Translations under genes and position numbers: made by a program
Shown: piece by piece, positions 1 through 64,000 of the stretch
Position numbering within the stretch: position 1 is the first letter of the stretch
Layout of the letters: the number at the start of each line of letters is the position of its first letter
Source: Amedibacterium intestinale
GTDB taxonomy: Bacteria; Bacillota_I; Bacilli_A; Erysipelotrichales; Erysipelotrichaceae
DNA length: 64,000 nt
Direction of reading: 5' to 3'
Assembly: GCF_010537335.1 (NCBI RefSeq)
Contig: NZ_AP019711.1
Span: 1,178,001 to 1,242,000 of the forward strand
The notes under the pieces: model-generated
What the model was told of the DNA's origin: nothing
What the model saw: the letters and a program-made list of their open reading frames with translations, nothing else
Databases searched by the model: none

Positions 1-9
1 TTGATTTTT

Positions 10-1410
10 ATGAAAAACGATACTACTTCTGCGTCCATCAGTGACGACTATATCCTTCATCTCTTTCATCTCCAGAAAGAACAGATAGATTCTTTCCAGG
101 TAAATCATCAGGATGATGGTGTTCATGTAAGGATCAAGCTTACCCCAAAGACTACTTCATGTCCTGTCTGCGGCTTTCCCACTTCCAAGGTAAAAAGCTA
201 TGTACATAAACGCATAACACATTCCATGCTGAATACGGAAGCCTGCTATATCGATTACCAGGCCAGACGCTATATCTGCCCTGCATGTAATAAGACTTTC
301 TATGAGGACAATCCTTTTACTTTCAAGGGAATGAAGATCTCTTTATTGACCGTATATAATGTCCTTCGAGATCTGAAAAACCCTGCCGATACATTTAAAA
401 GCGTTGCACAGAGAAATCATATATCCTCTACTTCTGCCATGTCCATCTTTGACAGGCATGTCCAGATATCCAGAAGAAAACTTCCTGAATATCTGAATAT
501 CGACGAAGTCTACAGTTTCAAATCTGAAAACAGTTCCTATGTATGTGTCCTTCTGGATTTCAACTCCCAAAATGTCATCGATCTTCTTCCAGGCAGGAAA
601 AAGTCCGAACTCATCAATTACTTTTCTTTCATTCCCCGAGAAGAAAGATGTGCTGTAAAGGCCGTATCTATTGATTTATGGGAAACCTACAGGATCGTCG
701 CAAAGATGATGTTCCCCAATGCCGCCATAGCTGCGGATAAATTCCATCTCATCCAGGAACTGAACAGAAGAGTAGACAAGGTGCGTCTGCGTACGATGAA
801 TCAGTTAAAGAACTATAAGCTCATGGATCTGAAAAATGCAGATGCAGCTTCGATAGAAAAAGCTGAAAGAATGCGTAAACAGTATTACCTTTATAAAAAA
901 TTCAACTGGCTTCTCTTCACAAACGATCCTGCATATACAGATCCAAATAGAGAAAAGAAATATAATAAAGTACTTCAGGGATACTATAACTATAACGATA
1001 TCCTGCATTATATGTGTTTGTATAACCCTGAACTTGAAGAAGCCATGAATCTGAAAGACAGGATGATATATTTCTATAAGAACAGTGATCTTGATAATGC
1101 AAGAAAAGATATCAATGAACTGATCAGTGCTTTCAGGGATTGTAAAGTACCTGAAATATCATCCTTTGCGAATACGATGACCAGATGGAAGACTGAAATA
1201 ATAAATTCTTTTATCGTCACGAATGAACATGGAAGAAAGATAAACAGCGGGATCATAGAAAACAGAAACAGGACGATCAAATGTATCAAGCACAATTCCA
1301 ATGGATATACCAATTGGAAACGATTCCGAAACAGAGTGCTTTATGTACTGAATAAAGATACCACTTATCACTTATACCCTAAGGAAGGAGAAAATGAAAA
1401 TGAACAATAA
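10..1410 (+). CDS. ISL3 family transposase
   Basis: DDE transposase that would cut and rejoin the ends of its own element. The 466-residue protein has the ISL3 plan: an N-terminal zinc-binding helix-turn-helix region with paired CxxC motifs (CPVC and CPAC), then the catalytic core. Candidate catalytic residues are the Asp of NIDE, the Asp of SIDLWETY, the Asp of AADKFH and the Glu of IIENRNRTIK near the C-terminus, in family order. The reading frame is open from base 1 (TTG), but the ATG at base 10 is the likelier start; the ribosome site is outside the window. The 3' end overlaps the next small ORF by 17 bp in another frame. The gene appears intact and potentially active. Confidence 0.9.
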   Translation: MKNDTTSASISDDYILHLFHLQKEQIDSFQVNHQDDGVHVRIKLTPKTTSCPVCGFPTSKVKSYVHKRITHSMLNTEACYIDYQARRYICPACNKTFYEDNPFTFKGMKISLLTVYNVLRDLKNPADTFKSVAQRNHISSTSAMSIFDRHVQISRRKLPEYLNIDEVYSFKSENSSYVCVLLDFNSQNVIDLLPGRKKSELINYFSFIPREERCAVKAVSIDLWETYRIVAKMMFPNAAIAADKFHLIQELNRRVDKVRLRTMNQLKNYKLMDLKNADAASIEKAERMRKQYYLYKKFNWLLFTNDPAYTDPNREKKYNKVLQGYYNYNDILHYMCLYNPELEEAMNLKDRMIYFYKNSDLDNARKDINELISAFRDCKVPEISSFANTMTRWKTEIINSFIVTNEHGRKINSGIIENRNRTIKCIKHNSNGYTNWKRFRNRVLYVLNKDTTYHLYPKEGENENEQ

Positions 1411-1558
1411 AATTTATTACCAACGTAAAGAAAGATGGCTCAAAAGAGAACTTTACATTAAAAAGCAGCGCCTTATGATGCTGGAGCTGGAAGTAGAAAA
1501 TCTACGATTGAAACTTCTTTTGGAAAAAGAAAAAAACAAAAATATTCTTCCATTCTGA
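1394..1558 (+). CDS. small coiled-coil protein coupled to ISL3 transposase
   Basis: A 54-residue ORF begins inside the last codons of the transposase in the +1-shifted frame. It is preceded by a good ribosome site (AAGGAAGGAG, then four bases to ATG), so translation is probably coupled. The protein is highly basic at the N-terminus (YYQRKERWLKRELYIKK) and ends with a leucine/glutamate heptad-like stretch (LELEVENLRLKLLLEKEK), which suggests a short coiled coil. I do not recognise a named family. It may be an accessory or regulatory peptide of the element, or a DNA-binding helper. The evidence is the ribosome site, the overlap and the non-random composition; no function is claimed. Confidence 0.6.
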   Translation: MKMNNKIYYQRKERWLKRELYIKKQRLMMLELEVENLRLKLLLEKEKNKNILPF

Positions 1559-1561
1559 TAT

Positions 1562-1590
1562 TAAAAACGAGAGAGCTGATCAGCTCTCTC
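1562..1590 (-). terminator. terminator after proS operon
   Basis: Perfect palindrome GAGAGAGCTGAT/CAGCTCTCTC at 1569-1590. Read on the minus strand it is followed by GTTTTTAA, so it can end transcription of the trhP1-trhP2-proS operon about 105 bp past the proS stop. On the plus strand no T-run follows, so it is a weaker stop for the IS genes. Confidence 0.6.
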
Positions 1591-1695
1591 ATCCTTTACA
1601 TCTTGTTTTCAATAAACATCTTTGGGGTACTGATGCCCACAAGTTATTTTATTGTCCTTTGTTAGTTTTACCACACGTAATTTTACAAAGCCAAT

Positions 1696-3390
1696 TTATT
1701 TTTGTAAAATTGTTTGTAGTTTTGTTACAACTTCATCAAGTTTCACATTTTCATTTTCGCTTGCCGTACGTGCACGGAATTCCACATTGCCTTCAGAAAT
1801 ACCTCTTCCTACTGTAATACGATATGGAATACCGATAAGTTCCATATCTTTGAATTTAACGCCGACACGTTCCTTACGATCATCTAATACTACATCAATA
1901 CCAGCTTTTTTCATTTCTTCATATAAAGCATTTGCAACTTTCATTTGCTCTTCATCTTTGCTGTTAACAACAACCACAGCCACTTCAAATGGCGCAATAG
2001 ATGCTGGCCAGATAATTCCTGCCTCATCATTATGCTGTTCTACAACTGCTGCCATCGCTCTTCCTAACCCAAAGCCATAACATCCCATTTCTACTGGATG
2101 AAGTTTATTATTTATATCCTGGTATTCCAAACCAAGTGCTTTCGCATATTTTGTACCTAATTTAAATGTATTTCCTACTTCAATTCCTTTATCAAACGTT
2201 AATTTCTTTCCACATACAGGACAAATATCTCCTTCCTGTACCTGGGCAATATCCGCAACAGTTTCTACAGTGAAATCTTTCAAATTTACATTTTTAATAT
2301 GATGATCTGTTTTATTTGCTCCTACAATAAAGTTTTTCATATGACTTATTTCACGATCCATGATAACTGGGCACTCAATTCCAACAGGACCGGCAAACCC
2401 AACTTTTGCATGTGTAACACGTTCTACTTCCGCAAAATCTGCCAATTCAATTTCTGTTGCTTTTAACAGTTTCAATACTTTAGTTTCATTTAGTTCTCTA
2501 TTTCCTCTTAAAAGAAAAGCATATGTTTTTCCATCTACACGATAAATCAATGTCTTAACAAAATCTTTAGCCTGTTTCCCAAAAAATGCCGCAACTTCTT
2601 CTATTGTTTTCGCATTTGGTGTTTCCACTGTTTCCATTTCTAATTCTGCTTCATCACTGTCTTTTAAAACATCGACTACTTCTGTAACTTCCAGATTGCT
2701 GGAGAAATCACAGCCTTCACATCCAACAACCACATCTTCTCCAATTGGTGTAATTGCCTGGAATTCTTCACTCAAACTTCCTCCCATGGCACCAGTATCA
2801 GCCTTAACAATTTTATAAGTTAGATTTAAACGATCCATGATGTTTTTATATGCATTAAACATTTTCATGTAAGATGTATGTAGTCCATCTTCATCTACAT
2901 CAAAGGAATATGCATCTTTCATAATAAATTCACGTACACGAATCAAGCCATAGCGAGGTCGTGTTTCATCTCTGAATTTTGTTTGAATCTGGTATAGATT
3001 ATATGGGAAATCCTTATAAGAACTTCCTTTCATAGTTGCCGCAATTGTAAATAGTTCTTCATGAGTAGGCCCCATAACATAACGTTTCTGATAACGATCT
3101 TTTAATGCGAACATATTTGCCCCAAATGCTTCTCTACGACCACTTTTTTCATATACTTCCTCTGGAATCAAAACAGGCATCAATAATTCCTGTGCACCTG
3201 TTGCATCCATTTCTTCACGTACAATATTTTCAATCTTTTGTAAAACTCTTTTCCCCATTGGCATGATCATATAGATACCAGCACTGCTTTTTTTGATCAT
3301 TCCTGAACGCACAAGCAGATTTCCACTTGTACTATCTTCATCTTTTGCATTTTCACGAATTGTGTAAAAGAAACTATTACTTAATTTCAT
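1696..3390 (-). CDS. proS: prolyl-tRNA synthetase
   Basis: Charges tRNA-Pro with proline in the cytosol. The 564-residue length matches the bacterial-type ProRS (about 570). Class II features are visible: motif 1 region around residues 28-60, the substrate-binding PTHEE at 108-112, motif 2 beginning FRDE at 139-142, the inserted editing (YbaK-like) domain roughly 225-390 and motif 3 (GLGRAMAAVVEQH) near 440, followed by the C-terminal anticodon-binding domain. The start at 3390 has AGAGGATAAAGT just upstream. It lies 16 bp behind trhP2, so it is the last gene of that operon. No T-box leader precedes it, consistent with expression from the upstream promoter. Confidence 0.97.
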   Translation of the reverse strand: MKLSNSFFYTIRENAKDEDSTSGNLLVRSGMIKKSSAGIYMIMPMGKRVLQKIENIVREEMDATGAQELLMPVLIPEEVYEKSGRREAFGANMFALKDRYQKRYVMGPTHEELFTIAATMKGSSYKDFPYNLYQIQTKFRDETRPRYGLIRVREFIMKDAYSFDVDEDGLHTSYMKMFNAYKNIMDRLNLTYKIVKADTGAMGGSLSEEFQAITPIGEDVVVGCEGCDFSSNLEVTEVVDVLKDSDEAELEMETVETPNAKTIEEVAAFFGKQAKDFVKTLIYRVDGKTYAFLLRGNRELNETKVLKLLKATEIELADFAEVERVTHAKVGFAGPVGIECPVIMDREISHMKNFIVGANKTDHHIKNVNLKDFTVETVADIAQVQEGDICPVCGKKLTFDKGIEVGNTFKLGTKYAKALGLEYQDINNKLHPVEMGCYGFGLGRAMAAVVEQHNDEAGIIWPASIAPFEVAVVVVNSKDEEQMKVANALYEEMKKAGIDVVLDDRKERVGVKFKDMELIGIPYRITVGRGISEGNVEFRARTASENENVKLDEVVTKLQTILQK

Positions 3391-3406
3391 ACTTTATCCT
3401 CTTTTC

Positions 3407-4633
3407 TTAATAAACTTCTCTTCGATCTTTTACCATGACTTTACGAATCATAGCATCTTTTTCCATTTTACAAGGCACTTTTGCCTTAATGATCTGCATT
3501 GGTGTTTTTGCGACTTCCATTACATTTCCATCCATATCATATAGATCATTAAACATAAAACGTGTCGTTGTGATGGAAGGTCCAAATACCTCTGCTTCTA
3601 TATGTCCTTTAAAGTTATTTCTAACTTCTAATGTTGCTTCTTTCGTTTCTTCATTATAATCTAGTACATACGCAATGAATTCCTGTGTAACACCAGCTCC
3701 ATTAATTCCAAAAAGCTGACCGCTATAACGCGGCTGTCCTTCAAAGAAACCAACTCCTGTCGGTCGATTTTCCGCCTTTGCAAGTTCATCATAATACCAT
3801 TTCATGCGTTCAGGCGTTAATCTTCCTTTTTCATAAATTTCATCAATCAGCAAGCGATACGCTTTTACAAGTGTCGCAATATAGTAAGCACTTTTCATTC
3901 GTCCCTCTATTTTTAAACTTGCTACACCTGCTTCTATCAAGTCAGCTACATAATCTGCACCCATTAAATCCTTACTTGACATAGAAAATAAATGCATATC
4001 ATCATTTAGCTGACGATCTTTTTCAAATAAGCGATATTTCCAGCGGCAGCTTTGTGCACATCCTCCTCGATTAGCATCTCTTCCCGTCATATTGTTACTT
4101 AAAACACAACGTCCTGAATAAGAAATGCACATTGCTCCATGAAGGAATACCTCCAAAGGAACATCACTATTTTTAGCACTTTGTTTAATTTCTTCCAAAG
4201 TAGCTTCTCTGGCAAGCACAACACGATCCATTCCTTTGCTTTTCCAGTAATTTGCCGCAGCTGAATTGGTAGAAGAGTGCTGTGTACTCACATGCACTTC
4301 CAGTTTTGGTGCATATTTTTTAGCACACATCATAATGGTTGGAGATGCCGCAATAATTGCAGTTACTCCCACTCTTTCAAGTTCCATCAAGTATTCTTTC
4401 AATCCATCCATATCTTCTTCATGCGGCAGCATATTTACCGTTACATGTACATGGGCATTATGTTCTTTCGCAAATTGTACACCTTTCGCAATATCTTCAA
4501 TATCAAAATTGCTGGCACGGGAACGTAAAGAAAACTGTTTTCCTCCAAGATATACGGCATCCGCTCCATAAAGAATCGCTATTTTTAAACGCTCTAAGTC
4601 CCCTGCCGGAGCTAAAAGCTCAATTTTCTTCAT
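3407..4633 (-). CDS. trhP2: U32 peptidase-family tRNA hydroxylation protein TrhP2 (YrrO-like)
   Basis: The 408-residue protein carries the U32 family signature EVFLHGAMCISYSGRCVLS around the middle, followed by further cysteines (GGCAQSC) that could bind a metal or Fe-S cluster. It matches the longer of the two Bacillus U32 proteins (YrrO), which together with YrrN is known to be needed for 5-hydroxyuridine formation at tRNA wobble position 34. Despite the family name, peptidase activity is not the established role here. It lies 4 bp downstream of the shorter partner and 16 bp upstream of proS, so all three are probably co-transcribed, which also fits a tRNA-related job. Function is by family; the collagenase-like annotation often attached to this family is unlikely. 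Confidence 0.88.
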   Translation of the reverse strand: MKKIELLAPAGDLERLKIAILYGADAVYLGGKQFSLRSRASNFDIEDIAKGVQFAKEHNAHVHVTVNMLPHEEDMDGLKEYLMELERVGVTAIIAASPTIMMCAKKYAPKLEVHVSTQHSSTNSAAANYWKSKGMDRVVLAREATLEEIKQSAKNSDVPLEVFLHGAMCISYSGRCVLSNNMTGRDANRGGCAQSCRWKYRLFEKDRQLNDDMHLFSMSSKDLMGADYVADLIEAGVASLKIEGRMKSAYYIATLVKAYRLLIDEIYEKGRLTPERMKWYYDELAKAENRPTGVGFFEGQPRYSGQLFGINGAGVTQEFIAYVLDYNEETKEATLEVRNNFKGHIEAEVFGPSITTTRFMFNDLYDMDGNVMEVAKTPMQIIKAKVPCKMEKDAMIRKVMVKDRREVY

Positions 4634-4637
4634 GTTC

Positions 4638-5537
4638 TTAGCCCTCCTTCACTTTACTTGTTTTTGTATAGTAGAAACCATGTGTTACATGATCTTTTTC
4701 ATATTTCTTTTTGTATGCTTCAAACACTTCTCTTCCTTTAACCTCATCCTGTAAAATAGACTTGTATAGTTTTAAAGCTTCAATAACATAATCTGCATCA
4801 TGGAAAATACCATCAATGCGAAAATGACGAATTCCTGCATGCACCATATCTTTGATTTCATCAAAACTGGATAACGTAAATCCAGTAAATACATGTGTTC
4901 CTGTTTCATCTTCCACAATTGGCATATGCTCATCTCTATGCTCTTCCATAAGATACAGATCCATCTTATTTCTAATATCTTCTTCTTTTCCTAAAAAAGA
5001 AAAATAATTACTTAATAAATTACGCTTACTGTGCATCATATTTAAGCGACCATGGATAATGACTTCACACTCTCCCTGCACTTTTTTCGCAATAGCACAA
5101 ATTTCATCCAAAGTGATTTCTTTAGAAATCGTAACCATAGAAATTCCTTCATCTAAATAATACTGTACATCACTATGATTTGTTATTAATGTATCTGGAT
5201 TGTAAATCAAACGATTTTCTATACCTAGTGCTTTTGCCTCCTGATAAACGCCCTCATCACCATAATAAATACCATCTACATCCAAGTCTTTTAAACGTTG
5301 TAAATGTTCACGTAAAGCCTCTAATTCTTCTTCCACAAAGAAGCGATTTACCAGTACATACATACGTAATCCTAATTTATGACATTCTTTCTTTACTAAA
5401 GGAAGTTCTTCTACAGAAAAATCATGTACGTTTCTAACAGAAAAAAACGGAGTTCCAATCACCACACTCGTACTTCCTGCTTCTTTTAATTTCTTCAAGT
5501 CTTCTAAAGAAAACGGGGTTGTAATAAAATCTATCAT
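4638..5537 (-). CDS. trhP1: U32 peptidase-family tRNA hydroxylation protein TrhP1 (YrrN-like)
   Basis: The 299-residue shorter U32 partner matches YrrN in size and order relative to YrrO. It is mostly a TIM-barrel-like U32 domain with the signature region near VIIHGRLNMMHSKRNLLSNY; the paired cysteines of the longer partner are absent here. The frame is open to 5558, but the ATG at 5537 (protein beginning MIDFITTPF) is preferred because AAAGGATGGAG lies just before it. It is the first gene of the trhP1-trhP2-proS operon, served by the strong promoter at 5573-5601. Inferred role: works with TrhP2 in wobble uridine hydroxylation. Confidence 0.85.
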   Translation of the reverse strand: MIDFITTPFSLEDLKKLKEAGSTSVVIGTPFFSVRNVHDFSVEELPLVKKECHKLGLRMYVLVNRFFVEEELEALREHLQRLKDLDVDGIYYGDEGVYQEAKALGIENRLIYNPDTLITNHSDVQYYLDEGISMVTISKEITLDEICAIAKKVQGECEVIIHGRLNMMHSKRNLLSNYFSFLGKEEDIRNKMDLYLMEEHRDEHMPIVEDETGTHVFTGFTLSSFDEIKDMVHAGIRHFRIDGIFHDADYVIEALKLYKSILQDEVKGREVFEAYKKKYEKDHVTHGFYYTKTSKVKEG

Positions 5538-5572
5538 AACTCTCCATCCTTTCTGCATAGCATACCTACTAT

Positions 5573-5601
5573 AATATAAGAAGTTTCTATCTAAATGTCA
5601 A
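5573..5601 (-). promoter_or_regulatory. sigma-A promoter of trhP1-trhP2-proS operon
   Basis: On the minus strand TTGACA (5601-5596), a 17-bp spacer, then TATATT (5578-5573). The -10 lies 35 bp before the trhP1 start codon. This is a close match to the vegetative consensus. Confidence 0.75.
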
Positions 5602-5701
5602 TTCTTTTCCTCTTTCTTCCTTGTAAAAATAAATAAAAAAATTACATACTAGAAGATATGTAAAAAACATGATATGGTTATAACTGGAAAGCAGGGATAG
5701 T

Positions 5702-6172
5702 ATGATTCGAATCATTGTCGCAACAGATGAAAATCTTCTTATAGGAAATCCAAATGGATATTATGGCATGCCTTGGCATAATGATGAAGATTTAAAGCAT
5801 TTTAAAAAAACTACACTGCATAACACTATTTTAATGGGATCTAAAACTTTCCAAACAATTGGGAAAGCTTTATCGGAAAGAAAAACAATTGTAGTATCAA
5901 AGAAAGGTGTTTCTTATCCTGATGTAGAAGTTGTTTCTTCATTAGAAGAAATACTAGAATCTTTTAAACAATCAGGGAAAGATATCTATGTATGTGGAGG
6001 TGCATCTATTTATAAACAGGCACTTCCCTGGTGTGATGAAATTCTATTATCACGTATACCTGGTCATCATGAAGGAAACATTTATTTTCCAAAAGAGTTT
6101 CAATATTATTTTACATTAGTAAAAAGAATACCTTATGAAACCTTTACCTTAGAAATTTACCATCGCAATTAA
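5702..6172 (+). CDS. folA: dihydrofolate reductase
   Basis: Reduces dihydrofolate to tetrahydrofolate with NADPH in the cytosol. The 156-residue protein has the family layout: N-terminal strand IIVATDENLLIG, the active-site acidic residue in the WHNDEDLKHFKKTT helix, the NADPH-binding stretch ILMGSKTFQTIG, and the second nucleotide-binding motif VCGGASIYKQALP. Some active-site positions differ from the commonest form (GNPNGYYGMPWH in place of GxxNxLPW), but a trimethoprim-resistance role cannot be judged from sequence alone. The gene stands alone on the plus strand, with no thyA beside it, and is closed by a strong terminator at 6201-6246. An AGCAGGGATAGT site precedes the ATG. Confidence 0.93.
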   Translation: MIRIIVATDENLLIGNPNGYYGMPWHNDEDLKHFKKTTLHNTILMGSKTFQTIGKALSERKTIVVSKKGVSYPDVEVVSSLEEILESFKQSGKDIYVCGGASIYKQALPWCDEILLSRIPGHHEGNIYFPKEFQYYFTLVKRIPYETFTLEIYHRN

Positions 6173-6200
6173 ATTTAAAACATTTCATTTATACCAAAAA

Positions 6201-6246
6201 CAAAGAAACAAGATATCAAATAAGATATTTAGTTTCATTGTTTTTT
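6201..6246 (+). terminator. terminator of folA
   Basis: Inverted repeat of 17 bases (6201-6217 with 6224-6240, two mismatches) followed by TTTTTT. It lies 29 bp after the folA stop. The minus-strand side has no T-run of its own except the A-rich left flank, so it could weakly serve both directions. Confidence 0.75.
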
Positions 6247-6293
6247 ATATTCTATTTCCCTGCATACCATTAAGTACTCTTTTATCATAAAAA

Positions 6294-7037
6294 TCATTTT
6301 ACATCATCTTGTAATACCCCCATATCCTTTAAGGTATTCTCTATTCCATCTGCGATTTCTTTCGCAAATTCAGTTTGTTTTTCTTCTACCAACAAATACT
6401 CACAATCTTCTTTACTTTCTAGAAAACCAGCCTCAATCAAGACTGCAGGAAGTTCATTATAATGAAGCACGTGCAAAGGAGAGGTTTGTTCATCTTTTAT
6501 TCCTCGATCGGTAATATAAGGAAGTGTTACGACCTCCTGTTCTATGTTTTCTGCCAGTTTCTCTGTTTGTTCGTCACTAGTTTTCGCCCATATTTCAAAT
6601 CCTTGCCCATCTTTTGTTTCTGTCGCATTTGTATGGATAGATATAAATAAAGAAGCTCCACTTGTATTTGATATATGTACACGTTCTTCCAAATCCTGTA
6701 ATTCATCACTTGGCCAGTCTACATGATCACTATCTCTTGTATATGTAACTGGAATATCTCTTCTTTCCAATTCCTCCCCTACTTTTTTTGTAATTTCTAA
6801 AGTAATATTTTTTTCATACACTCCATTAAATTCACTTCCTACATCATAACCTCCATGCCCTGCATCTAAAACAACCAATGGTTTTTCTTCTATAAAATCT
6901 AAAATAATTTCTGAAACAGGATTTCTAGGAAGAATATATACAAAACATAATAATAACAATACGATAACAACCAATTCTAAACAAATGATTTTCAACAAAT
7001 GTTGAATCCGATTATTACGTTTTCTTTTTTTTCTCAT
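6294..7037 (-). CDS. membrane-anchored N-acetylmuramoyl-L-alanine amidase (Amidase_3)
   Basis: Cleaves the amide bond between MurNAc and the stem peptide of peptidoglycan. The 247-residue protein has a very basic N-terminus (MRKKRKRNN), one membrane segment about residues 16-37, then a single Amidase_3 domain outside the membrane. Zinc ligands and catalytic Glu are visible: H61 in DAGHGG, E75 in VYEKN, H135 in SIHTN and E202 in LIEAGF. No SH3 or other wall-binding repeat is attached, so it is the CwlD-like or short LytC-like type; CwlD of spore formers makes muramic lactam in spore cortex, which is possible but not shown. The start at 7037 has AGAGGTG upstream. Monocistronic. Confidence 0.9.
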   Translation of the reverse strand: MRKKRKRNNRIQHLLKIICLELVVIVLLLLCFVYILPRNPVSEIILDFIEEKPLVVLDAGHGGYDVGSEFNGVYEKNITLEITKKVGEELERRDIPVTYTRDSDHVDWPSDELQDLEERVHISNTSGASLFISIHTNATETKDGQGFEIWAKTSDEQTEKLAENIEQEVVTLPYITDRGIKDEQTSPLHVLHYNELPAVLIEAGFLESKEDCEYLLVEEKQTEFAKEIADGIENTLKDMGVLQDDVK

Positions 7038-7086
7038 TCTTTGACACCTCTAGTGTAAGTATAGCAGAAACAAACGCAATTTCCTA

Positions 7087-7113
7087 TAAAAAAAAGAGGA
7101 CCGAAGTCCTCTT
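7087..7113 (-). terminator. terminator of PFOR gene
   Basis: Perfect 8-bp stem AAGAGGAC/GTCCTCTT with a stable TTCG tetraloop and a following run of T on the minus strand. It begins 10 bp after the PFOR stop codon. Confidence 0.92.
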
Positions 7114-7123
7114 GATTCGCTTA

Positions 7124-10100
7124 CTAGATATCTTCTTTAGCGATTGCCAATAAACGTCTGTGACGTTTCTGAGCATCTTTCTTAGTTTTTTCAAACATTT
7201 CGTAAGCTGTTTCACCTTTTAATTTAGGTAACTGAGCGAAACGAGTTTCTGTTAACATGAAGTCTAACATTTTATCGTAATCTGGTTCTTTAGAGTCAAT
7301 AGTCAATGGCTGTTCTTTTCTTGGATCATAACGATATAGATCTACATATCCACATTCAACAGCTTTTGCCTGTGTTCTCTGGTGGTTAGCCAATCCACCT
7401 TTAATACCGTGTTCAGCACATGGTGAGTAAGCTAAGATCAAAGATGGTCCATCATAGCTTTCAGCTTCTTTCAATGCTTTCAATGTCTGTGCTTTGTTTG
7501 CACCCATAGAAATAGAAGCTACATATACATGTCCATAAGCCATAGCAATCTGTCCTAAATCTTTCTTAGCTGTTGTTTTACCACCAGCAGCGAATTTAGC
7601 GATAGATGCAGCCTGACTAGATTTAGAAGACTGTCCACCTGTATTAGAGTAAACTTCTGTGTCTAGTACTAATATATTTACGTTCAAGTCGTTAGCTAAT
7701 ACGTGGTCTAATCCACCGTAACCGATGTCATAAGCCCATCCGTCTCCACCAACGATCCAGATAGATTTGCTTACTAAGTCATCTTCAGCTAATTCTTTAA
7801 CTGCTTCAACACTTGATTTAGCAGCTAATTCTTTAATTGTTGGAGCTACTTCTCTTTCAGCTTCACGATCTCCGTGAACTTCGATATATTTAGCAAATGC
7901 TTCTTTCAATTCTGGTTCAACAGTTTCCATGTTGTCTTCCATAATTTTTAGAATACGTGCTTCTTTGTAGTTCTGTGACAATGCCATACCATAACCGAAT
8001 TCAGCATTATCTTCAAACAATGAGTTTGCCCAAGCAACACCTTCTCCGTTTTTGTCATTAACAAATGGAGTTGATGGAGTTGAAGAACAGTAGATCATTG
8101 AACATCCAGTAGCATTAGCAACTAACATGTCACGTCCGAATAACTGAGAAACAAGTTTGTAGTATGGAGTTTCCCCACATCCTGGACATGCTCCACTTAC
8201 TTCAAAGTAAGGCATTAAGAACTGAGATCCCTTAACTGTATCTTTAGGGAAGAATTCAGTTTTGTAATCAATCTGTTTGAATAGGTAATCTGCAAGTGGT
8301 TCCTGATCAAGTTTTTCGTTGATATCAACCATTTCAAGAGCTTTGTTACCTGCTTTACCTGGACATTCAACAACGCATAGACCACAACCTACACAGTTTG
8401 CAGGAGTAACCTGAATACGATATTTCATGTTTTCTACACCTTTACCCATTGCAGGAACTGTTTTGAATTCCATAGGTGCATTTGCAACTTCTTCGTCAGT
8501 CAACAAGAATGGACGAATAGTAGCATGTGGACATACGAAACTACAGATTCCACACTGGATACAGTTTTCTGGGTGCCAAGTAGGTACCTGTACAGCAATT
8601 GTACGTTTTTCTTCAAATGCAACATTGTTACGGATAGATCCATCTAACAAGAAGTCTCCAGTAAATGCAGATACTGGCATATCATATCCTTCAAGACCAT
8701 TGATAACTGCAACATGGTTATCGAAGTATTCATCACCAGTCAATTTACGAGTTGAATCAAATGGAAGTTCAGCCCAAGCTGGATCTACAGTTACTTCAAC
8801 GATTCCATCTTTACCAGCATCGATTGCTTTGTAGTTAAGTTCTACAACAGCATCACCTTTCTTAGAATAAGATTTTTTAGCGAATGCTTTCATCAAATCT
8901 ACAGACTGACTTAATGGCATGATCTGTTCGTTCAATGCGAAGAATGCAGACTGTAGAATTGTGTTTGTTCTACGTCCCATACCGATTTCCTGAGCAATCT
9001 TAGTTGCATTGATGATATAGAATTTAGCATGTTTTTTAGCTAACTGAGCTTTCATACGGTTAGGCATATGCTCAACGATTTCTTCTTTAGAGAATGTTGT
9101 GTTCAACAAGAATGTACCACCATCTTTGATGTTTCTTACCATGTCATATTTGAACATGTAAGCATCTAGTGAACAAGAAATGAAGTCCGCATTACTGATA
9201 TAGTAAGTTGAACGGATTGGAGATTTTCCAAAACGCAAGTGAGAACGAGTTACCCCACCAGCTTTTTTAGAGTCATATGCAAAGTAAGCCTGTGCATACA
9301 TATCTGTGTTATCACCAATGATTTTTACTGTTGATTTGTTTGCAGAAACAGTACCATCAGAACCTAATCCCCAGAACAGACAGCTTGTGTAGTCTGCAGG
9401 AACATGGAATGTTTCATCACAAGGCAAGCTTGTGTGAGTAACATCATCATTGATTCCAATTGTAAATCCGTTTTTCAATTCAGTTTCATTTAGGTGATCA
9501 AATACAGCTTTAATGTGGTAAGCCTGTGTATCTTTAGAACCTAAACCATAACGTCCACCGATGATTTCGATGTCTTTATCTTTTAATGCAGCAAGTACAT
9601 CCAAGTACAATGGTTCACCGATAGAACCTGTTTCTTTTGTACGATCCAATACAGCAATTTTCTTAACTGTTTCTGGAAGCACAGCCAATAAGTATTTAAC
9701 AGAGAATGGACGATACAAGTGAACTTTGATCATACCAACTTTTTCTCCGTTTGCAGTCAATGCATCGATTGTTTCTTTAGCAGCTTCTGTAACAGAACCC
9801 ATAGCAACGATAACACGTTCTGCATCTTTTGCACCATAATATGTAAATGGAGCATATTCACGTCCTGTGATTTCACTGATTTTTTTCATGTATTCAGCAA
9901 CAACATCAGGAACTGCATCATAATGTTTGTTTCTAGCTTCAACACCCTGGAAGAAAATGTCATCATTTTCAGCACCACCACGAGTAACTGGGTTTGTGTG
10001 TGGGTTCAAAGCATTTTTACGGAATTTAGCCAAAGCTTCTTTATCAATTAAGTCTTTGAACACTTCTGTATCCATAACTTCGATTTTCTGAATTTCGTGA

Positions 10101-10630
10101 GATGTACGGAATCCATCAAAGAAGTGAATAAATGGAACACTTGCTTTAATAGCTGACAGGTGAGCAACACCAGCCAAGTCCATAGCTTCCTGTACAGAAT
10201 GAGAAGCTAACATACATACTCCACTCTGACGAACAGAGTAAACATCTTCGTGATCACCAAAGATGTTAAGTGCTCTTGTAGCTAATGCACGTGCAGCAAC
10301 ATGGATAACTCCTGGCAAACATTCCCCAACCATTTTGTAAATGTTAGGAATCATCAGCAATAACCCCTGAGATGCAGTGAATGTAGTAGCTAGAGTCCCA
10401 GCCTGAAGAGCACCATGAACTGCACCAGCAGCTCCTCCTTCAGATTGAAGTTCAGCGACTTTTACAACACTGTCAAAAATATTCTTGCGACCCTGTGTAG
10501 CCCACTGGTCAACAACTTCAGCCATTGGTGAAGATGGTGTAATAGGATAGATCGCAGATAATTCGGTAAATGCATAGGCACAATGTGCAGCAGCAGTATT
10601 ACCGTCCATTGACATAAATTTCTTTGTCAT
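7124..10630 (-). CDS. nifJ: pyruvate:ferredoxin (flavodoxin) oxidoreductase
   Basis: Oxidatively decarboxylates pyruvate to acetyl-CoA and CO2 and passes electrons to ferredoxin, the central step of pyruvate fermentation in anaerobes. The 1168-residue single-chain form holds all domains: pyruvate-binding domain I (YPITPSSPMAE near residue 30), domains II-III, two [4Fe-4S] motifs (CIQCGICSFVCPHA and CVGCGLCVVECPGK) around residues 685-755, a further conserved Cys pair near CPGCGETP for the TPP-side cluster, and the TPP motif GDGWAYDIGYGG near 965. The length is the usual one. GCAAGGAGGAAAAACTAA precedes the ATG. Monocistronic with its own terminator. A weak Rex-like site lies about 100 bp upstream. 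Optimised-looking codon use suggests high expression. Confidence 0.97.
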   Translation of the reverse strand: MTKKFMSMDGNTAAAHCAYAFTELSAIYPITPSSPMAEVVDQWATQGRKNIFDSVVKVAELQSEGGAAGAVHGALQAGTLATTFTASQGLLLMIPNIYKMVGECLPGVIHVAARALATRALNIFGDHEDVYSVRQSGVCMLASHSVQEAMDLAGVAHLSAIKASVPFIHFFDGFRTSHEIQKIEVMDTEVFKDLIDKEALAKFRKNALNPHTNPVTRGGAENDDIFFQGVEARNKHYDAVPDVVAEYMKKISEITGREYAPFTYYGAKDAERVIVAMGSVTEAAKETIDALTANGEKVGMIKVHLYRPFSVKYLLAVLPETVKKIAVLDRTKETGSIGEPLYLDVLAALKDKDIEIIGGRYGLGSKDTQAYHIKAVFDHLNETELKNGFTIGINDDVTHTSLPCDETFHVPADYTSCLFWGLGSDGTVSANKSTVKIIGDNTDMYAQAYFAYDSKKAGGVTRSHLRFGKSPIRSTYYISNADFISCSLDAYMFKYDMVRNIKDGGTFLLNTTFSKEEIVEHMPNRMKAQLAKKHAKFYIINATKIAQEIGMGRRTNTILQSAFFALNEQIMPLSQSVDLMKAFAKKSYSKKGDAVVELNYKAIDAGKDGIVEVTVDPAWAELPFDSTRKLTGDEYFDNHVAVINGLEGYDMPVSAFTGDFLLDGSIRNNVAFEEKRTIAVQVPTWHPENCIQCGICSFVCPHATIRPFLLTDEEVANAPMEFKTVPAMGKGVENMKYRIQVTPANCVGCGLCVVECPGKAGNKALEMVDINEKLDQEPLADYLFKQIDYKTEFFPKDTVKGSQFLMPYFEVSGACPGCGETPYYKLVSQLFGRDMLVANATGCSMIYCSSTPSTPFVNDKNGEGVAWANSLFEDNAEFGYGMALSQNYKEARILKIMEDNMETVEPELKEAFAKYIEVHGDREAEREVAPTIKELAAKSSVEAVKELAEDDLVSKSIWIVGGDGWAYDIGYGGLDHVLANDLNVNILVLDTEVYSNTGGQSSKSSQAASIAKFAAGGKTTAKKDLGQIAMAYGHVYVASISMGANKAQTLKALKEAESYDGPSLILAYSPCAEHGIKGGLANHQRTQAKAVECGYVDLYRYDPRKEQPLTIDSKEPDYDKMLDFMLTETRFAQLPKLKGETAYEMFEKTKKDAQKRHRRLLAIAKEDI

Positions 10631-10731
10631 TTAGTTTTTCCTCCTTGCTTAACCTTTACTTTAATATTATAAAACTAATTTTATTATTTTACTAGGGATT
10701 TTTTTAGAAATCCTCTGTATATCCTCATCAT

Positions 10732-10749
10732 TTGCACATTTTTTCACAA
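10732..10749. promoter_or_regulatory. candidate Rex-like redox operator upstream of PFOR
   Basis: TTGCACA-TTTT-TTCACAA, spacing as in Rex boxes (TTGTGAA-N4-TTCACAA). One half site is perfect and the other matches only partly. It lies about 102 bp upstream of the PFOR start, where a redox regulator of fermentation would be plausible. Tentative. Confidence 0.25.
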
Positions 10750-10774
10750 ATTATGTTTCATTTTTCTTAAACAA

Positions 10775-10800
10775 AAGAAAAACGGCGCTGTCAAAACGCC
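10775..10800 (-). terminator. terminator after giant repeat protein gene
   Basis: On the minus strand GGCG-TTTTGACAG-CGCC followed by GTTTTTC, starting 8 bp after the stop codon at 10808. The stem is short but GC-rich. Confidence 0.5.
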
Positions 10801-10807
10801 ATTTCTC

Positions 10808-13800
10808 TTAAAATACAATATGAATGTCTTCGTGTTTTTTTTCAGATATGTCTGCTTTGTTAACAGCTATAATTTCATGCATTTTTTCATCCTGAACATC
10901 AATCACAGCTCTTCCATTTAGAATCTTTCCATCCATTATCCAGTACATAAAATCTTCTGAATTTTCATACAGTACATACCTTCCATAAGGCAGATTGTTC
11001 AATTCACTTGTAAAATTATTTTCATCATCCAATGTTACATCATGAGAATATCCTGCACTCTCATTTCTTACTTCTATGATATAACTGTTCATTTTATCCG
11101 GCTGATTTTGTCCTTCTACTTTTTTGCTTATACGCATGCTGCCATTTTGCACATTGTTTCGATAATTGATGATACCAATAATATTTGTTTTTCCTGGCTG
11201 TGCCTCAAAAACAGCCTGATCCTGTAACACATCGCTATTTACAAAATACTGTACACGATAAGAAGAACCTATTTCCTTGACCTGGTATGTTCCGCTTGGA
11301 TATTGTGTAAGAGTTATGTGCCAGTTGTTATTAGCATTCAATTCATAACGTTCAAACACACCTTCTCCTCGCAGTTCAAAATAGAATACTTCATTTTGAT
11401 TAGGGGCGATAAAATTCCCATTTTTCTCCAGCATATACTTAAAGATTTCCATGGTATTTAAATTTCCAGCACGTTCATTAATGATTTCTACGACCTGATT
11501 ACGTTCTTTCAAATCAACACTGGCCTGGCTGCTTTCTGCCCCTCCATTAACACGATATGTTACTACAAAATCTTCCTTGCCCACTTCTTCGATTTGATAA
11601 ACACCACTTGGCAAATCTCTTAATCGCGCTGTAAAACTATTTCCATTATTTAATTCTACCTGCCGTTTCACACTTTCTCCTGTAATATTTACCAAAAAGA
11701 CATCTCCACTAACCGGTCGCATCAAATTTCCATTTCCCTGACGGATAAATTTTGTAATTTCCAAAACCGTAGCTGGTGCTTGAATAGAATTGATAATTTG
11801 AACCGTATGCACATTTTCCTGTACATCTATGATAGCTTGTGTACTTTCTGCGCTGGTATCTACAACATAGCTGACCTGATAATTATGTGCACTGATTTCT
11901 TTTACCTCATATCTTCCCGGTGCAAGCCCTGTGATATCCTGCTGCCAGTCATTATCCTCATTTAATTCATACTGCATTGAAAAATTATTGCCAGTTACCA
12001 AGATACGGAAAATCTCTGCATCTGATGGAGGAACAAGCTGTCCCTGCATATTACGCATAAATTTAGTAACTCTTAAAAATCCATAGGAGGCATCCCGATT
12101 TTCAATCACTTCTACAAGATTATGATTTCCATGAACTTCTAAAGTTCCATTTGTTTTCTCACTGCCTTTGTTTACGATATAGCTTAATGGTTCCAATGCA
12201 TCTACACTGCTAATAACATATTCTCCATCTTCCAATCCATACACCATACATGTATACGAGTTATCTTTGCATAATGTAAAGATTTCATTATATCCAGGTT
12301 TTGATATGCGTATTTTACAATCCTGATTGGAAGGCTGCAATTGTTTCTGATTCCCTTTGCGCACATATTTTTCAATGCGTATACTTCCTTTGTTTTCTTT
12401 CTGTAAAACGATTTGCAAGGTATGATGATCACTTTTCATTTCGATATGAGAATCTTGTTTTTTATTTGTTCCATCCAATATATAGAATGCTTTGCCATTT
12501 TCCTGAAGTTCTAAATCATACATACCATCTTCTAAATGCTGCAAGCTTACATAGAAATGATTCTCTGGATTCAGCTCTATCATTTTATGCTGTATACCAT
12601 GATGAAGTACTGCATGATATACCTGTTTTGGATATACCATATTTCCATCTTGCTGTTCCATCATACAGATTTCAAGTGAACTTTTGTGTTCCTCTAAATT
12701 TCTTCCAGTAACAATTTTTATATGATGGGTATCATTTTGTACATGGATTGTAACATTTCTTGTTTCTTCTTTTCCATCTACCATATAAGTGCACATCGTT
12801 CCACCAATTTCTTTTACTTCATAATTTCCATCCTTTAAATTCGTTACTTTCACTTTCCATCCATTTTCTTTATTTAACTCAAATATTTCATGATAATTTT
12901 CACCATCAATACCTACCTGATAACAATCATCAACAGAAGGCTGTCTATAACTTTCACAAGAATCCATTGCTTCTACACACTGTAAATATACTTCCCCTTT
13001 TACACCTTCTTCTTTATCCTCCGGCACAATTTCAACAAAAGTTTCTTTGTCTAATAAGAATCGAGCCTGCTGCATTTTAGAACCGTTTACGATATAAGAT
13101 ACAGGAATACCTTCCATTACCTCTAAAGAAATATCGCCTTCTTTTAAAAGTCCCAGCATCTTCATCCACTCATTATCTTCTTCCAGCATAAAGGTATGCG
13201 TTTTTCCTTTGTGCTGCATACGTACCTGACAGGATTCTTTGTTTTTAGAATGATATTGAACAGTCAAAGGAAATTCTGTTTTCTTTGTAACAATTACTTG
13301 AATATCAACTTCTTCTCTTCCTATTTCGATACATACTGCGTCATGGAAAATACCATCTGCTGTTTCAAAGCGAAGTTCTTCTTCATCGATACCTGTTAAT
13401 GTGTAACTTCCACATTCCAAATCTTCTAAGCAAACACAACCCTGATTTTCTTTATTTAAGGAAATAGACCAGCGTTTTCCAGCTCTGCATAAAACAAGTC
13501 TGATTTCTTTTTCGATACTTTTTTGTATACTGTTTTCTTCTATCAAACCATGAAGACAAAGTTTCGCACCCATTCCTCTGGCATTTCGCAAGACTACATC
13601 TGCACAGTTTTGACATAAAGTAACACATGCCCGCTCACAAACTTCTCCATTTACTTCATAACACAAAAGCGTATCTTCCTGTTTCTGATATATTTCATAA
13701 TATCCATCACACATACTATAAAGCTGTACACAGAAATGATTATATTTGTCCAAAACTACACTTTCACAAACACCTTCTCCTTCGATAACCACTTCATAAC

Positions 13801-16327
13801 AGGAGTTTTGATTTGGCTCATAAACACAATTATCCTCTTCTTCATAAGCGCTAATTTCAATCATGTTCTCATTTCTTGCAAGTAAACAGATTTCCTTATC
13901 TTCTCCATCAAAGAAGAAACATCCATGATCTTGTTTCAAGCCATCCACAACAAATCCTTCAATTCCATCATCTACGCAGATTTCATACTCCTGCATGCAT
14001 AAATCATGCAGACACACACAATAAGAATTCGATGCATCTAATACAATGTGCTGATGTGTATCACAGGAAGTAAGCTCCACTTCAAAACAGCCGCATAAAT
14101 TCCAGTTTCCATTTGGACATATTTTTAAAAGAACTACACCATTTTCTTCTTCCTGCATGATATCAACATTTACATCTTCACATCCTAAATTGATGATTTT
14201 TTCTTCTCCTTCTTCATCACATCCATTTTTTCCATAACTTCTTATCTGATAACATCCCTGAAGCAAATCCGTAAAACATACACAGAAATCATTTTGTTTA
14301 CATAAATATACCTTTTCATGCACTCCATTTCCAAACAATTCTACAGGATAGACATTTTCACAAAATGGCATATGTGCATTCCCATCCTGATTTCTCACAT
14401 ACTGGGTAAGAATTAACTTTCCTCCCTGCTCACGCATATCACTGCGTATTCCAATTTCTCTATCTCTTTCATCCATATATATACAAAGATCTTCATAGTA
14501 CTCTTTATCATTGCATAGAAAAATTGCCTGAGCTGATTGTAATCGATATTCCCCCCAGTACAATCCAGAAACTTCAATACACCAGTTATTCTCTTCGCAT
14601 AAGGTATAAGTTTCTTCAAAATCTTCTTTGCACAAAGATACTTCAAAACTATTTTCTTTCTTTTTACACTCCTCATAAGCATAAATTTTCAAATTTCCCG
14701 CTTGTCTTTTACAAGTGCTCATAATACATACTTCCTGCATCCGATCATCAATATATATTCTGGCGTTTTTTTCTCTTCTTCCATTTACCAGATAACAGAT
14801 ACAAGAGTCACTATCTCCTTGTTCAACAAGTTCATAAGTTCCATAGGGAAGATCATCAAAACAAACACACCAGTTATTTCCCTCGTTTAATTCTATATCA
14901 TAGCTATGAAAACAAGAGGATAGTATCACATGGAAAATCTCTTCCCTGCAAGGTTTACATACATGTTCATTTTCTTCATATGCCTCTATTCGAAGTTTCC
15001 CTTTCTCTTTATAAGCAGTAATAATTTGTACCAGATAACAATGTTCATTTTCTACCTGCACCTGTGCACAAGAGGTTTCTTCTCCATCCACAAGATAACA
15101 AATATCTTCATTTGAAAGTTCCTTTACACGGTAACATCCCTCATTCAAATCATGAAGCACGATACAAAAATCATTTTCGCCATCCAATACGAATTGTTCA
15201 CAAAAATCATTACCTTCCACTTCTATCGTAAAGCTCTCATCATCGCAGGGTTTCCATAATTCTCCATCTTTTTGAATTGCTTTTTCTATACGTAAAATAC
15301 CGCACTGAACAGTTGGAAGTTCACATTCCTGTACGATCTCAATACAAGCATGTTCCGCTTTTTCAAGACAGATGCAGGCACGATCTTCCTGTATTACTCC
15401 ATTCACACAATAATACGTATCCAATCCATCTCTGTCTACCAGATAGATGTCATAACAATCCGGACATAAATGGGAAAGTGTTTGTGAAAATCCATTCTCA
15501 CAATTCAGTTCTATTATTTCATCATAATACAGTGATACAATTCGTACATACCATACTTCTTCTCTATCCATTTCCAGACATTTCCCCTGTGGGGTTTTTC
15601 GTGTTAATGATAACTGCAGTTCTGCATCTTTTCTTTCCCGATAAAACATATCCAATCGTGTATCTTCATCATCCAAAACCAGACAGTCTTTTTCCTGTCC
15701 ATTAACTAAAAACCAGCTATCATATCCCTGCTGCTGTGTTTCCACATAATATTTTCCTCTTGGTATTTGTATGCATTCTTCAAATGCATTTTCTTTCTTT
15801 AAAGTTATATCCCATTTTTGATCTGTATCATCTTGTATACACACATTGTATTCATCATTACAGTCATCTTCATACTCTTCATTTTCAAAAGACAGCCTGT
15901 GCTTTCTTATATGAAGCGTCGTTTTCTCTGCATTATAATGTTCCAAACGTACATACACCTCTTTTTCACTTTCTTCATTTTTTATATCCACACTATCTTC
16001 AATAATTTCTTTCTGGTTTACTATCCATTTTCGCTTATAACCCTCAACTGGATTTCCATATTCATCACATTCACTTATATGACATCCACAACCTGAAGCA
16101 TGTTTTACACAAATACTTCCTGTTTTTTTCTGAGGATTCATAAGAATCTGTGCAATACAAATCTCTCCATCCTCATATTCTATTTTTATAAAATAATGAT
16201 CCAGGCATGGTTTTTCATCCATATCTTCTACTTCTACATGCAGCTCCATTTCTTTACTGGAATCTATGGTTTCTAGAAAGCTGACATGCGTAAATGCCGC
16301 AAACACTTCCTTCAGTTTCATTCGCAT
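10808..16327 (-). CDS. giant cysteine-rich protein of 17 CnaB/prealbumin-like repeats, no signal peptide
   Basis: 1839 residues. Residues 1-122 form a distinct N-terminal region; 123-1839 divide into 17 repeats of 92-115 residues. Each repeat runs: opening strand (LRIEKY, LEITKF), a PxxxxxFxVxVxG strand, ELNxxNxW, LPxGxYEVKE, YxVNG, QAxIxV and a closing VxIIN. This is the CnaB/SpaA beta-sandwich pattern. Repeats 14-16 (1414-1724) keep the Lys, Glu and Asn expected for an isopeptide bond. About 84 cysteines are present: about 75 before residue 1017, nine between 1017 and 1413, none after 1360. A CxC motif (NNWCVCF, NDFCVCF, NSYCVCL) recurs at the same place in several repeats. There is no signal peptide, membrane helix or sorting motif, unlike typical CnaB proteins. 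GGAGGAGGAATAAT precedes the start. Function unknown; a mother-cell spore-coat or other intracellular structural role is only a hypothesis. Confidence 0.9.
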   Translation of the reverse strand: MRMKLKEVFAAFTHVSFLETIDSSKEMELHVEVEDMDEKPCLDHYFIKIEYEDGEICIAQILMNPQKKTGSICVKHASGCGCHISECDEYGNPVEGYKRKWIVNQKEIIEDSVDIKNEESEKEVYVRLEHYNAEKTTLHIRKHRLSFENEEYEDDCNDEYNVCIQDDTDQKWDITLKKENAFEECIQIPRGKYYVETQQQGYDSWFLVNGQEKDCLVLDDEDTRLDMFYRERKDAELQLSLTRKTPQGKCLEMDREEVWYVRIVSLYYDEIIELNCENGFSQTLSHLCPDCYDIYLVDRDGLDTYYCVNGVIQEDRACICLEKAEHACIEIVQECELPTVQCGILRIEKAIQKDGELWKPCDDESFTIEVEGNDFCEQFVLDGENDFCIVLHDLNEGCYRVKELSNEDICYLVDGEETSCAQVQVENEHCYLVQIITAYKEKGKLRIEAYEENEHVCKPCREEIFHVILSSCFHSYDIELNEGNNWCVCFDDLPYGTYELVEQGDSDSCICYLVNGRREKNARIYIDDRMQEVCIMSTCKRQAGNLKIYAYEECKKKENSFEVSLCKEDFEETYTLCEENNWCIEVSGLYWGEYRLQSAQAIFLCNDKEYYEDLCIYMDERDREIGIRSDMREQGGKLILTQYVRNQDGNAHMPFCENVYPVELFGNGVHEKVYLCKQNDFCVCFTDLLQGCYQIRSYGKNGCDEEGEEKIINLGCEDVNVDIMQEEENGVVLLKICPNGNWNLCGCFEVELTSCDTHQHIVLDASNSYCVCLHDLCMQEYEICVDDGIEGFVVDGLKQDHGCFFFDGEDKEICLLARNENMIEISAYEEEDNCVYEPNQNSCYEVVIEGEGVCESVVLDKYNHFCVQLYSMCDGYYEIYQKQEDTLLCYEVNGEVCERACVTLCQNCADVVLRNARGMGAKLCLHGLIEENSIQKSIEKEIRLVLCRAGKRWSISLNKENQGCVCLEDLECGSYTLTGIDEEELRFETADGIFHDAVCIEIGREEVDIQVIVTKKTEFPLTVQYHSKNKESCQVRMQHKGKTHTFMLEEDNEWMKMLGLLKEGDISLEVMEGIPVSYIVNGSKMQQARFLLDKETFVEIVPEDKEEGVKGEVYLQCVEAMDSCESYRQPSVDDCYQVGIDGENYHEIFELNKENGWKVKVTNLKDGNYEVKEIGGTMCTYMVDGKEETRNVTIHVQNDTHHIKIVTGRNLEEHKSSLEICMMEQQDGNMVYPKQVYHAVLHHGIQHKMIELNPENHFYVSLQHLEDGMYDLELQENGKAFYILDGTNKKQDSHIEMKSDHHTLQIVLQKENKGSIRIEKYVRKGNQKQLQPSNQDCKIRISKPGYNEIFTLCKDNSYTCMVYGLEDGEYVISSVDALEPLSYIVNKGSEKTNGTLEVHGNHNLVEVIENRDASYGFLRVTKFMRNMQGQLVPPSDAEIFRILVTGNNFSMQYELNEDNDWQQDITGLAPGRYEVKEISAHNYQVSYVVDTSAESTQAIIDVQENVHTVQIINSIQAPATVLEITKFIRQGNGNLMRPVSGDVFLVNITGESVKRQVELNNGNSFTARLRDLPSGVYQIEEVGKEDFVVTYRVNGGAESSQASVDLKERNQVVEIINERAGNLNTMEIFKYMLEKNGNFIAPNQNEVFYFELRGEGVFERYELNANNNWHITLTQYPSGTYQVKEIGSSYRVQYFVNSDVLQDQAVFEAQPGKTNIIGIINYRNNVQNGSMRISKKVEGQNQPDKMNSYIIEVRNESAGYSHDVTLDDENNFTSELNNLPYGRYVLYENSEDFMYWIMDGKILNGRAVIDVQDEKMHEIIAVNKADISEKKHEDIHIVF

Positions 16328-16367
16328 ATTATTCCTCCTCCTATAAGCAATTCGCCCTTATTCACTC

Positions 16368-16394
16368 TAGTATATGAGCCTAGTTTAAAATTGT
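16368..16394 (-). promoter_or_regulatory. candidate sigma-K/sigma-E type promoter of giant repeat gene
   Basis: On the minus strand AC (16394-16393), 16 bp, then CATATACTA (16376-16368). This agrees with the late mother-cell consensus AC-N16/17-CATANNNTA. A vegetative reading (TATACT as -10) lacks a matching -35 (GAACAA). It lies between the upstream terminator and the gene, where a promoter is required. It is a short, degenerate motif. Confidence 0.4.
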
Positions 16395-16406
16395 TCATAA
16401 AAGTAT

Positions 16407-16430
16407 AAAAAAAGACAGCAAATCGCTGTC
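16407..16430 (-). terminator. terminator between small ORF and giant repeat gene
   Basis: On the minus strand GACAGC-GATTT-GCTGTC followed by seven T. It starts immediately after the stop of the 44-residue ORF, separating that transcript from the giant gene. Confidence 0.85.
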
Positions 16431-16431
16431 A

Positions 16432-16566
16432 TTAATTTAAAAGGGGCTGTACTTGAATCGTCAAAAAATTTTCTCCTTCTACTTTATGAATATGAAGCTC
16501 AACTGCTTTACAGGACTCTTCCCACTGCAAGGAAACTGCAACTGAAATTTCATATTCTATCTGCAT
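16432..16566 (-). CDS. 44-residue hypothetical protein
   Basis: A short frame begins 20 bp after the stop of the membrane protein gene and ends right at a terminator. AAAGGGTGATGTTT precedes its ATG, so it looks like the last gene of a two-gene operon. The acidic 44-residue product (MQIEYEISVAVSLQWEE at the start) alternates hydrophobic and polar residues, as a small beta protein would, and has one cysteine. No membrane helix or known family was recognised. Coding status rests on the ribosome site, operon position and terminator placement. Confidence 0.55.
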   Translation of the reverse strand: MQIEYEISVAVSLQWEESCKAVELHIHKVEGENFLTIQVQPLLN

Positions 16567-16586
16567 AAACATCACCCTTTACAATA

Positions 16587-17390
16587 TTATACGTTTACAT
16601 CTCCATCATGAATACATGCCATAAACATGTAGTAGAAACATAAAGCTCCACATATAAGAATTCCATATACAAAGGAAAAAATCACTGCCATCAATACATT
16701 CATATTTCCTCCAATTTCCGTTATATATGTACATGCAATCATAAACGGATTCATGGTCATGATATCGATTACGGCTGAAAATGGATAAAACGTATACCCT
16801 ATCCCAAAAAAAGCACTGGTTAAACTGTAATATAAAGCCACAATTACAACAAGCAGTAAAATACTATAAAAAACAGAACGATAATGAGTAAAAATCGTTT
16901 GAAAACTTGATTTAATTACAGAAAAAGGATTTCTTTTACCATCATATATATGAAAAGCTCCAAATATCTGTACTGGAATATAAAACATCAAAAACAACAT
17001 TAATATTACATTTACGATCATATTAGCCTGCTGCATATCTTTTTCAATCAAATACAATGATAAAAAACTTCCACCTGCCATCAAAACAAAATAAATACTT
17101 TGTACCAAAACCAAAGGAAGTAGAAATGTTCGAAACTTCACTTTCCGTATGTCTTCTCTTTTGGTTTTTAAAAAATTCATTAGAATCATCATATAGACAA
17201 CACCAGAAAAGACTACGATCAAATACAATGCCATGTAATACAAAACGGAATTATTCATCATAAACAATATACGCATTACCAACGTATAAAAGGAAGAATA
17301 CAAAAGACTCGATACAACCAAAACAAGAAGTGCCGATTTCCACTCTTTTGACAAATTTGTAAAATCCAAAAAATCTTTAATCGTTTTCAT
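16587..17390 (-). CDS. six-helix membrane protein of unknown function
   Basis: 267 residues with about six hydrophobic membrane segments and short basic loops (KTKREDIRKVKFR). A polar N-terminus (MKTIKDFLDFTNLSKEW) precedes the first helix. I see no transporter or enzyme motif; it resembles generic YesL/DUF624-like or glycerophosphodiester-linked membrane proteins only in outline. The frame is open to 17414, but the start at 17390 is chosen because GCAGGGGATTT lies before it and the promoter -10 sits at 17418-17413, over the longer alternative start. It forms a probable operon with the 44-residue ORF and lies next to the giant repeat gene, though a terminator separates them. Confidence 0.75.
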   Translation of the reverse strand: MKTIKDFLDFTNLSKEWKSALLVLVVSSLLYSSFYTLVMRILFMMNNSVLYYMALYLIVVFSGVVYMMILMNFLKTKREDIRKVKFRTFLLPLVLVQSIYFVLMAGGSFLSLYLIEKDMQQANMIVNVILMLFLMFYIPVQIFGAFHIYDGKRNPFSVIKSSFQTIFTHYRSVFYSILLLVVIVALYYSLTSAFFGIGYTFYPFSAVIDIMTMNPFMIACTYITEIGGNMNVLMAVIFSFVYGILICGALCFYYMFMACIHDGDVNV

Positions 17391-17412
17391 AAATCCCCTG
17401 CTTTCTTTCATC

Positions 17413-17440
17413 ATTATAACGTATGTAAATTTCTTTGCAA
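17413..17440 (-). promoter_or_regulatory. sigma-A promoter of membrane protein/44-residue operon
   Basis: On the minus strand TTGCAA (17440-17435), a 16-bp spacer, TATAAT (17418-17413). The predicted transcription start is near 17406, giving a leader of about 16 bases to the start at 17390 and ruling out the longer start. Confidence 0.65.
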
Positions 17441-17457
17441 ATACCTGTAGTTAAAAA

Positions 17458-17690
17458 AACAGCATTAAATATGCTGTTCAGACCGTTGACAAAGTCGCTC
17501 TTTGAGCAGACTTTGTCATTCGGTCTTTTTTTTATCCCCACTTTTGTATAAAAAACAGGTGATTTTAAGCTATCATTTACCAAAAATCACCTAATAAAAG
17601 GAATCTTTCTACCACTTTTTTAATTGGTTTTATATATTTTCGAAATATATATAGTTTGTCAACAACCTGAACAGCATTAAATATGCTGTT
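17458..17690. repeat. 233-bp MITE-like element with imperfect terminal inverted repeats
   Basis: The ends match in inverted orientation over about 38 bases: AACAGCAT-N5-ATGCTGTTCAG, three differing bases, then GTTGACAAA. The first 21 bases are themselves a palindrome. Inside are a long hairpin (17481-17525) and a second inverted repeat (AGGTGATTTT at 17555 with AAAATCACCT ending 17593). No ORF is present. The right end overlaps the last codons and stop of the neighbouring gene. This could be a non-autonomous transposable element or two related terminator hairpins facing each other. Confidence 0.55.
17481..17533 (+). terminator. long hairpin with T-run inside the repeat element
   Basis: GACCG..TGACAAAGTC pairs with GACTTTGTCA..CGGTC, with an inner GCTC/GAGC stem, then eight T on the plus strand. 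No plus-strand gene precedes it, so it is more likely part of the repeat element than a dedicated terminator. It shares CCGTTGACAAA with the hairpin at 56667-56709. Confidence 0.5.
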
Positions 17691-18138
17691 CATGAAGCTC
17701 CTTTTTTGTTTTCTCATCATCAACAAACTGAGAAAACCAACGCTTTATCTTCTTCTTTCCAAGACACTTTAAATCTACATGTTCCCTATTTTTTAAAACA
17801 ATATGCAATTCATCGAGATCATTTCGACTCTCGCTAATATTCCATTTTAATATATCATTCCAAAACAAAAGAAAACACTCTTCATTTCCATTATTTAAAT
17901 AAAAAACGGCATATTGATCATAAAATTCTATTAGCACAACATTTTTTACAAACAGCAGATAATAAAGAAATAAAATTACCAATACGATTCCAAAAAGGTA
18001 AAAGCGAGTAAACAGTAAAAAAAATCCCAAAACAATGCATATACATATGATCATATATGGCTTTGTTCCGATAGAATCTAATTTTTTTCCATCTTTAGGA
18101 AGATTTCGTGTTTTTAAAATTTTACTTTTCACATTCAC
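17677..18138 (-). CDS. hypothetical protein with two membrane helices
   Basis: 153 residues: a basic N-terminus, two adjacent membrane segments about 28-65 (including FGIVLVILFLYYLLFV), then a soluble domain with strands (VVLIEFYDQYAVFYL) and an LFWNDILKW motif, reminiscent of bacterial PH-like YcxB domains. No firm family was recognised. Start is a GTG at 18138 with GAAGGTGTAAGA before it. The last seven codons and the stop lie within the right end of the repeat element at 17458-17690, so the C-terminus may have been altered by that insertion. Confidence 0.65.
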   Translation of the reverse strand: MNVKSKILKTRNLPKDGKKLDSIGTKPYMIICICIVLGFFLLFTRFYLFGIVLVILFLYYLLFVKNVVLIEFYDQYAVFYLNNGNEECFLLFWNDILKWNISESRNDLDELHIVLKNREHVDLKCLGKKKIKRWFSQFVDDEKTKKELHEQHI

Positions 18139-18162
18139 TCTTACACCTTCTTGTCTAAGAAT

Positions 18163-18190
18163 ATTATATATGATTCTTTCCTAATATCAA
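18163..18190 (-). promoter_or_regulatory. sigma-A promoter of two-helix hypothetical gene
   Basis: On the minus strand TTGATA (18190-18185), a 16-bp spacer, TATAAT (18168-18163), 25 bp before the GTG start. Confidence 0.65.
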
Positions 18191-18821
18191 CCGTATCACA
18201 TAATTCCACTTATTTATGATACAATTTCATGCAATGAAAAAATGTATATTTTTTATTGATTATATAGACGAAAACCGTATTATAACTTTATGCAAGTGTC
18301 TATTGAATCAAGGAAAAAGCCTGTATTATCAACAGTTTCCCCCATTTTTGCTTGTATCATCTCATATTGCCATATAAGTTGGTTTTGTTAAATTGGGCAT
18401 CATTTTAGCATCACAAATAAGCCAATACACAGAAGCATAGGGCGATGTTAACACACCTACAAAGGAAATTTAGAACAACCTTGTTTTACACTTTTGTGTT
18501 ACGCATTAGAGTTTTAATAATCTTTATAGGAAAGATATTACAAGCACTAAAGCTGATAAGGTAATGTTTTTATATCTTTTCCCAAAAAACGCTCTTTAAC
18601 TGCGTAACATTTCAAAATAAGTTGCTACCTGTTCGGATTATCCATTTCTTTCCACTCCCTTGTGAAAAGTTCTGTAGCAAGCACAGGAAAGGGGTACCCT
18701 TTCCGTAAAAATCACTCGTTTCCGTCTGCGATAGAAAGGGAGATTTTTGATTATTGGGAATATCCCAAACCCTTGCGTAAACTGGGATTTACCTATCTGC
18801 TCAATTCGGCGAAAATGAGAG
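18191..18821. other. gene-free stretch, possible mobile-element debris
   Basis: No convincing gene. The 18600-18830 part is visibly richer in G and C than its surroundings and contains broken reading frames on both strands. A 106-codon plus-strand frame at 18662-18982 was rejected because it lacks a ribosome site and runs into the antisense of the zinc-finger gene. The motif GGGCATCATTTTAGCATCA at 18395-18413 has a degenerate copy at 19219-19237. Confidence 0.4.
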
Positions 18822-19070
18822 TTATAGCACTAATTGAGAAGAAGCAGATTCTTCATTCTCACATTCTTCATAATCAATATTTTTTACATTTCTTTGAGTG
18901 GCATATTGAACAATTCTCTCTTGAATTATTTCATATACAATTATTTTTCCACATTCAGGACATATTTTTGCTGGTACATTAGTGGCATGATATGTTATAC
19001 CGTTATAAACTACATCTGTTTCTGTTGTAGTACTTTTTAACCATTTTTTACATTTTGAACATCTAAACAT
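18822..19070 (-). CDS. YgiT-type zinc finger protein
   Basis: 82 residues with two zinc-binding CxxC pairs (CSKC near residue 4 and CPEC near 37) arranged as in the YgiT/MqsA N-terminal zinc domain. These domains usually occur in antitoxins or small DNA-binding regulators, followed by a helix-turn-helix. Here the protein ends in a short acidic tail (YEECENEES) and no HTH follows. GGAG lies ten bases before the ATG. No toxin gene adjoins it: the flanks on both sides (631 and 399 bp) contain no ORF. It could be a remnant of a toxin-antitoxin module or an independent zinc-ribbon protein. Confidence 0.7.
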   Translation of the reverse strand: MFRCSKCKKWLKSTTTETDVVYNGITYHATNVPAKICPECGKIIVYEIIQERIVQYATQRNVKNIDYEECENEESASSQLVL

Positions 19071-19469
19071 AAACGTTTTTCTCCTTTAACTTCCAATTTG
19101 TTAATTTGTCTACTCAGATTATAACACTCATATATGAATTTCTCTATTCTATTCCTATTTGAACGTAGGGTTTTTCCTTATATTTGTCCGCATCATTTTA
19201 TATCTCCATAGGAAATTCGAGCACCATTTGGGCACCAAAAAGCAAATAACATTGTTATTTCAAGTTACTAGATCTCTGAAAGGGTCAGTATTTTCAATGG
19301 TTTTCAGGATGTAGTGCTTTTTAACAGTTCAAAAATAAATACTATTTTTTATAAAAGAGAGAAAGAAATCTAAATATATAACGATCGTGCAAACATTGTT
19401 CCATCACTTAATAGCTATGAAAGATAAAAACATGTTATAATCTAATAAATGATATAAAAGGAGTAAGCT
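19071..19469. other. gene-free stretch upstream of small-protein/GNAT operon
   Basis: I see no gene here. It holds the second copy of the GCACCATTTNGGCACCA-like motif (19219-19237) and AT-rich sequence that presumably includes the promoter for the operon starting at 19470. No clear -35/-10 pair is claimed. Confidence 0.4.
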
Positions 19470-19673
19470 ATGGATTTTTCAAAAGAAGAACTGATAGAAG
19501 CAAAACGACAGATACATTCAATTTTACACAAATTGAATGCATCCATTATTACATTAGAAAATAAAGAAAATGCACATCGGTATAAATCACAGATAACCCT
19601 GGCAAAACGAAGAGTACAGGCAATGGAAATTGCGGAAGTACTCATTACAAAAGAAATGGAGGAGAATTTATGA
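19470..19673 (+). CDS. 67-residue helical hypothetical protein
   Basis: Small, highly charged, mostly helical protein (KEELIEAKRQIHSILHKL, then KSQITLAKRRVQAMEIA), with GGAG seven bases before the ATG. It overlaps the acetyltransferase start by 4 bp (ATGA), so the two are translationally coupled. The sequence looks like the short helical proteins sometimes annotated as hypothetical 'YjdF/DUF'-type, but I recognise no family. Possibly a partner of the acetyltransferase. Confidence 0.7.
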   Translation: MDFSKEELIEAKRQIHSILHKLNASIITLENKENAHRYKSQITLAKRRVQAMEIAEVLITKEMEENL

Positions 19674-20173
19674 ACATCGTATTAAAACCATGGACAAGAA
19701 AGGACAAAGACATTTTAAAAGATTTATGCAATCACATTGACAGAAGTCATCTTTCTGATCGAATTCCTTCCCCTTATACAGAACAAGATGCGATATGGTG
19801 GCTGACTATGGTGGAAGAACACGAAGGAAAAGATGGAATTTTCCGCGCAATTGAGGTGGATGGAAAGATTGTCGGAAACATATCTGTAGAACAAGATAGC
19901 GATGTATATAAAAAAGATGCAGCAATTGGCTATTTCTTATCTAGCGATTTATGGGGAAAAGGTATCATGAGCGAGGCTGTCAATGAAATCTGTAAAATTG
20001 CTTTTCAAAAACTGGACATTCTGCGTATCAGCGGGCTTGTGTATTCTAAAAACATCGCCTCTCAAAAAGTATTAGAAAAAAATAATTTTGTACTTGAAGG
20101 CGTAAAGAAATGTGCTGTATTTAAAAACGGACAGATTGATGACTTATGCATATATGGGAAATTAAAAAACTAA
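19670..20173 (+). CDS. GNAT family N-acetyltransferase (RimJ/RimL type)
   Basis: 167 residues with the full GNAT fold of the RimJ/RimL or SpeG-like group: N-terminal VLKPWTRKDKDIL, central IVGNISVEQD strand, acetyl-CoA-binding loop region IGYFLSSDLWGKGIMSEAV (Gly-rich after strand 4) and the typical RISGLVYSKNIASQKVLEKNNF tail in which Asn and Ser contact the cofactor. It transfers acetyl from acetyl-CoA to an amine; the substrate (protein N-terminus, amino acid or antibiotic) cannot be told. Coupled to the 67-residue protein upstream and 18 bp before the TIGR04076 gene, making a three-gene operon. Confidence 0.88.
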   Translation: MNIVLKPWTRKDKDILKDLCNHIDRSHLSDRIPSPYTEQDAIWWLTMVEEHEGKDGIFRAIEVDGKIVGNISVEQDSDVYKKDAAIGYFLSSDLWGKGIMSEAVNEICKIAFQKLDILRISGLVYSKNIASQKVLEKNNFVLEGVKKCAVFKNGQIDDLCIYGKLKN

Positions 20174-20191
20174 TGTATCTTGGAGAATAAT

Positions 20192-20506
20192 ATGAAAAAA
20201 TGCAAAATTACCGTTATGAGAATGGTTTGTCACAAAGACTTGATGGAAAAATATGAAAATCCAATAGAACATGCCTGTGAAATGAAAGTAGGCCAGATTT
20301 TTATTACGAATGGATGGGAAAAACCAGAAGGAATGTGCGAAAGTGCATGGAATAGCCTATCTCCTTTTGTCATGACATTATCGCATGGGGGAGAAAACCT
20401 TTATAACGGATGGATGAAAAATCCAAAATCTGCCATGATTTCCTGTAACGATGGTTTTCGACCTGTCAGTTTTTTGATTGAAGCTTTAGATGAAGAAGCG
20501 CAATAG
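20192..20506 (+). CDS. TIGR04076 family protein
   Basis: 104 residues matching the small TIGR04076 family, recognised from the layout KCKITVMR start, GQIFITNGWEKPEGMCESAWNS centre and the C-terminal YNGWMKNPKSAMISCNDGFRPVSF. Conserved cysteines in CESAW and ISCNDGFRPV suggest metal or redox function, but the family role is not established. The ATG at 20192 is chosen over an upstream TTG because GGAG sits seven bases before it. Last gene of the operon begun at 19470; closed by the bidirectional terminator at 20528-20558. Confidence 0.82.
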   Translation: MKKCKITVMRMVCHKDLMEKYENPIEHACEMKVGQIFITNGWEKPEGMCESAWNSLSPFVMTLSHGGENLYNGWMKNPKSAMISCNDGFRPVSFLIEALDEEAQ

Positions 20507-20527
20507 CTTATTGCGAATTTGATAGAT

Positions 20528-20558
20528 AAAAAAGGTTCTAGCGACGAGAACCTTTTTT
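20528..20558. terminator. bidirectional terminator
   Basis: AAAAAAGGTTCT-AGCGACG-AGAACCTTTTTT, a perfect 12-bp stem with A-run and T-run on the two sides. It serves the plus-strand TIGR04076 gene and the convergent DEAD-box gene, whose stop codon lies inside the left arm. Confidence 0.92.
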
Positions 20559-22256
20559 ATCTTTTTTTCTATTTTTACGAATACTTTCATCTGCTTTTCT
20601 GCGAGAGTGATTTCTTGTATTCTTTTTATCTTCATTCGATTTCTTATCTTCTTTGCGACGATTTCTTTTTCGTTTTGGAGCACTGTCAATTTCTACCATA
20701 ACTTCCTGTTTACGAATACGACTTCTTTGCATGCTTGTTAAAACAAGATCTACTTTTTCAGCCGCGATATCTACCAAAGAGAATTCTTTTCGTACATCAA
20801 TATGTCCAATTGCTTTCGAACTAATACCACTTTCTTCACTAATTGCCGCAACAATATTTCCCGGTTTAATTCCATGTGCTCTTCCCACATTGAATTTTAA
20901 AGTAATGGCATCAAATTCAGAAGCATAATTTTTTACTTTTTCTTCTTCCTCAATATCGATTACTTCATTTTTGTATGTCATGGAAATAAGTGCAGAAATA
21001 ATATTTTCTAACGCAATACCATCTGCCATCAATTCATTTGCAATTTCCATACTTTCTTCTGTTACACCTTCATCACATGCTTCTTTTACTTTCGCAAGGA
21101 AGGCATTGCGATTTGCCTCCATCATCTGTGCAGAAGTAGGTAAAGCATGACGAACGATATTCGTTTTTGTATAGTGAATAATATCACGCAATGCTTTTCG
21201 CTGTTTATTTCCACTAATTAGTGTAATCGCAACCCCTTTTCTTCCCGCACGTCCAGTACGCCCAACACGATGAATATAATATTCATTATCCTGAGGAATA
21301 TCATAGTTGATAACCAAATCAATATCATCCACATCAATACCACGTGCTGCTACATCTGTCGCAATCAAAATTGGGAAGTTCCCGCTTCTAAACTGTTCCA
21401 TTACACGACTTCTAAATTCCTGTTTCATATCTCCATGCAAAGAAATAGATTTAATTCCATGATTATTTAACTCATCATTTAATTCATCTACCATTTTCTT
21501 TGTATTACAGAAAATCATACAAAGCTCAGGATCATAATGATTTAAAAGTACACGCAGAGCATTTGTTTTCTTGCCACGCGGTGCTTCATAATACACCTGT
21601 TCTACCGTATCAATGGTTCTTTGTGCACTCTTAATTTCTACACGTATAGGATCTTTTTGAAACTGTTCTGTTATTTTTAAGATATCCTGTGGCCATGTAG
21701 CAGAAAATAAAATCGTTTGATGTTCTTTGTCTTCTGGCATCATGGAAAGAATTTCTTCAATGTCTTCTTTAAATCCCATGTTTAACATTTCATCTGCTTC
21801 ATCTAGGATAACCATATTTGTATCTACCAGTTTTAATGTACGGCGATTTAAATGATCCATGATTCTTCCTGGAGTACCTACAACGATACCACAACCTCTT
21901 TTCAGCAACTGAATCTGACGTTCAATTGGCTGTCCTCCATAAATAGGAACGATTTTAATTCCTTCTTTATATTTGGAAAACTTTCTTAATTCTGTAGCGA
22001 CCTGTGTTACCAGCTCTCTTGTTGGACAAATAATCAAAGCATTTGGATACTTGCATCCCGGATTTACCATTTCAATGGCTGGGATACCAAATGCGGCTGT
22101 TTTACCTGTTCCTGTATTTGAACGACCTAGCACATCTTTTCCTTCCAAGATACATGGAATGGCACGTGCCTGTATGTCGGTAGCATTTTCATATCCCATC
22201 TCTTCAACAGCTCTTTTTACTTCGCTGCTAATGTTCAATTCATTAAATGTTGTCAT
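20538..22256 (-). CDS. DEAD-box ATP-dependent RNA helicase with DbpA RNA-binding domain
   Basis: Unwinds RNA duplexes, probably in ribosome assembly, mRNA decay or cold adaptation. The 572-residue protein has all helicase motifs: Q motif near residue 20, Walker A GRSNTGTGKT, PTRELV, GTPGR, DEAD, SAT, then ARGIDV and HRVGRTGRAGRKG in the second RecA domain. Residues about 440-525 form a DbpA-type RNA-recognition domain (GRAHGIKPGNIVAAI), and the last 50 are a Lys/Arg-rich tail. The layout matches CshA/DeaD-type enzymes of Firmicutes. The start at 22256 (MTTFNEL) follows ATGAGGTAAC; the frame open to 22337 is not used. Monocistronic. Confidence 0.93.
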   Translation of the reverse strand: MTTFNELNISSEVKRAVEEMGYENATDIQARAIPCILEGKDVLGRSNTGTGKTAAFGIPAIEMVNPGCKYPNALIICPTRELVTQVATELRKFSKYKEGIKIVPIYGGQPIERQIQLLKRGCGIVVGTPGRIMDHLNRRTLKLVDTNMVILDEADEMLNMGFKEDIEEILSMMPEDKEHQTILFSATWPQDILKITEQFQKDPIRVEIKSAQRTIDTVEQVYYEAPRGKKTNALRVLLNHYDPELCMIFCNTKKMVDELNDELNNHGIKSISLHGDMKQEFRSRVMEQFRSGNFPILIATDVAARGIDVDDIDLVINYDIPQDNEYYIHRVGRTGRAGRKGVAITLISGNKQRKALRDIIHYTKTNIVRHALPTSAQMMEANRNAFLAKVKEACDEGVTEESMEIANELMADGIALENIISALISMTYKNEVIDIEEEEKVKNYASEFDAITLKFNVGRAHGIKPGNIVAAISEESGISSKAIGHIDVRKEFSLVDIAAEKVDLVLTSMQRSRIRKQEVMVEIDSAPKRKRNRRKEDKKSNEDKKNTRNHSRRKADESIRKNRKKDKKGSRR

Positions 22257-22483
22257 TGTTACCTCATTTCTGTTATCAGAAGATAACTTTGATAGTGTAA
22301 CACACCTGCTTTGGTGCGTCAAATAATTTTCAAACAATCTTGCAAAGACCGTAAGCTTATATATTCTTATTATTAATTTTGATTACGATTTTATCCTTTA
22401 TATGGAATAAAAAATAAGATTAAATTCCTATGCATCAAACATAAGAAACATTTGTACCTATGCATACTATACTATCCAAAACT

Positions 22484-22503
22484 TAAAAAAGGATGAAATC
22501 CTT
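22484..22503 (-). terminator. terminator of HAD phosphatase gene
   Basis: On the minus strand AAGGAT-TTC-ATCCTT followed by TTTT, 27 bp after the stop at 22530. The stem is short. Confidence 0.55.
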
Positions 22504-22529
22504 GAAATTTAACATGTGATTTCTCCTTT

Positions 22530-23336
22530 TTATAATATATGTGTATTTAAATAAACGGCAACCCCATCTTCTTCATTTGTTAACGTATACGCATTTGCGA
22601 CCTCTTTCGCATCTTGTGTACCATTGCTCATCCAGACACCAACACCAGCATCTTTAAGCATTTCTACATCATTGCTTGTATCTCCAAAAGCCAAAACTTC
22701 TTTCATGGAAAATCCTTTTCTTTCACACAACTGTTTTAATCCATAACTTTTATTCACTCTGGGATCTACAAATTCAAAAAGATTAGGAGCACTTTTAAAA
22801 CATGTGCAACTATCACTCTGATATTCTTGTCCGTGTTTTTCTACGATTGACATATCTTCTGGATCACATTCAACAATAAGCTTAGTAAATGGACGGCTGC
22901 ATAAAGCAAACATATCTGTTTGAACTTCTATTTCACCAAATACTTCAGCTGCTTTTTTCGTTTCATCGTCACTATAATTTACATAGCGAATGTTTTTATC
23001 AAACAAGTAAAATCGAACATTCATATTTTCATAGTGCTTCATTATATTTTTAATCACGTCCGCAGGCAACTGATAAAAACTTTCTTTATCCTTCGTATGA
23101 CAATCAAAAATCTCTGCACCATTCATCGCAAGAACATAGTCACAATGTTCTTCAATTCCCCATTCTTTCATAAGTTCTAAGACAGGTTCTAAAGGTCTGC
23201 CACTTGCTATTGCAAACTGCATCCCTTTTTGTCTGCAAGATGCAATTGCCTGTTTATTCGCAGCACTAACTTTTTTATCTTCATTTAAAAAAGTTCCATC
23301 TAAATCCGTTACAATCAACTTTATTTCTTGTTTCAT
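22530..23336 (-). CDS. Cof-type HAD-IIB family phosphatase
   Basis: 268 residues with the haloacid dehalogenase motifs: DLDGTFLN at 12-19 (nucleophile and acid Asp), SGRP at 45-48 (motif II), Lys in the ...KSYGLKQLCE motif (III) and GDTSNDVEML (motif IV). The large cap between residues 85 and 190 is of the Cof/YidA type. It removes phosphate from small metabolites such as sugar phosphates, nucleotides or flavin precursors; the substrate is not predictable. AATGAGGAGGTTGCATA precedes the ATG. It lies 69 bp downstream of the molybdenum-cofactor gene but without clear functional tie. Confidence 0.92.
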   Translation of the reverse strand: MKQEIKLIVTDLDGTFLNEDKKVSAANKQAIASCRQKGMQFAIASGRPLEPVLELMKEWGIEEHCDYVLAMNGAEIFDCHTKDKESFYQLPADVIKNIMKHYENMNVRFYLFDKNIRYVNYSDDETKKAAEVFGEIEVQTDMFALCSRPFTKLIVECDPEDMSIVEKHGQEYQSDSCTCFKSAPNLFEFVDPRVNKSYGLKQLCERKGFSMKEVLAFGDTSNDVEMLKDAGVGVWMSNGTQDAKEVANAYTLTNEEDGVAVYLNTHIL

Positions 23337-23405
23337 TATGCAACCTCCTCATTGACATCTATATATACTATTATACATAAATGTATCAGAAAAGAATTAA
23401 AAAAT

Positions 23406-23993
23406 CTAACATTTATCTTTATTTAAACCTTCCATCATAAATTGCTGCAGTTCTTTTTTGGTATCAAAATCGAACACCTCATCTTTTTCACATGGCACAC
23501 AAATTACATTCTCTTTATGTACATAAGCAATTTTTTTTGCACCTTTATCTCCCTGCAGCTGTAATAATTCCTCATAGTACCTTTTTGGAAACAACATCGG
23601 ATTTTGAAAGTTATCATGATTTCCAACACAAACAATATGTTTTTCATCTGCTTTTTCTAATATGTTTTGTAACGTAGTTTCCTTTAATAATGGCTGATCT
23701 GCTACCATAAATAGAATTCCATCATCTTCTTTACAAGAATTCACAGCTAAAACAATGGAATGAGAAATACCTTTTTCTGGATGCTTATTATGAATGATCT
23801 CATATCCATAAGATAAAGCTAGCTTTTCAACCTGTTCATGCTGTGCAACGACATATCTTTTTGATACAGGTAATTGTTTTCCCTTTTGCAGTGCTATTTC
23901 CAGCATACATGTAGTATTGATTTTATAAAGCAGTTTATGTTCAGGAAAGCGGCTGGAATTTCCAGCCGCTAAAATTACCAAACTATTCTTCAT
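23406..23993 (-). CDS. MobA/MocA-type nucleotidyltransferase (molybdenum cofactor)
   Basis: 195 residues with the signature LAAGNSSRFPEHKLLYKI, as in MobA/MocA/IspD nucleotidyltransferases, and a downstream MVADQPLL motif for metal and product binding. Enzymes of this group add CMP or GMP to molybdopterin. Its start overlaps the end of the molybdenum subunit gene by 11 bp, so it is the last gene of the hydroxylase operon and probably makes the dinucleotide form of the cofactor (MCD by analogy with MocA partners of xanthine dehydrogenases). Slightly shorter than the usual 200 residues. Some of these genes in clostridia belong to selenium-dependent hydroxylase clusters, which cannot be excluded. 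Confidence 0.85.
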   Translation of the reverse strand: MKNSLVILAAGNSSRFPEHKLLYKINTTCMLEIALQKGKQLPVSKRYVVAQHEQVEKLALSYGYEIIHNKHPEKGISHSIVLAVNSCKEDDGILFMVADQPLLKETTLQNILEKADEKHIVCVGNHDNFQNPMLFPKRYYEELLQLQGDKGAKKIAYVHKENVICVPCEKDEVFDFDTKKELQQFMMEGLNKDKC

Positions 23994-26259
23994 CTTTTTT
24001 CATCAATACTTTTTCTGCTGTAATTGGAAGTGTTCTTACATAGACTCCACTTGCATGTGCAACAGCAGAAGCCAGTGCAGGAGATGGTGTATTAATAACA
24101 ACTTCTCCAATGGATTTTGCCCCAAATGGCCCACTGTTTTCATAACTGCTTTCAAAATCTACACGGATTTTCCCTACATCCATTCTTGTTGGAATTTTAT
24201 ATTGAAGGAAAGAATTGTTACGCATTTTCCCTTTAGAAGAATATGTAACATCTTCATAAAGTGCCATACCAATCCCCTGCGCAATACCACCTTCTGTTTG
24301 TACACGTGCTAAATTGGTATTGATAACAGTTCCACAATCTACTACCGCAACATAATCTACAATAGAAATTTCTCCTGTTAATTTATCTACATCAACTTCC
24401 GCAATACCTGCCATAAATGGTGGTGGAGATGTTGGAGATACATGAGAAGCCTCCCCAATCAAAGCCTTTCCTTTTCCCCCTTCAAAACATTTGTTCGCAA
24501 AATCTTTCAAAGAAATTTCTTTACCTTCTTCAACAGCCATGATACGCTGTCCATCAAAAGTAATATATTCTTCTTTCGTATCCAATAATACAGAAGCTTC
24601 TTTTATCAATTTTTGTTTTAGTTCATCACAGGCTTTTACAACTGCCATACCGGTTACATAAGTAGAAGCAGATGCATAAGATCCTGTATCATAAGGAGAA
24701 GAGTCTGTGTCAACAGGCTGTGTAATGATCTGATCTACGTCACATTCCAGACATTCTGCAGCCATCTGTGCCAAAATCGTATCGCATCCCGTTCCCATAT
24801 CGGTTGCCCCAATTGCAAGGGTATAGAAGCCATCATCCATGAGTTTAATAATAACAGATGCAATATCTACATTCGCAATCCCACTTCCCTGCATAGAAAG
24901 TGCAACCCCTAAAGAACGTACCTTATCTCCCATATCTTTACGCAATGGTTTATTTTTCCAGTCAATCATTTCCATCGCTCTTTTTAAACAGCGATCAAGT
25001 GCACAGCTTTGTAAATATTCATTATAATACTGCGACATGACTTCTTTTTCCTGTACCATGTTTTTCAAACGCAATTCACAAGGATCCATATGAAGTTCAT
25101 CCGCAAGCTCATTTACAATGCTTTCCACCGCAAATTGTCCCTGTGTTGCCCCATACCCGCGATAAGCACCTGCCTGCATCGTATTGGTATAAACAACATC
25201 ATAGGTAAATCGACTTGCTTTTACATGATTATATATAGGCAAAGATTTATGACCGGATAAACCTACTGTAGTAGATCCATGTTCTCCATAGGCTCCGGTA
25301 TTAGACAACGTATGCAAATCGATTGCCAGAATTTCCCCATCTTTTTTCGCACCAATTTTTACATGCATTTTCATTTCATGGCGAGAATTGCTTGCCATAA
25401 ACGTTTCTTCTCGTGTATAAACGATTTTACTTGGTTTTTTTAATTTCCATGTTACAAATGCCGCAAAGATTTCACAGCATCCTGTCTGTTTTGCCCCAAA
25501 GCCTCCACCAATTCTTGGTTTTGCTACTCGGATAGAAGACTTTGGAATTTCCAAAGCATTAGACACCATACGGCGTACGTGGAAAGGAACCTGAGTGGAA
25601 CTGACAACATTTAAACGATCATAAGTATCAATATAGGCATAAGAGCGGAAAGTTTCCATCATTGCCTGTGCATTTGCTTTTGTATGATAATCTCTTTCCA
25701 GGATAACATCACATTCTTTAAACACTTCATCTACATCGCCAACAACACTTTCACCTTTGGAACAAATATTACGCATACGTTCATTTCCAATATCACAAAG
25801 CGTTTTATAATCATCTTCTTCATGCACAATAACTGGATGATCAATTGCTTTTGTAAAGTCTAGCAGTGCAGGTAAAACTTCATATGTTACCTTAATCAGT
25901 TTCATTGCTTTTTCTGCACATACTTCATCTACACCAACAATGATGGCAACCTCATCTCCTACATAACGTACAATTTCATCTAAAATCTTACGATCATAAG
26001 GAGAAGGTTCTGGATACGTTTGTCCAGCTAATGTAAAACGACTTCCAGGTACATCCTTATATGTATAAATTTCAACAATTCCAGGAATACGTTTTGCGGC
26101 TGTTGTATCAATATCTAAAATACGTGCATGTGCATGAGGAGAGCGTAAAAGCTTTATGACTAAACAGTCTTTTAATGCTAAATCATCACAATATACCGGT
26201 TTTCCACTTAACAATGCATAAGCATCTTTTTTTACAACTGGCTGATTTACATATTTCAT
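23983..26259 (-). CDS. xanthine dehydrogenase-type molybdopterin-binding subunit
   Basis: 758-residue catalytic subunit of a molybdenum hydroxylase (xanthine dehydrogenase / purine hydroxylase group). N-terminal ald_Xan_dh_C domain (residues about 10-125) with the GDEVAIIV strand, then the Mo-cofactor domain with GGGFGAKQTG, the AYRGYGATQG loop and the C-terminal GAKSIGEVVINTPSPALASA motif carrying the catalytic Glu region. Start at 26259 (MKYVNQPV) follows ATAAGGAGGCAAAATAAG. The substrate is probably a purine, given the permease next door, but nicotinate or other N-heterocycles are possible. It needs the Fe-S and FAD subunits upstream and the cytidylyltransferase downstream. Confidence 0.93.
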   Translation of the reverse strand: MKYVNQPVVKKDAYALLSGKPVYCDDLALKDCLVIKLLRSPHAHARILDIDTTAAKRIPGIVEIYTYKDVPGSRFTLAGQTYPEPSPYDRKILDEIVRYVGDEVAIIVGVDEVCAEKAMKLIKVTYEVLPALLDFTKAIDHPVIVHEEDDYKTLCDIGNERMRNICSKGESVVGDVDEVFKECDVILERDYHTKANAQAMMETFRSYAYIDTYDRLNVVSSTQVPFHVRRMVSNALEIPKSSIRVAKPRIGGGFGAKQTGCCEIFAAFVTWKLKKPSKIVYTREETFMASNSRHEMKMHVKIGAKKDGEILAIDLHTLSNTGAYGEHGSTTVGLSGHKSLPIYNHVKASRFTYDVVYTNTMQAGAYRGYGATQGQFAVESIVNELADELHMDPCELRLKNMVQEKEVMSQYYNEYLQSCALDRCLKRAMEMIDWKNKPLRKDMGDKVRSLGVALSMQGSGIANVDIASVIIKLMDDGFYTLAIGATDMGTGCDTILAQMAAECLECDVDQIITQPVDTDSSPYDTGSYASASTYVTGMAVVKACDELKQKLIKEASVLLDTKEEYITFDGQRIMAVEEGKEISLKDFANKCFEGGKGKALIGEASHVSPTSPPPFMAGIAEVDVDKLTGEISIVDYVAVVDCGTVINTNLARVQTEGGIAQGIGMALYEDVTYSSKGKMRNNSFLQYKIPTRMDVGKIRVDFESSYENSGPFGAKSIGEVVINTPSPALASAVAHASGVYVRTLPITAEKVLMKKDEE

Positions 26260-26260
26260 C

Positions 26261-26722
26261 TTATTTTGCCTCCTTATCACGGTTCAAAAACCCTTTTAAG
26301 GCACGAAGCTGTCCCATATAACCTGTACAGCGGCAAAGATTTCCTGCTAGATAACGATTGATTTCTTCTTCACTTGGATTTGTTAATTCTTTATCCATTG
26401 CTAAAACATTCATGATAAACCCTGGGGAACAAAAACCACACTGTTCCGCTCCCTGATTTGCCATATAATCCGCAAAGATTTTTGCCTCTTCCTGTACACC
26501 TTCCAATGTTGTAATGCTATGTCCACTTGCTCTAGCTGCCAGCATACTGCAGGATAAGATAGGTTTTCCATCCATCCATACGGTACATAAACCACAATTG
26601 CTTGTTTCACATCCACGCTTTACACTGTAACATCCATGATTTCTTAAAAAATCAAGCAGCAGCAAATCTGCTTTAATTTCCTCTTTGACAAGTGTTCCAT
26701 TTACCTTAATATTAACCAGCAT
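26261..26722 (-). CDS. molybdenum hydroxylase [2Fe-2S] subunit
   Basis: 153-residue small electron-transfer subunit of the hydroxylase. Two cluster domains are visible: the plant-ferredoxin-type site CETSNCGLCTVW with a later Cys (ILSC), about residues 38-60, and the helical site QCGFCSPGFIMN with NLCRCTGY, about residues 96-140. It passes electrons from the Mo site to FAD. It ends 2 bp before the Mo subunit start and overlaps the FAD subunit gene by 11 bp, so the three are made together. Length is typical (150-165). Confidence 0.95.
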   Translation of the reverse strand: MLVNIKVNGTLVKEEIKADLLLLDFLRNHGCYSVKRGCETSNCGLCTVWMDGKPILSCSMLAARASGHSITTLEGVQEEAKIFADYMANQGAEQCGFCSPGFIMNVLAMDKELTNPSEEEINRYLAGNLCRCTGYMGQLRALKGFLNRDKEAK

Positions 26723-27491
26723 ATGAATCCTCCTCTATTGCAGCTAATGCCTTTAAAGCACAGGCATATACAAGTTCTTTACGATATTGTGCACTTCCTC
26801 TTATATTCGATGCACACTCTACTTTTTCTTTTAAAGAAGAAGCAATTTCCTCTTTTGACATATCCAGTGAATAACTGTAGCGTTTTGCACATTTTGGAGT
26901 AGCTCCAACAACCATGCGATATTCATTTTCTGTACGAGCAGCTGCTACATTTAATACAGATAAATCTGTAGCACTTCTTCTTACACAGCGAAAAGCTGCT
27001 TTTAATGCTTCTTTCTTAACAAATACATGTGTTACTATATCTCTTTCCCCATGCCCTTTTACAAAGTCTTCTATTTTAACTGCTCCTGCGTGATGAAAAT
27101 ATACGGTTGTATCCAATGCCAAAAATGCACATAAAACATCGGAGAAACCAAAACGTGAATACAAGCTTCCTCCTAGCGTTGCCATGTTTCTAAGCTGTAC
27201 CCCCACAATATCTTTCACACTGTCACAAAGCATATTTTGACACCATGCATTTAGTGCAGGATGAGTTTCTAACGTTCTTAAGGATGTCATTGCCCCAATA
27301 AGAAATCCATCTTCCTGTTCAATGATTTCATCGCTTAAAAGATCGCTGCAATCAATTGCGACAGGAATATTTCGATTTTGCATCTTTAACCAAATCATAC
27401 CACCCAGAATTTGATTGTTACGATTTTTTTGTAAAAGTTCATACGCTTCATCCAAAGAAGCACTTTTTATATATTGCTGAATCTGCAGCAT
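26712..27491 (-). CDS. molybdenum hydroxylase FAD-binding subunit
   Basis: 259-residue subunit of the CoxM/XdhB type: N-terminal FAD-binding region with the ILGGMIWLK stretch (the usual GGTDL-like loop, here GGMIWL), then IVGVQLRNMATLGGSLYSRFGFSDV, which holds the conserved NxxTxGG and adenine-side motif (here NMATLGG), and a C-terminal CO-dehydrogenase-flavoprotein domain. It passes electrons from the Fe-S subunit to NAD or another carrier. It is the first gene of the hydroxylase operon; GGAGAGGAGAGGTTTT precedes the ATG. Slightly short compared with the 270-290 usual for the family. Confidence 0.9.
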   Translation of the reverse strand: MLQIQQYIKSASLDEAYELLQKNRNNQILGGMIWLKMQNRNIPVAIDCSDLLSDEIIEQEDGFLIGAMTSLRTLETHPALNAWCQNMLCDSVKDIVGVQLRNMATLGGSLYSRFGFSDVLCAFLALDTTVYFHHAGAVKIEDFVKGHGERDIVTHVFVKKEALKAAFRCVRRSATDLSVLNVAAARTENEYRMVVGATPKCAKRYSYSLDMSKEEIASSLKEKVECASNIRGSAQYRKELVYACALKALAAIEEDSYAG

Positions 27492-27530
27492 AAAACCTCT
27501 CCTCTCCTTTTACAAGTATTCTCTATTTTC

Positions 27531-27559
27531 ATTATACAATATCTCATGTGTTTCCACAT
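27531..27559 (-). promoter_or_regulatory. promoter of hydroxylase operon with overlapping palindrome
   Basis: TATAAT at 27536-27531 (minus) with a weak -35 (ATGTGG) 17 bp away. The -35 is part of a perfect palindrome ATGTG-GAAA-CACAT (27546-27559), a position suited to a regulator controlling access to a poor -35. The regulator is unknown. Confidence 0.45.
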
Positions 27560-27577
27560 AAAAAAATGAAATACGTA

Positions 27578-27606
27578 CAAAAAGGAAGCGCATGAACACT
27601 CCCTTT
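27578..27606 (-). terminator. terminator of purine permease gene
   Basis: AAAGGGAGTG-TTCATG-CGCTTCCTTT on the minus strand (10 bp including two G-T pairs), followed by TTTTTG. It lies just after the permease stop at 27614 and separates it from the hydroxylase operon. Confidence 0.75.
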
Positions 27607-27613
27607 CACTCAC

Positions 27614-28918
27614 TTATTTTTCTTTGCTTTTTGGAAGAATTAAATTTAATACAGTCGCAATCACAAATGTCATAATGATTCCATTCTGTGCAAAGATATT
27701 TCCAACCCATGCTGGAAGCTGATCCAATACAGCAGGAACATTTCCAATTCCAACTCCTAAACCAATCGCCAAAGCAACAATTAGACCATTTCTTTCATCA
27801 AGAGCTTCTCTTGTTAAAGACTGAATACCACTTACTAAAATCATAGAGAACATAATAACTGCCGCTCCCCCTAAAACAGATTGTGGCATAACAGAGAAAA
27901 TAGCACTCAATTTCGGACAGAATCCACAAAGCAGCAGGAAGATTGCCCCTGTCATAATCGTAAAGCGATTCACAACTTTTGTTACTGTAACAAGACCAAC
28001 ATTTTGAGAAAAAGAAGTATTTGGAAGAACACCGAAGAAAGCCGCAAAGATACTTCCAAGTCCATCTGCCATAACACCACCGCGAAGTTCATCTACAGTT
28101 GCTTCACGATTTAATCCACCATTGGTAATTCCACTAATATCACCTACAGTTTCAACCGTTGTAGCAATAAACATAATTCCCATCGCAATGATAACTTCCC
28201 AGTTAAATTCAAATGCTACCGGCATGAATTTTGGAAGAGCAAACCATGATGCATTAGAAACAGCACTGAAATCAACCATCCCAAGACAAATTGCCAAAAT
28301 ATAACCAGCAACGATTCCAATCAAAATAGAAGCATTGTTAATAAATCCTTTAAACTGTTTCGCAATCAAAATAACGATAATAACAAATGTACCAACTGTT
28401 AAATGCTGCCAGCTACCAAAATCCGCAGCACCACTTCCACCACCAAAATAATTAATTCCAACTGGAAGTAAGGATAATCCAATTGAAATGATGACTAAAG
28501 AAGTAACCACTGGAGGAAACAATTTTTTCAATGGTTTGATAAAATATCCAAGAACCATTTCAAAAATACCGCCGATAAAACAAGCACCCATCAATGCTCC
28601 ATATCCATATAAAGCACCCATAGCTTTTGCTGTACCGATAAAACCTGAACTTGTTCCCATTACGATTGGTAATTTAGCACCAACCTTCCATACAGGATAT
28701 AACTGTACAAGTGTAACTACAGCTGCAACAAACATCGCATTTTGAATTAGATTTGTTTTCAAGCCTGTTGCCATATCCAGCATACCGCAAATAATTAACA
28801 ATGGGGAAATATTTCCCAAAAACATTGCTAGAATATGCTGAATTCCTAAAGGCAATGCCTTTTTTAGCTCCACTTTCCCATCAAGTTCATAAATAGAGCC
28901 AGTTTTCTTTTCTTCCAT
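27614..28918 (-). CDS. NCS2 family purine (uracil/xanthine) permease
   Basis: 434-residue inner-membrane transporter with 12-14 hydrophobic segments. The NCS2 family signature is present (FFGVLPNTSFSQNVGLV, about residues 300-316), with the paired helix motifs TSSGFIGTA and the LGGAAVIMF stretch. It resembles xanthine/uric acid or guanine/hypoxanthine permeases. Start is the ATG at 28918, with GGAGGAG eight bases before; an upstream in-frame TTG is rejected. A purine riboswitch with a terminator lies in its leader, so expression should fall when purine is plentiful. It leads directly to the hydroxylase operon, implying import of the same substrate. Confidence 0.95.
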   Translation of the reverse strand: MEEKKTGSIYELDGKVELKKALPLGIQHILAMFLGNISPLLIICGMLDMATGLKTNLIQNAMFVAAVVTLVQLYPVWKVGAKLPIVMGTSSGFIGTAKAMGALYGYGALMGACFIGGIFEMVLGYFIKPLKKLFPPVVTSLVIISIGLSLLPVGINYFGGGSGAADFGSWQHLTVGTFVIIVILIAKQFKGFINNASILIGIVAGYILAICLGMVDFSAVSNASWFALPKFMPVAFEFNWEVIIAMGIMFIATTVETVGDISGITNGGLNREATVDELRGGVMADGLGSIFAAFFGVLPNTSFSQNVGLVTVTKVVNRFTIMTGAIFLLLCGFCPKLSAIFSVMPQSVLGGAAVIMFSMILVSGIQSLTREALDERNGLIVALAIGLGVGIGNVPAVLDQLPAWVGNIFAQNGIIMTFVIATVLNLILPKSKEK

Positions 28919-28933
28919 TCTTTTCTCCTCCAA

Positions 28934-29053
28934 TAAAAAAATTCTCGTATTTCGCGAGAATCAACTATTGTATTACAAAAAGCTGATTCCGTAGTCTCGA
29001 AATAACGGTTCGAGCTAGAAACATCTGCACCATAACAGCAGAACTATACGAAA
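28934..29053 (-). promoter_or_regulatory. purine riboswitch (guanine/hypoxanthine/xanthine class) with terminator
   Basis: Minus-strand leader of the permease. P1 (7 bp) pairs TTTCGTA (29053-29047) with TACGGAA (28993-28987). P2 loop holds TTATGG, the core has GTTTCTA, P3 is CTCGAA/TTCGAG with loop CCGTTAT, and the closing core is GACTACG. The C of GACTACG corresponds to the specificity base that selects guanine-like ligands. The expression platform has a terminator, ATTCTCG-CGAAATA-CGAGAAT plus seven T (28961-28934). GAATCA at the P1 3' side can instead pair with TGATTC of the terminator, giving an antiterminator. Ligand should therefore switch transcription off. The base after GTTTCTA is G where most members have C. 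Confidence 0.92.
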
Positions 29054-29253
29054 CGTGATTCATTTTACCATAAATTTCACATAAATGTCACGTAATTTTT
29101 ACATCTATTTTATTTCCTGCCTAATACATACTCAATAAGCTATAAAACAAATGATATTTAAAGAACATTTTTAGAGATACTAGTATTCCATACAAGCTGT
29201 TCTACCATTTTTACTCATGCTATACTATAAGCAGAAAATGGAGGAAAACACAC

Positions 29254-30051
29254 ATGGAAAAAATATATACAATCAGTGAGATAGGAAAACTTCTTGGATT
29301 AAGCAATGATGCCATTCGTTTTTATGAAAAGAAAGGACTGGTTCATCCAGATATCAATCCAGAAAACAAATATCGCATGTATACGATACAAAATGTACTG
29401 GAGCTACTGGATATTATTTATTACCGCCATCTTGATTTTTCTGTTTCTGATATTTGTGAACTTTCCAAATCCTTAGACCCTAAACGAGTATATACACTTG
29501 TTGAACAACAAAGAAAAAATGTAGAAAGAAGAATTCGCTATGAACAGCAGCTTTTAAAAAAAATCACATATATTCAATCTTTATTTGAAAACATTAAAAC
29601 AAAAGAAGGCGTATGCAGTTTACAGGTTTTCCCTGCCTCCTTCATTCTTTTTGAAGATACAAACAAAAAACAGTTTTTTCATCACGAAATACAGCATATT
29701 TCTACTGATCAATTTGTCTTATGTTCGATATATCGACATTATCTTATGAACGATGATACCTTAAAGAAAATATATACATACGTAACTCTTGATGAAGCAA
29801 TTATAAAAGAACTGGATATGCATATAGATAAAGCAGAAAATAAATTTCTCTTTGAAAGAAAAAGCATTCATATGAGCGTAAAAATGGAAAATGGGAATAT
29901 CCAAAAGAAAGATATTGCCATCATGCAGGAATATGCCAGAAAGAAGCAGCTAGCTACAGAATCTTTCTTTTTTGCTCGTGAAATACCTTTAACGTTTTAT
30001 CATGATACAAAAAACTATTATGCAGAAATTTATCTCCCTTTAAAAAAATAA
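29254..30051 (+). CDS. MerR family transcriptional regulator
   Basis: 265 residues. Residues 1-70 are a MerR winged helix-turn-helix (YTISEIGKLLGLSNDAIRFYEKKGLV), followed by a long dimerisation helix about 75-125 and a C-terminal effector domain of about 140 residues that looks like the GyrI/BmrR-type ligand pocket in outline but lacks motifs I can name. GGAGGAAAACACAC precedes the ATG. It ends 63 bp before a MATE pump gene with the same orientation, whose promoter has the 19-bp spacer typical for MerR activation. It is therefore probably a drug-sensing activator of that pump. A TATACT -10 lies at 29221-29226. Confidence 0.9.
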   Translation: MEKIYTISEIGKLLGLSNDAIRFYEKKGLVHPDINPENKYRMYTIQNVLELLDIIYYRHLDFSVSDICELSKSLDPKRVYTLVEQQRKNVERRIRYEQQLLKKITYIQSLFENIKTKEGVCSLQVFPASFILFEDTNKKQFFHHEIQHISTDQFVLCSIYRHYLMNDDTLKKIYTYVTLDEAIIKELDMHIDKAENKFLFERKSIHMSVKMENGNIQKKDIAIMQEYARKKQLATESFFFAREIPLTFYHDTKNYYAEIYLPLKK

Positions 30052-30060
30052 AATTTTAGC

Positions 30061-30091
30061 TTGACCCTAGTCTTACTCCAACCTTTATACT
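30061..30091 (+). promoter_or_regulatory. MerR-type promoter (19-bp spacer) of MATE pump
   Basis: TTGACC (30061-30066), a 19-bp spacer, TATACT (30086-30091). The long spacer and the sequence CTAG...CTCCAACCT are characteristic of promoters that MerR proteins activate by DNA distortion, as in TTGACC-based sites of the family. The start codon follows 24 bp after. Confidence 0.75.
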
Positions 30092-30114
30092 GATAAGCAT
30101 TGGAGGTTGACAGT

Positions 30115-31446
30115 ATGCGAAAAGAAATAATGAAAAAACAGTTTTGGAAATATGTACTTCCTTCTATGTTTGCCATGTTATTGAGCGGTTTTTACTCCAT
30201 CATTGATGGTTTATTTGTAGGAAATGCCGTTGGTAATACAGCACTTGCGGCAATTAATATTGCCTATCCAATACAAGTTGTATTGAACGCCACTGCTATT
30301 GGAATAGGAATCGGAGGAGCTGTTACGATGTCCTGGTTTCGTGGAAAAAATCAAGAAAAATACTGTGATCAAACCATTGGAACATCCTTTAGCTTATTAG
30401 TATCAGCAGGAATCCTTCTTCCTCTTGTCTTTTATATGATAACTCCCCAGCTTCTGCATTTGCTTGGGGCAAGTGGGGAAGTTTATATAGGAGCATACGA
30501 ATATATTGCAGTCATTTTAATCGGTGGATTGCTGCCTGTTTTAGGAAATGGATTAAACCCATTATTAAGAAATCATGGAAAAACGATTCATGCCACACTT
30601 TGTATGAGCAGTGGTTTGATTACAAATATCGTTTTAGATTATGTTTTGGTATTTAAAATGCAAATGGGACTGCATGGAGCTGCGCTGGCCACAATTATTG
30701 CCCAAGGTGTCGTTGCATGTTCCACTTTGTCATTTTTATGGTATTCCAATATACGTCATTTACCAATCCGTTATTTTTTTCCTTCTAAAAAGCTCATATT
30801 ACGAATCCTTCGTATTGGAATTTCTCCTTTTGGACAAACCCTTGTTCCTTGCATCGTTATCATTCTGACAAACTGGATGTGTTTAAAGTATGGCGGAAAC
30901 GATGCCGTTACAGTTTTCTCCGTCGTATCCTATGTACTTGCCAGTGCACAGCTTCTTTTACAGGGGATTGGAGACGGTGTACAGCCTTTATTAAGTTTTT
31001 ATCATGGGGCAAAGGAAGAACATATCATTCATGCTTTATATAAAAAATCTTTCTTCCTATCTATCGGTTGTGCCATTCTGCTTTCTTCAGGTGTATTCTT
31101 ATTTGCTACACCACTAACTGCATTGTTTGGAGTAAGTACTTCTATTTATGAAGAATGCCGCATTGCCTTGCTAATCACTGCGCTTTCTTTCCCTTTTATC
31201 GGCATTACTCGTTTAACATCGGCTGTTTTTTATGCAACAGGAAAGTCAAAAAACTCCTCTTTACTGGTATACATAGAGCCATGCATTATTCTTCCTGCAT
31301 GTCTTATTATCCTTTCTTCCACTTTTGCATTAACTGGCATCTGGGTTGCATATCCAGCAGCACAAATTATTTTAAGTTCTATTGCCTTGATTTTAAAAAG
31401 TCCCGCTTTAGTAGCACACCCTATTACACCCATTACTCAACTTTAA
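30115..31446 (+). CDS. MATE family multidrug efflux transporter
   Basis: 443-residue, 12-helix membrane protein of the MATE (DinF/NorM-type) family. The N-terminal helices contain the ALAAINIAYPIQVVLNATAIGIGIGGAVTMS stretch with the family's conserved NAT..G..GG pattern, and the first helix has MLLSGFYSIIDGLFVGNAVG. MATE proteins export cationic drugs or metabolites in exchange for Na+ or H+. Start is the ATG at 30115 behind GGAGGTTGACAGT; the frame open from 30100 is not used. It is probably activated by the MerR regulator upstream. Closed by the terminator at 31462. Confidence 0.92.
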   Translation: MRKEIMKKQFWKYVLPSMFAMLLSGFYSIIDGLFVGNAVGNTALAAINIAYPIQVVLNATAIGIGIGGAVTMSWFRGKNQEKYCDQTIGTSFSLLVSAGILLPLVFYMITPQLLHLLGASGEVYIGAYEYIAVILIGGLLPVLGNGLNPLLRNHGKTIHATLCMSSGLITNIVLDYVLVFKMQMGLHGAALATIIAQGVVACSTLSFLWYSNIRHLPIRYFFPSKKLILRILRIGISPFGQTLVPCIVIILTNWMCLKYGGNDAVTVFSVVSYVLASAQLLLQGIGDGVQPLLSFYHGAKEEHIIHALYKKSFFLSIGCAILLSSGVFLFATPLTALFGVSTSIYEECRIALLITALSFPFIGITRLTSAVFYATGKSKNSSLLVYIEPCIILPACLIILSSTFALTGIWVAYPAAQIILSSIALILKSPALVAHPITPITQL

Positions 31447-31461
31447 TTTAATTGTTTTATC

Positions 31462-31487
31462 CACCTGCTTTATGGCAGGTGATTTTT
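31462..31487 (+). terminator. terminator of MATE gene
   Basis: CACCTGC-TTTATG-GCAGGTG, then ATTTTTAT, 15 bp after the stop. Confidence 0.85.
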
Positions 31488-31645
31488 ATATTTCTTCTGT
31501 TATTAAAGATAAAAAAATGCCCATATATTTTATAAGAATTCAATGTGTATGAATTTTAATTTGATTATACTTCTTATGGTATTTCTATGACAAGCTTTTA
31601 CGTATAACAGCTAAGATTTCTTGTATAAAAGACATTTTGTATAAG

Positions 31646-31673
31646 AAAAAGCCATGAAAACATTATTCATGAC
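31646..31673 (-). terminator. terminator of PstS-like gene
   Basis: On the minus strand GTCATGAA-TAATGTT-TTCATGGC (8 bp with one G-T pair) followed by TTTTTC, 12 bp after the stop at 31685. Confidence 0.75.
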
Positions 31674-31684
31674 TCCTTCTAACA

Positions 31685-32878
31685 TTATTCCTCTAATAAA
31701 CTGGTATATCCTACCTCTTCTATCAAATGCTGTCCCTGTTCTGCTTTTATCCAATCCAAAAGAAGATCGATATTTGGATTTGTATGATTTTTCAAGGTAA
31801 CTGCATAAAAATCATTTGTAATAGGATACGTTTTATTGATGATATTTTCTCTTGTTGGCTGTACTCCATTTATCGCAAGATGACGAATCTTTTTTTCTTT
31901 CACAAGCTCTGTGGAGTAGAAACGAAAGCTATATCCAATCGCATTTTTATAGTTTTTATAATTTGCAGTTTGATGAATGATACCTCCCATTCCTATGACA
32001 ACATCTTCTTCCAGTGGCTTTATTAATGTATGACCTTTCATTAAACGAAGAAGTGCAGACTGAGAACCACTGCCTTCTGGTCTTTGGAATGCACGAATAC
32101 GCTCATCATTTCCTCCAGCTTGTTTCCAGTTTGTTATTTCTCCACTATAAATCTGCTGTATTTGCTTTACAGTTAAATTATCCACTGGATTTTTCGTATT
32201 GACAAAAAACACAAAGGCTTCTTTGCCAATTGGAGTTAATTCCAATTCTACTCCTGCTTTTTTCGCATCTTCCAGCTGCTTATCACTTGGTGCTGCCACA
32301 AATATTATATCGGTTTCCTTATTTATTAAACGATCGTATGCATTTGGTGTCTTACTGCATACAACAAGGCTTTCCTCTTCTTTGGAATACTCTTCTCCAT
32401 ATTTCCATGGAAGATACTCTCTATTTGGATATACATTTTCTGCAATCGAAGCATAGACAGGATATAACGCTGTTGCCCCATCCAAACGAGGAAGATTTTC
32501 TTCTAATTTTAAATCTGAATTCATTTTTACTGTTTTATTTCCTTCTGTAAATGGCGTATAGTTCGTAAAAATCAATTCATCATCATCTACAACACGTGGT
32601 ATGTTTTTATCATACAGGTACAACATTTGATAGGAAGCACCAAATATAATACAAACAAGACTACCGATAAAAGCAGTTAGCAAAATCTTTTTTCTAGATG
32701 ATTTTGAAAGAAACATAGAAACCGCAATTTCAAACAATACGACACCAGCACTTACACTTCCATAAGCCAGCATAGGTACACCGCTCCATGAGCTATATAA
32801 AGAATATACTAATAATCCATATATCGTAGAAAAAACAACCAATATGCATAAAACGATTTTCCCTATTTTTTTCCACAT
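31685..32878 (-). CDS. membrane-tethered PstS-like phosphate-binding protein
   Basis: 397 residues. The first 90 contain three hydrophobic segments (about 5-30, 36-58, 64-88) with a short basic loop, SKSSRKK. The rest is a type II periplasmic-binding domain of the PstS kind: LDGATALYPVYASIAENVYP near the ligand site, then LTVKQIQQIYSGEITNWKQAGG and IRAFQRPEGSGSQSALLRLM, the phosphate-binding arginine/serine stretch. No lipobox is seen, so it is anchored by helices rather than lipid. No pst transporter genes lie nearby. It may bind phosphate for sensing or surface use, or bind a different oxyanion. It follows the PBP gene by 40 bp but has no confirmed tie to division. Confidence 0.85.
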   Translation of the reverse strand: MWKKIGKIVLCILVVFSTIYGLLVYSLYSSWSGVPMLAYGSVSAGVVLFEIAVSMFLSKSSRKKILLTAFIGSLVCIIFGASYQMLYLYDKNIPRVVDDDELIFTNYTPFTEGNKTVKMNSDLKLEENLPRLDGATALYPVYASIAENVYPNREYLPWKYGEEYSKEEESLVVCSKTPNAYDRLINKETDIIFVAAPSDKQLEDAKKAGVELELTPIGKEAFVFFVNTKNPVDNLTVKQIQQIYSGEITNWKQAGGNDERIRAFQRPEGSGSQSALLRLMKGHTLIKPLEEDVVIGMGGIIHQTANYKNYKNAIGYSFRFYSTELVKEKKIRHLAINGVQPTRENIINKTYPITNDFYAVTLKNHTNPNIDLLLDWIKAEQGQHLIEEVGYTSLLEE

Positions 32879-32917
32879 TCTCCTATCCTCCTGTTTCTTT
32901 TTTACCTATTAGGTATA

Positions 32918-35104
32918 TCATTTCATCGTTACCTTAATCTGTGTATCTTTGCTTATCGTTTTTCCTGCTTTTACATTTTGCTTCGTAACACTTCCATTCC
33001 CTTCCATTTCGATTGCTATCCCTGTTAAATTCCAAAAAGCAGTAATATCTTTTTTCGTCCACCCTTTCATATCCGGCATTGTTATCGTATTTCCATCCGT
33101 AAGAAGGAATACTTTTCCATTGCTGTTTATAGAAGTATTTTCTTCTGGAAACTGACGAAGTACACTTTTTCCATTACCGATTTTTACGATATTGACATCT
33201 ATTTCCTTTAATTTTTTCTCTACATATTCTGTGCTATGATTTACCAAAGAAGGCATTTGATATTCTTCCCACTTATTTGAAGAAGAAGTATTTTGCTCAT
33301 TGCTTTCACTTTCTGATTCTCCGCTAATATTGCTGGAAACAAGTGCTGCTTTCATTGTTTCTTTAAAAGGAGTTCCTGTATCATTAAATAAATAAGGACT
33401 CTCAAATATATAATAAACCATAACTTTTGGATCATCAGCTGGTGCTGCGGCCATAACAGACTGCGTATATGTATCTCCATACTGTCCTTTATCATTGGCA
33501 ATCTGTCCTGTACCAGTTTTCGCAATAACTGATACACCATCCATTTTATAACGCTGCCCGCTTCCCTCTTTGTCCTCTACTACCATTTTCATTAATTTTC
33601 TCATATATTCACTGGTAGATTTTTTTATTGGATTTCCTACAACTTTTGTATCATATTCCTCTACAACTTTTCCAGTATTTGGATCTTCAATTCGCTCTAC
33701 AACATAAGGACGAACCATTACACCATCATTTAAGATTGCTGTATAAGCTTGTGCCATCTGTAGAGAATTAACAGAAATCCCCTGTCCAAAACCAGTATTC
33801 AGTTTTTCTGAAGCATAGGTAAAATTCATATGCCCAGGTGTATTCTCTATAAAAGGAATATCTACTTTTTTTGTAAAATTAAATTTATTAACAACATAAT
33901 CTTTAAAAATATTCGGATCTAAATATTTTGTCAACAATTCACAAATCCCAATATTGCTTGATACTGCAAATCCTTTATCAAAAGTAATTGTTCCATGATC
34001 TTTCTTTAAGGCATCATAAATAGGAGGTAAACCCGTCTTTGTTTCACTTCGTATAATTTTTCCATTATCATCTGTGTAATAATTAAATACACCACTTCTA
34101 AATGTTTTGTCATACGGATAATTCCCAGAATCAATCGCTGCAGCATACGTAATACCTTTCATTACAGAACCTGGTTCATATAAATACTCACTTGGTACGT
34201 TTAAATAATCTTTGATGTTTCGCTCATTTAAATCAAAGGAAGGCGTAGAAGCCCATCCTAAAATCTTTCCAGTTTCTACTTCCATAACAAGTCCCCAGGC
34301 TTTTTTTGCCTTGGTTTCTTTCATTGTTTTTTGAAGGCTGCTTTGTAGTGCTAATTGTACATTGCTGTCTAATGTCAAATATACATCATCTCCATTTAAT
34401 GCATATTTTTCTGTATGCTTTGTACCTGCCAAAACATTTCCATTTACATCTTTCTGATAAACTTCAAGTCCATCTTCTCCACTTAGATAATCATTTAAGG
34501 TCTTTTCCAAGCCCATCTGTCCCTGAATCTCTTTACTTTCTTCATCATAACTTGCAAATCCTATTAAATGTGAAGCAAATGTTCCTTGTGGATAATTTCT
34601 TTTTACTGTTTTCGTAAAAGTAATTCCTGGAAGTTTCATGGCATCTATTTTTTCTTTTGTCTCTGCTGACAAATTTTTTCCACGCAATCCCAGCTCCGTT
34701 TGATAAAGTCCATCTTCTCTTGCATCTCTTAAGATCTTGCTAATCTCAGTTTCTTTCAAATCCAAAACTTTCGATAACTTATATGCTGTATCATCAATAT
34801 CTTTTACATAAGCCGGTGTATTATTAATTCCTTTTCTATTTTCATCTAAAATAGCAACAAGTGTATATGTATCTTCATCTTTCGCAATAACTTCCCCATT
34901 ACGATCATAAATCGTTCCTCTATTTGCTTTTAATACATTGCTGCTGTATGTATCTGGTTCCTTGTATTCTTTTACATCTACTCCACTTCGATAATGTTTA
35001 TGTGTAACCATAGTAAAAAGGACATTCGAAATAATGAGTGCCCCTGTTATAATCATTACCAGCAGCAATACTGCCATTGTTTTATTACTGCGCTTTGGAT
35101 TCAT
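32918..35104 (-). CDS. pbpB: class B penicillin-binding protein with PASTA domains (PBP2B/FtsI type)
   Basis: 728-residue septal transpeptidase crosslinking peptidoglycan with FtsW. Cytoplasmic start, one membrane helix about 10-31, dimerisation domain (RGTIYDRNG at 62-70) and the transpeptidase domain with active-site Ser313 in SVMK, SSN at 382-384 and KTG at 529-531. Two PASTA domains close the protein (about 612-728), after an Asn/Ser-rich linker. Placement directly behind ftsL (13 bp) and rsmH supports PBP2B identity. Unlike most Firmicutes, mraY, murD, ftsW and the rest of the dcw cluster do not follow here. Confidence 0.94.
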   Translation of the reverse strand: MNPKRSNKTMAVLLLVMIITGALIISNVLFTMVTHKHYRSGVDVKEYKEPDTYSSNVLKANRGTIYDRNGEVIAKDEDTYTLVAILDENRKGINNTPAYVKDIDDTAYKLSKVLDLKETEISKILRDAREDGLYQTELGLRGKNLSAETKEKIDAMKLPGITFTKTVKRNYPQGTFASHLIGFASYDEESKEIQGQMGLEKTLNDYLSGEDGLEVYQKDVNGNVLAGTKHTEKYALNGDDVYLTLDSNVQLALQSSLQKTMKETKAKKAWGLVMEVETGKILGWASTPSFDLNERNIKDYLNVPSEYLYEPGSVMKGITYAAAIDSGNYPYDKTFRSGVFNYYTDDNGKIIRSETKTGLPPIYDALKKDHGTITFDKGFAVSSNIGICELLTKYLDPNIFKDYVVNKFNFTKKVDIPFIENTPGHMNFTYASEKLNTGFGQGISVNSLQMAQAYTAILNDGVMVRPYVVERIEDPNTGKVVEEYDTKVVGNPIKKSTSEYMRKLMKMVVEDKEGSGQRYKMDGVSVIAKTGTGQIANDKGQYGDTYTQSVMAAAPADDPKVMVYYIFESPYLFNDTGTPFKETMKAALVSSNISGESESESNEQNTSSSNKWEEYQMPSLVNHSTEYVEKKLKEIDVNIVKIGNGKSVLRQFPEENTSINSNGKVFLLTDGNTITMPDMKGWTKKDITAFWNLTGIAIEMEGNGSVTKQNVKAGKTISKDTQIKVTMK

Positions 35105-35117
35105 TCTGCATCACACC

Positions 35118-35438
35118 TTATTTATCTTCCAAATCCTCTCCCATAACAACAACCTGTTCCTGATTCGTTTTCAATCCTTTTTTTTCTGCCATCCCTACAA
35201 CTCTATCTCTTCTTTGCAGATTAATAACTTCATCTTCTAATTTTCCAACTTCATTTTTAAGATCTGTTACTTTCTCTTCTGCCTGTGTCGCAACTTTCTG
35301 CAGACCTTGATTATATGCCTTTAATCCACATTTTGCCCCTAAATAAACAACAGCAGCAAGTACAAACAATAAACCTGCGATTCCTTCCAATCTAATTCTT
35401 CTTTTTCTTTTTACAATTTTTGCTTTCGCCACTGTCAT
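35118..35438 (-). CDS. ftsL: cell division protein FtsL
   Basis: 106-residue bitopic protein: basic cytoplasmic start (KAKIVKRKRRIR), a single membrane helix about 18-37 and an external leucine/valine-rich coiled coil (EEKVTDLKNEVGKLEDEVINLQ) that pairs with DivIC/FtsB. FtsL sequence is poorly conserved; identity comes from topology, length and gene order between rsmH and the PBP. The start ATG at 35438 overlaps the rsmH stop by one base (TGATG), with AAGGATTAGG upstream. A GTG three bases earlier is a less likely start. Confidence 0.85.
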   Translation of the reverse strand: MTVAKAKIVKRKRRIRLEGIAGLLFVLAAVVYLGAKCGLKAYNQGLQKVATQAEEKVTDLKNEVGKLEDEVINLQRRDRVVGMAEKKGLKTNQEQVVVMGEDLEDK

Positions 35439-36373
35439 CACCTAATCCTTTCAATTATTCTAAGCTTTGCAGAATGAGAACGATTATTTTCACTTAATTC
35501 TTCTTCATTTGCTAATATTGGTTTTCGATTAATCAATCGATAAGAAACTTCTTCCATGTCTTGAGGCAAGATAGGAATTCGTTTGTCAATTTGTTTTGGC
35601 TTACTATAAGATGCAAAAGTTTCTTTCACAATACGATCTTCTAATGACTGAAAGGAAATAACACATAACCTTCCACCAACATGTAATAAATCCAATGCAT
35701 CTTTTAATACCGTTTCCAACTCGCCCAATTCATCATTAACCGCAATACGTATTGCCTGAAATACTTTTTTTGCTGGATGTCCTTTTTTATTTAACACTTT
35801 CATAGGAAGTGCACTTTTAATAATTTCAACAAGTTCCCCTGTTGTTTCTATTCTTTTTTTCTCTCTTGCCTGTTCGATTTTTCTAGCAATCTGTTTCGAA
35901 AAATTTTCTTCTCCATAGCGATAAAAAATAGATACCAGTTCTTCATAGCTCCATGTATTTACAATCGTATAAGCACTTAATTCCTGACTTTGATCCATTC
36001 GCATATCAAGAGGGGCATCAAAACGATAGCTAAATCCTCGATCAGCTTCATCAAATTGAGGAGAACTGACCCCCAGATCAAGAAGCATACCATCCATACC
36101 ATCAACACCAAGTTTATGTAACTCTTCTTTTAGGTTGGAAAAAGCACTATGGATACATGTAAAATTATTTCCGATTTCCTGCAAGCGAGGAGTAGATTCT
36201 TCAATAGCGCTAATATCTCTGTCAAAGGCATACAGATGTCCCTTAGGAATTCTTTTTAAAATTTCACTGCTATGTCCTCCTCTCCCCAAAGTGCCATCTA
36301 CATAGATGCCATCTTCTTGAATTGAAAGACCTTCAATACACTCATTTAACAATACACTATAATGTTTCATCAT
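35438..36373 (-). CDS. rsmH: 16S rRNA (cytosine-1402 N4) methyltransferase RsmH
   Basis: Methylates N4 of C1402 in 16S rRNA using SAM. The 311-residue protein matches the family length and motifs: [13 protein letters not shown] start, [12 protein letters not shown] (SAM loop), [30 protein letters not shown] and the C-terminal [16 protein letters not shown]-type segment. Its start overlaps the mraZ stop by 4 bp (ATGA), with GGAG eight bases before, and its stop overlaps ftsL, so mraZ-rsmH-ftsL-PBP is one tightly coupled operon. Confidence 0.97.
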
Positions 36374-36801
36374 AATAAAAACTCCGTTAAATTTTCCGCA
36401 ATATCTTCAAATACTTCTTCGCCATCTTCATCAAATTGTTCCCAGCGCTCTTTTGACCAGATTTCCACATGATTTCCAGCACCAATAACCATGCATTCTT
36501 TTACCAGATCTGCCAATTTAATCAAGGAAGATGGAAGCAATACTCTTCCCTGCCCGTCAATCTCACATTCTGCAGCCTTACTCGTCATTTTACGAACATA
36601 TAAACGAACATCTTTTTTTGTAGCAGGCAGTTTTAACAGCTGTTCATATATGATTTCCCATTGCTGCTGGGTGTATACATTTAAACACCCATCCAACCCT
36701 CTGGTAATAATCACTTTTTCACCAAGTTCATCGCGAAACTTTGCAGGGATAATCATACGCCCTTTTTTATCTATATTGTGTGCGTATTCTCCCATGAACA
36801 T
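36370..36801 (-). CDS. mraZ: transcriptional regulator MraZ
   Basis: 143-residue first gene of the division operon. It has two AbrB-like SpoVT repeats: [24 protein letters not shown] and [22 protein letters not shown], each with the family's D-x-K/Q-GR-x-x-x-P core. MraZ is a DNA-binding regulator of its own operon. The start at 36801 (MFMGEY) is chosen by homology in length and by GGAGGTAATGGT before it; the frame open to 36825 is not used. Three tandem candidate MraZ sites lie immediately upstream. Confidence 0.95.
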
Positions 36802-36808
36802 ACCATTA

Positions 36809-36838
36809 CCTCCACTATCAACCACTTTCTGCTACTTT
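36809..36838 (-). promoter_or_regulatory. mraZ: three tandem 10-bp MraZ-type operator repeats
   Basis: On the minus strand three consecutive decamers: AAAGTAGCAG, AAAGTGGTTG, ATAGTGGAGG. They resemble the AAAGTG[G/T]NNN direct repeats that MraZ binds in Mollicutes. The third contains the GGAGG of the ribosome site. A TATAAT -10 lies upstream at 36852-36847, so MraZ bound here would block its own transcription or translation start. Confidence 0.6.
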
Positions 36839-36898
36839 ATACCACCATTATAGACCATTTACTTTTAATTTGGTAGTAAAAATTTGTTTTTTTGACTA

Positions 36899-36930
36899 GA
36901 AAAAAAAGGATATCTTATCACAGATATCAC
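36899..36930 (-). terminator. terminator of ClC gene
   Basis: On the minus strand GTGATATC-TGTGATAA-GATATCC followed by a run of T; the stop codon of the ClC gene (36927) lies in the stem. Confidence 0.65.
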
Positions 36931-38498
36931 TTTTCATTGCTGCATATTTTTTTAAACTGATGTCGTATGTAGGGGGTATCCTCATCATCCATCAATACAA
37001 CAAGAATATCCCCTGTATATAAATTTGTATCTCCTCGAGGAATCAATTCCTTTTCTTTTCGGCAAATACTTACCAAAAGACAATGCTTTGGCCATGAAAT
37101 TTCAGATACTTTTTTCTCACAGGCAAAGCTATTTAATTCAATTGCAAATTCTTCTAAATGTTTTTCTCCATGAAAACTATCCAAATTTACACCATTTTTT
37201 ATTAAAAGCCGTTCTAACAAGCTTTCATATATCGGTTTGCTGCGACAGGCATCTGCTACTATATAAGAAACAAAGGAAACAGCAACCAGTGGAAGCAATT
37301 GCTGCAGTGTCCCTGACATTTCCGCAATCAGAATAATACCTGTAATTGGTGCTCTGACAATTGCCGCAAAAAAGCCAGCCATACCCAGTATAATAAAATT
37401 AGATAAAAACGTCGAATCCATACCTGCATATTGAATAAAGAAAGTAGCAAAGATTGCTCCCGCATAACTACCAAGAACTAGCAAAGGAAAGAAAATTCCT
37501 CCTGGCGCTCCGCTTCCAAAGCAACAAAGCGAAAATATAAACTTAATCATCAAAAGCCCAAACAAAATCGATAAAGAAAGTGTTCTTTCACTTAACAATT
37601 CTATCATGAAATGTCCACCACCAAGAACAACAGGTACAAAATATAACAAAATTCCTGACAATAAGAATGGAAACAGAATACGATAACATGGTTTAACAAA
37701 AGAGAATTTCTCATATATATCCTGTACTTTTAAAGTTGCTGCATTATATACAACACCTAAAATTCCCATTAAAATACCAAGAATAAGAATCCATCCATAC
37801 ATATGCAAAGGCAAGGTCTTTTCTATTGCAAAATGAAAAACAGGTCCAAGCCCAAATACATTTCTAGATAAGAAATCACCGGTAATAGAGGAACACATAA
37901 CACAAATTAATACAGAAGGACTAAAATTTCTATGTATTTCTTCCAATGCAAACATCACTCCTGCCAAAGGAGCATTAAAAGCAGCTGATAATCCCGCCGC
38001 CGCACCACATGTGAGAAGCAGTTTCTCTTCCATACGTATTCGATGAAAAATGCGAGATATCCCTTTTCCAGCCATAGCACCCAGCTGTATACTAGGTCCT
38101 TCTCTTCCCAGTGATAGTCCTGCAAACGCACTTGCACACCCGCCAATAATTTTATACAAAAGAATTGTATACCACTTCTGATCAAGAAAAGAAAGCATTT
38201 CTCCTTCCACCTGCGGTATTCCACTTCCTCCAATCAACGGTTCTTTTTTTAATAACCACGAAACTAAAAGTCCTAACAAAATAAGTACCACAAACCATTG
38301 TATAAAAGCAAAAACATGTTCCTTTATATAAATAGACAAGAAACTTAAAAACTGTTCACAACTACTTAAAAGTATGCGATACACAATCGCAATCATCCCT
38401 GCAAAAGCACCGCATAAAATACCTTCCACTACTAATTTATACTTGAAATGGTATCTAGTATGCAAGACATGCGAAACACTTCCCTTTTTATTATCCAT
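36927..38498 (-). CDS. ClC-family chloride channel/transporter with RCK C-terminal domain
   Basis: 523 residues: a ClC membrane domain of about ten helices followed by a cytoplasmic TrkA-C/RCK domain (about 440-523, ending DILVVLMDDEDTPYIRHQFKKI). Selectivity-filter motifs are GGSGIPQVEG, GREGPSIQLGA (with the gating Glu) and GSGAPGGIFFP. With that Glu it is probably a Cl-/H+ antiporter, perhaps used in acid resistance. Basic start (KGSVSHVLHTRYHFKYK) precedes helix 1. The TrkA-C addition is known in bacterial ClC proteins and suggests ligand control. Monocistronic. Confidence 0.93.
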   Translation of the reverse strand: MDNKKGSVSHVLHTRYHFKYKLVVEGILCGAFAGMIAIVYRILLSSCEQFLSFLSIYIKEHVFAFIQWFVVLILLGLLVSWLLKKEPLIGGSGIPQVEGEMLSFLDQKWYTILLYKIIGGCASAFAGLSLGREGPSIQLGAMAGKGISRIFHRIRMEEKLLLTCGAAAGLSAAFNAPLAGVMFALEEIHRNFSPSVLICVMCSSITGDFLSRNVFGLGPVFHFAIEKTLPLHMYGWILILGILMGILGVVYNAATLKVQDIYEKFSFVKPCYRILFPFLLSGILLYFVPVVLGGGHFMIELLSERTLSLSILFGLLMIKFIFSLCCFGSGAPGGIFFPLLVLGSYAGAIFATFFIQYAGMDSTFLSNFIILGMAGFFAAIVRAPITGIILIAEMSGTLQQLLPLVAVSFVSYIVADACRSKPIYESLLERLLIKNGVNLDSFHGEKHLEEFAIELNSFACEKKVSEISWPKHCLLVSICRKEKELIPRGDTNLYTGDILVVLMDDEDTPYIRHQFKKICSNEK

Positions 38499-38551
38499 GC
38501 AATCCCCTCATTTCTGTTCGATTATATCACTTTACCTTTCTTCTTACAAAT

Positions 38552-38586
38552 AAAAAAGCCTCTTCGTATAAAAGCATACAAAGAGG
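38552..38586 (-). terminator. terminator of Rpn-family gene
   Basis: On the minus strand CCTCTTTGTAT-GCTTTT-ATACGAAGAGG followed by CTTTTTT, 16 bp after the stop at 38602. Confidence 0.85.
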
Positions 38587-38601
38587 TTTTCGTATGTAAT
38601 T

Positions 38602-39645
38602 CTAATGTAGAAGGATTCCTGTTAGTTTTTCAATCAAAGCATTGTCAAATCCTTCTGCCTTCATTTTCTCTGCAATTTCTATTGATTTATTGTGTTCTCC
38701 TTTTACCTTACCCTCAAGAATACCTTCAGCCTTTCCTTTTGCTTCTCCTTCTGTTTTTAATCTTTCAATTGCTTCTTCTGGTGCAAGATTTTCTTCTCCT
38801 TCTTTTCTTACTCCCATCATGTTGATGATATTGTTTGTGTTTCTTCTTCCAATTTCCTCTTCCCACTGTTTCGTTGCTTCACACATATTAAGTACCTCCT
38901 CTTCTTTGTGTTCTTCCGCATACTTTATGATTTCTTCATTTTCTGTTATAACTCCTGCCAGCTTTATGACATCTTTTTTTACATACACATCTGCACATTC
39001 TTTTTTCATCTCTTCTATCTGTTTTCTGTAGATGTGCTGGATCATATAAACAAGCCTGCTTACATCCTCGTTTCGAAATGCATGTTCACTTGACCGTATT
39101 TCCAGCAGGTTCATTGAATAGTCGCTGAAGCTTTTCTCCATCCAGTTTGGCATATCCACCATCATATCCTTCAGTCTTCTTGGTCCATCCCATGGCTTTT
39201 CCCCATAATATACTACCAAGGTAAATACAGGATGGATTCTTTCTTCTTTTCGCATTCCTGACAGGAATTCATCCCTGTTTGCATAAACTGCATTCTTTTT
39301 GTTTTCTCTTTTCTTCTTTGCACATTCTTCACGATACCCTAGGGCATCATACAACATTACCCGCAAAGGCATCCCATAATGGATGTGGCTTTGGTTTTCC
39401 AGCAGGAAGATGGCATATTCACTGTCCCCTGCAAACTTTCTAATTAGATCTGCCCTTCTTTCGATAAAGACATCTTCCTTCTTTTTTGTCTGAATGCTTC
39501 CTGACAGATTGCTGTCTGCCTCCATCAGTTTTTCAGGAAGAATGACCTGTTTTCCATCGTATAAGACAGTGTTGAATAAATCCGCAAAACGCCTGTTGTC
39601 CTTCCAGAAATCCCTGGATAAAATATCCAGATTTGACATACGCAT
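38602..39645 (-). CDS. Rpn family recombination-promoting nuclease / putative transposase
   Basis: 347 residues of the Rpn (PD-(D/E)XK transposase-31-like) family. The N-terminal part (LSRDFWKDNRRFADLFNTVLYDG) and the nuclease core with RRADLI and FLLENQSHIHYGMPLRVMLYDAL (ExQ motif) are typical. The C-terminus contains a Gly/Glu/Lys repeat (EGEAKGKAEGILEGKVKGE) as often seen in this family. Members cut DNA and promote RecA-independent recombination. Start at 39645 or 39639 is uncertain; AAAGGAAATAGGTG precedes. Nested inverted repeats lie just upstream. The family is multicopy in Erysipelotrichia and gut clostridia. Confidence 0.85.
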   Translation of the reverse strand: MRMSNLDILSRDFWKDNRRFADLFNTVLYDGKQVILPEKLMEADSNLSGSIQTKKKEDVFIERRADLIRKFAGDSEYAIFLLENQSHIHYGMPLRVMLYDALGYREECAKKKRENKKNAVYANRDEFLSGMRKEERIHPVFTLVVYYGEKPWDGPRRLKDMMVDMPNWMEKSFSDYSMNLLEIRSSEHAFRNEDVSRLVYMIQHIYRKQIEEMKKECADVYVKKDVIKLAGVITENEEIIKYAEEHKEEEVLNMCEATKQWEEEIGRRNTNNIINMMGVRKEGEENLAPEEAIERLKTEGEAKGKAEGILEGKVKGEHNKSIEIAEKMKAEGFDNALIEKLTGILLH

Positions 39646-39666
39646 CACCTATTTCCTTTCTTTTTT

Positions 39667-39739
39667 ACGATATCGGAAGATGATACATATTCATCTTCAT
39701 TATAAAAATATGAATATTGTTTGTCTATACCGATATCGT
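39667..39739. repeat. nested inverted repeats upstream of Rpn-family gene
   Basis: Outer arms ACGATATCGG (39667-39676) and CCGATATCGT (39730-39739) are exact complements. Inside, GAAGATGA (39676-39683) pairs with TCATCTTC (39691-39698), and an ATATTCA/TGAATAT pair follows. It lies 20-95 bp before the nuclease start. It may be an operator or a target structure for the nuclease. Confidence 0.6.
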
Positions 39740-39883
39740 GATATACAGGGCATACATTACCCTGTTCACTAACTTATACGAAACAAATAGGTAAAAATAC
39801 AAAAAAAATAGAAAAATAATTTTATTTATACGCTTATACTTCTAAAAAAGCATTTTATATTAAACAAAAAATCCTTCCAATAT

Positions 39884-39912
39884 AAAAAAAGGCATTGTCT
39901 ACTGACAACACC
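39884..39912 (-). terminator. terminator of polC
   Basis: On the minus strand GGTGTTGTC-AGTA-GACAATGCC (9 bp with G-T pairs) followed by TTTTTTTAT; the stem starts at the polC stop codon. Confidence 0.88.
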
Positions 39913-42900
39913 TAAAATAAACTCATTTGATTTTCTTCCTGGAGACCTTCTAAAACTCCCATAGATTCCAGTTTTTTTACTAAGGTACCACTTAATGAAG
40001 TTCGTCTTTGCAAATCTTCTTTTGATAAGAAAGCTCCATTTTTTCTAGCTTCTACAACGGTATCCGCAACACTTTCTCCCAAACCATCAATACTAGTAAA
40101 CGGAGGAATCAAACGTTTCGTATTTGTAGGATCTACAATAAATTCTTTTGAAGTAGAGCGCATTAAATCAATATTTGTAAAAGAGTAGCCTCGAAGTACC
40201 ATTTCAAGCGCAAGTTCCAAAGTAGAATAAATATCTTTATCTTTCTTTGTTACATCTTTCTTTAAATTATTGTCTCGCAGTTTCATATCAATTTCCTGCA
40301 TTTTTTTACGTATAGACTGTTCTCCCTTGATCATCGTTTCTATATCGTAGGCATCACAACGAATAGAAAAGAACATACAATAATAATATTGCGGCTTATG
40401 CACTTTAAACCATGCAATTCTTATAGCCATCATAACGTAGGCAACCGCATGGGCCTTAGGGAACATGTATTTAATCTTCTTACAAGACTCAATATACCAG
40501 TCCTCTACTCCATTTTCCTTCATTTCTACAATCCATTCATCTTTTAATCCCTTTCCTTTACGCACACTTTCCATAATCGTAAAGGCAGATTTTGGTTTTA
40601 ATCCTTTATACAGCAAATATACCATGATGTCATCACGACAACCGATAACGCTTTTTAATGTACAAATCCCTTCATCAATCAAATCTTTCGCATTTCCAAG
40701 CCATACATCCGTACCATGTGACAGTCCAGATATTTTCAAAAGCTCATCAAAGGTTGTAGGACGTGTCAGCTCTAGAATTCCACGTACAAATGGTGTCCCA
40801 TATTCTGGAAGTCCGGCTGCTCCTGTTTCCTCTGTATTTTTTGAAGTATCAATACACAAAGCATCAACACCGGAAAAAATACTCATTGTTTCTGGATCGT
40901 TCATAGGAATCGTTCGAACATCAATCCCACTCATTCTTTCCAGCATTTTCATCGCTGTTGGGTCAACATGTCCTAAAATATCAAATTTTAAGATATTGTC
41001 ATGAATCTGATGGAAATCAAAATGTGTAGTTTTCCATTCTGCATATGGATCATTGGCAGGATATTGTACCGGTGTAAAATCATGAACATCCATATCCAAT
41101 GGCACAACGACAATTCCCCCAGGATGCTGTCCCGTTGTTCGTTTGACCCCTTCACAGCCTTTCGCAAGTCGAAGAATCTGTGCATTTCGCATACTACCCT
41201 CAATACCCATTTCCTCTTCATATCCTTTTACATATCCAAAAGCTGTTTTTTCAGCCACCGTACCAATCGTTCCAGCACGATACACATGGTCTTCTCCGAA
41301 TACTTCTTTTGTATATGCATGTGCATTTGGCTGATATTCTCCTGAGAAGTTCAAGTCGATATCTGGCACCTTATCCCCTTCAAATCCCAAAAAGGTTTCA
41401 AATGGAATATCATGTCCATCTCCACGAATAATTTCTCCACAATGCGGACATTCAATATCTGGTAAGTCATACCCATTCAATACACTTCCATCTGTAAAGA
41501 ATTTTACATAATGACATTTTGGACAAACATAATGCGGTGCTAATGGGTTTACTTCCGTAATTTCCGACATGGTCGCAACAAAACTAGAACCTACAGATCC
41601 TCGAGAACCAACCAGATATCCATCATCCAAACTTTTCTTTACTAATAGATGGGAAATATAATAAACAACATAGTAACCTGCCCCAATGATGGCATCCAGT
41701 TCTCTGTTTAGTCGATCTTCTACAATTTTGGGAAGCTGCGGTCCATACTTTTTATGTGCATTCTCAAAACAAATTTCTCTCAGTTTTTGATCAGATCCTT
41801 CAATATCTGGTGGATATAAAGCATCTTTCACAGGACGGATAATTTCAACTTCATCTGCAATTTTCCTTGTATTTGTCACGACAAACTCATAAGCACGTTT
41901 TTCCCCAAGCCACGCAAATTCTTTCAACATTTCCTGTGTTGTACGCATATGCTGCATTGGACTTTGAAAACGACGACGTTTTTCCTGATTATAAATATAC
42001 AGAGGATGACGCATACCCCCAATTGCCTGTGAATTGATATAAATATCGCGAATTAGTTTTTGATTTGGATGTACATAATGAGCATCACTGCTTGCGACAA
42101 TTGGCTTATGCAAAGCATCTGCTTTTTCTATGATTCCTGTAAGAATTTCTTTTAAGCGATTTTCATCACTTATGGAATTTCGATCAATTAAAAACTGATA
42201 GTTTCCTAAAGGCTGCAGTTCAATATAGTCATAAAAACGCATAACTTCTTCAAGTTCTTTTTCGCTTCGTGTCTGCGCAATATCAAAGACTTCCCCATTA
42301 ACACAGGAAGAACCAATCAATAAGTTTCCATTCATTCTTCTTTTTTCTATCTCAGAACGAATGATACGTGGTTCAGCTACAACATTTGTTGTACTTTTCG
42401 AATTATAACTTAGATATTTTGTATGCGATAAAGTAATTAATTCAAAAAGTTCTTTTAAACCAGCCATATTTTTTGCCAATATCGTCACATGTTTATCCCT
42501 TACTTTATTTAAACAAGTTTCATCCTGCATTGCCTGTAAATCTCTTAAGGTCGGTATATGCTTTAACTCGTTTAACATATGCATGAATACCTGTGCCAGC
42601 ACTTCTGCATCATAATCCGCACGATGGGCAACATCTTCATCATAGCGAATTCCATATTGACGTGCCAATTGTCCCAAACGATATCCTTTGCGATCTACCA
42701 TGCTTCTAGCCAAATCCAAGGTATCAATTACAGGATTCATCAATGGTTTTCTTCCAATTCTTTCAAGTTCAGCATTTAAAAACCCATAGTCAAAGCTGGC
42801 ATTATGTGCTACCAGAATACTATCCCCAATAAATTCTAAGATTTCGTCCACACATTCTACAAAAGGTTTCGCATTTCTTACATGTTCTTCGCTGATATTT

Positions 42901-44243
42901 GTTAACTCAGTTGTAAATGCGCTCAATTCTACAGGTGGTTTTATAAACATCTGTAAACTTTTGATACATGTACGATCCTTAACGATTTGTCCACCAAATT
43001 CTATGATATGGTCATAACGAGAAGATAACCCCGTTGTTTCAAGGTCAAACACACAATACGTTCCCTCTTCCAGTTTTGTATCATCTGCATTACGCACAAT
43101 TTGTAATACAGGGTCTACCATATTCATTTCCACACCATATAAAATTTTCATTGGTTTTTCTCGTTTTTTATTTATACCATCCACAACCGATTGTGCAGTA
43201 GGAAAAGCCTGCACTACACGATGATCCGTTAACGCAATGGCATCCATACCCCATTCATCTGCTGTTTTGATAAACTCCGCTATATCACAAACACCATCCA
43301 TCTCAGACAACTTGGTATGTACATGCAGTTCTACACGTTTTTCTTCTGCTTCATCAACACGTTTAACTTCTGCCACTTTCTGCAATACATCCGGCATAAA
43401 TACAAGTTCTCTGGAATAAGAATCGAATTCCACTTTTCCATCCGCAACAACACAATCCCCTTTGGAAATTTCGTTTAACACTTCTTTTGTTACTGCTCCA
43501 CGTTCAAAACGTTTCATGATGATAGCGTCATCATCATCCGCAATCCATAAAGTCTGAATATCTTTTCCTGTACGAAGTGTACGATTTTCAATTTCAAAGA
43601 TTTTCCCATGAATTCGAATATCATGACATTCTTCTTTAATATCACAAATAGAAAAAGGAACATAGTTTTCCAATCCTTTTTTCCCTTTTGGTTTAAAGTT
43701 ATATGCTTTCTTTTCCTCATATACCTTAACTGGTTTTGGCTCTTCTTTTTTCATTTTTACTTCTAACACTTTTTGAGAAACTTTCATTTCTTCTATATCA
43801 ATTTTTAACTCAAATCCACAGGAATCCAAAAACTCTTTTAATAAATGTTTATTTTGAATAGCTACATCCCTTTCATCTTCCTGTGCAATATGATAAATCA
43901 AATGCTGATTTTCTAATGATGGCAAAGAATCTTGAAAAATACGTAAAGCTGGATGAAAACTAACAAAATGCGATATATAGTCGCTTAACTCTAAAATCGA
44001 TGTCTGAGCGTTTTCTGTTTGTATCTTTAATGCAACCTGGCATTGTGTAATTTTCTTTAATCTCACACAGAAAACATCCCATACCTTATAAGGCAAAGGT
44101 TTGGGCAAAGATATTTCCATATGAAGAACATGAGAATTTTTCTTATACACTGGTTTCATAAGAAAAGAACCCTTTTCAAAATACGCAGTATCTGGGTTAT
44201 CTTTCTCCATCCTCTTCACAAGATCAACTAATTTTAGCTCCAT
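39912..44243 (-). CDS. polC: DNA polymerase III alpha subunit, Gram-positive PolC type
   Basis: Replicative polymerase with built-in proofreading. 1443 residues with the PolC order: N-terminal domain, OB fold (DIRIHGKIFEIE about 205-310), split PHP domain (VELHVHTKLSEMDG), DEDD exonuclease (CVFDLETTGLS with later FDYGFLNAELER and HRADYDAEVLA), second PHP part, a zinc-binding region (CPKCHYVKFF and CPHCGE) and the polymerase palm (VPDIDLNFSGEYQ) with thumb and (HhH)2 tail. The frame is open to 44318, but the ATG at 44243 (MELKLVD) follows GAGGGATTGG and gives a length close to the B. subtilis enzyme (1437). Monocistronic. Confidence 0.96.
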   Translation of the reverse strand: MELKLVDLVKRMEKDNPDTAYFEKGSFLMKPVYKKNSHVLHMEISLPKPLPYKVWDVFCVRLKKITQCQVALKIQTENAQTSILELSDYISHFVSFHPALRIFQDSLPSLENQHLIYHIAQEDERDVAIQNKHLLKEFLDSCGFELKIDIEEMKVSQKVLEVKMKKEEPKPVKVYEEKKAYNFKPKGKKGLENYVPFSICDIKEECHDIRIHGKIFEIENRTLRTGKDIQTLWIADDDDAIIMKRFERGAVTKEVLNEISKGDCVVADGKVEFDSYSRELVFMPDVLQKVAEVKRVDEAEEKRVELHVHTKLSEMDGVCDIAEFIKTADEWGMDAIALTDHRVVQAFPTAQSVVDGINKKREKPMKILYGVEMNMVDPVLQIVRNADDTKLEEGTYCVFDLETTGLSSRYDHIIEFGGQIVKDRTCIKSLQMFIKPPVELSAFTTELTNISEEHVRNAKPFVECVDEILEFIGDSILVAHNASFDYGFLNAELERIGRKPLMNPVIDTLDLARSMVDRKGYRLGQLARQYGIRYDEDVAHRADYDAEVLAQVFMHMLNELKHIPTLRDLQAMQDETCLNKVRDKHVTILAKNMAGLKELFELITLSHTKYLSYNSKSTTNVVAEPRIIRSEIEKRRMNGNLLIGSSCVNGEVFDIAQTRSEKELEEVMRFYDYIELQPLGNYQFLIDRNSISDENRLKEILTGIIEKADALHKPIVASSDAHYVHPNQKLIRDIYINSQAIGGMRHPLYIYNQEKRRRFQSPMQHMRTTQEMLKEFAWLGEKRAYEFVVTNTRKIADEVEIIRPVKDALYPPDIEGSDQKLREICFENAHKKYGPQLPKIVEDRLNRELDAIIGAGYYVVYYISHLLVKKSLDDGYLVGSRGSVGSSFVATMSEITEVNPLAPHYVCPKCHYVKFFTDGSVLNGYDLPDIECPHCGEIIRGDGHDIPFETFLGFEGDKVPDIDLNFSGEYQPNAHAYTKEVFGEDHVYRAGTIGTVAEKTAFGYVKGYEEEMGIEGSMRNAQILRLAKGCEGVKRTTGQHPGGIVVVPLDMDVHDFTPVQYPANDPYAEWKTTHFDFHQIHDNILKFDILGHVDPTAMKMLERMSGIDVRTIPMNDPETMSIFSGVDALCIDTSKNTEETGAAGLPEYGTPFVRGILELTRPTTFDELLKISGLSHGTDVWLGNAKDLIDEGICTLKSVIGCRDDIMVYLLYKGLKPKSAFTIMESVRKGKGLKDEWIVEMKENGVEDWYIESCKKIKYMFPKAHAVAYVMMAIRIAWFKVHKPQYYYCMFFSIRCDAYDIETMIKGEQSIRKKMQEIDMKLRDNNLKKDVTKKDKDIYSTLELALEMVLRGYSFTNIDLMRSTSKEFIVDPTNTKRLIPPFTSIDGLGESVADTVVEARKNGAFLSKEDLQRRTSLSGTLVKKLESMGVLEGLQEENQMSLF

Positions 44244-44346
44244 CCAATCCCTCATTTCTACTTCGACTATTTTACCATAAAACCGATATACAAAAAAGAA
44301 CCTTGCCAATTTTTCCATGCAATATTTTTATACAGCATACGCCAAT

Positions 44347-44384
44347 AAAAAAAGAGAGTTGACAATCCATCAACCCTCTCTTTA
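44347..44384 (-). terminator. terminator of adhesin gene
   Basis: On the minus strand AAAGAGAGGGTTGA-TGGATTG-TCAACTCTCTTT (one bulge) followed by TTTT, beginning 15 bp after the stop at 44399. Confidence 0.88.
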
Positions 44385-44398
44385 GTTTCTTTTAGATA

Positions 44399-47300
44399 CT
44401 ATCTTTTAAGCTTTTCTTTTTTTCTAAGAACTAAAAATGCTATTAGCCCAGATGCAATCGCAAGAATAATAAGTCCACCTGTATGTTCTTCAACTCCTGT
44501 TTTTACTTTTACAGGTATTTTTTGATTCCTGTATGTTACATGAAGAATATTTCCAATACCTTTTGCTTTTTCATCAAGCACAACCTTTTTAACTTCTTTT
44601 GACAATTGATAGCCTTTTGGTGCCTGTATTTCTTTTAGATAATAAACACCAAATGGAAGGTTTTCAAAACAAATCGTACCATCTTCTTTGTTGGCATTTT
44701 TAATAGAAATTAAATCTGTACAACCTTCATCCTTGTAAATCGCAAATATAAAATCACTTCCTGTAATCGGCTTACCTGTTGTAGAATCTACTTTATGTAC
44801 TACAATATCCGTTAACAACAATTCATCTTTCATTTGTACTTTTTGTATTTCTCCAGTATCTTTTACTTCAAACACTATCTCCTCAGCAAGTGCATAACCT
44901 TTTGGAGCAAGTGTTTCTACTAGTTTATACTTGCCAACAGGAAGTGCCTTAAATACGGTTGGCTTTTCTTTTGATATAAATTCTTCTACCACTTCATCAC
45001 TTTCTAAATCCACGATTTGCAAATGTGCACCGGCAAGTTCTTTTTCTCCTGTTATATCTGTTTTCGAGATTTCTACTTTTGTGGCTTCATTTCCAATATC
45101 GAAGCTAAATGACAGTACATCTTCTTTTTGATTTGTATACTTCGTATCAAACAAATAACGTGTTGTTACACCACTAGTATATCCTGCAGGAGCTTTTGTT
45201 TCCTGAACATAAAACAAAGCATTCAAATCTCCTTCATAACGAATATCTTCATCCTTTGAGGCATTTTCTTCTTTCAATGGATCCATCGCATATTCAGGTG
45301 TCAGATCATTTGGCAAATCAAGAGTAAAAACTGCCTTTCCTGTTTCATCACTCTCTACTGTTTCCAATTTTGTATTTGGATCTGCAATCACCTCTCCATC
45401 ATAATTGTACAGTTTTCTGTTCGTATAAAGACTTATTTGTGCACCTAGTAACCCTTCTTTTGTTTCAGAATCCAGTTTATTTACACAAACTTCTATTTTT
45501 TGTCGTTCATTATCAAAATCCTGCAGCTCACTAAATACAACTTCTGTTTCCTGATTCTGATATTTGAGTTCTACTTCTTTTTTTTCTGTAGATTGTACAT
45601 AGCCATCAGGAGCTTTCTTTTCTACGATGTAGTATTTTCCTAGAGGAAGTAAAGATGTAGTTATAACTCCCTGTTTTCCTGTTACTAACGTTTCAATAAG
45701 TTCATCTTTTCGATATAAGATATCTCCATGGTTATCTGGTGATAAAATATCTTCTGCAGCATAAATTTCAAATTCGGCATCTGCGAGTTTCCTTTTTTCA
45801 TATACAAATTTTGCAGTTCCCTTTTCATCAAAGTAAAGATCTTTAAGAACTTCTCCTTCTTTACTAACTTCAATTCTTCCTTTTACCGATTGATCTGACA
45901 TTTTTACCGTTATAAGCGGTGTTGTTCCATCTGGAAGAGTTTCATGTGCTTCCTCTTTCGAAATTTTAAATTTCACTGGTTCTGTATTGATAACATACCC
46001 ATTTGGAGCTTTGATTTCTTCTAACCGATATTCTCCCGGATGAAGCACATCCCCAGTCATTACGGTTCCATCCTCCGCAGTTTCCCATGTATCTACATAA
46101 TGAGGAAATGGGTTCCATTCCCAATAACCTACATATTTGTTTGTTTTTAAGTCTTTAATTTTAAAAGTTGCACCTGGAATAGCCACTGTATTTCCTGTTT
46201 CTATATCAAGTTTTACAATCTTCAATACAGCTTTAAATTTTTCGTCATTGAACACTCGCCAAACCTGCGGCTCTCTGCTATCTTCTGTAATCGTTACGGT
46301 AAAATCAGGAACGCTGTAGTGATCAGATGGTGTTTTTGTCTCTCTTATAACATATGTTCCAAATGACAATTCATCAGAAAGTGCATATCCTTTCTTATCT
46401 GTGACCATGACTGCTGCATCTTTACCAAATGCATTTTTCGCAACTGGTGCTTTTTCCCAGCTTCCATATTTATCAATCTCTTTCTGTGCTTTGATAGTAA
46501 ATTCTGCACCCTCTAACAAGTCTGCCTCTCCAGATCCATTATCAGAAATTTTAATTATTTCAAACGGCTGAGAGATAACTTTTTCTGATGAAGTAACAGA
46601 TTTTATAATCAATGCCACTTCCTGCCCCTCATAGCTAATATCAATCATATAAGTTTTTGGATCCAATGTATAACCATTACTTGGCTTTACTTCCTTTACA
46701 TTGTATTTTCCTAAATACAACTGATCATTTGTAGAAGCATTTCCTTCGCTGTCTGTTGTAAGTGTTGTGATCAAAGTGTCTTTTTCATGAAGAACACTTC
46801 CATCTGCTGGATCAACAATATTTTCCGCTGCTCTTACTTCATAAACTGCACCTTCCAGTGTTGCTTCTCCCTGTGGGTTTTTTCCAATTACACTATCTTC
46901 TTTAGAAAGCTTAATTTGTCCTTTTACTCTGGTATTTGATAAAACTGCTTCATATTTTTTTCCATCTTCTGTAATGTTATAGACTAGTTTTTCATCAGAA
47001 TGCGTATAGCCATCTGGTGCAGTTTTTTCTACTAAGTAGTAGCTTCCATAACGAAGAAGATTGCTTTTCGCAATACCATTATTGTTGGTTGTAATATCTG
47101 TTACATAAGTATTATCAGACTTATATACAGAGAATGTCGTATTAGCCTTTACTACAGTTTTTCCAGTTTCTTTATCACGTTTTAATACCTGAATATACCC
47201 TTCAATTGGTTTATCACTTCCACTAACTTCAATTCTCTGTTCATTTTCTGACACAGTTACGCTATACTCCTGTGGATTTAAAACATATCCTTCAGGCGCA

Positions 47301-48547
47301 ATAATCTCTTTTACTCTATATTCTCCAAATCTTAAATATCCGGATTCCACATAGCCAGTTGCCGTTGTGACCAGTCGTTCTAATTCCTGTCCTTGTTGAT
47401 TATAAATAGCATAAGTTGCACCACCTACCTGCTCATTGGTTTTGCTGTCAACTTTTCTTAGTTTGATCTTACCTTTTACCCAATTGTTTTTTGCAGTATA
47501 AGTAGCTGTTTCATTCGGATTGATGGTTACAGTTCGAATAGTAGTATCAAGTACTAAATGACTAGGTACAGAAGTTTCCTGTATATACCAAGTACCCTGT
47601 TCTAAATCATTGACAGTTACCGTACCATCACTTCCAGTCGTATAGGTTCCAATTGGAGAGGACATATCCGCATTTTTAGACAGCTTGAATGATGTATTAG
47701 AAACATAATTTCCATCTTCATCCTGTTTCGTAATTTTTAAAGACCCTGTTCGATTTACTTTAATTCTAACAATTGAACCATAGGGATCTTTTCCAGTCAA
47801 ATAAGAAACAGCCTGATTTTGTCCTTGACGAACGACAATTGTATCTTTCGTTTGTTCAGTAGACATACCTCTATCAAAAGTAATCGTCATTGTATCCAAT
47901 GTACCATCAGGAGTGACTTTTAAAGTGTTTCCACTGATACTTGCTTTTCCACCTGTCACACTCTTGATTCGCAAACCACTTAAAACTTTATTCGTATCAT
48001 TGATACTGGCAGTTTCCCCCATATCAATTGTAATTTCCTTATTATAAAAACTAGGTTTATCATAGAAATGATTTACTTTATTCATGACATTGTTGAACCA
48101 GGATTGCATAGAGGATTCATTTGGATACGTGGAATTTCCCATTCTCTGTCCACTTCCTAAATATTTCCACACTAGATTCTGTGTCATCATATAGTCAACT
48201 TTTGTTGGTTTTGATTTACTTCTGTATCCATACCATGTAATAAGTGCCATTTCATTCATCTGTTTATCTGTCAAGCCAATATCACTAGGTTTTATAGGTT
48301 CATTTGGACCTATTGCGGATACTTTATCCGGCTCTATACAGAAGGCCTGTTTTCCATTCAAATAAAGAATAGATCCATCCCCATATTTATCTGAACCAAA
48401 GAAATACCAATCTGACTGATACTCTTCTGTTAAATTATAAGTAGCAGCTTTGACAATCGGAATTCCATTTGTAAAGACTGTTGTCAGTGCCATAAAACCT
48501 GCTAGTACAAGTTTTGGAATTTTATTTAAAGTCTTTTTAAACTTCAT
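44399..48547 (-). CDS. thioester-domain surface adhesin with about ten CnaB/SpaA repeats
   Basis: 1382-residue secreted protein. Signal peptide 1-35 (cleavage after IVKA), then a thioester domain with the Cys and Gln that would form the bond: C70 in AFCIEP and Q123 in MMTQNLVW. Such domains bind host proteins covalently. From about residue 255 onward come roughly ten CnaB/SpaA repeats, each with an opening Lys strand (LKITKQD, IKLRKVD, VEISKTD), an acidic Y.VKE.APxGY motif and a closing strand, so intramolecular isopeptide bonds are likely. The C-terminus has a hydrophobic helix and a basic tail (RKKEKLKR), with VKVKTGVEEHTGG before it in place of LPXTG. GAAGGAGGAAAAATGT precedes the ATG. Cell-wall adhesin or pilin-like tip; no sortase gene is in the window. 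Confidence 0.93.
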   Translation of the reverse strand: MKFKKTLNKIPKLVLAGFMALTTVFTNGIPIVKAATYNLTEEYQSDWYFFGSDKYGDGSILYLNGKQAFCIEPDKVSAIGPNEPIKPSDIGLTDKQMNEMALITWYGYRSKSKPTKVDYMMTQNLVWKYLGSGQRMGNSTYPNESSMQSWFNNVMNKVNHFYDKPSFYNKEITIDMGETASINDTNKVLSGLRIKSVTGGKASISGNTLKVTPDGTLDTMTITFDRGMSTEQTKDTIVVRQGQNQAVSYLTGKDPYGSIVRIKVNRTGSLKITKQDEDGNYVSNTSFKLSKNADMSSPIGTYTTGSDGTVTVNDLEQGTWYIQETSVPSHLVLDTTIRTVTINPNETATYTAKNNWVKGKIKLRKVDSKTNEQVGGATYAIYNQQGQELERLVTTATGYVESGYLRFGEYRVKEIIAPEGYVLNPQEYSVTVSENEQRIEVSGSDKPIEGYIQVLKRDKETGKTVVKANTTFSVYKSDNTYVTDITTNNNGIAKSNLLRYGSYYLVEKTAPDGYTHSDEKLVYNITEDGKKYEAVLSNTRVKGQIKLSKEDSVIGKNPQGEATLEGAVYEVRAAENIVDPADGSVLHEKDTLITTLTTDSEGNASTNDQLYLGKYNVKEVKPSNGYTLDPKTYMIDISYEGQEVALIIKSVTSSEKVISQPFEIIKISDNGSGEADLLEGAEFTIKAQKEIDKYGSWEKAPVAKNAFGKDAAVMVTDKKGYALSDELSFGTYVIRETKTPSDHYSVPDFTVTITEDSREPQVWRVFNDEKFKAVLKIVKLDIETGNTVAIPGATFKIKDLKTNKYVGYWEWNPFPHYVDTWETAEDGTVMTGDVLHPGEYRLEEIKAPNGYVINTEPVKFKISKEEAHETLPDGTTPLITVKMSDQSVKGRIEVSKEGEVLKDLYFDEKGTAKFVYEKRKLADAEFEIYAAEDILSPDNHGDILYRKDELIETLVTGKQGVITTSLLPLGKYYIVEKKAPDGYVQSTEKKEVELKYQNQETEVVFSELQDFDNERQKIEVCVNKLDSETKEGLLGAQISLYTNRKLYNYDGEVIADPNTKLETVESDETGKAVFTLDLPNDLTPEYAMDPLKEENASKDEDIRYEGDLNALFYVQETKAPAGYTSGVTTRYLFDTKYTNQKEDVLSFSFDIGNEATKVEISKTDITGEKELAGAHLQIVDLESDEVVEEFISKEKPTVFKALPVGKYKLVETLAPKGYALAEEIVFEVKDTGEIQKVQMKDELLLTDIVVHKVDSTTGKPITGSDFIFAIYKDEGCTDLISIKNANKEDGTICFENLPFGVYYLKEIQAPKGYQLSKEVKKVVLDEKAKGIGNILHVTYRNQKIPVKVKTGVEEHTGGLIILAIASGLIAFLVLRKKEKLKR

Positions 48548-48712
48548 ACATTTTTCCTCCTTCTTCTATTGTGTAAAAATTATTATTTTTTATCTATACA
48601 CATACTATGAAGTTTCTCATCTTCAACTTTTCCATTAAAAACGCACGATTTCTAACCAAATTATGGCGGTATAATTTTAAAGTAACACATTGTTTATCTT
48701 CCTTTCTATGTA

Positions 48713-48739
48713 AAGAAAAAAACTTGTACGCTACAAGTT
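48713..48739 (-). terminator. terminator of lipoprotein gene
   Basis: On the minus strand AACTTGTA-GCG-TACAAGTT followed by TTTTTTC, 24 bp after the stop at 48763. Confidence 0.85.
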
Positions 48740-48762
48740 CTTTTCTGGTTCCATGCATATAT

Positions 48763-49701
48763 TTAATTCCAATAGTCTATGTGAAAAAAATAAGGGCTCC
48801 ACATTCCACATGAACATTGTTTTGATGAATATCCTCTTGCCGACCACTCTCCATTAGGTCCCCAATAATTACTTGCCCAGGTATCACATTCATACTCATT
48901 CTCAAAAAACACTCCACTATATACAACATCTGAATATCCCGTTACTGTAATTGAATGCTGGTGTGGATTTGAATCTAATCGCGTTTCTTCTCCACCACTA
49001 GATGATTCGCTATTTCCTAAGTAAGGCGATTCTTCTGAAGTACCGCTATCCAATTTTTCATTATTTGAAAAATTATTCTCAGAATTTATAGAATCATTAT
49101 TTGTATAAAAATTTCCAGTCTTGTTTGGATTATTTAGCGATTTCTTTTTTGTCTCTTTTTTCTTTACGATTACGTTAAATACTTTTTCTGACTTATTTCC
49201 ATTTACATCAACAGCAATTACTTTCACATCATATGTTCCAGTTTTCTTTGTATCCATTTTGCCTTTTTCAATATAGTATCCATCTTTCTCTATAACTTTG
49301 TCACTATATTGCAAGACTCCATCTACAGGATCTTCTACAAGTTTGATGTTATCTTTTAACACTAAATTATCTCCTAAAGTAACAGTAATTGAATCTTTTT
49401 TTAATTCAATTACCGGTTTTTTTGTATCTTCAACGATTACCTCTATATCTTTTTGTACTTTTCTTGATCCATCTGTAAATGTAACAGCTAATTTCTGCTT
49501 ACCAATTTTTTTCTCATCAAAACCATCTACCCTGCTTACTTTAACATTCTCATCAGAATCTTTTGTATAGAAAAGCTTTGTCTTATCCAATTTCTCTCCA
49601 TACTCTATTTTCAGATTTTCTACAGGTAATATCATTAACTCTTTATCACACCCTGCAAGCAAAAATACAATACTTAACCTCCACCATAAGTTACCTTTCA
49701 T
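48763..49701 (-). CDS. lipoprotein with DUF5011-type Ig-like domain
   Basis: 312 residues. Short signal with lipobox LAGC (C18), so it is lipid-anchored on the outer face of the membrane. An Ig-like domain of the DUF5011 kind occupies about 90-180 (KKPVIELKKDSITVTLGDN, GTYDVKVIAVDVNGNKS), followed by a Lys-rich hinge, an Asn/Ser/Glu-rich linker (about 190-245), and a C-terminal piece rich in Tyr, Trp and Cys (SSKQCSCGMWSPYFF). The start at 49701 (MKGNLWW) follows AAGGAGCATTGTGAAT; the frame open to 49725 is rejected. It has its own terminator. Role unknown, probably surface display or protein-protein contact beside the adhesin. Confidence 0.85.
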   Translation of the reverse strand: MKGNLWWRLSIVFLLAGCDKELMILPVENLKIEYGEKLDKTKLFYTKDSDENVKVSRVDGFDEKKIGKQKLAVTFTDGSRKVQKDIEVIVEDTKKPVIELKKDSITVTLGDNLVLKDNIKLVEDPVDGVLQYSDKVIEKDGYYIEKGKMDTKKTGTYDVKVIAVDVNGNKSEKVFNVIVKKKETKKKSLNNPNKTGNFYTNNDSINSENNFSNNEKLDSGTSEESPYLGNSESSSGGEETRLDSNPHQHSITVTGYSDVVYSGVFFENEYECDTWASNYWGPNGEWSARGYSSKQCSCGMWSPYFFHIDYWN

Positions 49702-49820
49702 ATTCACAATGCTCCTTATTCTCATCTATGTTAAATCGTATGATCCTATTTATTTACATTACAATTTTACCATGGATAAACGAGCCTTTCTCAAGCATTT
49801 TTCTTGCATTTTTCTTGCAC

Positions 49821-49865
49821 AAAAAAAACAATTCATCTTGTAATCATACAAAAGAAAGATGAATT
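49821..49865 (-). terminator. terminator of ABC/YgbA/YbaN operon
   Basis: On the minus strand AATTCATCTT, a 16-base loop, AAGATGAATT, then GTTTTTTTT, just after the small ORF stop at 49873. Confidence 0.7.
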
Positions 49866-49872
49866 GCTTTCC

Positions 49873-50010
49873 TTAATTTTTAACAGTTGGCACACTTAAA
49901 ACATCCACTATATGTTCTCGTTTTTCAATAAACATAAATAACATTACGAATATTAAAATTGCCATTAGAATAATTATAACTCTTTTTATCTTCATAAACT
50001 TATCTCTCAT
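49873..50010 (-). CDS. 45-residue single-helix membrane peptide
   Basis: Short frame overlapping the end of the YbaN-type gene by 11 bp. It encodes a basic start (MRDKFMKIKR), one strong membrane helix (VIIILMAILIFVMLFMF) and a short polar tail (IEKREHIVDVLSVPTVKN). There is no strong ribosome site of its own; translation would be coupled to the upstream gene. Alternative start at the fifth codon later (MKIKR). Coding status is supported by position before the operon terminator and the clean membrane-helix pattern. Function unknown; it could be a small partner of YbaN or the transporter. Confidence 0.55.
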   Translation of the reverse strand: MRDKFMKIKRVIIILMAILIFVMLFMFIEKREHIVDVLSVPTVKN

Positions 50011-50419
50011 TTTGATTCAACATTTCTTTATGAAAAAACTTTTTTTCATACTTTTCTTCTGTTGAAATTGTTTTAATACGAAACAAAAAATAATAATATT
50101 TAAACACAATCAAAAAGCCAATGAATATACGAACTGCAGGAACAGGCACCACTATCATTGCGATAACAAGCATACAGCTTGCAAATAACAGCAAAGAAAC
50201 CTTTGTTTTTCTTGTCATCGCACGATGTTCTACAAAACTTTCTAAATGTTTTTTATACAAGCTTGTATGTGTAAACCATGTATGAAATCGTTTCGAGCTT
50301 TTCGCAAAACAAAAAGTTGCCAGCAGTAAAAATGGGGTTGTTGGAAGAATGGGCAACAAAACACCGATAGCTCCTAGCCCTGCCGAAAGAAATCCAAGTA
50401 ATAAAAAGAATAGTTTCAT
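50000..50419 (-). CDS. YbaN family (DUF454) membrane protein
   Basis: 139 residues with the DUF454 signature: a first helix LFFLLLGFLSAGLGAIGVLLPILPTTPFLLLATFCFAKSS, then the middle loop FHTWFTHTSLYKKHLESFVEHRAMTRKTK, and two more helices. Family function is unknown, but YbaN genes commonly lie beside genes for heme, respiration or nitrosative-stress proteins. The start overlaps the YgbA-type stop by 4 bp (ATGA) with GGAGAAA upstream; the stop overlaps the 45-residue peptide by 11 bp. It belongs to the operon led by the two ABC half-transporters. Confidence 0.85.
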   Translation of the reverse strand: MKLFFLLLGFLSAGLGAIGVLLPILPTTPFLLLATFCFAKSSKRFHTWFTHTSLYKKHLESFVEHRAMTRKTKVSLLLFASCMLVIAMIVVPVPAVRIFIGFLIVFKYYYFLFRIKTISTEEKYEKKFFHKEMLNQNER

Positions 50420-50742
50420 AAATATTTCTCCTTTTTCTCATAATACAAATGACGAAGCGCTTTTATTGGATGATACAACAGCATGCGTGGACCACTGAAA
50501 CGCATAACAGTTTGTATTTGTGCACGATATTTCTTTTGATAACAATGTACCTTGCAGCTGCTGCAAAAAGTCTTTGTTTCCATAAAAGGACATACTTCTA
50601 TACGTTTACATGCATACTCATATAGTTCTGCACATTCCTTACATAGTTCTTTTTGTGCATGTTTCTTTCTGCAATATAAACAAATCATCAAATACAAGAT
50701 AGCTTTTTCTTCTTTACGTTTTTTATCAACATCTTTCCTCAT
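50416..50742 (-). CDS. nitrous oxide-stimulated promoter family protein (YgbA-like)
   Basis: 108 residues with the YgbA_NO family pattern: MICLYCRKKH, KELCKECAELYEYACKRIEVCPF, TFCSSCKVHCYQKKYR and the closing MRFSGPRMLLYHPIKALRHL. At least nine cysteines arranged as CxxC and CxxxC pairs suggest a metal or Fe-S centre. E. coli YgbA is known as an NO-induced (NsrR-regulated) protein, helping recovery from nitrosative stress. It overlaps the preceding ABC gene stop by one base (TAATG). In this operon it links the transporters to NO or redox stress. Confidence 0.88.
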   Translation of the reverse strand: MRKDVDKKRKEEKAILYLMICLYCRKKHAQKELCKECAELYEYACKRIEVCPFMETKTFCSSCKVHCYQKKYRAQIQTVMRFSGPRMLLYHPIKALRHLYYEKKEKYL

Positions 50743-52394
50743 TAGCTGACCCTTCCATTTTCTATTCGAATCAGCTTATCCGCAATTTTTAAAGTGCTTA
50801 AACGATGAGAAACAAGTATGATTGTTTTTTCTTTCTGTGCTTTTAGATTTTTTAGAATTTCCGCTTCATTTAATGCATCCAGATTGCTGGTTGGCTCATC
50901 CAGTAAAATACAGGATGATGCGTGAAGAAAGGCTCTTGCCAAGGCAATACGCTGACGTTCTCCTCCAGATAAGGATTCTCCAAGTTCGGAAACATTGGTA
51001 TCATACCCCTTTGGCAAAGAACTGATAAATTCATGAATATTCGCTTTCTTGCAGGCAGCGATGATTTCTTCCTCGCTGGCATTTAACTTAGCAATGCGAA
51101 TATTGTTTTTAATTGAATCATGGAATAATACTGTATCCTGCGTCACAAAGCTTTGCATATCTCGTAAATTGCTTGTATTCATATCTTGCAGGTTTCGATT
51201 TCCCACTGAAATCATCCCTTGATTTGGTTCATAAAAACGCATCATAAGTTTTAATAAAGTTGATTTTCCACAACCGCTTTGCCCAAGAATACCTGTAATT
51301 TTTCCTTTTTCAAACACATCAGAAAAATTCCTTACAACTTCTTCATCCTGATATGCAAAGCTCACATTCTGTGCATGAATGGAATCAAATTCAGCTTCTT
51401 CTTTCCCTGTGATATCTTTTGTTGTCTCTTCTTCATCCAATAATGCCAATACACGTCTTGCACTTGCAAGTGTAATCAAAAGATTATTTGATAAATTGCT
51501 TAATGCCAGTACTGGTCCAAAACTAGACAGCATTAAAACAGTAGATAATAAAACCTGTGTAAACGAAACAATATGATTTACATACAGCATATATCCAAAT
51601 ACAAACATCAACATAGAAAATCCCATGATTGCGGTATTATTCAATGCTGTAGTTAAACCTTCATAGCTTTTTAAATTCTTTTGAATATCGTTAATGCTTC
51701 TGCTTTTTTCCTGCATACTTTCCATTCGTTTCTTGCCTATGCCATACTGCAGCACTTCCTGCATACCACGCAATGTTTCTAATACCGAATTGCTTAAATC
51801 CCCAAACTCTTCACGCGATGTTTTTCCATCTTCTTTTCCGATTTTACTAATATACATAGGAATGAAAACTCCTACACAAAGATAAGCAAGAAGTGCTATG
51901 ATCACAAATCCAAAATGCAGATAGAAAAAGATAGAAAGAAGAATAACACTGGTAAATATTGCGATCAATATAGGAGAAATCGTATGAGCATAAAATACTT
52001 CCAATGCTTCAATGTCACTTGTAATCAAAAAGATTAAATTTCCAGAATCTCGTCCATCCAGTTTTGCCGGACATAAACGTCGCAGTTTTGAAAATACTTT
52101 ATCACGTAAAATCGCAAGAAGTTTAAAGGCGATATAATGATTGCATGCCTGTTCTCCATAATGCAGAATCCCTCGCATAATTGCCATGACCAGGATCATA
52201 ACAAAAAACAATGAAACGGGAAATGCAAACCCCTGTGCTACATGTGCAATCGTAATAGAGGCAAAAAAGGGAATAAAGATGGCACACAGAAACCCAAGCA
52301 CTCCTAAAAGAACTGCTAAAGCCATATAGCCTGCCAGTGGTTTTACCAATTTGCTCATTCGAAACATCAATAAAACATTATGCTCTTTCTTCAT
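50742..52394 (-). CDS. CydDC-like ABC transporter, fused membrane and ATPase (second half)
   Basis: 550 residues: six-helix ABC exporter domain (about 20-315) then an ATPase domain with Walker A (GILGQSGCGKST), the LSGGERQRIALARAFLH signature and Walker B (CILLDEPTSNLD). It resembles CydC, one half of the cysteine/glutathione exporter that supports cytochrome bd assembly, but no cyd oxidase genes are near. Forms a heterodimer with the preceding half, whose gene it overlaps by 17 bp. Start at 52394 (MKKEHNV) follows GGAGGTAGTGAAG; the frame to 52460 is not used. Exported substrate may be thiol or heme. Confidence 0.9.
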   Translation of the reverse strand: MKKEHNVLLMFRMSKLVKPLAGYMALAVLLGVLGFLCAIFIPFFASITIAHVAQGFAFPVSLFFVMILVMAIMRGILHYGEQACNHYIAFKLLAILRDKVFSKLRRLCPAKLDGRDSGNLIFLITSDIEALEVFYAHTISPILIAIFTSVILLSIFFYLHFGFVIIALLAYLCVGVFIPMYISKIGKEDGKTSREEFGDLSNSVLETLRGMQEVLQYGIGKKRMESMQEKSRSINDIQKNLKSYEGLTTALNNTAIMGFSMLMFVFGYMLYVNHIVSFTQVLLSTVLMLSSFGPVLALSNLSNNLLITLASARRVLALLDEEETTKDITGKEEAEFDSIHAQNVSFAYQDEEVVRNFSDVFEKGKITGILGQSGCGKSTLLKLMMRFYEPNQGMISVGNRNLQDMNTSNLRDMQSFVTQDTVLFHDSIKNNIRIAKLNASEEEIIAACKKANIHEFISSLPKGYDTNVSELGESLSGGERQRIALARAFLHASSCILLDEPTSNLDALNEAEILKNLKAQKEKTIILVSHRLSTLKIADKLIRIENGRVS

Positions 52395-54126
52395 CTTCAC
52401 TACCTCCATAAAACTGTTCCAATTCCTGCTGTTTTGTATACATTGATGCATACATACCATGCTGCATCATTAATTCTTCATGTGTGCCATTTTCTATACA
52501 GCTGCCATCTTTTAAAACATAAATACGATCGGCTGTTGCAATGGTACTTAAACGATGTGTAATCATAAGAATCGTTTTCGTTTTTGTCATTTCCTGAATG
52601 ACCTGTAAAATAGCTTCTTCACTTTCCAGATCAATATTACTTGTAGCCTCATCAAATATATACATATCCTTGTCTGCCAAAAGGGCTCTTGCGATTGCTA
52701 AACGCTGCTTTTGTCCTCCAGATAAATTATTTCCATTTTCCACAAGCATCGTATCCAATCCATCCTGCTCCATTAAGAAATCATACAGTTTTACTTTCTT
52801 TAATGCTTCCAAAAGCTGTTCCTCACATAAACCATCTTTTGCAGCCATCAAATTTTCACGTACACTTCCTTTAAACAAAGTTGACTTATGTGTTACATAC
52901 ATTACATGTTCATAAAAAGATGCATCATCAATTTCACTTCGTTCTATATCGCATACCATAAGATTTCCCTTATATCCGCTGGCAAGCCCTGTAAGCAGTT
53001 TCGCAATCGTACTTTTTCCAGAACCGCTTTCTCCAACAATTGCGACAAACTCTTTTTCTTTTACACCAAGACTTACCTCCTTGATGACCTGACGATCGCT
53101 ATCATAACCAAAGCTTACATTTTCCAAACATACAGAAATATGTTTATCCTGTAACTGCTTTGTTTTTGTATGTTTTACTTCCACATCCAAAAGCTTAAAT
53201 ATTTTCGCACTTGCGGCAATCCCATTCATTGCGATATGAAAGAAGGAACCAAGCATGCGAAGTGGAATAAAAAACTCACTGGATAACAGTACAATACATA
53301 ACAAGGAGAACAAGCTGACTCTTCCTGCCATATACCCCTGTATTGCCACAATACTTCCTATGGCCGCCCCGCCATACGCAACAATATCCATAACGCTGAC
53401 AGAGTTTAGCTGCATTGTTAAAACTTTCATCGTAATACGGCGAAAATGCTCGGCTTCTTTGTTCATTTCTTCATGTTTATATCCATCTGCCTGATATATT
53501 TTTAATGTTGTAAGTCCTTGTAAATTTTCTAGAAAACTATCCGATAAAGCTGCATAACTGCCCCAGTATTTCCCAAGCAGTTTTTTCGCAATTTTTTGTA
53601 TTGCGATAATGGATAAGGGAATTAATGGTACACATAGAAGAAGAACAAGAGAACTGTAAACATCCATCCAAACCAAAAGTACAAACAATGTAACTGGTGC
53701 CAGCATGCTGTAAAAAAACTGTGGCAAATAGCGTGAAAAATATGTTTCTAACTGATCGACACCTTCAACACTTAACTGCACAAGTTCACTTGTAGCTGCA
53801 TAATTTGTATAATCATTTTTCAATTCTAATAATTTTTCATATATTCGTGTTCGTAAATGCAGTTTCACATCACAAGATGCTTCATGAGAATACATGCTTG
53901 CTTTTCTTGTTACAAAAATGCGTAATATTATCAAAACACTAACAATCACGACAAATACAACAATATTTGTTACAGAAATTGTTTTCTTTAAACTTTCTAC
54001 TAAAACAGCAGATAAAGAAAAGACCAATCCCACATTGCAAAGCATGCCTATCCATTGCATAAAAACCTGTTTAAATACAAACTGTTTTGCCTGTGGCATT
54101 TCTTTTATCAAACGCTTATCAATCAT
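52378..54126 (-). CDS. CydDC-like ABC transporter, fused membrane and ATPase (first half)
   Basis: 582 residues: ABC exporter membrane domain (about 20-310) and ATPase domain with Walker A (GESGSGKST), signature LSGGQKQRLAIARALL and Walker B (MYIFDEATSNID). Best matched in outline by CydD and related peptide/thiol exporters. The short acidic C-terminal tail carries YGGSEDEERA. It starts the operon; ATG at 54126 (MIDKRLIKEM) follows GGAGGTTGTT; an upstream TTG is rejected. Together with the next gene it forms a heterodimeric exporter, and with the YgbA- and YbaN-type genes a likely redox/nitrosative-stress operon. Confidence 0.9.
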   Translation of the reverse strand: MIDKRLIKEMPQAKQFVFKQVFMQWIGMLCNVGLVFSLSAVLVESLKKTISVTNIVVFVVIVSVLIILRIFVTRKASMYSHEASCDVKLHLRTRIYEKLLELKNDYTNYAATSELVQLSVEGVDQLETYFSRYLPQFFYSMLAPVTLFVLLVWMDVYSSLVLLLCVPLIPLSIIAIQKIAKKLLGKYWGSYAALSDSFLENLQGLTTLKIYQADGYKHEEMNKEAEHFRRITMKVLTMQLNSVSVMDIVAYGGAAIGSIVAIQGYMAGRVSLFSLLCIVLLSSEFFIPLRMLGSFFHIAMNGIAASAKIFKLLDVEVKHTKTKQLQDKHISVCLENVSFGYDSDRQVIKEVSLGVKEKEFVAIVGESGSGKSTIAKLLTGLASGYKGNLMVCDIERSEIDDASFYEHVMYVTHKSTLFKGSVRENLMAAKDGLCEEQLLEALKKVKLYDFLMEQDGLDTMLVENGNNLSGGQKQRLAIARALLADKDMYIFDEATSNIDLESEEAILQVIQEMTKTKTILMITHRLSTIATADRIYVLKDGSCIENGTHEELMMQHGMYASMYTKQQELEQFYGGSEDEERA

Positions 54127-54168
54127 AACAACCTCCAAAAAAGTTATATCAATCTAATTTATGTGATA

Positions 54169-54197
54169 AGTTTACCAAACCTAACTTTGTGTGTCAA
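54169..54197 (-). promoter_or_regulatory. sigma-A promoter of ABC/YgbA/YbaN operon
   Basis: On the minus strand TTGACA (54197-54192), a 17-bp spacer, TAAACT (54174-54169), 43 bp before the start codon. AAGTT/AACTT arms flank the spacer and -10 and could form a weak operator; no NsrR or FNR site is recognised. Confidence 0.65.
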
Positions 54198-54611
54198 CTC
54201 TTCTCTTAAAAATATTTTCTTATTTTTACTTATCATCACATATAGATAGTTTCATTTTTCTATTGTAATTGCATAAACCAAATATATATCATTTAATAAA
54301 TATAAAATGCACGCATATTATTCCAAAGATACTTCCATTACCATACATTTTTATTCATTTTCTTTACCTGGAGTTTTAAAAAAATATTTACTGAATAAAA
54401 AATTAGACTTTTATGAATCACAATACCCTTTAAGATATTTCAATATAATCTTCATTCTTTATCCAGCATCCTTTCTTTAAAGGTCTGTAGTAAATCAGCT
54501 TTTTCTGCATGCAAACTTAACTTAATTTCTAACTATAAAAAAACGGTATCTACCCCTAAGCAATGGCTTTTCTTCCCTCTAGTAGATAATCGTATCGTAC
54601 TTTATATATAA
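54198..54611. other. AT-rich intergenic stretch without genes
   Basis: About 414 bases between the ABC operon promoter and the tRNA terminator. I see no ORF with a ribosome site, no RNA fold and no repeat on either strand. Confidence 0.5.
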
Positions 54612-54642
54612 GAAAAAAACTTCTAAGTTTCCCTAGAAGTTT
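54612..54642 (-). terminator. terminator of tRNA operon
   Basis: On the minus strand AAACTTCTA-GGGAAACT-TAGAAGTTT followed by a T-run, 14 bp after the tRNA-Tyr CCA end. Confidence 0.88.
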
Positions 54643-54655
54643 GAATCAACATAAA

Positions 54656-54739
54656 TGGTGGAGAGGGACGGATTCGAACCGCCGAACCAAAAGGAACTGA
54701 GTTACAGTCAGCCGCGTTTAGCCACTTCGCTACCTCTCC
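54656..54739 (-). tRNA. tRNA-Tyr (GTA)
   Basis: 84 nt with encoded CCA. Acceptor GGAGAGG/CCTCTCC, anticodon loop CTGTAAC (GTA) and a long variable arm as expected of bacterial tRNA-Tyr; T-loop GTTCGAATC. Last of six tRNAs in transcription order. Confidence 0.97.
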
Positions 54740-54746
54740 GTTAAAA

Positions 54747-54822
<76 letters not shown>

Positions 54823-54828
54823 ATTTCA

Positions 54829-54904
54829 TGGTGGAGGTTAACGGGCTCGAACCGCTGACCCTCTGCTTGTAAGGCAGATGCTCTCCCAACTGAGCTAAAC
54901 CTCC
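54829..54904 (-). tRNA. tRNA-Val (TAC)
   Basis: 76 nt with encoded CCA. Acceptor GGAGGTT/AACCTCC, anticodon loop CTTACAA (TAC), T-loop GTTCGAGCC. Confidence 0.97.
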
Positions 54905-54921
54905 AGTTTTTTTATTTAAAA

Positions 54922-54995
54922 TGGAGCGGGTGATGAGAATCGAACTCACGTAGTCAGCTTGGAAGGCTGAAGTTCTACCATTGAACTACACCCGC
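54922..54995 (-). tRNA. tRNA-Gly (TCC)
   Basis: 74 nt with encoded CCA. Acceptor GCGGGTG/CACCCGC, anticodon loop CTTCCAA (TCC), T-loop GTTCGATTC; short D-loop typical of tRNA-Gly. Confidence 0.97.
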
Positions 54996-55005
54996 ATTTT
55001 TTAAA

Positions 55006-55081
55006 TGGTGACCCGTGGGCGATTCGAACGCCCGACCCTCTGATTAAAAGTCAGATGCTCTACCAACTGAGCTAACGGGTC
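55006..55081 (-). tRNA. tRNA-Lys (TTT)
   Basis: 76 nt with encoded CCA. Acceptor GACCCGT/ACGGGTC, anticodon loop CTTTTAA (TTT), T-loop GTTCGAATC. Confidence 0.97.
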
Positions 55082-55086
55082 AACAC

Positions 55087-55162
55087 TGGCTGGGGCAACT
55101 GGGATCGAACCAGTGAAATGCCAGAGTCAAAGTCTGGTGCCTTACCGCTTGGCTATGCCCCA
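55087..55162 (-). tRNA. tRNA-Gln (TTG)
   Basis: 76 nt with encoded CCA. Acceptor TGGGGCA/TGCCCCA, anticodon loop CTTTGAC (TTG), T-loop GTTCGATCC. First tRNA after the promoter. Confidence 0.97.
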
Positions 55163-55176
55163 ATACAGATTGCATA

Positions 55177-55203
55177 GTCAACTAACAACTTTTTGTTGTT
55201 GAC
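55177..55203 (-). promoter_or_regulatory. hairpin at the 5' end of the tRNA transcript
   Basis: On the minus strand GTCAACAAC-AAAAA-GTTGTTAGTTGAC (9 bp with a one-base bulge). It begins at the predicted transcription start and lies 14 bases before tRNA-Gln. It may protect or mark the 5' leader for processing. No T-run follows, so it is not a terminator. Confidence 0.45.
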
Positions 55204-55210
55204 CTTGCTA

Positions 55211-55239
55211 ATTTTAACTTAAAAAACTCTTATTGTAAA
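55211..55239 (-). promoter_or_regulatory. sigma-A promoter of tRNA operon
   Basis: On the minus strand TTTACA (55239-55234), a 17-bp spacer, TAAAAT (55216-55211). Confidence 0.6.
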
Positions 55240-55403
55240 GAACTTTTTTACAAAATATTAAATTTCTTTATTTTTGATGCAATTTAATCATAACTTTTCT
55301 TCATATTTTCTAAAATCACTTATAATAATTGTTTAATTTTTTTAAATGCCTGTTAAAATAATTTATAGTATATAAAGTTTATGTTATATAAAAGGAGAGA
55401 ATC

Positions 55404-56519
55404 ATGAAACTATTTCAACAGAAAACAGAAATTATGCAATTTGACAATGTCGATACATTTTTAAAAGAATTCACATTTGAAAGCAGTGATTATATTCTTG
55501 CCAGCCGCAGCATTTATAATGCTTATTTTAAAGAACATAATTTACCTTGTAAAATTGCTTTTCATAGCGATTATGGAAAAGGGGAACCAACGGATACAAT
55601 GTTAGATGCGATGCTAAAGGATGTTAGAAAAGCCAATCCAGCCAGAATTATCGCAATTGGTGGAGGCAGTGTCATGGATTGTGCAAAATTATTTGTCTTT
55701 GCTGGTGAAGATTGTGCAGAAGATATGTTTTTACAAAAATGTGAATATAATAAGAAAAGGCAACTTATCGCAATCCCTACAACTTGCGGTTCCGGTTCAG
55801 AAGTCAGCCGAATTTCAATATGTGAACTAACTTCTCTGCACACAAAATTAGGTCTTGCTATTGATGAACTATATCCAGATCAGGCAATATTAATACCGCA
55901 GCTTCTTTCTAAATTACCATTCTTTTACTTTGTAACAAGTGCTATCGATGCTTTAATTCATGCCAGTGAATCCTTTTTATCCCCCAAATCAAATCCTTAT
56001 ACAGAACTATTCAGCAAGGAAGCTATACATCTTTTAATCCACGGTTTCCAAAACATTCAACAGTACGGAGAAAATGAACGTTTAAATCATTTAGAAACTT
56101 TCTTAAGAGCCAGTAATTATGCAGGTATTGCATTTGGCAACACTGGTACTGGATCCGTTCACGCTTTAAGTTATCCACTTTCTGGTGTATATCATGTAAC
56201 TCATGGAGAAGCAAACTATCAATTTTTTCTTGCTATTTTAAAATTATATGAAAAAGCTGATCCAAACTGTCAAATAAAACAGCTTAAAAACCTTTTATCC
56301 AACTGCTTGAAATGTAAAGAAGAGGAAGTATTTAACTCTTTAGAAAATCTTTTATCCTCTTTGCTTCCAAGAAAGCCATTAAAAGAATATGGAATGAAAG
56401 AAGATGACATCAAGAAATTTAGTGAAAGTGTTATACAATCACAGCAGCGTCTTCTTACAAATAGTCCAATTGTTATGACGAAAGAATTCATTCAAGACAT
56501 TTATCAGCAATTATTCTAA
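55404..56519 (+). CDS. iron-containing alcohol dehydrogenase (4-hydroxybutyrate dehydrogenase-like)
   Basis: 371 residues of the type III (iron) alcohol dehydrogenase family, using NAD(P)H to interconvert an alcohol or hydroxy acid and its aldehyde. The cofactor motif IIAIGGGSVMDCAK is at about 83-96 and IPTTCGSGSEVS near 128. Metal-binding residues are in DALIHASES and HALSYPLSGVYHVTHGEANY, the pattern HALSYPL...HGEANY being typical of 4-hydroxybutyrate dehydrogenases. The true substrate is uncertain. AAGGAGAGAATC precedes the ATG. Monocistronic; the terminator arm downstream has been duplicated. Confidence 0.9.
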   Translation: MKLFQQKTEIMQFDNVDTFLKEFTFESSDYILASRSIYNAYFKEHNLPCKIAFHSDYGKGEPTDTMLDAMLKDVRKANPARIIAIGGGSVMDCAKLFVFAGEDCAEDMFLQKCEYNKKRQLIAIPTTCGSGSEVSRISICELTSLHTKLGLAIDELYPDQAILIPQLLSKLPFFYFVTSAIDALIHASESFLSPKSNPYTELFSKEAIHLLIHGFQNIQQYGENERLNHLETFLRASNYAGIAFGNTGTGSVHALSYPLSGVYHVTHGEANYQFFLAILKLYEKADPNCQIKQLKNLLSNCLKCKEEEVFNSLENLLSSLLPRKPLKEYGMKEDDIKKFSESVIQSQQRLLTNSPIVMTKEFIQDIYQQLF

Positions 56520-56578
56520 TTTTATATCCAGTATTTAAAATGTAATTCTTATGCTTTCTTAAAAATAAATAGTATTTA

Positions 56579-56630
56579 AATAATGAGTAGTTTCCTATTG
56601 CTATAATAATGAGTAGTTTCCTATTGCTAT
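56579..56630. repeat. perfect 26-bp tandem duplication
   Basis: Two exact adjacent copies (56579-56604, 56605-56630) of a unit containing AATGAGTAG and TTTCCTATTGCTAT. The AATGAGTA in each copy can pair with TACTCATT at 56639-56646, which is followed by TTCTTTTT. The duplication therefore doubles the 5' arm of the dehydrogenase terminator. Confidence 0.9.
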
Positions 56631-56655
56631 TTTGAAAATACTCATTTTCTTTTTA
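56608..56655 (+). terminator. terminator of iron alcohol dehydrogenase gene
   Basis: AATGAGTA (56608-56615, or its upstream copy at 56582-56589) pairs with TACTCATT (56639-56646), followed by a T-rich tract. The long loop makes it a moderate candidate. Confidence 0.5.
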
Positions 56656-56666
56656 CAAATATTAAA

Positions 56667-56709
56667 AACCGCCAACAAAATCAATTAAAGAACAATTTTG
56701 TCAACGGTT
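56667..56709 (-). terminator. terminator of smsC-smsB operon
   Basis: On the minus strand AACCGTTGACAAAAT...ATTTTGTTGGCGGTT, about 15 bp with small mismatches, followed by TTTTTAAT. It lies 20 bp after the SmsB stop. It shares CCGTTGACAAA with the hairpin at 17481. Confidence 0.7.
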
Positions 56710-56728
56710 AAAATCAAATATGTAATTG

Positions 56729-57649
56729 TTATTTTAAGAATCCTTCTACAATCACTTTTTCAGCTTCTTCATCACTTAAACCGAACGTTTGAAGTTTAAT
56801 TAACTGATCATTATTAATTTTTCCAATAGCTGCCTCATGTACAATCTGTGCATCAACATGATTTGCCGCAATTTCAGGAATCGAACTAATTTTCGCTTCA
56901 TCCATAATAATAGAATCACACTGTATATGCGCTCTGGATTTATTATTTCCTACTGCAATTGGATGAAATACCTGAACAGATGTATCTTTTCCAACAGAAC
57001 GTGATATAATCTGAACGACACTGTCTTCTCCATTCAAATTTACAGTAACATCACTATATGCTTTCTGTTTACCATGGGTCATCAGTTTTTCATTAATTAC
57101 CAGTTTTGCTTTTGGCCCAAGATTCGCTTCTGTTTTACGCATGGTAGAGTCAACCCCTTTAATTTGACTCATATCCATTTTTGCATAAGAGCCTTCTTCC
57201 ATGTGAATAACAGTAGTAGGATTTAAGATTCTTTCTCCACTGCCATTTCCTTCTCCTACATGTTTTTCAGAATAAACGATTTTTGCATTTTTCCCAATAT
57301 GGAAAGTATGGATTCCATCATGTTGAGATGTATCACATCCATCGTTATGAATTCCACATCCAGCAATAATTTCCACATCACAGTTTTCCCCAATATAAAA
57401 ATCATTGTATACAACATCTTTTATTCCACTTTCTGTTAAAATAACCGGAATATGGATACTTTCTCCTACTGTATTAGCATCAATCCTAATATCAATTCCA
57501 GGTTTATCTGTTTTCGCAGAAATTTTTACATGTTCTGTAGAATGACGTTCAACACCTTCTCCGTTTTTTCTAAGATTAAATGCACTTCCAGGCATAAACC
57601 CACGAATATCCGCAATCGTTTCTAAAAGATCTTTTTCCATGTTTTCCAT
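56729..57649 (-). CDS. smsB: SufB/SufD-like scaffold subunit of minimal Sms iron-sulfur system
   Basis: 306-residue protein of the SufBD fold, a right-handed beta-helix made of short strands (VEIIAGCGIHNDGCDTSQHDGIHTFHIGKNAKIVYSEKHVGEG) and an all-helix C-terminus ending IHEAAIGKINNDQLIKLQTFGLSDEEAEKVIVEGF, typical of SufB/SufD (AAxGxLxxxxLFYLxSRGxxxxEA in larger members). At 306 residues it is shorter than SufB (about 470) and SufD (about 430), matching the SmsB type found with SmsC alone in anaerobes. A two-gene SmsCB pair is the proposed minimal ancestor of Suf. Start at 57649 follows AGGTGTTGAT. It probably assembles Fe-S clusters on an SmsB2C2 complex. Confidence 0.88.
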   Translation of the reverse strand: MENMEKDLLETIADIRGFMPGSAFNLRKNGEGVERHSTEHVKISAKTDKPGIDIRIDANTVGESIHIPVILTESGIKDVVYNDFYIGENCDVEIIAGCGIHNDGCDTSQHDGIHTFHIGKNAKIVYSEKHVGEGNGSGERILNPTTVIHMEEGSYAKMDMSQIKGVDSTMRKTEANLGPKAKLVINEKLMTHGKQKAYSDVTVNLNGEDSVVQIISRSVGKDTSVQVFHPIAVGNNKSRAHIQCDSIIMDEAKISSIPEIAANHVDAQIVHEAAIGKINNDQLIKLQTFGLSDEEAEKVIVEGFLK

Positions 57650-57657
57650 ATCAACAC

Positions 57658-58362
57658 CTACTTTTTAAAGCTGCATGGCTCAAATTCATTCATCAAAGAC
57701 GGAAGTACATCTTCTTTTCTTCCTTTTGTTTTTACCATACCATTTTCAATAATTACAATTTCATCTGCCAGCTGCATGATTCTTTCCTGATGGGAAATCA
57801 GGATAATAGATTGTCGAGAAGTTTCCTGCAATTGCTGGAAAGTTTCTACCAATTTCGCAAAGCTCCATAAATCAATTCCTGCTTCTGGTTCATCGAATAT
57901 TGACAGCTTTAAATCTCTGGCAAGAATCGATGCAATTTCAATACGTTTTACCTCTCCTCCAGATAATGAACCATCCACATCTCTGTCCAAATAATCTTTT
58001 GAACACAAACCAACATCGCTTAAATAGCTGCAGCAGCGATCTTCATTCAATTCCTTACCATGTGCTAAACTCAACAATTTTCTAACACTCATTCCTTTAA
58101 AGCGAGGGGGCTGTTGAAAAGCATAGCCTATTTTTCTTTCCGCACGCTGTGCAATACTCATATTTGTAATATCTTCCCCATCAAAAAGAATACTTCCTCC
58201 TGTTGGTTTTTCTATTCCCATAATAATTTTTGCCAACGTGGATTTTCCACCGCCATTAGGTCCTGTAATCACTGTGAACTGATTATCATCAATTGTTAAA
58301 TTGATATTTCGCAATATATGTTTTCCTTCTACTTCAAAGGATACGTTTCTTAATTCCAGCAT
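57658..58362 (-). CDS. smsC: SufC-like ATPase of minimal Sms iron-sulfur system
   Basis: 234-residue ABC-type ATPase without membrane domain. Walker A GPNGGGKST at about 34-42, Q-loop YAFQQPPRFKGMSV, signature LSGGEVKRIEIA, Walker B SIFDEPEAGIDLWS and switch His in LISHQERI. This is the SufC arrangement, with the characteristic Q-loop and the adenine side LFDGEDITNMS. It drives conformational change in the SufB-like scaffold during Fe-S assembly. It lies 8 bp upstream of smsB; no sufS, sufU or sufE gene is present in the window. AAAAGGAGCGAAATAT precedes the ATG. Confidence 0.92.
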   Translation of the reverse strand: MLELRNVSFEVEGKHILRNINLTIDDNQFTVITGPNGGGKSTLAKIIMGIEKPTGGSILFDGEDITNMSIAQRAERKIGYAFQQPPRFKGMSVRKLLSLAHGKELNEDRCCSYLSDVGLCSKDYLDRDVDGSLSGGEVKRIEIASILARDLKLSIFDEPEAGIDLWSFAKLVETFQQLQETSRQSIILISHQERIMQLADEIVIIENGMVKTKGRKEDVLPSLMNEFEPCSFKK

Positions 58363-58449
58363 ATATTTCGCTCCTTTTTTCCAACGTACTTTATTTTAGC
58401 ATATTTTCCCCTAATTACACGAATATATCCAAAGTTTCTTCATTTTTTT

Positions 58450-58482
58450 AAAAAAGCATAGTCTTACAAATGTAAACTATGC
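58450..58482 (-). terminator. terminator of UPF0210/ACT operon
   Basis: On the minus strand GCATAG-TTTACATTTGTAAGA-CTATGC with an inner TTACA/TGTAA pairing, followed by TTTTTT, 10 bp after the stop at 58492. Confidence 0.8.
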
Positions 58483-58491
58483 CAGTTATGA

Positions 58492-59850
58492 TTAATTTTT
58501 CAAGCTTTGAAGCGGTGCTGGAATTCTACCTTTTCTATGAATCAAAATAGAATTATCTGTCTGATTGATGTTCATGATCGGACCACTTCCAAGCAATCCT
58601 CCAAATTCCAATACATCGCCTGCTTTCTTGCCAATTGCTGGAATCACACGAACAGCCGTTGTTTTCGAATTTACCATACCAATAGCAGCCTCATCCGCAA
58701 TGATTCCACTAATGACTTCTGCACTTGTTTCTCCTGGTACAACTACCATATCCAAACCTACAGAACATACTGCTGTCATAGCCTCCAGTTTTTCCAATGT
58801 TAACGTGTTTGCTTCAACTGCTTTGATCATTCCTGCATCCTCACTAACCGGAATAAAAGCTCCACTTAATCCACCAACACTGCTGCTGGCCATGACGCCA
58901 CCTTTTTTCACCGCATCATTCAACATTGCCAGACATGCTGTTGTTCCATATGCGCCACAAGAAGAAAGCCCCATTTCTTCTAAGATATAAGCTACTGAAT
59001 CTCCTACTTCTGGTGTTGGTGCTAAAGATAAATCTACAATTCCAAAAGGTACACCTAAACGTTCACTGGCAATTGCCCCTACCATTTGTCCCATTCTTGT
59101 AATTTTAAAAGCTGTTCTTTTAATAATATCCGCCAATTCATTCATTGGTGCATCTTTTGACACTTTGGATAAAGCAGAGCGAACAACCCCTGGCCCACTA
59201 ACACCGACATTGATAACACAATCAGGTTCTCCTACACCATGAAAAGCTCCAGCCATAAAAGGATTATCCTCTGGTGCATTACAGAAAACAACAAGTTTAG
59301 CAGCTCCTAAACAATTTTTATCTTTTGTAAGTTCTGCACTCTTTTTTACAACTCGCCCCATCAGCTCTACTGCATCCATATGAATTCCTGCTTTGGTTGA
59401 ACCAACATTAACAGAAGCACAAACATGCTCTGTCATGGCAAGTGCTTCTGGAATAGATTCCATCAATTCTTTATCTCCGGCTGCATATCCTTTCTGGACA
59501 AGTGCAGAATATCCTCCAATAAAATTCACGCCAACGGTCTTTGCACATTTTTCCAGTGTTAACGCATACTTTAAAGGATCTCCTCCACTTGCTGCCAAAA
59601 GCATTGAAATAGGTGTAACTGAAATACGCTTATTGATGATAGGAATTCCATATTCTCTAGAAATATCCTCTCCTGTTTTCACTAAATCTTTCGCAAGTCT
59701 AGTAATTTTGTTATATATTTTTTCACAAGATCGATCAATATCGCTGTCACAGCAATCCAGCAAAGAAATCCCCATCGTAATCGTTCGAACATCCAAACAT
59801 TCTTCATCGATCATTTTAATTGTTTCTAATATATCATTGACATTCAACAT
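58492..59850 (-). CDS. UPF0210 (DUF711) family protein, pyruvate-formate-lyase-like fold
   Basis: 452 residues matching UPF0210 in length and motifs ([12 protein letters not shown] start, [47 protein letters not shown], and the C-terminal [23 protein letters not shown]). The family has a PFL-like barrel but lacks the glycyl radical loop; function is not established. It almost always occurs directly behind a small ACT-domain gene, as here, 13 bp apart. Amino-acid-linked regulation is inferred from that pairing. The length and motifs leave no doubt about family membership. Confidence 0.92.
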
Positions 59851-59862
59851 ACAAACTGCCTC

Positions 59863-60132
59863 CTAAATTTTATGCATGGAATTAAAAATATCCTCATGCA
59901 TAACATGAATAGACAATCCATTTTCTTTCCCTTTTTCTTCCATATATTCTGCAAATTCTGCCAAAGAAACATTTCCTTTACTGATATCCACAAGCATGAT
60001 CATCGCAAACATATCCTGCAGCAATGTTTGTGAAACTTCCAAAACATTCATATTTGCCTTTTCACATTCTCCACTTACTTTCGCCAAGATACCTACCATA
60101 TCTTTCCCAATAACACTAATCACAGCTTTCAT
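59863..60132 (-). CDS. ACT domain protein, UPF0237 family
   Basis: 89 residues forming a single ACT domain (KAVISVIGKDMVGILAKVSGECEKANMNVLEVSQTLLQ...FAMIMLVDIS), the small regulatory fold that binds amino acids. The start ATG at 60132 (MKAVIS) is eight bases after GGAGG; the ATG at 60138 lies only two bases after it and is rejected. It precedes the UPF0210 gene, its usual partner. Acts presumably as a ligand sensor or subunit of that protein. Confidence 0.92.
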   Translation of the reverse strand: MKAVISVIGKDMVGILAKVSGECEKANMNVLEVSQTLLQDMFAMIMLVDISKGNVSLAEFAEYMEEKGKENGLSIHVMHEDIFNSMHKI

Positions 60133-60213
60133 ACACATATCCTCCTGTCATTGTTATAAGAATTATACTACAAACCAAACACCATAACTATATATTCTCA
60201 AAATTTGCATAAT

Positions 60214-60237
60214 TAAAAAGGGAAAACTCCCCCCTTT
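60214..60237 (-). terminator. terminator of 169-residue hypothetical gene
   Basis: On the minus strand AAAGGG-GGGAGTTTT-CCCTTT followed by TTAAT; weak T-run. The stem overlaps the stop codon region at 60236. Confidence 0.5.
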
Positions 60238-60745
60238 ATTTGATGATATCTGTTGATAGTGCCAGTGGCTGCATCTCAAATGGTTCATAGGCCATTTGTA
60301 ATCCTTCCAGATTGCATAAAAATTCTTCTTCCTGATACAAAACGTCTTTTTGTATGCGAAGCTTTTCCGCAATGACATCAGAAGTTTTACGCGATAAATG
60401 AAATTTCTTTCTCCCCATAACCCGATTTTCTTTATCCAAAAAATATAAACTGCATGCATACCCATTGTTATCCGGCAAAAACAATTCTTCTCCATATGTA
60501 TTATCATGAACATTAAAAATAAAATCACTTGTATCCAATGCATCTTCAATCGTTAACAGAAAAACAGCAATATCATATTTGTATACAAACTGTATTTCCA
60601 ATGGTTTCTGTTTTAAACATTGAAGTTCATAGGGCATCCATGTTTCATCTTTAATAACAAATACAAATTCCTGATCAATAAAATCCATCAAGGTTCCTTC
60701 TTCTATAATTTCTACTGGAAACTTTTCCTTTATTTCTACATTCAT
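60236..60745 (-). CDS. 169-residue hypothetical protein
   Basis: Soluble acidic protein with no signal or membrane helix (EIIEEGTLMDFIDQEFVFVIKDETWMPYELQCLKQ). It alternates strands and loops, ends in LPDNNGYACSLYFLDKENRVMGRKKFHLSRKTSDVIAEKL and a short helix. I do not recognise a family; small DUF4299-like proteins of Firmicutes have a similar size but this is only a guess. GAGGTGTAATTT precedes the ATG. It lies 36 bp downstream of the second kinase gene, so it may be the last gene of the two-component operon. Confidence 0.7.
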   Translation of the reverse strand: MNVEIKEKFPVEIIEEGTLMDFIDQEFVFVIKDETWMPYELQCLKQKPLEIQFVYKYDIAVFLLTIEDALDTSDFIFNVHDNTYGEELFLPDNNGYACSLYFLDKENRVMGRKKFHLSRKTSDVIAEKLRIQKDVLYQEEEFLCNLEGLQMAYEPFEMQPLALSTDIIK

Positions 60746-60781
60746 AAATTACACCTCTTTATTACAAGTATATCATAAATT

Positions 60782-61897
60782 CTAAACATCTTTTTTCTTA
60801 CTTTCTTCCGTAACAGGAAGCACCACATAAAAACGAATGTGTTCTCCAATGGAACTAGCTCTTACAAATCCTTTATGCATATCCATAATTGCTTTGGCAA
60901 CCCCAAGTCCTAAAACATGTTTAGAATTGGTTTGTTTCATATCTTCTAAGCGATAATAATTATGAAAGATATGTGCAATCTGATAAGAATTTAAATGAAA
61001 AGCATCAATATCCAAACATATTTCATATGTTTTTTTAGATTGTTTGAGTTCTACATGCAAAGTTGAGCCTTCTTTTCCAAGTTCGATTAAATTTCGTATC
61101 AAATCACGCATAGCTCTTGCTATCTTTTCACTATCTGCATATATAGGACAAGAAACACTACAGGAATAAGCCAGTCTTATATTCTTTTCTTCTATCATAG
61201 TATATGCTTCATCCAGCACCTGCTCCATCATTCTATCTAAATACATGGTTTCTGGATTCCATTTTGCATACTGTAAATTAAAACGTGTAATATCAAAAAA
61301 CTCATTTATCATATCCTCTAAATCCATTGATTTAAATAAAACCTGCCGTATAAAATCTTTACGCAGTTCCTCGGATATTCCTTTTTCTTTTTGAATAAAA
61401 TCCAGATACATTTCAATATTAGATAGTGGCATCTTGATATCCTGTGCTAATAAATAAATCAAGTCTTTTTTCTTTTCTTCATCTTCTTTTGCACCTTTTT
61501 CATAAAAGCTATATTCTTCCGCAAGACCTCGCAGGATATTTTCCGTCTGTTTCATTTCTTTGGGAAGTGATAACTGATTTCTTTTTTTCAACATTACATC
61601 ATCTATACCTTCCATCAAATATCGCATATATTTCGATAAATCTTTACAAAGAAAATAAACTAACAAAAAACCAGTTATAATAATAAGAACAGGCAAAAAG
61701 ACAGAAAAGATATTTCGAAACATCTTAAAAGGGTCCGTATTAATCAATAGAACTCGAAGAAAGTCAATAATGATTCCATTTAAAACATTATCAAATAAAT
61801 ATAAACATAGAGCTCCTCCAATACATAAAGCTACAATAATCATGATATATTTTAAAAAGAGCTGCTTTTGAAGAGAACGAAAATATTTTTGTTTCAT
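60782..61897 (-). CDS. degenerate sensor histidine kinase (phosphoacceptor His replaced by Gln)
   Basis: 371 residues with the layout of a membrane histidine kinase: two membrane helices (about 13-35 and 67-83) with a short outer loop, then DHp and ATPase-like domains. The H-box reads LLAQDIKMPLSN, with Gln152 in place of the phosphoacceptor His (codon CAG rather than CAT/CAC). In the ATPase part, the N-box survives (DLIRNLIELG) and the G2-like VLGLGVAKAI is present, but the usual DxGxG is not evident (LDIDAFHLNS). It is probably a non-phosphorylating partner or regulator of the intact kinase upstream, whose gene it overlaps by 4 bp. Confidence 0.88.
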   Translation of the reverse strand: MKQKYFRSLQKQLFLKYIMIIVALCIGGALCLYLFDNVLNGIIIDFLRVLLINTDPFKMFRNIFSVFLPVLIIITGFLLVYFLCKDLSKYMRYLMEGIDDVMLKKRNQLSLPKEMKQTENILRGLAEEYSFYEKGAKEDEEKKKDLIYLLAQDIKMPLSNIEMYLDFIQKEKGISEELRKDFIRQVLFKSMDLEDMINEFFDITRFNLQYAKWNPETMYLDRMMEQVLDEAYTMIEEKNIRLAYSCSVSCPIYADSEKIARAMRDLIRNLIELGKEGSTLHVELKQSKKTYEICLDIDAFHLNSYQIAHIFHNYYRLEDMKQTNSKHVLGLGVAKAIMDMHKGFVRASSIGEHIRFYVVLPVTEESKKKDV

Positions 61898-62994
61898 AAC
61901 TTTTCCTCCTCTTTATTAGGTAAGCAAATCACAAAGGTTATCCTGTCATCTTTTATAGAAGCTTCTATTGTTCCTTTATGCAACGTAATGATTTCTTTTG
62001 CGATAGCAAGCCCTAACCCAGCACCCCCACTACTGGAAGTACGTGCACTGCCTGCTCTATAAAACTTGTCAAATAAATGCAATACACTTTCCTGATTCAA
62101 ATCTTCACTTTGATTACTCAAAGTAATACAAATTTTTTCTTCTTGTTTTTTTCCACAAATAGAAATGATAGAAGAAGGAGTACTGTAATTTAAAGCATTA
62201 CGTAACAGATTATCAAATACACGCTGCAGTTTATCATAATCACCATACACCATCAAATCATCTTCTATATTTTCCTGAAGTGTCATATGGTTTTGTTCCA
62301 GCAAAGGATAAAAGCCTGTTAATTGCTGTTTTAATAATATAGATACATCAATTTCACTGTTTTCTAAATGCTCAACACGATCATCATAACGAAGCATTTC
62401 ACTAAATTCATCAATTAGTGTGTCTAATCTTCTTGCTTTTTCACTGGCAATAAGAATTGCTTTTTTTTCTTCTTCTTTCTCTAATTTATGATCTAAAATA
62501 TGATTAATATAACCAATCATAGAAGTTAAAGGAGTTTTTAAATCATGTGCTAAATACATCAGCAGTTCATTTTTATGTTCTGTTTCCTGTAGGGATAACT
62601 TTCTAGTTTCTTCCCTTTTTTCTTTCATCTGCTCAATTTTTTTTAAAGCCTCTTGAAATTCCGGTATATATTTTAAAAAGATGGGATAAGAGTCTAATTC
62701 TTTTCCCTGCATGAAAATCACCAAGGCATCCATACACTTAAAAAAAGAATGAAGAAAGAAAAACAGCATAAAAATATAGCTCCCTGCAAATAAAAACGTA
62801 TTCATTTCCCATGTATGATACCTGTAAAAATATAAAAAATCAGATTCTTTCAAAGCTCCCATAGAAGCAAGAAAACTAGAACGATAAAACAGAATTGCGA
62901 TAATCAGTAACAAAACAAAGGTAACCAATACAGTACACAACAAAAAGATAAGAGTTAAACGACGCTGAACACGTCGATACAGATTATTCTTCAA
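61894..62994 (-). CDS. sensor histidine kinase (VanS-like, intact)
   Basis: 366-residue membrane kinase: membrane segments about 15-37 and 66-88 with a short outer loop and no large sensor domain, HAMP-less linker, then DHp domain with YLAHDLKTPLTSMIGY (His150) and an ATPase domain with N-box (RVFDNLLRNALNYS) and the G2 region SSSGGAGLGLAIAKEII. Autophosphorylates and passes phosphate to the response regulator. Small-membrane-anchored kinases of this type (VanS/BceS-like) usually sense cell-envelope stress or antibiotic, but no ABC exporter or resistance gene lies here. Overlaps the regulator gene by 11 bp. Confidence 0.92.
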   Translation of the reverse strand: MKNNLYRRVQRRLTLIFLLCTVLVTFVLLLIIAILFYRSSFLASMGALKESDFLYFYRYHTWEMNTFLFAGSYIFMLFFFLHSFFKCMDALVIFMQGKELDSYPIFLKYIPEFQEALKKIEQMKEKREETRKLSLQETEHKNELLMYLAHDLKTPLTSMIGYINHILDHKLEKEEEKKAILIASEKARRLDTLIDEFSEMLRYDDRVEHLENSEIDVSILLKQQLTGFYPLLEQNHMTLQENIEDDLMVYGDYDKLQRVFDNLLRNALNYSTPSSIISICGKKQEEKICITLSNQSEDLNQESVLHLFDKFYRAGSARTSSSGGAGLGLAIAKEIITLHKGTIEASIKDDRITFVICLPNKEEEKL

Positions 62995-63673
62995 TTTTGT
63001 ATCCTACTCCCCATACAGTCTTAATAAACCTTGGATTTTTAGGGGGTTCCATCATTTTTTCACGCAATCTTCGAATATGTACCATAACGGTATTGTTGCT
63101 GTCAAAATATTTTTCTTTCCATACAGCTTCAAATAACTCTTCACTAGGAACTACTCTGCCTCTGTTCTTACATAAATACCAAAGAATTGAAAATTCGATA
63201 GGAGTCAAATTTAACTGTTTATCATATAGCGTACAGGAATGAGAATCATTATCAATAATCAGCCCTTTAAAATCTATAACATTCACATTGTCATTGGTCT
63301 GATTATATTTTTTGTAACGTCTAAGCTGTGCTTTCACTCTTGCGACCAGTTCCAAAGGGTTAAATGGTTTTGTAATATAATCATCAGCTCCTAAGGACAA
63401 GCCCTGGATTTTATCTACATCTTCTATTTTAGCGGTAAGCATAATTACCGGAAAAGTATAATTCTCTCGAATTTGTCTACAAATTTCAAAGCCATCAATT
63501 TTAGGCATCATAACATCCAGCAATGCTAAATCAACTTCATTATGTCTTAAAAAATGCAATGCATCTTCACTATCATAAAATTCGTGAACACTATACCCCT
63601 CATTTCTCAGATATAGGGTTACCAAATCGGCAATTTCTTTTTCATCATCTAAAACAAGTATTTTTGTCTGCAT
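62984..63673 (-). CDS. OmpR/PhoB family response regulator (VanR-like)
   Basis: 229 residues. Receiver domain 1-118 with acidic pocket DDE (9-11), phosphoacceptor D53 in LLDVMMP, T-signal in MLTAKIE and KPF at about 102-104. C-terminal OmpR-type winged helix (LTPIEFSILWYLCKNRGRVVPSEELFEAVW, then VMVHIRRLREKM). Phosphorylated form binds promoters of a regulon that cannot be seen. ACCCTCCATG-region: GGAGGGTTTACT precedes the ATG. Promoter has an extended -10 (TGATATAAT) at 63702-63694 without a strong -35. Confidence 0.95.
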   Translation of the reverse strand: MQTKILVLDDEKEIADLVTLYLRNEGYSVHEFYDSEDALHFLRHNEVDLALLDVMMPKIDGFEICRQIRENYTFPVIMLTAKIEDVDKIQGLSLGADDYITKPFNPLELVARVKAQLRRYKKYNQTNDNVNVIDFKGLIIDNDSHSCTLYDKQLNLTPIEFSILWYLCKNRGRVVPSEELFEAVWKEKYFDSNNTVMVHIRRLREKMMEPPKNPRFIKTVWGVGYKIEE

Positions 63674-63693
63674 AGTAAACCCTCCATGCTACT

Positions 63694-63702
63694 ATTATAT
63701 CA
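63694..63702 (-). promoter_or_regulatory. extended -10 promoter element of two-component operon
   Basis: On the minus strand TGATATAAT; the TG motif and TATAAT compensate for the absence of a recognisable -35. It lies about 20 bp before the regulator start. Confidence 0.5.
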
Positions 63703-64000
63703 AATTCATTTCAACTTGTGTTAGAGTATTCAAAATGTAAGAAATACTTAAGTAAAAAAATATCATTCCATAGATTACAGAACAAGCTTTTATTACCACA
63801 GAAGATTATAAAAACTTCCCCATAAACTTTTAAAATCACATCTTACCAATCTAATAAGTAATATCTTCAACTACGAAACACTCTCTTACACACCATCTTT
63901 CCTAAACTTTATCGCTATATTTAAAAGTACTATTCGTTTAAATATCATTTTTTAAAGGATTCTTTACGAATCAACCTATTAATTTCTCTAATCTCTCAAG
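63703..64000. other. AT-rich intergenic stretch at window end
   Basis: 298 bases without a gene, hairpin terminator, repeat or recognisable RNA. It is presumably the upstream region of the two-component operon; its other end lies outside the window. Confidence 0.5.

Follow-up and report, generated by a model that had tools for sequence, protein, structure and literature searches.

Giant, cysteine-rich CnaB-repeat proteins without export signals: a family in Erysipelotrichaceae with a putative role in outer spore layers

Results

A giant gene next to nifJ

We analysed a 64-kb stretch of DNA from Amedibacterium intestinale, here called the window. The gene under study and its surroundings contain the following features.

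7124-10630, minus strand: nifJ (pyruvate:ferredoxin oxidoreductase), downstream of the gene and on the same strand
10775-10809, minus strand: terminator-like hairpin 3' of the gene and before nifJ (simple pattern match)
10808-16327, minus strand: open reading frame of 1839 codons with an ATG start, encoding a protein of 212 kDa and pI 4.6
16334-16341, minus strand: strong ribosome-binding site GGAGGAGG, before the ATG
16368-16376, minus strand: -10-like box CATATACTA of the mother-cell sigma type, kept in all 15 intact homologues
16393-16394, minus strand: AC, resembling a sigma-K -35 element and lying 16 nt upstream of the CATA box
16414-16430, minus strand: terminator-like hairpin 5' of the promoter box (simple pattern match)

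Since terminator-like hairpins flank it on both sides, the gene seems to be transcribed as a unit of its own. Two membrane protein genes lie upstream on the minus strand (16587-17414 and 17677-18138). Neither gave a significant Pfam or NCBIfam match; their relatives recur at many of the homologous loci, clearly so for the one of ~150 residues.

Predicted CnaB domains along the protein

The original prediction had described a protein of 1839 residues with 17 CnaB/SpaA-like repeats and about 84 cysteines, and our recount agrees, giving 84. An iterated repeat HMM placed exactly 17 repeats at residues ~144-1823 of this protein, and SpaA was the sole Pfam family over its cut-off when the whole protein was searched (33.5 versus 23.1 bits). 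Some homologues scored lower for SpaA (P0003, 21.7 bits). Searching NCBIfam with the protein gave no match. The PDB sequence search also gave no match with the protein, and the family profile yielded only a marginal collagen adhesin. Residues 1-24 are predicted to be disordered; they are followed by a diverged CnaB-like domain (~25-131), the repeats and a short C-terminal tail. In an AlphaFold model, residues 25-131 form a further, 18th domain, diverged but all-beta and sharing the strand order of the repeats (mean pLDDT 77, from an alignment of five rows only). The segments of the protein referred to below are the following.

14702-15319, minus strand: two Cys-rich repeats, CnaB domains by prediction (residues 337-542, AlphaFold pLDDT 94)
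12248-15955, minus strand: Cys-rich repeats (residues ~125-1360), with most cysteines before residue 1017 and at outward strand positions
10859-12067, minus strand: repeats 14-17, Cys-free, with Lys/Glu/Asn isopeptide triads (residues ~1421-1823)
10811-10831, minus strand: conserved C-terminal tail peptide EDIHIVF, DDLRIVIE-like in homologues

The model of residues 337-542 (input: 75 repeat pairs, five homologues) had pilins and CnaB stalks as Foldseek neighbours, pilins being the top hits (E 4e-8), and it aligned with Lactobacillus plantarum CnaB2 over 87 residues (Z 9.4, rmsd 3.0). No structure of a non-CnaB kind emerged, and we are confident that the predicted fold of the Cys-rich repeats is a CnaB-like beta-sandwich.

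Homologues in seven genera

Profile searches identified 15 further homologues in the order, one per genome and in seven genera, all of them Erysipelotrichaceae. Named carriers are Longicatena caecimuris, Amedibacillus dolichus and metagenome-assembled genomes labelled Longicatena and Eubacterium. The full-length homologues have 1740-2430 residues, 16-22 repeats and 55-97 cysteines; one homologue is fragmented, and its genome is 66% complete. At an E value of 1e-12, 392 genomes sampled from the phylum yielded none beyond Erysipelotrichaceae. Scanning genome contigs with the 1839-residue sequence alone confirmed nothing; an alignment-based scan gave four homologues. One profile match (G113) was left out of the family: with 3 cysteines and a C-terminal membrane stretch, this large protein is of the surface type. 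Judged from sequence, the remaining proteins form a previously unnamed family of giant, apparently unsecreted, Cys-rich CnaB-repeat proteins.

A short C-terminal tail, for example DDLRIVIE, is conserved at the end of all intact members. Hydrophobic residues alternate in this terminal peptide, which could be a docking strand.

Absence of export and anchor signals

Hydropathy, a motif scan and inspection detected neither a signal peptide nor a membrane helix or sortase anchor in the 1839-residue protein, in line with the original prediction. Its best 19-residue hydropathy window reached 0.98, and LPxTG was absent. By the same means, no signal, anchor or adhesin domain was recognisable in any homologue. 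None of the outcomes that the original prediction had named as refuting it was thus observed. The window also contains a classical secreted SpaH-type counterpart, with which the unexported protein contrasts.

44399-48547, minus strand: SpaH/EbpB-type surface protein of 1382 residues and 4 cysteines, with an N-terminal signal-like stretch and a C-terminal membrane helix (best 19-residue hydropathy window 2.46)

CnaB stalks are characteristic of pili and of adhesins on cell surfaces, and such a protein is encoded nearby. The 1839-residue protein might thus be a vegetative surface fibre or adhesin that is exported without a classical signal peptide, like other Gram-positive CnaB stalks. We regard this as quite improbable: known surface CnaB proteins, that at 44399-48547 included, retain export and anchor signals, which all members of the family lack together with any adhesin domain; the secreted neighbour has few cysteines; and the box before the gene is of the mother-cell type.

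Outward cysteines and isopeptide triads

The cysteines are unevenly spread, as had been noted: 75 of the 84 precede residue 1017 and none follows residue 1360. In most family members, cysteines crowd into the N-terminal two-thirds, and the C-terminal third bears triads but almost no cysteine; this conserved gradient is less marked in the copies of g70 and G158. To assign strand faces, we used the consensus hydrophobic alternation (95% versus 27% hydrophobic) and not coordinates; on this basis, cysteine occupied 27 of 5491 inward positions (0.5%) and 388 of 5798 outward positions (6.7%) in 310 repeats of the family. Bonds between molecules, or metal binding, fit such outward cysteines better than buried disulfides do. 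Co-occurring Cys columns gave no convincing strand neighbours as disulfide pairs, and only the pair 26-48 stood out among well-counted pairs. The recurrent CxC of the original prediction is real in the 1839-residue protein, where four repeats carry it at one shared position, but it does not extend to the family: the first cysteine is present at this position in 93 of the 310 repeats and both in 8.

The Lys/Glu/Asn triad could be aligned in repeats 14-16, as claimed, and repeat 17 probably bears it too (K1735/E1788/N1823 region). This amounts to 3-4 of 17 repeats, versus 11-16 of 21-22 in several homologues. Across the family, 155 of 310 repeats have the triad, and at least 3 cysteines accompany it in 73 of them. 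In most homologues, an intact triad and several cysteines thus share repeats; the two are not alternatives, and the proposal that an isopeptide scaffold is turning into a disulfide-stabilised one is not supported as a general account. The 1839-residue protein has the longest branch and belongs to a triad-rich clade in which all other members except its sister G001 keep the triad widely. The loss is therefore derived, and the lineage of this protein has shed triads.

A protein with 55-97 mostly outward cysteines and without an export signal might also be a cytosolic metal or redox buffer, its surface cysteines binding zinc, copper or iron or storing thiols, perhaps in the service of nifJ. The family gene immediately precedes a co-oriented nifJ in 10 of the 16 loci. 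On the other hand, a terminator-like hairpin sets nifJ apart as its own unit, and in five g55 genomes the two genes are not neighbours. No recurrent metal motif was found, the CxC being mostly peculiar to the 1839-residue copy, and cysteine positions change between distant homologues (21 in common of 81 and 59). Such a buffer would also leave the promoter box and the link with spoIVA, described below, unexplained. We consider this explanation unlikely.

Selection on the family

The loss of most triads and the long branch could also mean that a one-time surface protein lost its signal peptide and is decaying, drifting and gaining cysteines by chance. A broken family gene does exist in genome G013 (L024, 10326-12180): it has five repeats, the repeat upstream of them is ended by a stop, and no mother-cell box precedes it. 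We found no spoIVA in G013, where sporulation may be decaying; however, the spore sigma factors are present, and this weakens the remnant as proof that the gene decays when sporulation is lost. Against decay of the family stand 15 intact long open frames. The ratio dN/dS was 0.07 in two close homologue pairs, so strong purifying selection maintains those copies, and 0.07-0.14 across the closer pairs. Members within g55 have 62-76 cysteines in common, and the box, ribosome site and C-terminal tail are conserved. Decay therefore seems highly improbable as an account of the family. Selection may be relaxed on the 1839-residue copy alone: compared with G001 it gave a dN/dS of 0.46, in an alignment of 33% identity in which synonymous sites are well diverged.

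A putative late mother-cell promoter

CATATA(C/A)T occurs 45-60 nt before the start codon in 15/15 intact genes (chance expectation 0.13), and the upstream regions are otherwise divergent between genera around it. Six members, the gene of the window included, have AC 16 nt before the box (G000, G001, G015, G257, G084 and G164); the element is absent in two clades, g55 and g70. Four g55 members (L066, L067, L068 and L069), which have no AC, keep CGCTTTTT 20 nt before the CATATA box; this is perhaps a drifted -35 element.

In Clostridioides difficile, a sigma-E promoter has been mapped with the form ATA-N16-CATATATA, and the sigma-K form combines AC with CATATAAT (PMC3789822). The published sigma-K consensus is mACm-N16-CATA-N3-TA (PMC5749712), and the AC-to-box spacing found here is one base under it. 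In the carrier genomes, spoIVA has mostly an ATA-type -35 element at equal distance from the box, which corresponds to the sigma-E form. On the strength of the C. difficile forms and the comparison with spoIVA, we read the box as a late mother-cell promoter, for which sigma-K is more likely than sigma-E. The gene yabG, meant as a sigma-K yardstick, is absent from the genome. Genome-wide, the 15-mer box was not enriched (31 matches versus 29 for the reversed control), so the box is not tied to a known coat regulon.

Association with spoIVA

The genome of the 1839-residue gene contains spoIVA and spore-type sigma factor genes. Of all 16 carriers, 14 have spoIVA, the two exceptions being genomes that are 66% and 86% complete. 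Among 316 genomes of the order, presence of the family gene was associated with spoIVA (Fisher p about 1e-8, relatedness not corrected for). The gene is missing from 53 of the 67 spoIVA-positive genomes of the order and is thus not a core coat gene. One carrier, L. caecimuris, counts among the spore formers and was recovered from faeces treated with ethanol (PMC8340488).

Discussion

A model for the role of the protein

The 1839-residue protein is probably a structural component of the spore outer layers (coat, exosporium or appendage) that is made in the mother cell. We favour this reading because the protein is predicted to be cytosol-made, Cys-rich and repetitive, and its gene carries a box resembling a mother-cell promoter. 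For a spore protein made in the mother cell, a missing signal peptide would be normal. More generally, the promoter and the distribution of the gene suggest that, in some gut Erysipelotrichaceae, the sporulating mother cell makes members of the family as building material for a cross-linked outer spore layer.

We infer the spore location, the isopeptide bonds, the disulfides and the roles of mesh, stalk and tail from sequence features, and they would fit together as follows. Late in sporulation, transcription of the gene from its own promoter would depend on a mother-cell sigma factor, sigma-K being the likeliest. The protein would remain in the mother-cell cytosol, where no signal peptide is needed, and fold as a rod of 18 CnaB-like domains. 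Each of the domains that keep the triad would close one internal Lys/Glu/Asn isopeptide bond. Once the rods have gathered on the forespore, oxidation would let the many outward cysteines of the N-terminal two-thirds form disulfides, largely between molecules. These would produce an insoluble mesh, from which the Cys-free C-terminal third might protrude as a rigid stalk.

A more specific version, which we put forward tentatively and hold to be less likely than not, is a doubly cross-linked spore material. It would combine cytosolic isopeptide CnaB rods, dozens of intermolecular surface disulfides and a C-terminal peptide that docks a rod onto the next rod or onto the forespore. If true, this would be, as far as we know, the first CnaB-type isopeptide protein in a spore layer and not in the cell wall.

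Coat proteins are often too divergent to detect by similarity to those of Bacillus or Clostridium. The spore layers of Erysipelotrichaceae, which are common gut bacteria, appear little described; our search for papers on their coat proteins found none, and the family offers a concrete coat-protein candidate. The pilus-type CnaB fold was apparently recruited where secretion plays no part, with an unusual load of outward cysteines, and the family makes joint isopeptide and disulfide cross-linking in one intracellularly assembled material testable.

Comparison with known systems

PitA, SpaA, GBS52, the Cna B repeats and the TIE protein of Bacillus anthracis share the CnaB fold, the Lys/Glu/Asn triad and the tandem rod with the present protein. 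Sortase-type pilins and CnaB stalks are, however, secreted, wall-anchored and poor in cysteine, whereas the 1839-residue protein has no signal peptide, LPxTG or membrane helix. Our search of the literature on CnaB domains or isopeptides in spores found no paper describing its family.

Among spore proteins, CsxA (Clostridium sporogenes), ExsY/CotY (Bacillus) and CdeC (C. difficile) are likewise Cys-rich and self-assembling (PMC7333573, PMC7677010). CsxA and ExsY, precedents for the reading favoured here, form disulfide-linked arrays that assemble inside the mother cell (PMC7333573), and their disulfide cross-linking has been shown (PMC7333573, PMC7677010). The Ena appendages of the Bacillus cereus group are beta-sandwich spore fibres, disulfide-stabilised and sortase-free; they consist of jelly-roll subunits in a helical fibre (PMC8619143), whereas the present protein has tandem CnaB repeats with isopeptide triads. 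The spore appendage proteins P29a/P29b of Clostridium taeniosporum and the related CRD proteins, a further precedent, are spore-surface repeat proteins with putative sigma-K promoters, as here, and four of the nine appendage-locus proteins contain DUF11; the text searched has no mention of cysteine (PMC5749712). DUF11 is a CnaA-like domain that often forms isopeptides (PMC12617251), whereas the domain here is CnaB. Compared by description, the C. taeniosporum proteins range in size from 29 kDa to 564 residues, far below the protein studied here, and have a different gene neighbourhood.

CsxA (25 cysteines), ExsY/CotY and CdeC are also much smaller than the 1839-residue protein. To our knowledge, none of them consists of CnaB repeats with an isopeptide triad. 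The original statement that no described system resembles this one was thus too strong, as Cys-rich and DUF11-repeat spore proteins are known. What seems new is the combination: a giant CnaB-repeat protein that would join isopeptide triads and dozens of outward cysteines in a spore-layer role.

Follow-up and report, generated by a model that had tools for sequence, protein, structure and literature searches.

Our analysis suggests that an operon of Amedibacterium intestinale, which encodes a CydDC-like ABC transporter together with the small proteins YgbA and YbaN, is a module for iron starvation whose pump moves heme or an iron complex related to it, a reading to which we give a probability of about 50%. 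The putative operator in its promoter matches that of iron-uptake genes, and therefore the module probably handles heme-like iron and not nitric oxide. This makes the operon a candidate for heme-type iron handling in gut anaerobes without cytochrome bd. To our knowledge, the YgbA and YbaN proteins of Escherichia coli have long been without a known function. With both families tied to a single transporter subclass and an iron operator, each would gain a concrete and cheap test.

The operon lies on the minus strand of the window, the whole 64-kb stretch of DNA that was analysed. It runs from the CydD-like half-transporter (52378..54126, 582 aa) through the CydC-like half-transporter (50742..52394, 550 aa), whose ATG is preceded by GGAGG, to YgbA (50416..50742, 108 aa), the small membrane protein YbaN (50000..50419, 139 aa) and finally a putative gene for a membrane peptide of 45 or 40 residues (49873..50010). 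The five co-oriented frames overlap successively by 17, 1, 4 and 11 bp, and their first-pass annotation as one operon is borne out. With a start at the second ATG of the peptide (49995), where the ribosome site is better, there is no fourth overlap. An intrinsic terminator, composed of a hairpin followed by a U-run (49820..49875, minus strand, z -3.67), is found 3' of the peptide frame. A GC-based scan reported no terminator, unlike the hairpin test. The operon is real and is closed by the hairpin terminator.

Profile scores from Pfam and NCBIfam support the earlier claim that relatives of CydDC are found here together with YgbA and YbaN. YgbA reaches 132.4 bits with YgbA_NO (PF11756), for which the Pfam gathering cut-off is 25, and YbaN reaches 129.3 bits with DUF454 (PF04304, gathering cut-off 35.1), while with the NCBIfam model PRK10527 it stays under the cut-off (92.2 against 163). 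The best model for the CydD-like subunit is CydD TIGR02857 with 386.6 bits, which misses the cut-off of 435, and for the CydC-like subunit it is CydC TIGR02868 with 326.9 bits, which misses the cut-off of 329.05. In five further pairs none of the CydD subunits passes TIGR02857 and two of the CydC subunits pass TIGR02868.

As judged from sequence comparison, cydD-cydC-ygbA-ybaN is a conserved and widespread unit, in many oxygen-avoiding gut bacteria among others. Our counts come from six-frame searches of 144 loci, because antisense frames led the ORF picker to overlook YgbA in 48 of them. ABC transporter, ygbA and ybaN share one cluster at 47 of the 64 ygbA loci in the family Erysipelotrichaceae, and at 56 of 80 GTDB ygbA loci outside the family, in Clostridia, Atopobiaceae and Treponema. 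At seven loci (L056, L085, L087, L088, L138, L169 and L175) the gene order is changed yet the set is intact, and four others (L048, L051-L053) keep the set with YgbA and YbaN fused. YgbA is present in 64, YbaN in 91 and both in 51 of 272 family genomes (p 1.6e-18, uncorrected for kinship), and in 8 of the 20 loci fetched YbaN directly adjoins a module-type CydDC without YgbA. The first-pass annotation had named a lack of co-occurrence elsewhere as counting against its grouping, and this is not what the YgbA neighbourhood survey finds, because the module recurs widely. No conserved neighbours outside the module were found among the genes flanking it at the 144 loci, and around solo loci of either YgbA or YbaN the adjoining genes belong to mixed families. 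The same annotation had counted both YbaN and the small peptide as module parts; YbaN is retained by its conservation, and the peptide is not. It matched no family, and outside its own genome the best match, from a search of 40 relatives, has an E-value of 0.0068. We regard this lineage-specific frame as probably either an accessory of local kind or an ORF that arose by accident.

The transporter is a CydDC relative in which both heme-iron ligands are kept and two of the propionate contacts are replaced. In a tree without YbtPQ and IrtAB, the module CydC and CydD group with their counterparts linked to cytochrome bd and apart from eight other ABC exporters (support 100/98 on the CydC side and 100/99 on the CydD side), and they form separate sister clades of the bd-linked CydD and CydC with full support. 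The first tree took rows pre-filtered for the histidine motifs, and monophyly was rechecked in a second tree without this filter. One sequence which had been sorted to the outgroup by score (L183) falls inside the CydDC clade and is a module CydD, and three cydA loci (L206-L208) were left out as references, since no CydDC is found nearby.

In E. coli, the accessible text of PMC10374445 describes CydC H85 and CydD H312 as the ligands of heme. With each ORF assigned to CydC or CydD by score, H85 is present in all 114 scorable CydC rows (8 gaps), and H312, in TM6, in 110 of 115 CydD rows, the remainder being one gap and four flanking ABC paralogues or truncated sequences; the A. intestinale subunits keep both. 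Two arginines of CydC, R81 and R136, which contact the heme propionates in E. coli, are replaced by Gln in 113 of 113 rows and by His in 119 of 119 rows, including the A. intestinale protein, whereas the seven bd-linked references have R81 and either R or K at position 136. With both arginines replaced, the cargo may be something other than heme itself. The module pump thus shares with E. coli CydDC, for which export of heme and thiols is described in the partial text available, the heterodimer, the CydD/CydC tree grouping and both axial histidines, but differs in Gln81, His136, its partners YgbA and YbaN, its iron-type operator and the lack of cytochrome bd in the family. The first-pass annotation had seen no cyd oxidase in the window, and this extends to the whole genome and the family: PF01654 is over the cut-off in none of the 272 family genomes, with 10 of 14 controls matched. 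The clade is set apart from the cytochrome bd partner, and its closest NCBI model is named a thiol exporter.

The promoter of the operon contains two copies of the palindrome AGTTAG-N6-CTAACT, each with two mismatches. The first copy (AGTTAGGTTTGGTAAACT, 54169..54186, minus strand) covers the -10 and the spacer of a promoter-like TTGACA-17-TAAACT (54169..54197, minus strand), and the second (AATTAGATTGATATAACT, 54142..54159, minus strand) is found immediately 3' of the -10. The promoter match is insignificant alone, because 23 consensus matches stand against 21.8 expected. With at most two mismatches allowed these are the only two sites in the window, and the whole genome has 43 such sites against 139 for a reversed control pattern, so that for operators with two mismatches it is the position that counts. 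At this stringency the palindrome precedes the module cydD in 69 of 111 regions, compared with about 2 in shuffles. Of 103 control regions, taken from before cydC, 2 have it, and so do 7 of 28 YgbA genes that lack a CydDC directly before them (0.35 expected). The core dyad GTTAG-N6-CTAAC is found in 46 of 108 upstream regions against 0.05 expected. A site with at most two mismatches is missing from 42 of the 111 module regions, 21 of the 28 YgbA genes and 3 of 6 YbaN-first loci without YgbA. Among 12 solo YbaN genes, 10 have none.

Elsewhere in the A. intestinale genome six core sites are found at five promoters, preceding genes for a NrdI-like flavodoxin, FeoA-FeoB, SBP-FecCD, FecCD and radical SAM proteins; what we predict to be the operator of the module thus also stands before ferrous-iron and FecCD-type uptake genes. 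In a sister species a NEAT-domain gene lies behind an exact site. Of the first 30 exact sites, only 12 precede the module, NrdI, NEAT or metal genes. A known counterpart is EqbA of Streptococcus equi, a DtxR/IdeR-like repressor without an SH3 domain, which according to the accessible text of PMC3672683 binds with Fe2+ or Zn2+ to a palindrome containing GTTAG-N6-CTAAC. Both systems have the core palindrome, iron-uptake targets and a DtxR-type protein, which in A. intestinale is a family member of 121 residues encoded at C1:1704584-1704949 of the genome. In S. equi the target of EqbA is a siderophore operon carried by a mobile element, whereas the protein of A. intestinale is a candidate for binding at the putative operator of the module. 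We consider it highly probable that the operon is under iron regulation.

From these observations we infer a substrate, a direction of transport and roles for YgbA and YbaN. When iron is plentiful, a DtxR-type repressor with ferrous iron would silence the operon. When iron is low, the heterodimeric pump would carry an iron tetrapyrrole with His ligation, heme or another one, through the membrane; we rate the chances of a tetrapyrrole-type substrate as about even. The direction would most likely be inward, so that the iron of heme becomes usable, and we put this forward only tentatively. YbaN might be a membrane partner of this pump subclass, and YgbA might receive or process heme or heme iron in the cytosol. 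A bolder proposal, which we regard as doubtful, is that strict anaerobes run an exporter-fold CydDC-type pump backwards. The pump would then import heme, or a modified iron tetrapyrrole, under repression by iron, with YgbA as the acceptor of iron or heme in the cytosol and YbaN as a membrane subunit. If this is true, the module would be an anaerobic heme-iron acquisition system made of two orphan families.

Another possibility is export: tetrapyrrole that is in excess or damaged would leave the cell through the pump, YgbA and YbaN would act as sensors or chaperones, and the operator would link the module to general iron homeostasis. Gut anaerobes meet host heme, and the kept heme ligands would suit such a detoxification. 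For E. coli CydDC, transport and export of heme are described in the accessible parts of PMC10374445 and PMC13337084. However, the operator is common to the uptake genes FeoAB and FecCD, and a repressor of uptake genes would turn an exporter on at iron shortage, which is odd for detoxification. We consider this explanation unlikely. The iron control would also fit a pump that exports an iron-scavenging small molecule or imports a ferric chelate, and the altered propionate site leaves space for another ligand. As far as the available sources describe them, YbtPQ and IrtAB are heterodimeric ABC systems of the exporter fold, tied to iron supply like the module pump, which import iron-siderophores. 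The module pump would differ from them in its grouping with CydDC, in a tree from which YbtPQ and IrtAB were absent, and in the conservation of both heme axial histidines, and no siderophore synthesis genes are found among the recurring neighbours; such a role in place of tetrapyrrole transport seems quite unlikely to us.

The first-pass annotation had favoured a nitric oxide and thiol-stress module, in which a thiol such as cysteine would leave the cell through CydDC while YgbA shields iron-sulfur or thiol targets from NO. In its favour, enterobacterial ygbA is reported to be controlled by NsrR and induced by NO. In E. coli, both cysteine and glutathione are reported as export substrates of CydDC, and cells that have lost the transporter are NO-sensitive (PMC4785604). 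This reading does not hold up well against an operator that belongs to iron genes. The motifs of NsrR, HcpR/CRP-like regulators, FNR and Rex, in their consensus forms, are not enriched in the module upstream regions, and the hybrid-cluster protein Hcp is absent from the A. intestinale genome. In E. coli CFT073, moreover, ygbA was dispensable for the NO scavenging activity studied, according to the accessible text of PMC5320621. We think a nitric oxide or thiol-stress role improbable. An observation that leans towards it is that YgbA is found in 10 of the 18 family genomes with Hcp, which is above chance (p 0.0024, uncorrected for kinship).

YgbA is small and helical, and has four invariant cysteines in the motif CPF-x6-FC-xx-C-xx-HCY. 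Its structure model is good (pLDDT 88.3) and has no convincing match in the PDB (best E 5.1; VIA best Z 4.4), while the model of YbaN is weak (77.1, pTM 0.49) and has no fold match (best E 7.4). These missing matches are not evidence of a new fold. Neither protein has a sequence relative among solved structures; a lone row for YgbA with an E-value of 0.11 was judged to be chance. The YgbA of E. coli and Salmonella belongs to the same Pfam family, but the enterobacterial protein is an NsrR target, whereas the module YgbA shares an operon with CydDC and YbaN that stands behind an iron-type operator. PMC2884951 also describes ygbA of E. coli as a gene without a known function. The known YbaN likewise shares its Pfam family with the module YbaN, which differs in falling below the PRK10527 cut-off and in its linkage to CydDC. 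In the available text of two reports, DUF454 is found together with type 11 secretion loci, a trait that it has in common with heme oxygenase (PMC12282271), and a DUF454 gene goes up under iron restriction (PMC7970244). Plasmid searches, in which the three YgbA regions opened contained no CydDC, returned YgbA from Vibrio, Bacteroides, Chloroflexota and enterobacteria, and YbaN from one Priestia plasmid.

The overlapping operon that the first-pass annotation had described is borne out, with five minus-strand frames lying head to tail at 54126-49873 and overlapping by 17, 1, 4 and 11 bp. Pfam and NCBIfam assign the first four, in operon order, to CydD-like, CydC-like, YgbA_NO and DUF454 (YbaN) families, and hold no family match for the last, a 45-residue peptide ORF. 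A consensus promoter is found 5' of the operon and a hairpin with a U-run 3' of the last ORF.

Co-occurrence of the cydD-cydC-ygbA-ybaN module genes was also found elsewhere. YgbA is present in 64 of the 272 Erysipelotrichaceae genomes and in 26 of 59 genera. We fetched the neighbourhoods of all 64 loci, and their clusters contain a CydD/CydC ABC gene in 53 cases, YbaN in 50 and both in 47; YgbA is solitary in eight, one of them near a contig end. In the 80 best YgbA loci from GTDB (one genome per species, the closest relatives rather than a random draw from at least 588 confirmed matches, with four loci, L096, L121, L130 and L144, that duplicate family loci and are included in the count), ABC genes are found in 64, YbaN in 58, both in 56 and a solitary YgbA in 14. 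The cluster rule allows gaps of up to 250 bp, and L102, L126 and L136 are scored as solitary or partial though CydDC lies slightly farther away. Module loci range over Lachnospiraceae, Oscillospiraceae, Atopobiaceae and Treponema. L171 carries the label Bacteroides, yet the tree places it with Clostridia, and a binning error is possible.

The gene order varies between YbaN-YgbA-CydD-CydC, YgbA-YbaN-CydD-CydC, YgbA-CydD-CydC-YbaN and YbaN-CydD-CydC-YgbA. YgbA and YbaN are naturally fused in a single frame in L048, L051, L052, L053 and L168, and in L127, L146 and L168, from Olsenella and an uncultured Clostridiales, CydD and CydC are joined into a single 1162-1173-residue polypeptide. That the genes are reordered and fused yet the set is retained argues for a functional unit. 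YbaN and module-type CydDC occur without YgbA in 8 of 20 loci, most of which were taken from genomes that have YbaN but lack YgbA. In L052, from a 58% complete genome, CydD and CydC are broken across several frames by decay or sequencing error, and a solo YbaN (L234) is preceded by a DUF438-hemerythrin-PAS protein. Among the papers listed in full-text searches for YgbA (also under its NCBI name), DUF454 and YbaN, those for YbaN being mostly unrelated, no title or abstract described the module, and no paper combined at least three of ygbA, cydD, ybaN and iron; most subscription journals lie outside the literature covered.

An inverted-repeat scan of 108 regions upstream of module cydD found GTTAG-N6-CTAAC in 46, where 0.05 would be expected. 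The longer operator, AGTTAG-N6-CTAACT, is found within two mismatches in 69 of 111 upstream regions against about two in shuffles, and in 2 of the 103 controls taken from within cydD; the upstream rows are related, and independent events are fewer than these counts. Exactly two sites within this mismatch limit exist in the whole window, both in the minus-strand module promoter, one over the -10 hexamer (54169-54186) and the other just downstream of it (54142-54159). At the same limit the genome, one contig of 2.49 Mb, has 43 sites, a density that gives a Poisson chance of about 3e-6 for two sites in 135 bp. Several of the 43 are one repeated sequence, which we take to be 16S rRNA.

In Streptococcus equi, EqbA is reported to be an IdeR-like repressor without the SH3 domain, which with Fe2+ or Zn2+ binds a palindrome centred on GTTAG-N6-CTAAC in gel shifts (PMC3672683), and this centre is the core of the module operator. 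The own genome contains six exact core sites at five promoters: two at an NrdI-like flavodoxin and one each at FeoA-FeoB, a substrate-binding protein with FecCD permeases, a second FecCD set, and a radical-SAM protein with a PF08497 N-terminal domain (L294, near 364303), where the site is just 5' of the likely start. Taking the first exact site in each of 30 genomes, 12 are upstream of the module (2), NrdI (2), FeoA/FeoB (3), ZIP transporters (2), a NEAT protein (1) or heavy-metal ATPase/CsoR genes (2). The other 18 are at different genes, including several ABC transporters, and some have no clear gene. In three genomes (L257, L262, L266) an ABC pair of ATPase and permease that does not belong to the module lies 3' of exact sites and could also belong to the iron regulon. 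The genome has one FUR-family and one DtxR-family match, and the latter, of 121 residues, is the putative operator binder.

The transporter was compared with reference CydDC, either encoded in cytochrome bd operons or taken from E. coli (E. coli, Methylocella, Rubrobacter, Thioclava, Neorhizobium, Niallia, Priestia), and the unannotated Aeromonas CydDC was added in the trees. In two trees, the first with rows pre-filtered for His motifs and the second without that filter, module CydD and module CydC each form a clade beside their reference counterparts with support of 100, and these pairs are separate from eight other ABC exporters. In the E. coli structure, CydC H85 and CydD H312 are reported to ligate the heme axially, and CydC residues R77, R81 and R136 to contact its propionates (PMC10374445). 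The module shares the ligands, with H85 conserved in 114/114 scorable rows and H312 in 110/115, the exceptions being one gap and four other-ABC or truncated genes. It differs at the contacts, since R81 is Gln in 113/113 rows and R136 is His in 119/119, while R77 is Arg in 99/113 and His in the window protein. The metal-holding site is thus retained and the side-chain-holding site altered in one fixed manner. The first-pass annotation had noted the absence of a cyd oxidase, and indeed cytochrome bd was not found in any of the 272 family genomes searched, so that the usual CydDC client is absent.

Iron control, the retained heme-iron ligands and the absence of cytochrome bd together suggest a pump whose cargo would be heme or a related iron complex, and which would be made and move that cargo when iron is short. 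Against iron control, the window operator copies are imperfect and part of the family regions lack the site; against heme as the cargo are the changed propionate contacts. A further point against the reading is that CydDC is reputed to be an exporter. Exporter-fold importers of iron-siderophores have been reported (PMC10967856; PMC10246721). The thiol/NO-stress role proposed by the first-pass annotation is consistent with the reported NO induction of enterobacterial ygbA (PMC5320621, PMC2884951) and with a mild YgbA-Hcp association in the family, but it now seems improbable: consensus motifs for NsrR, HcpR/CRP-like, FNR and Rex are not enriched in the 108 regions upstream of module cydD, and the operator is instead found at iron genes. 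The Fur/PerR consensus is not enriched in these regions either.

For YgbA and YbaN we found no sequence relatives with a solved structure. C51, C60, C63 and C67 of YgbA are invariant in 27 diverse rows, and C24, H28, C34, C37 and H66 likewise in 36 closer ones. Its AlphaFold2 model is all-helical (pLDDT 88.3) and has no convincing match in the PDB. YbaN, a small membrane protein, is helical as well. One DUF454 gene is reported to rise under iron restriction (PMC7970244), and DUF454 genes, like heme oxygenase, to co-occur with type 11 secretion loci (118 and 137 of 1,111, respectively; PMC12282271).

Around the operon, SUF iron-sulfur assembly genes (a SufBD-core protein and a SufC-type ATPase, 56729-58362, minus strand) lie 2.6 kb upstream, with an iron-type alcohol dehydrogenase in between. 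On the other side are a probably secreted 320-residue protein (48763-49725) and, beside it, a 1382-residue surface protein (44399-48547, minus strand) that carries a thioester domain as well as ten SpaA prealbumin-like repeats.
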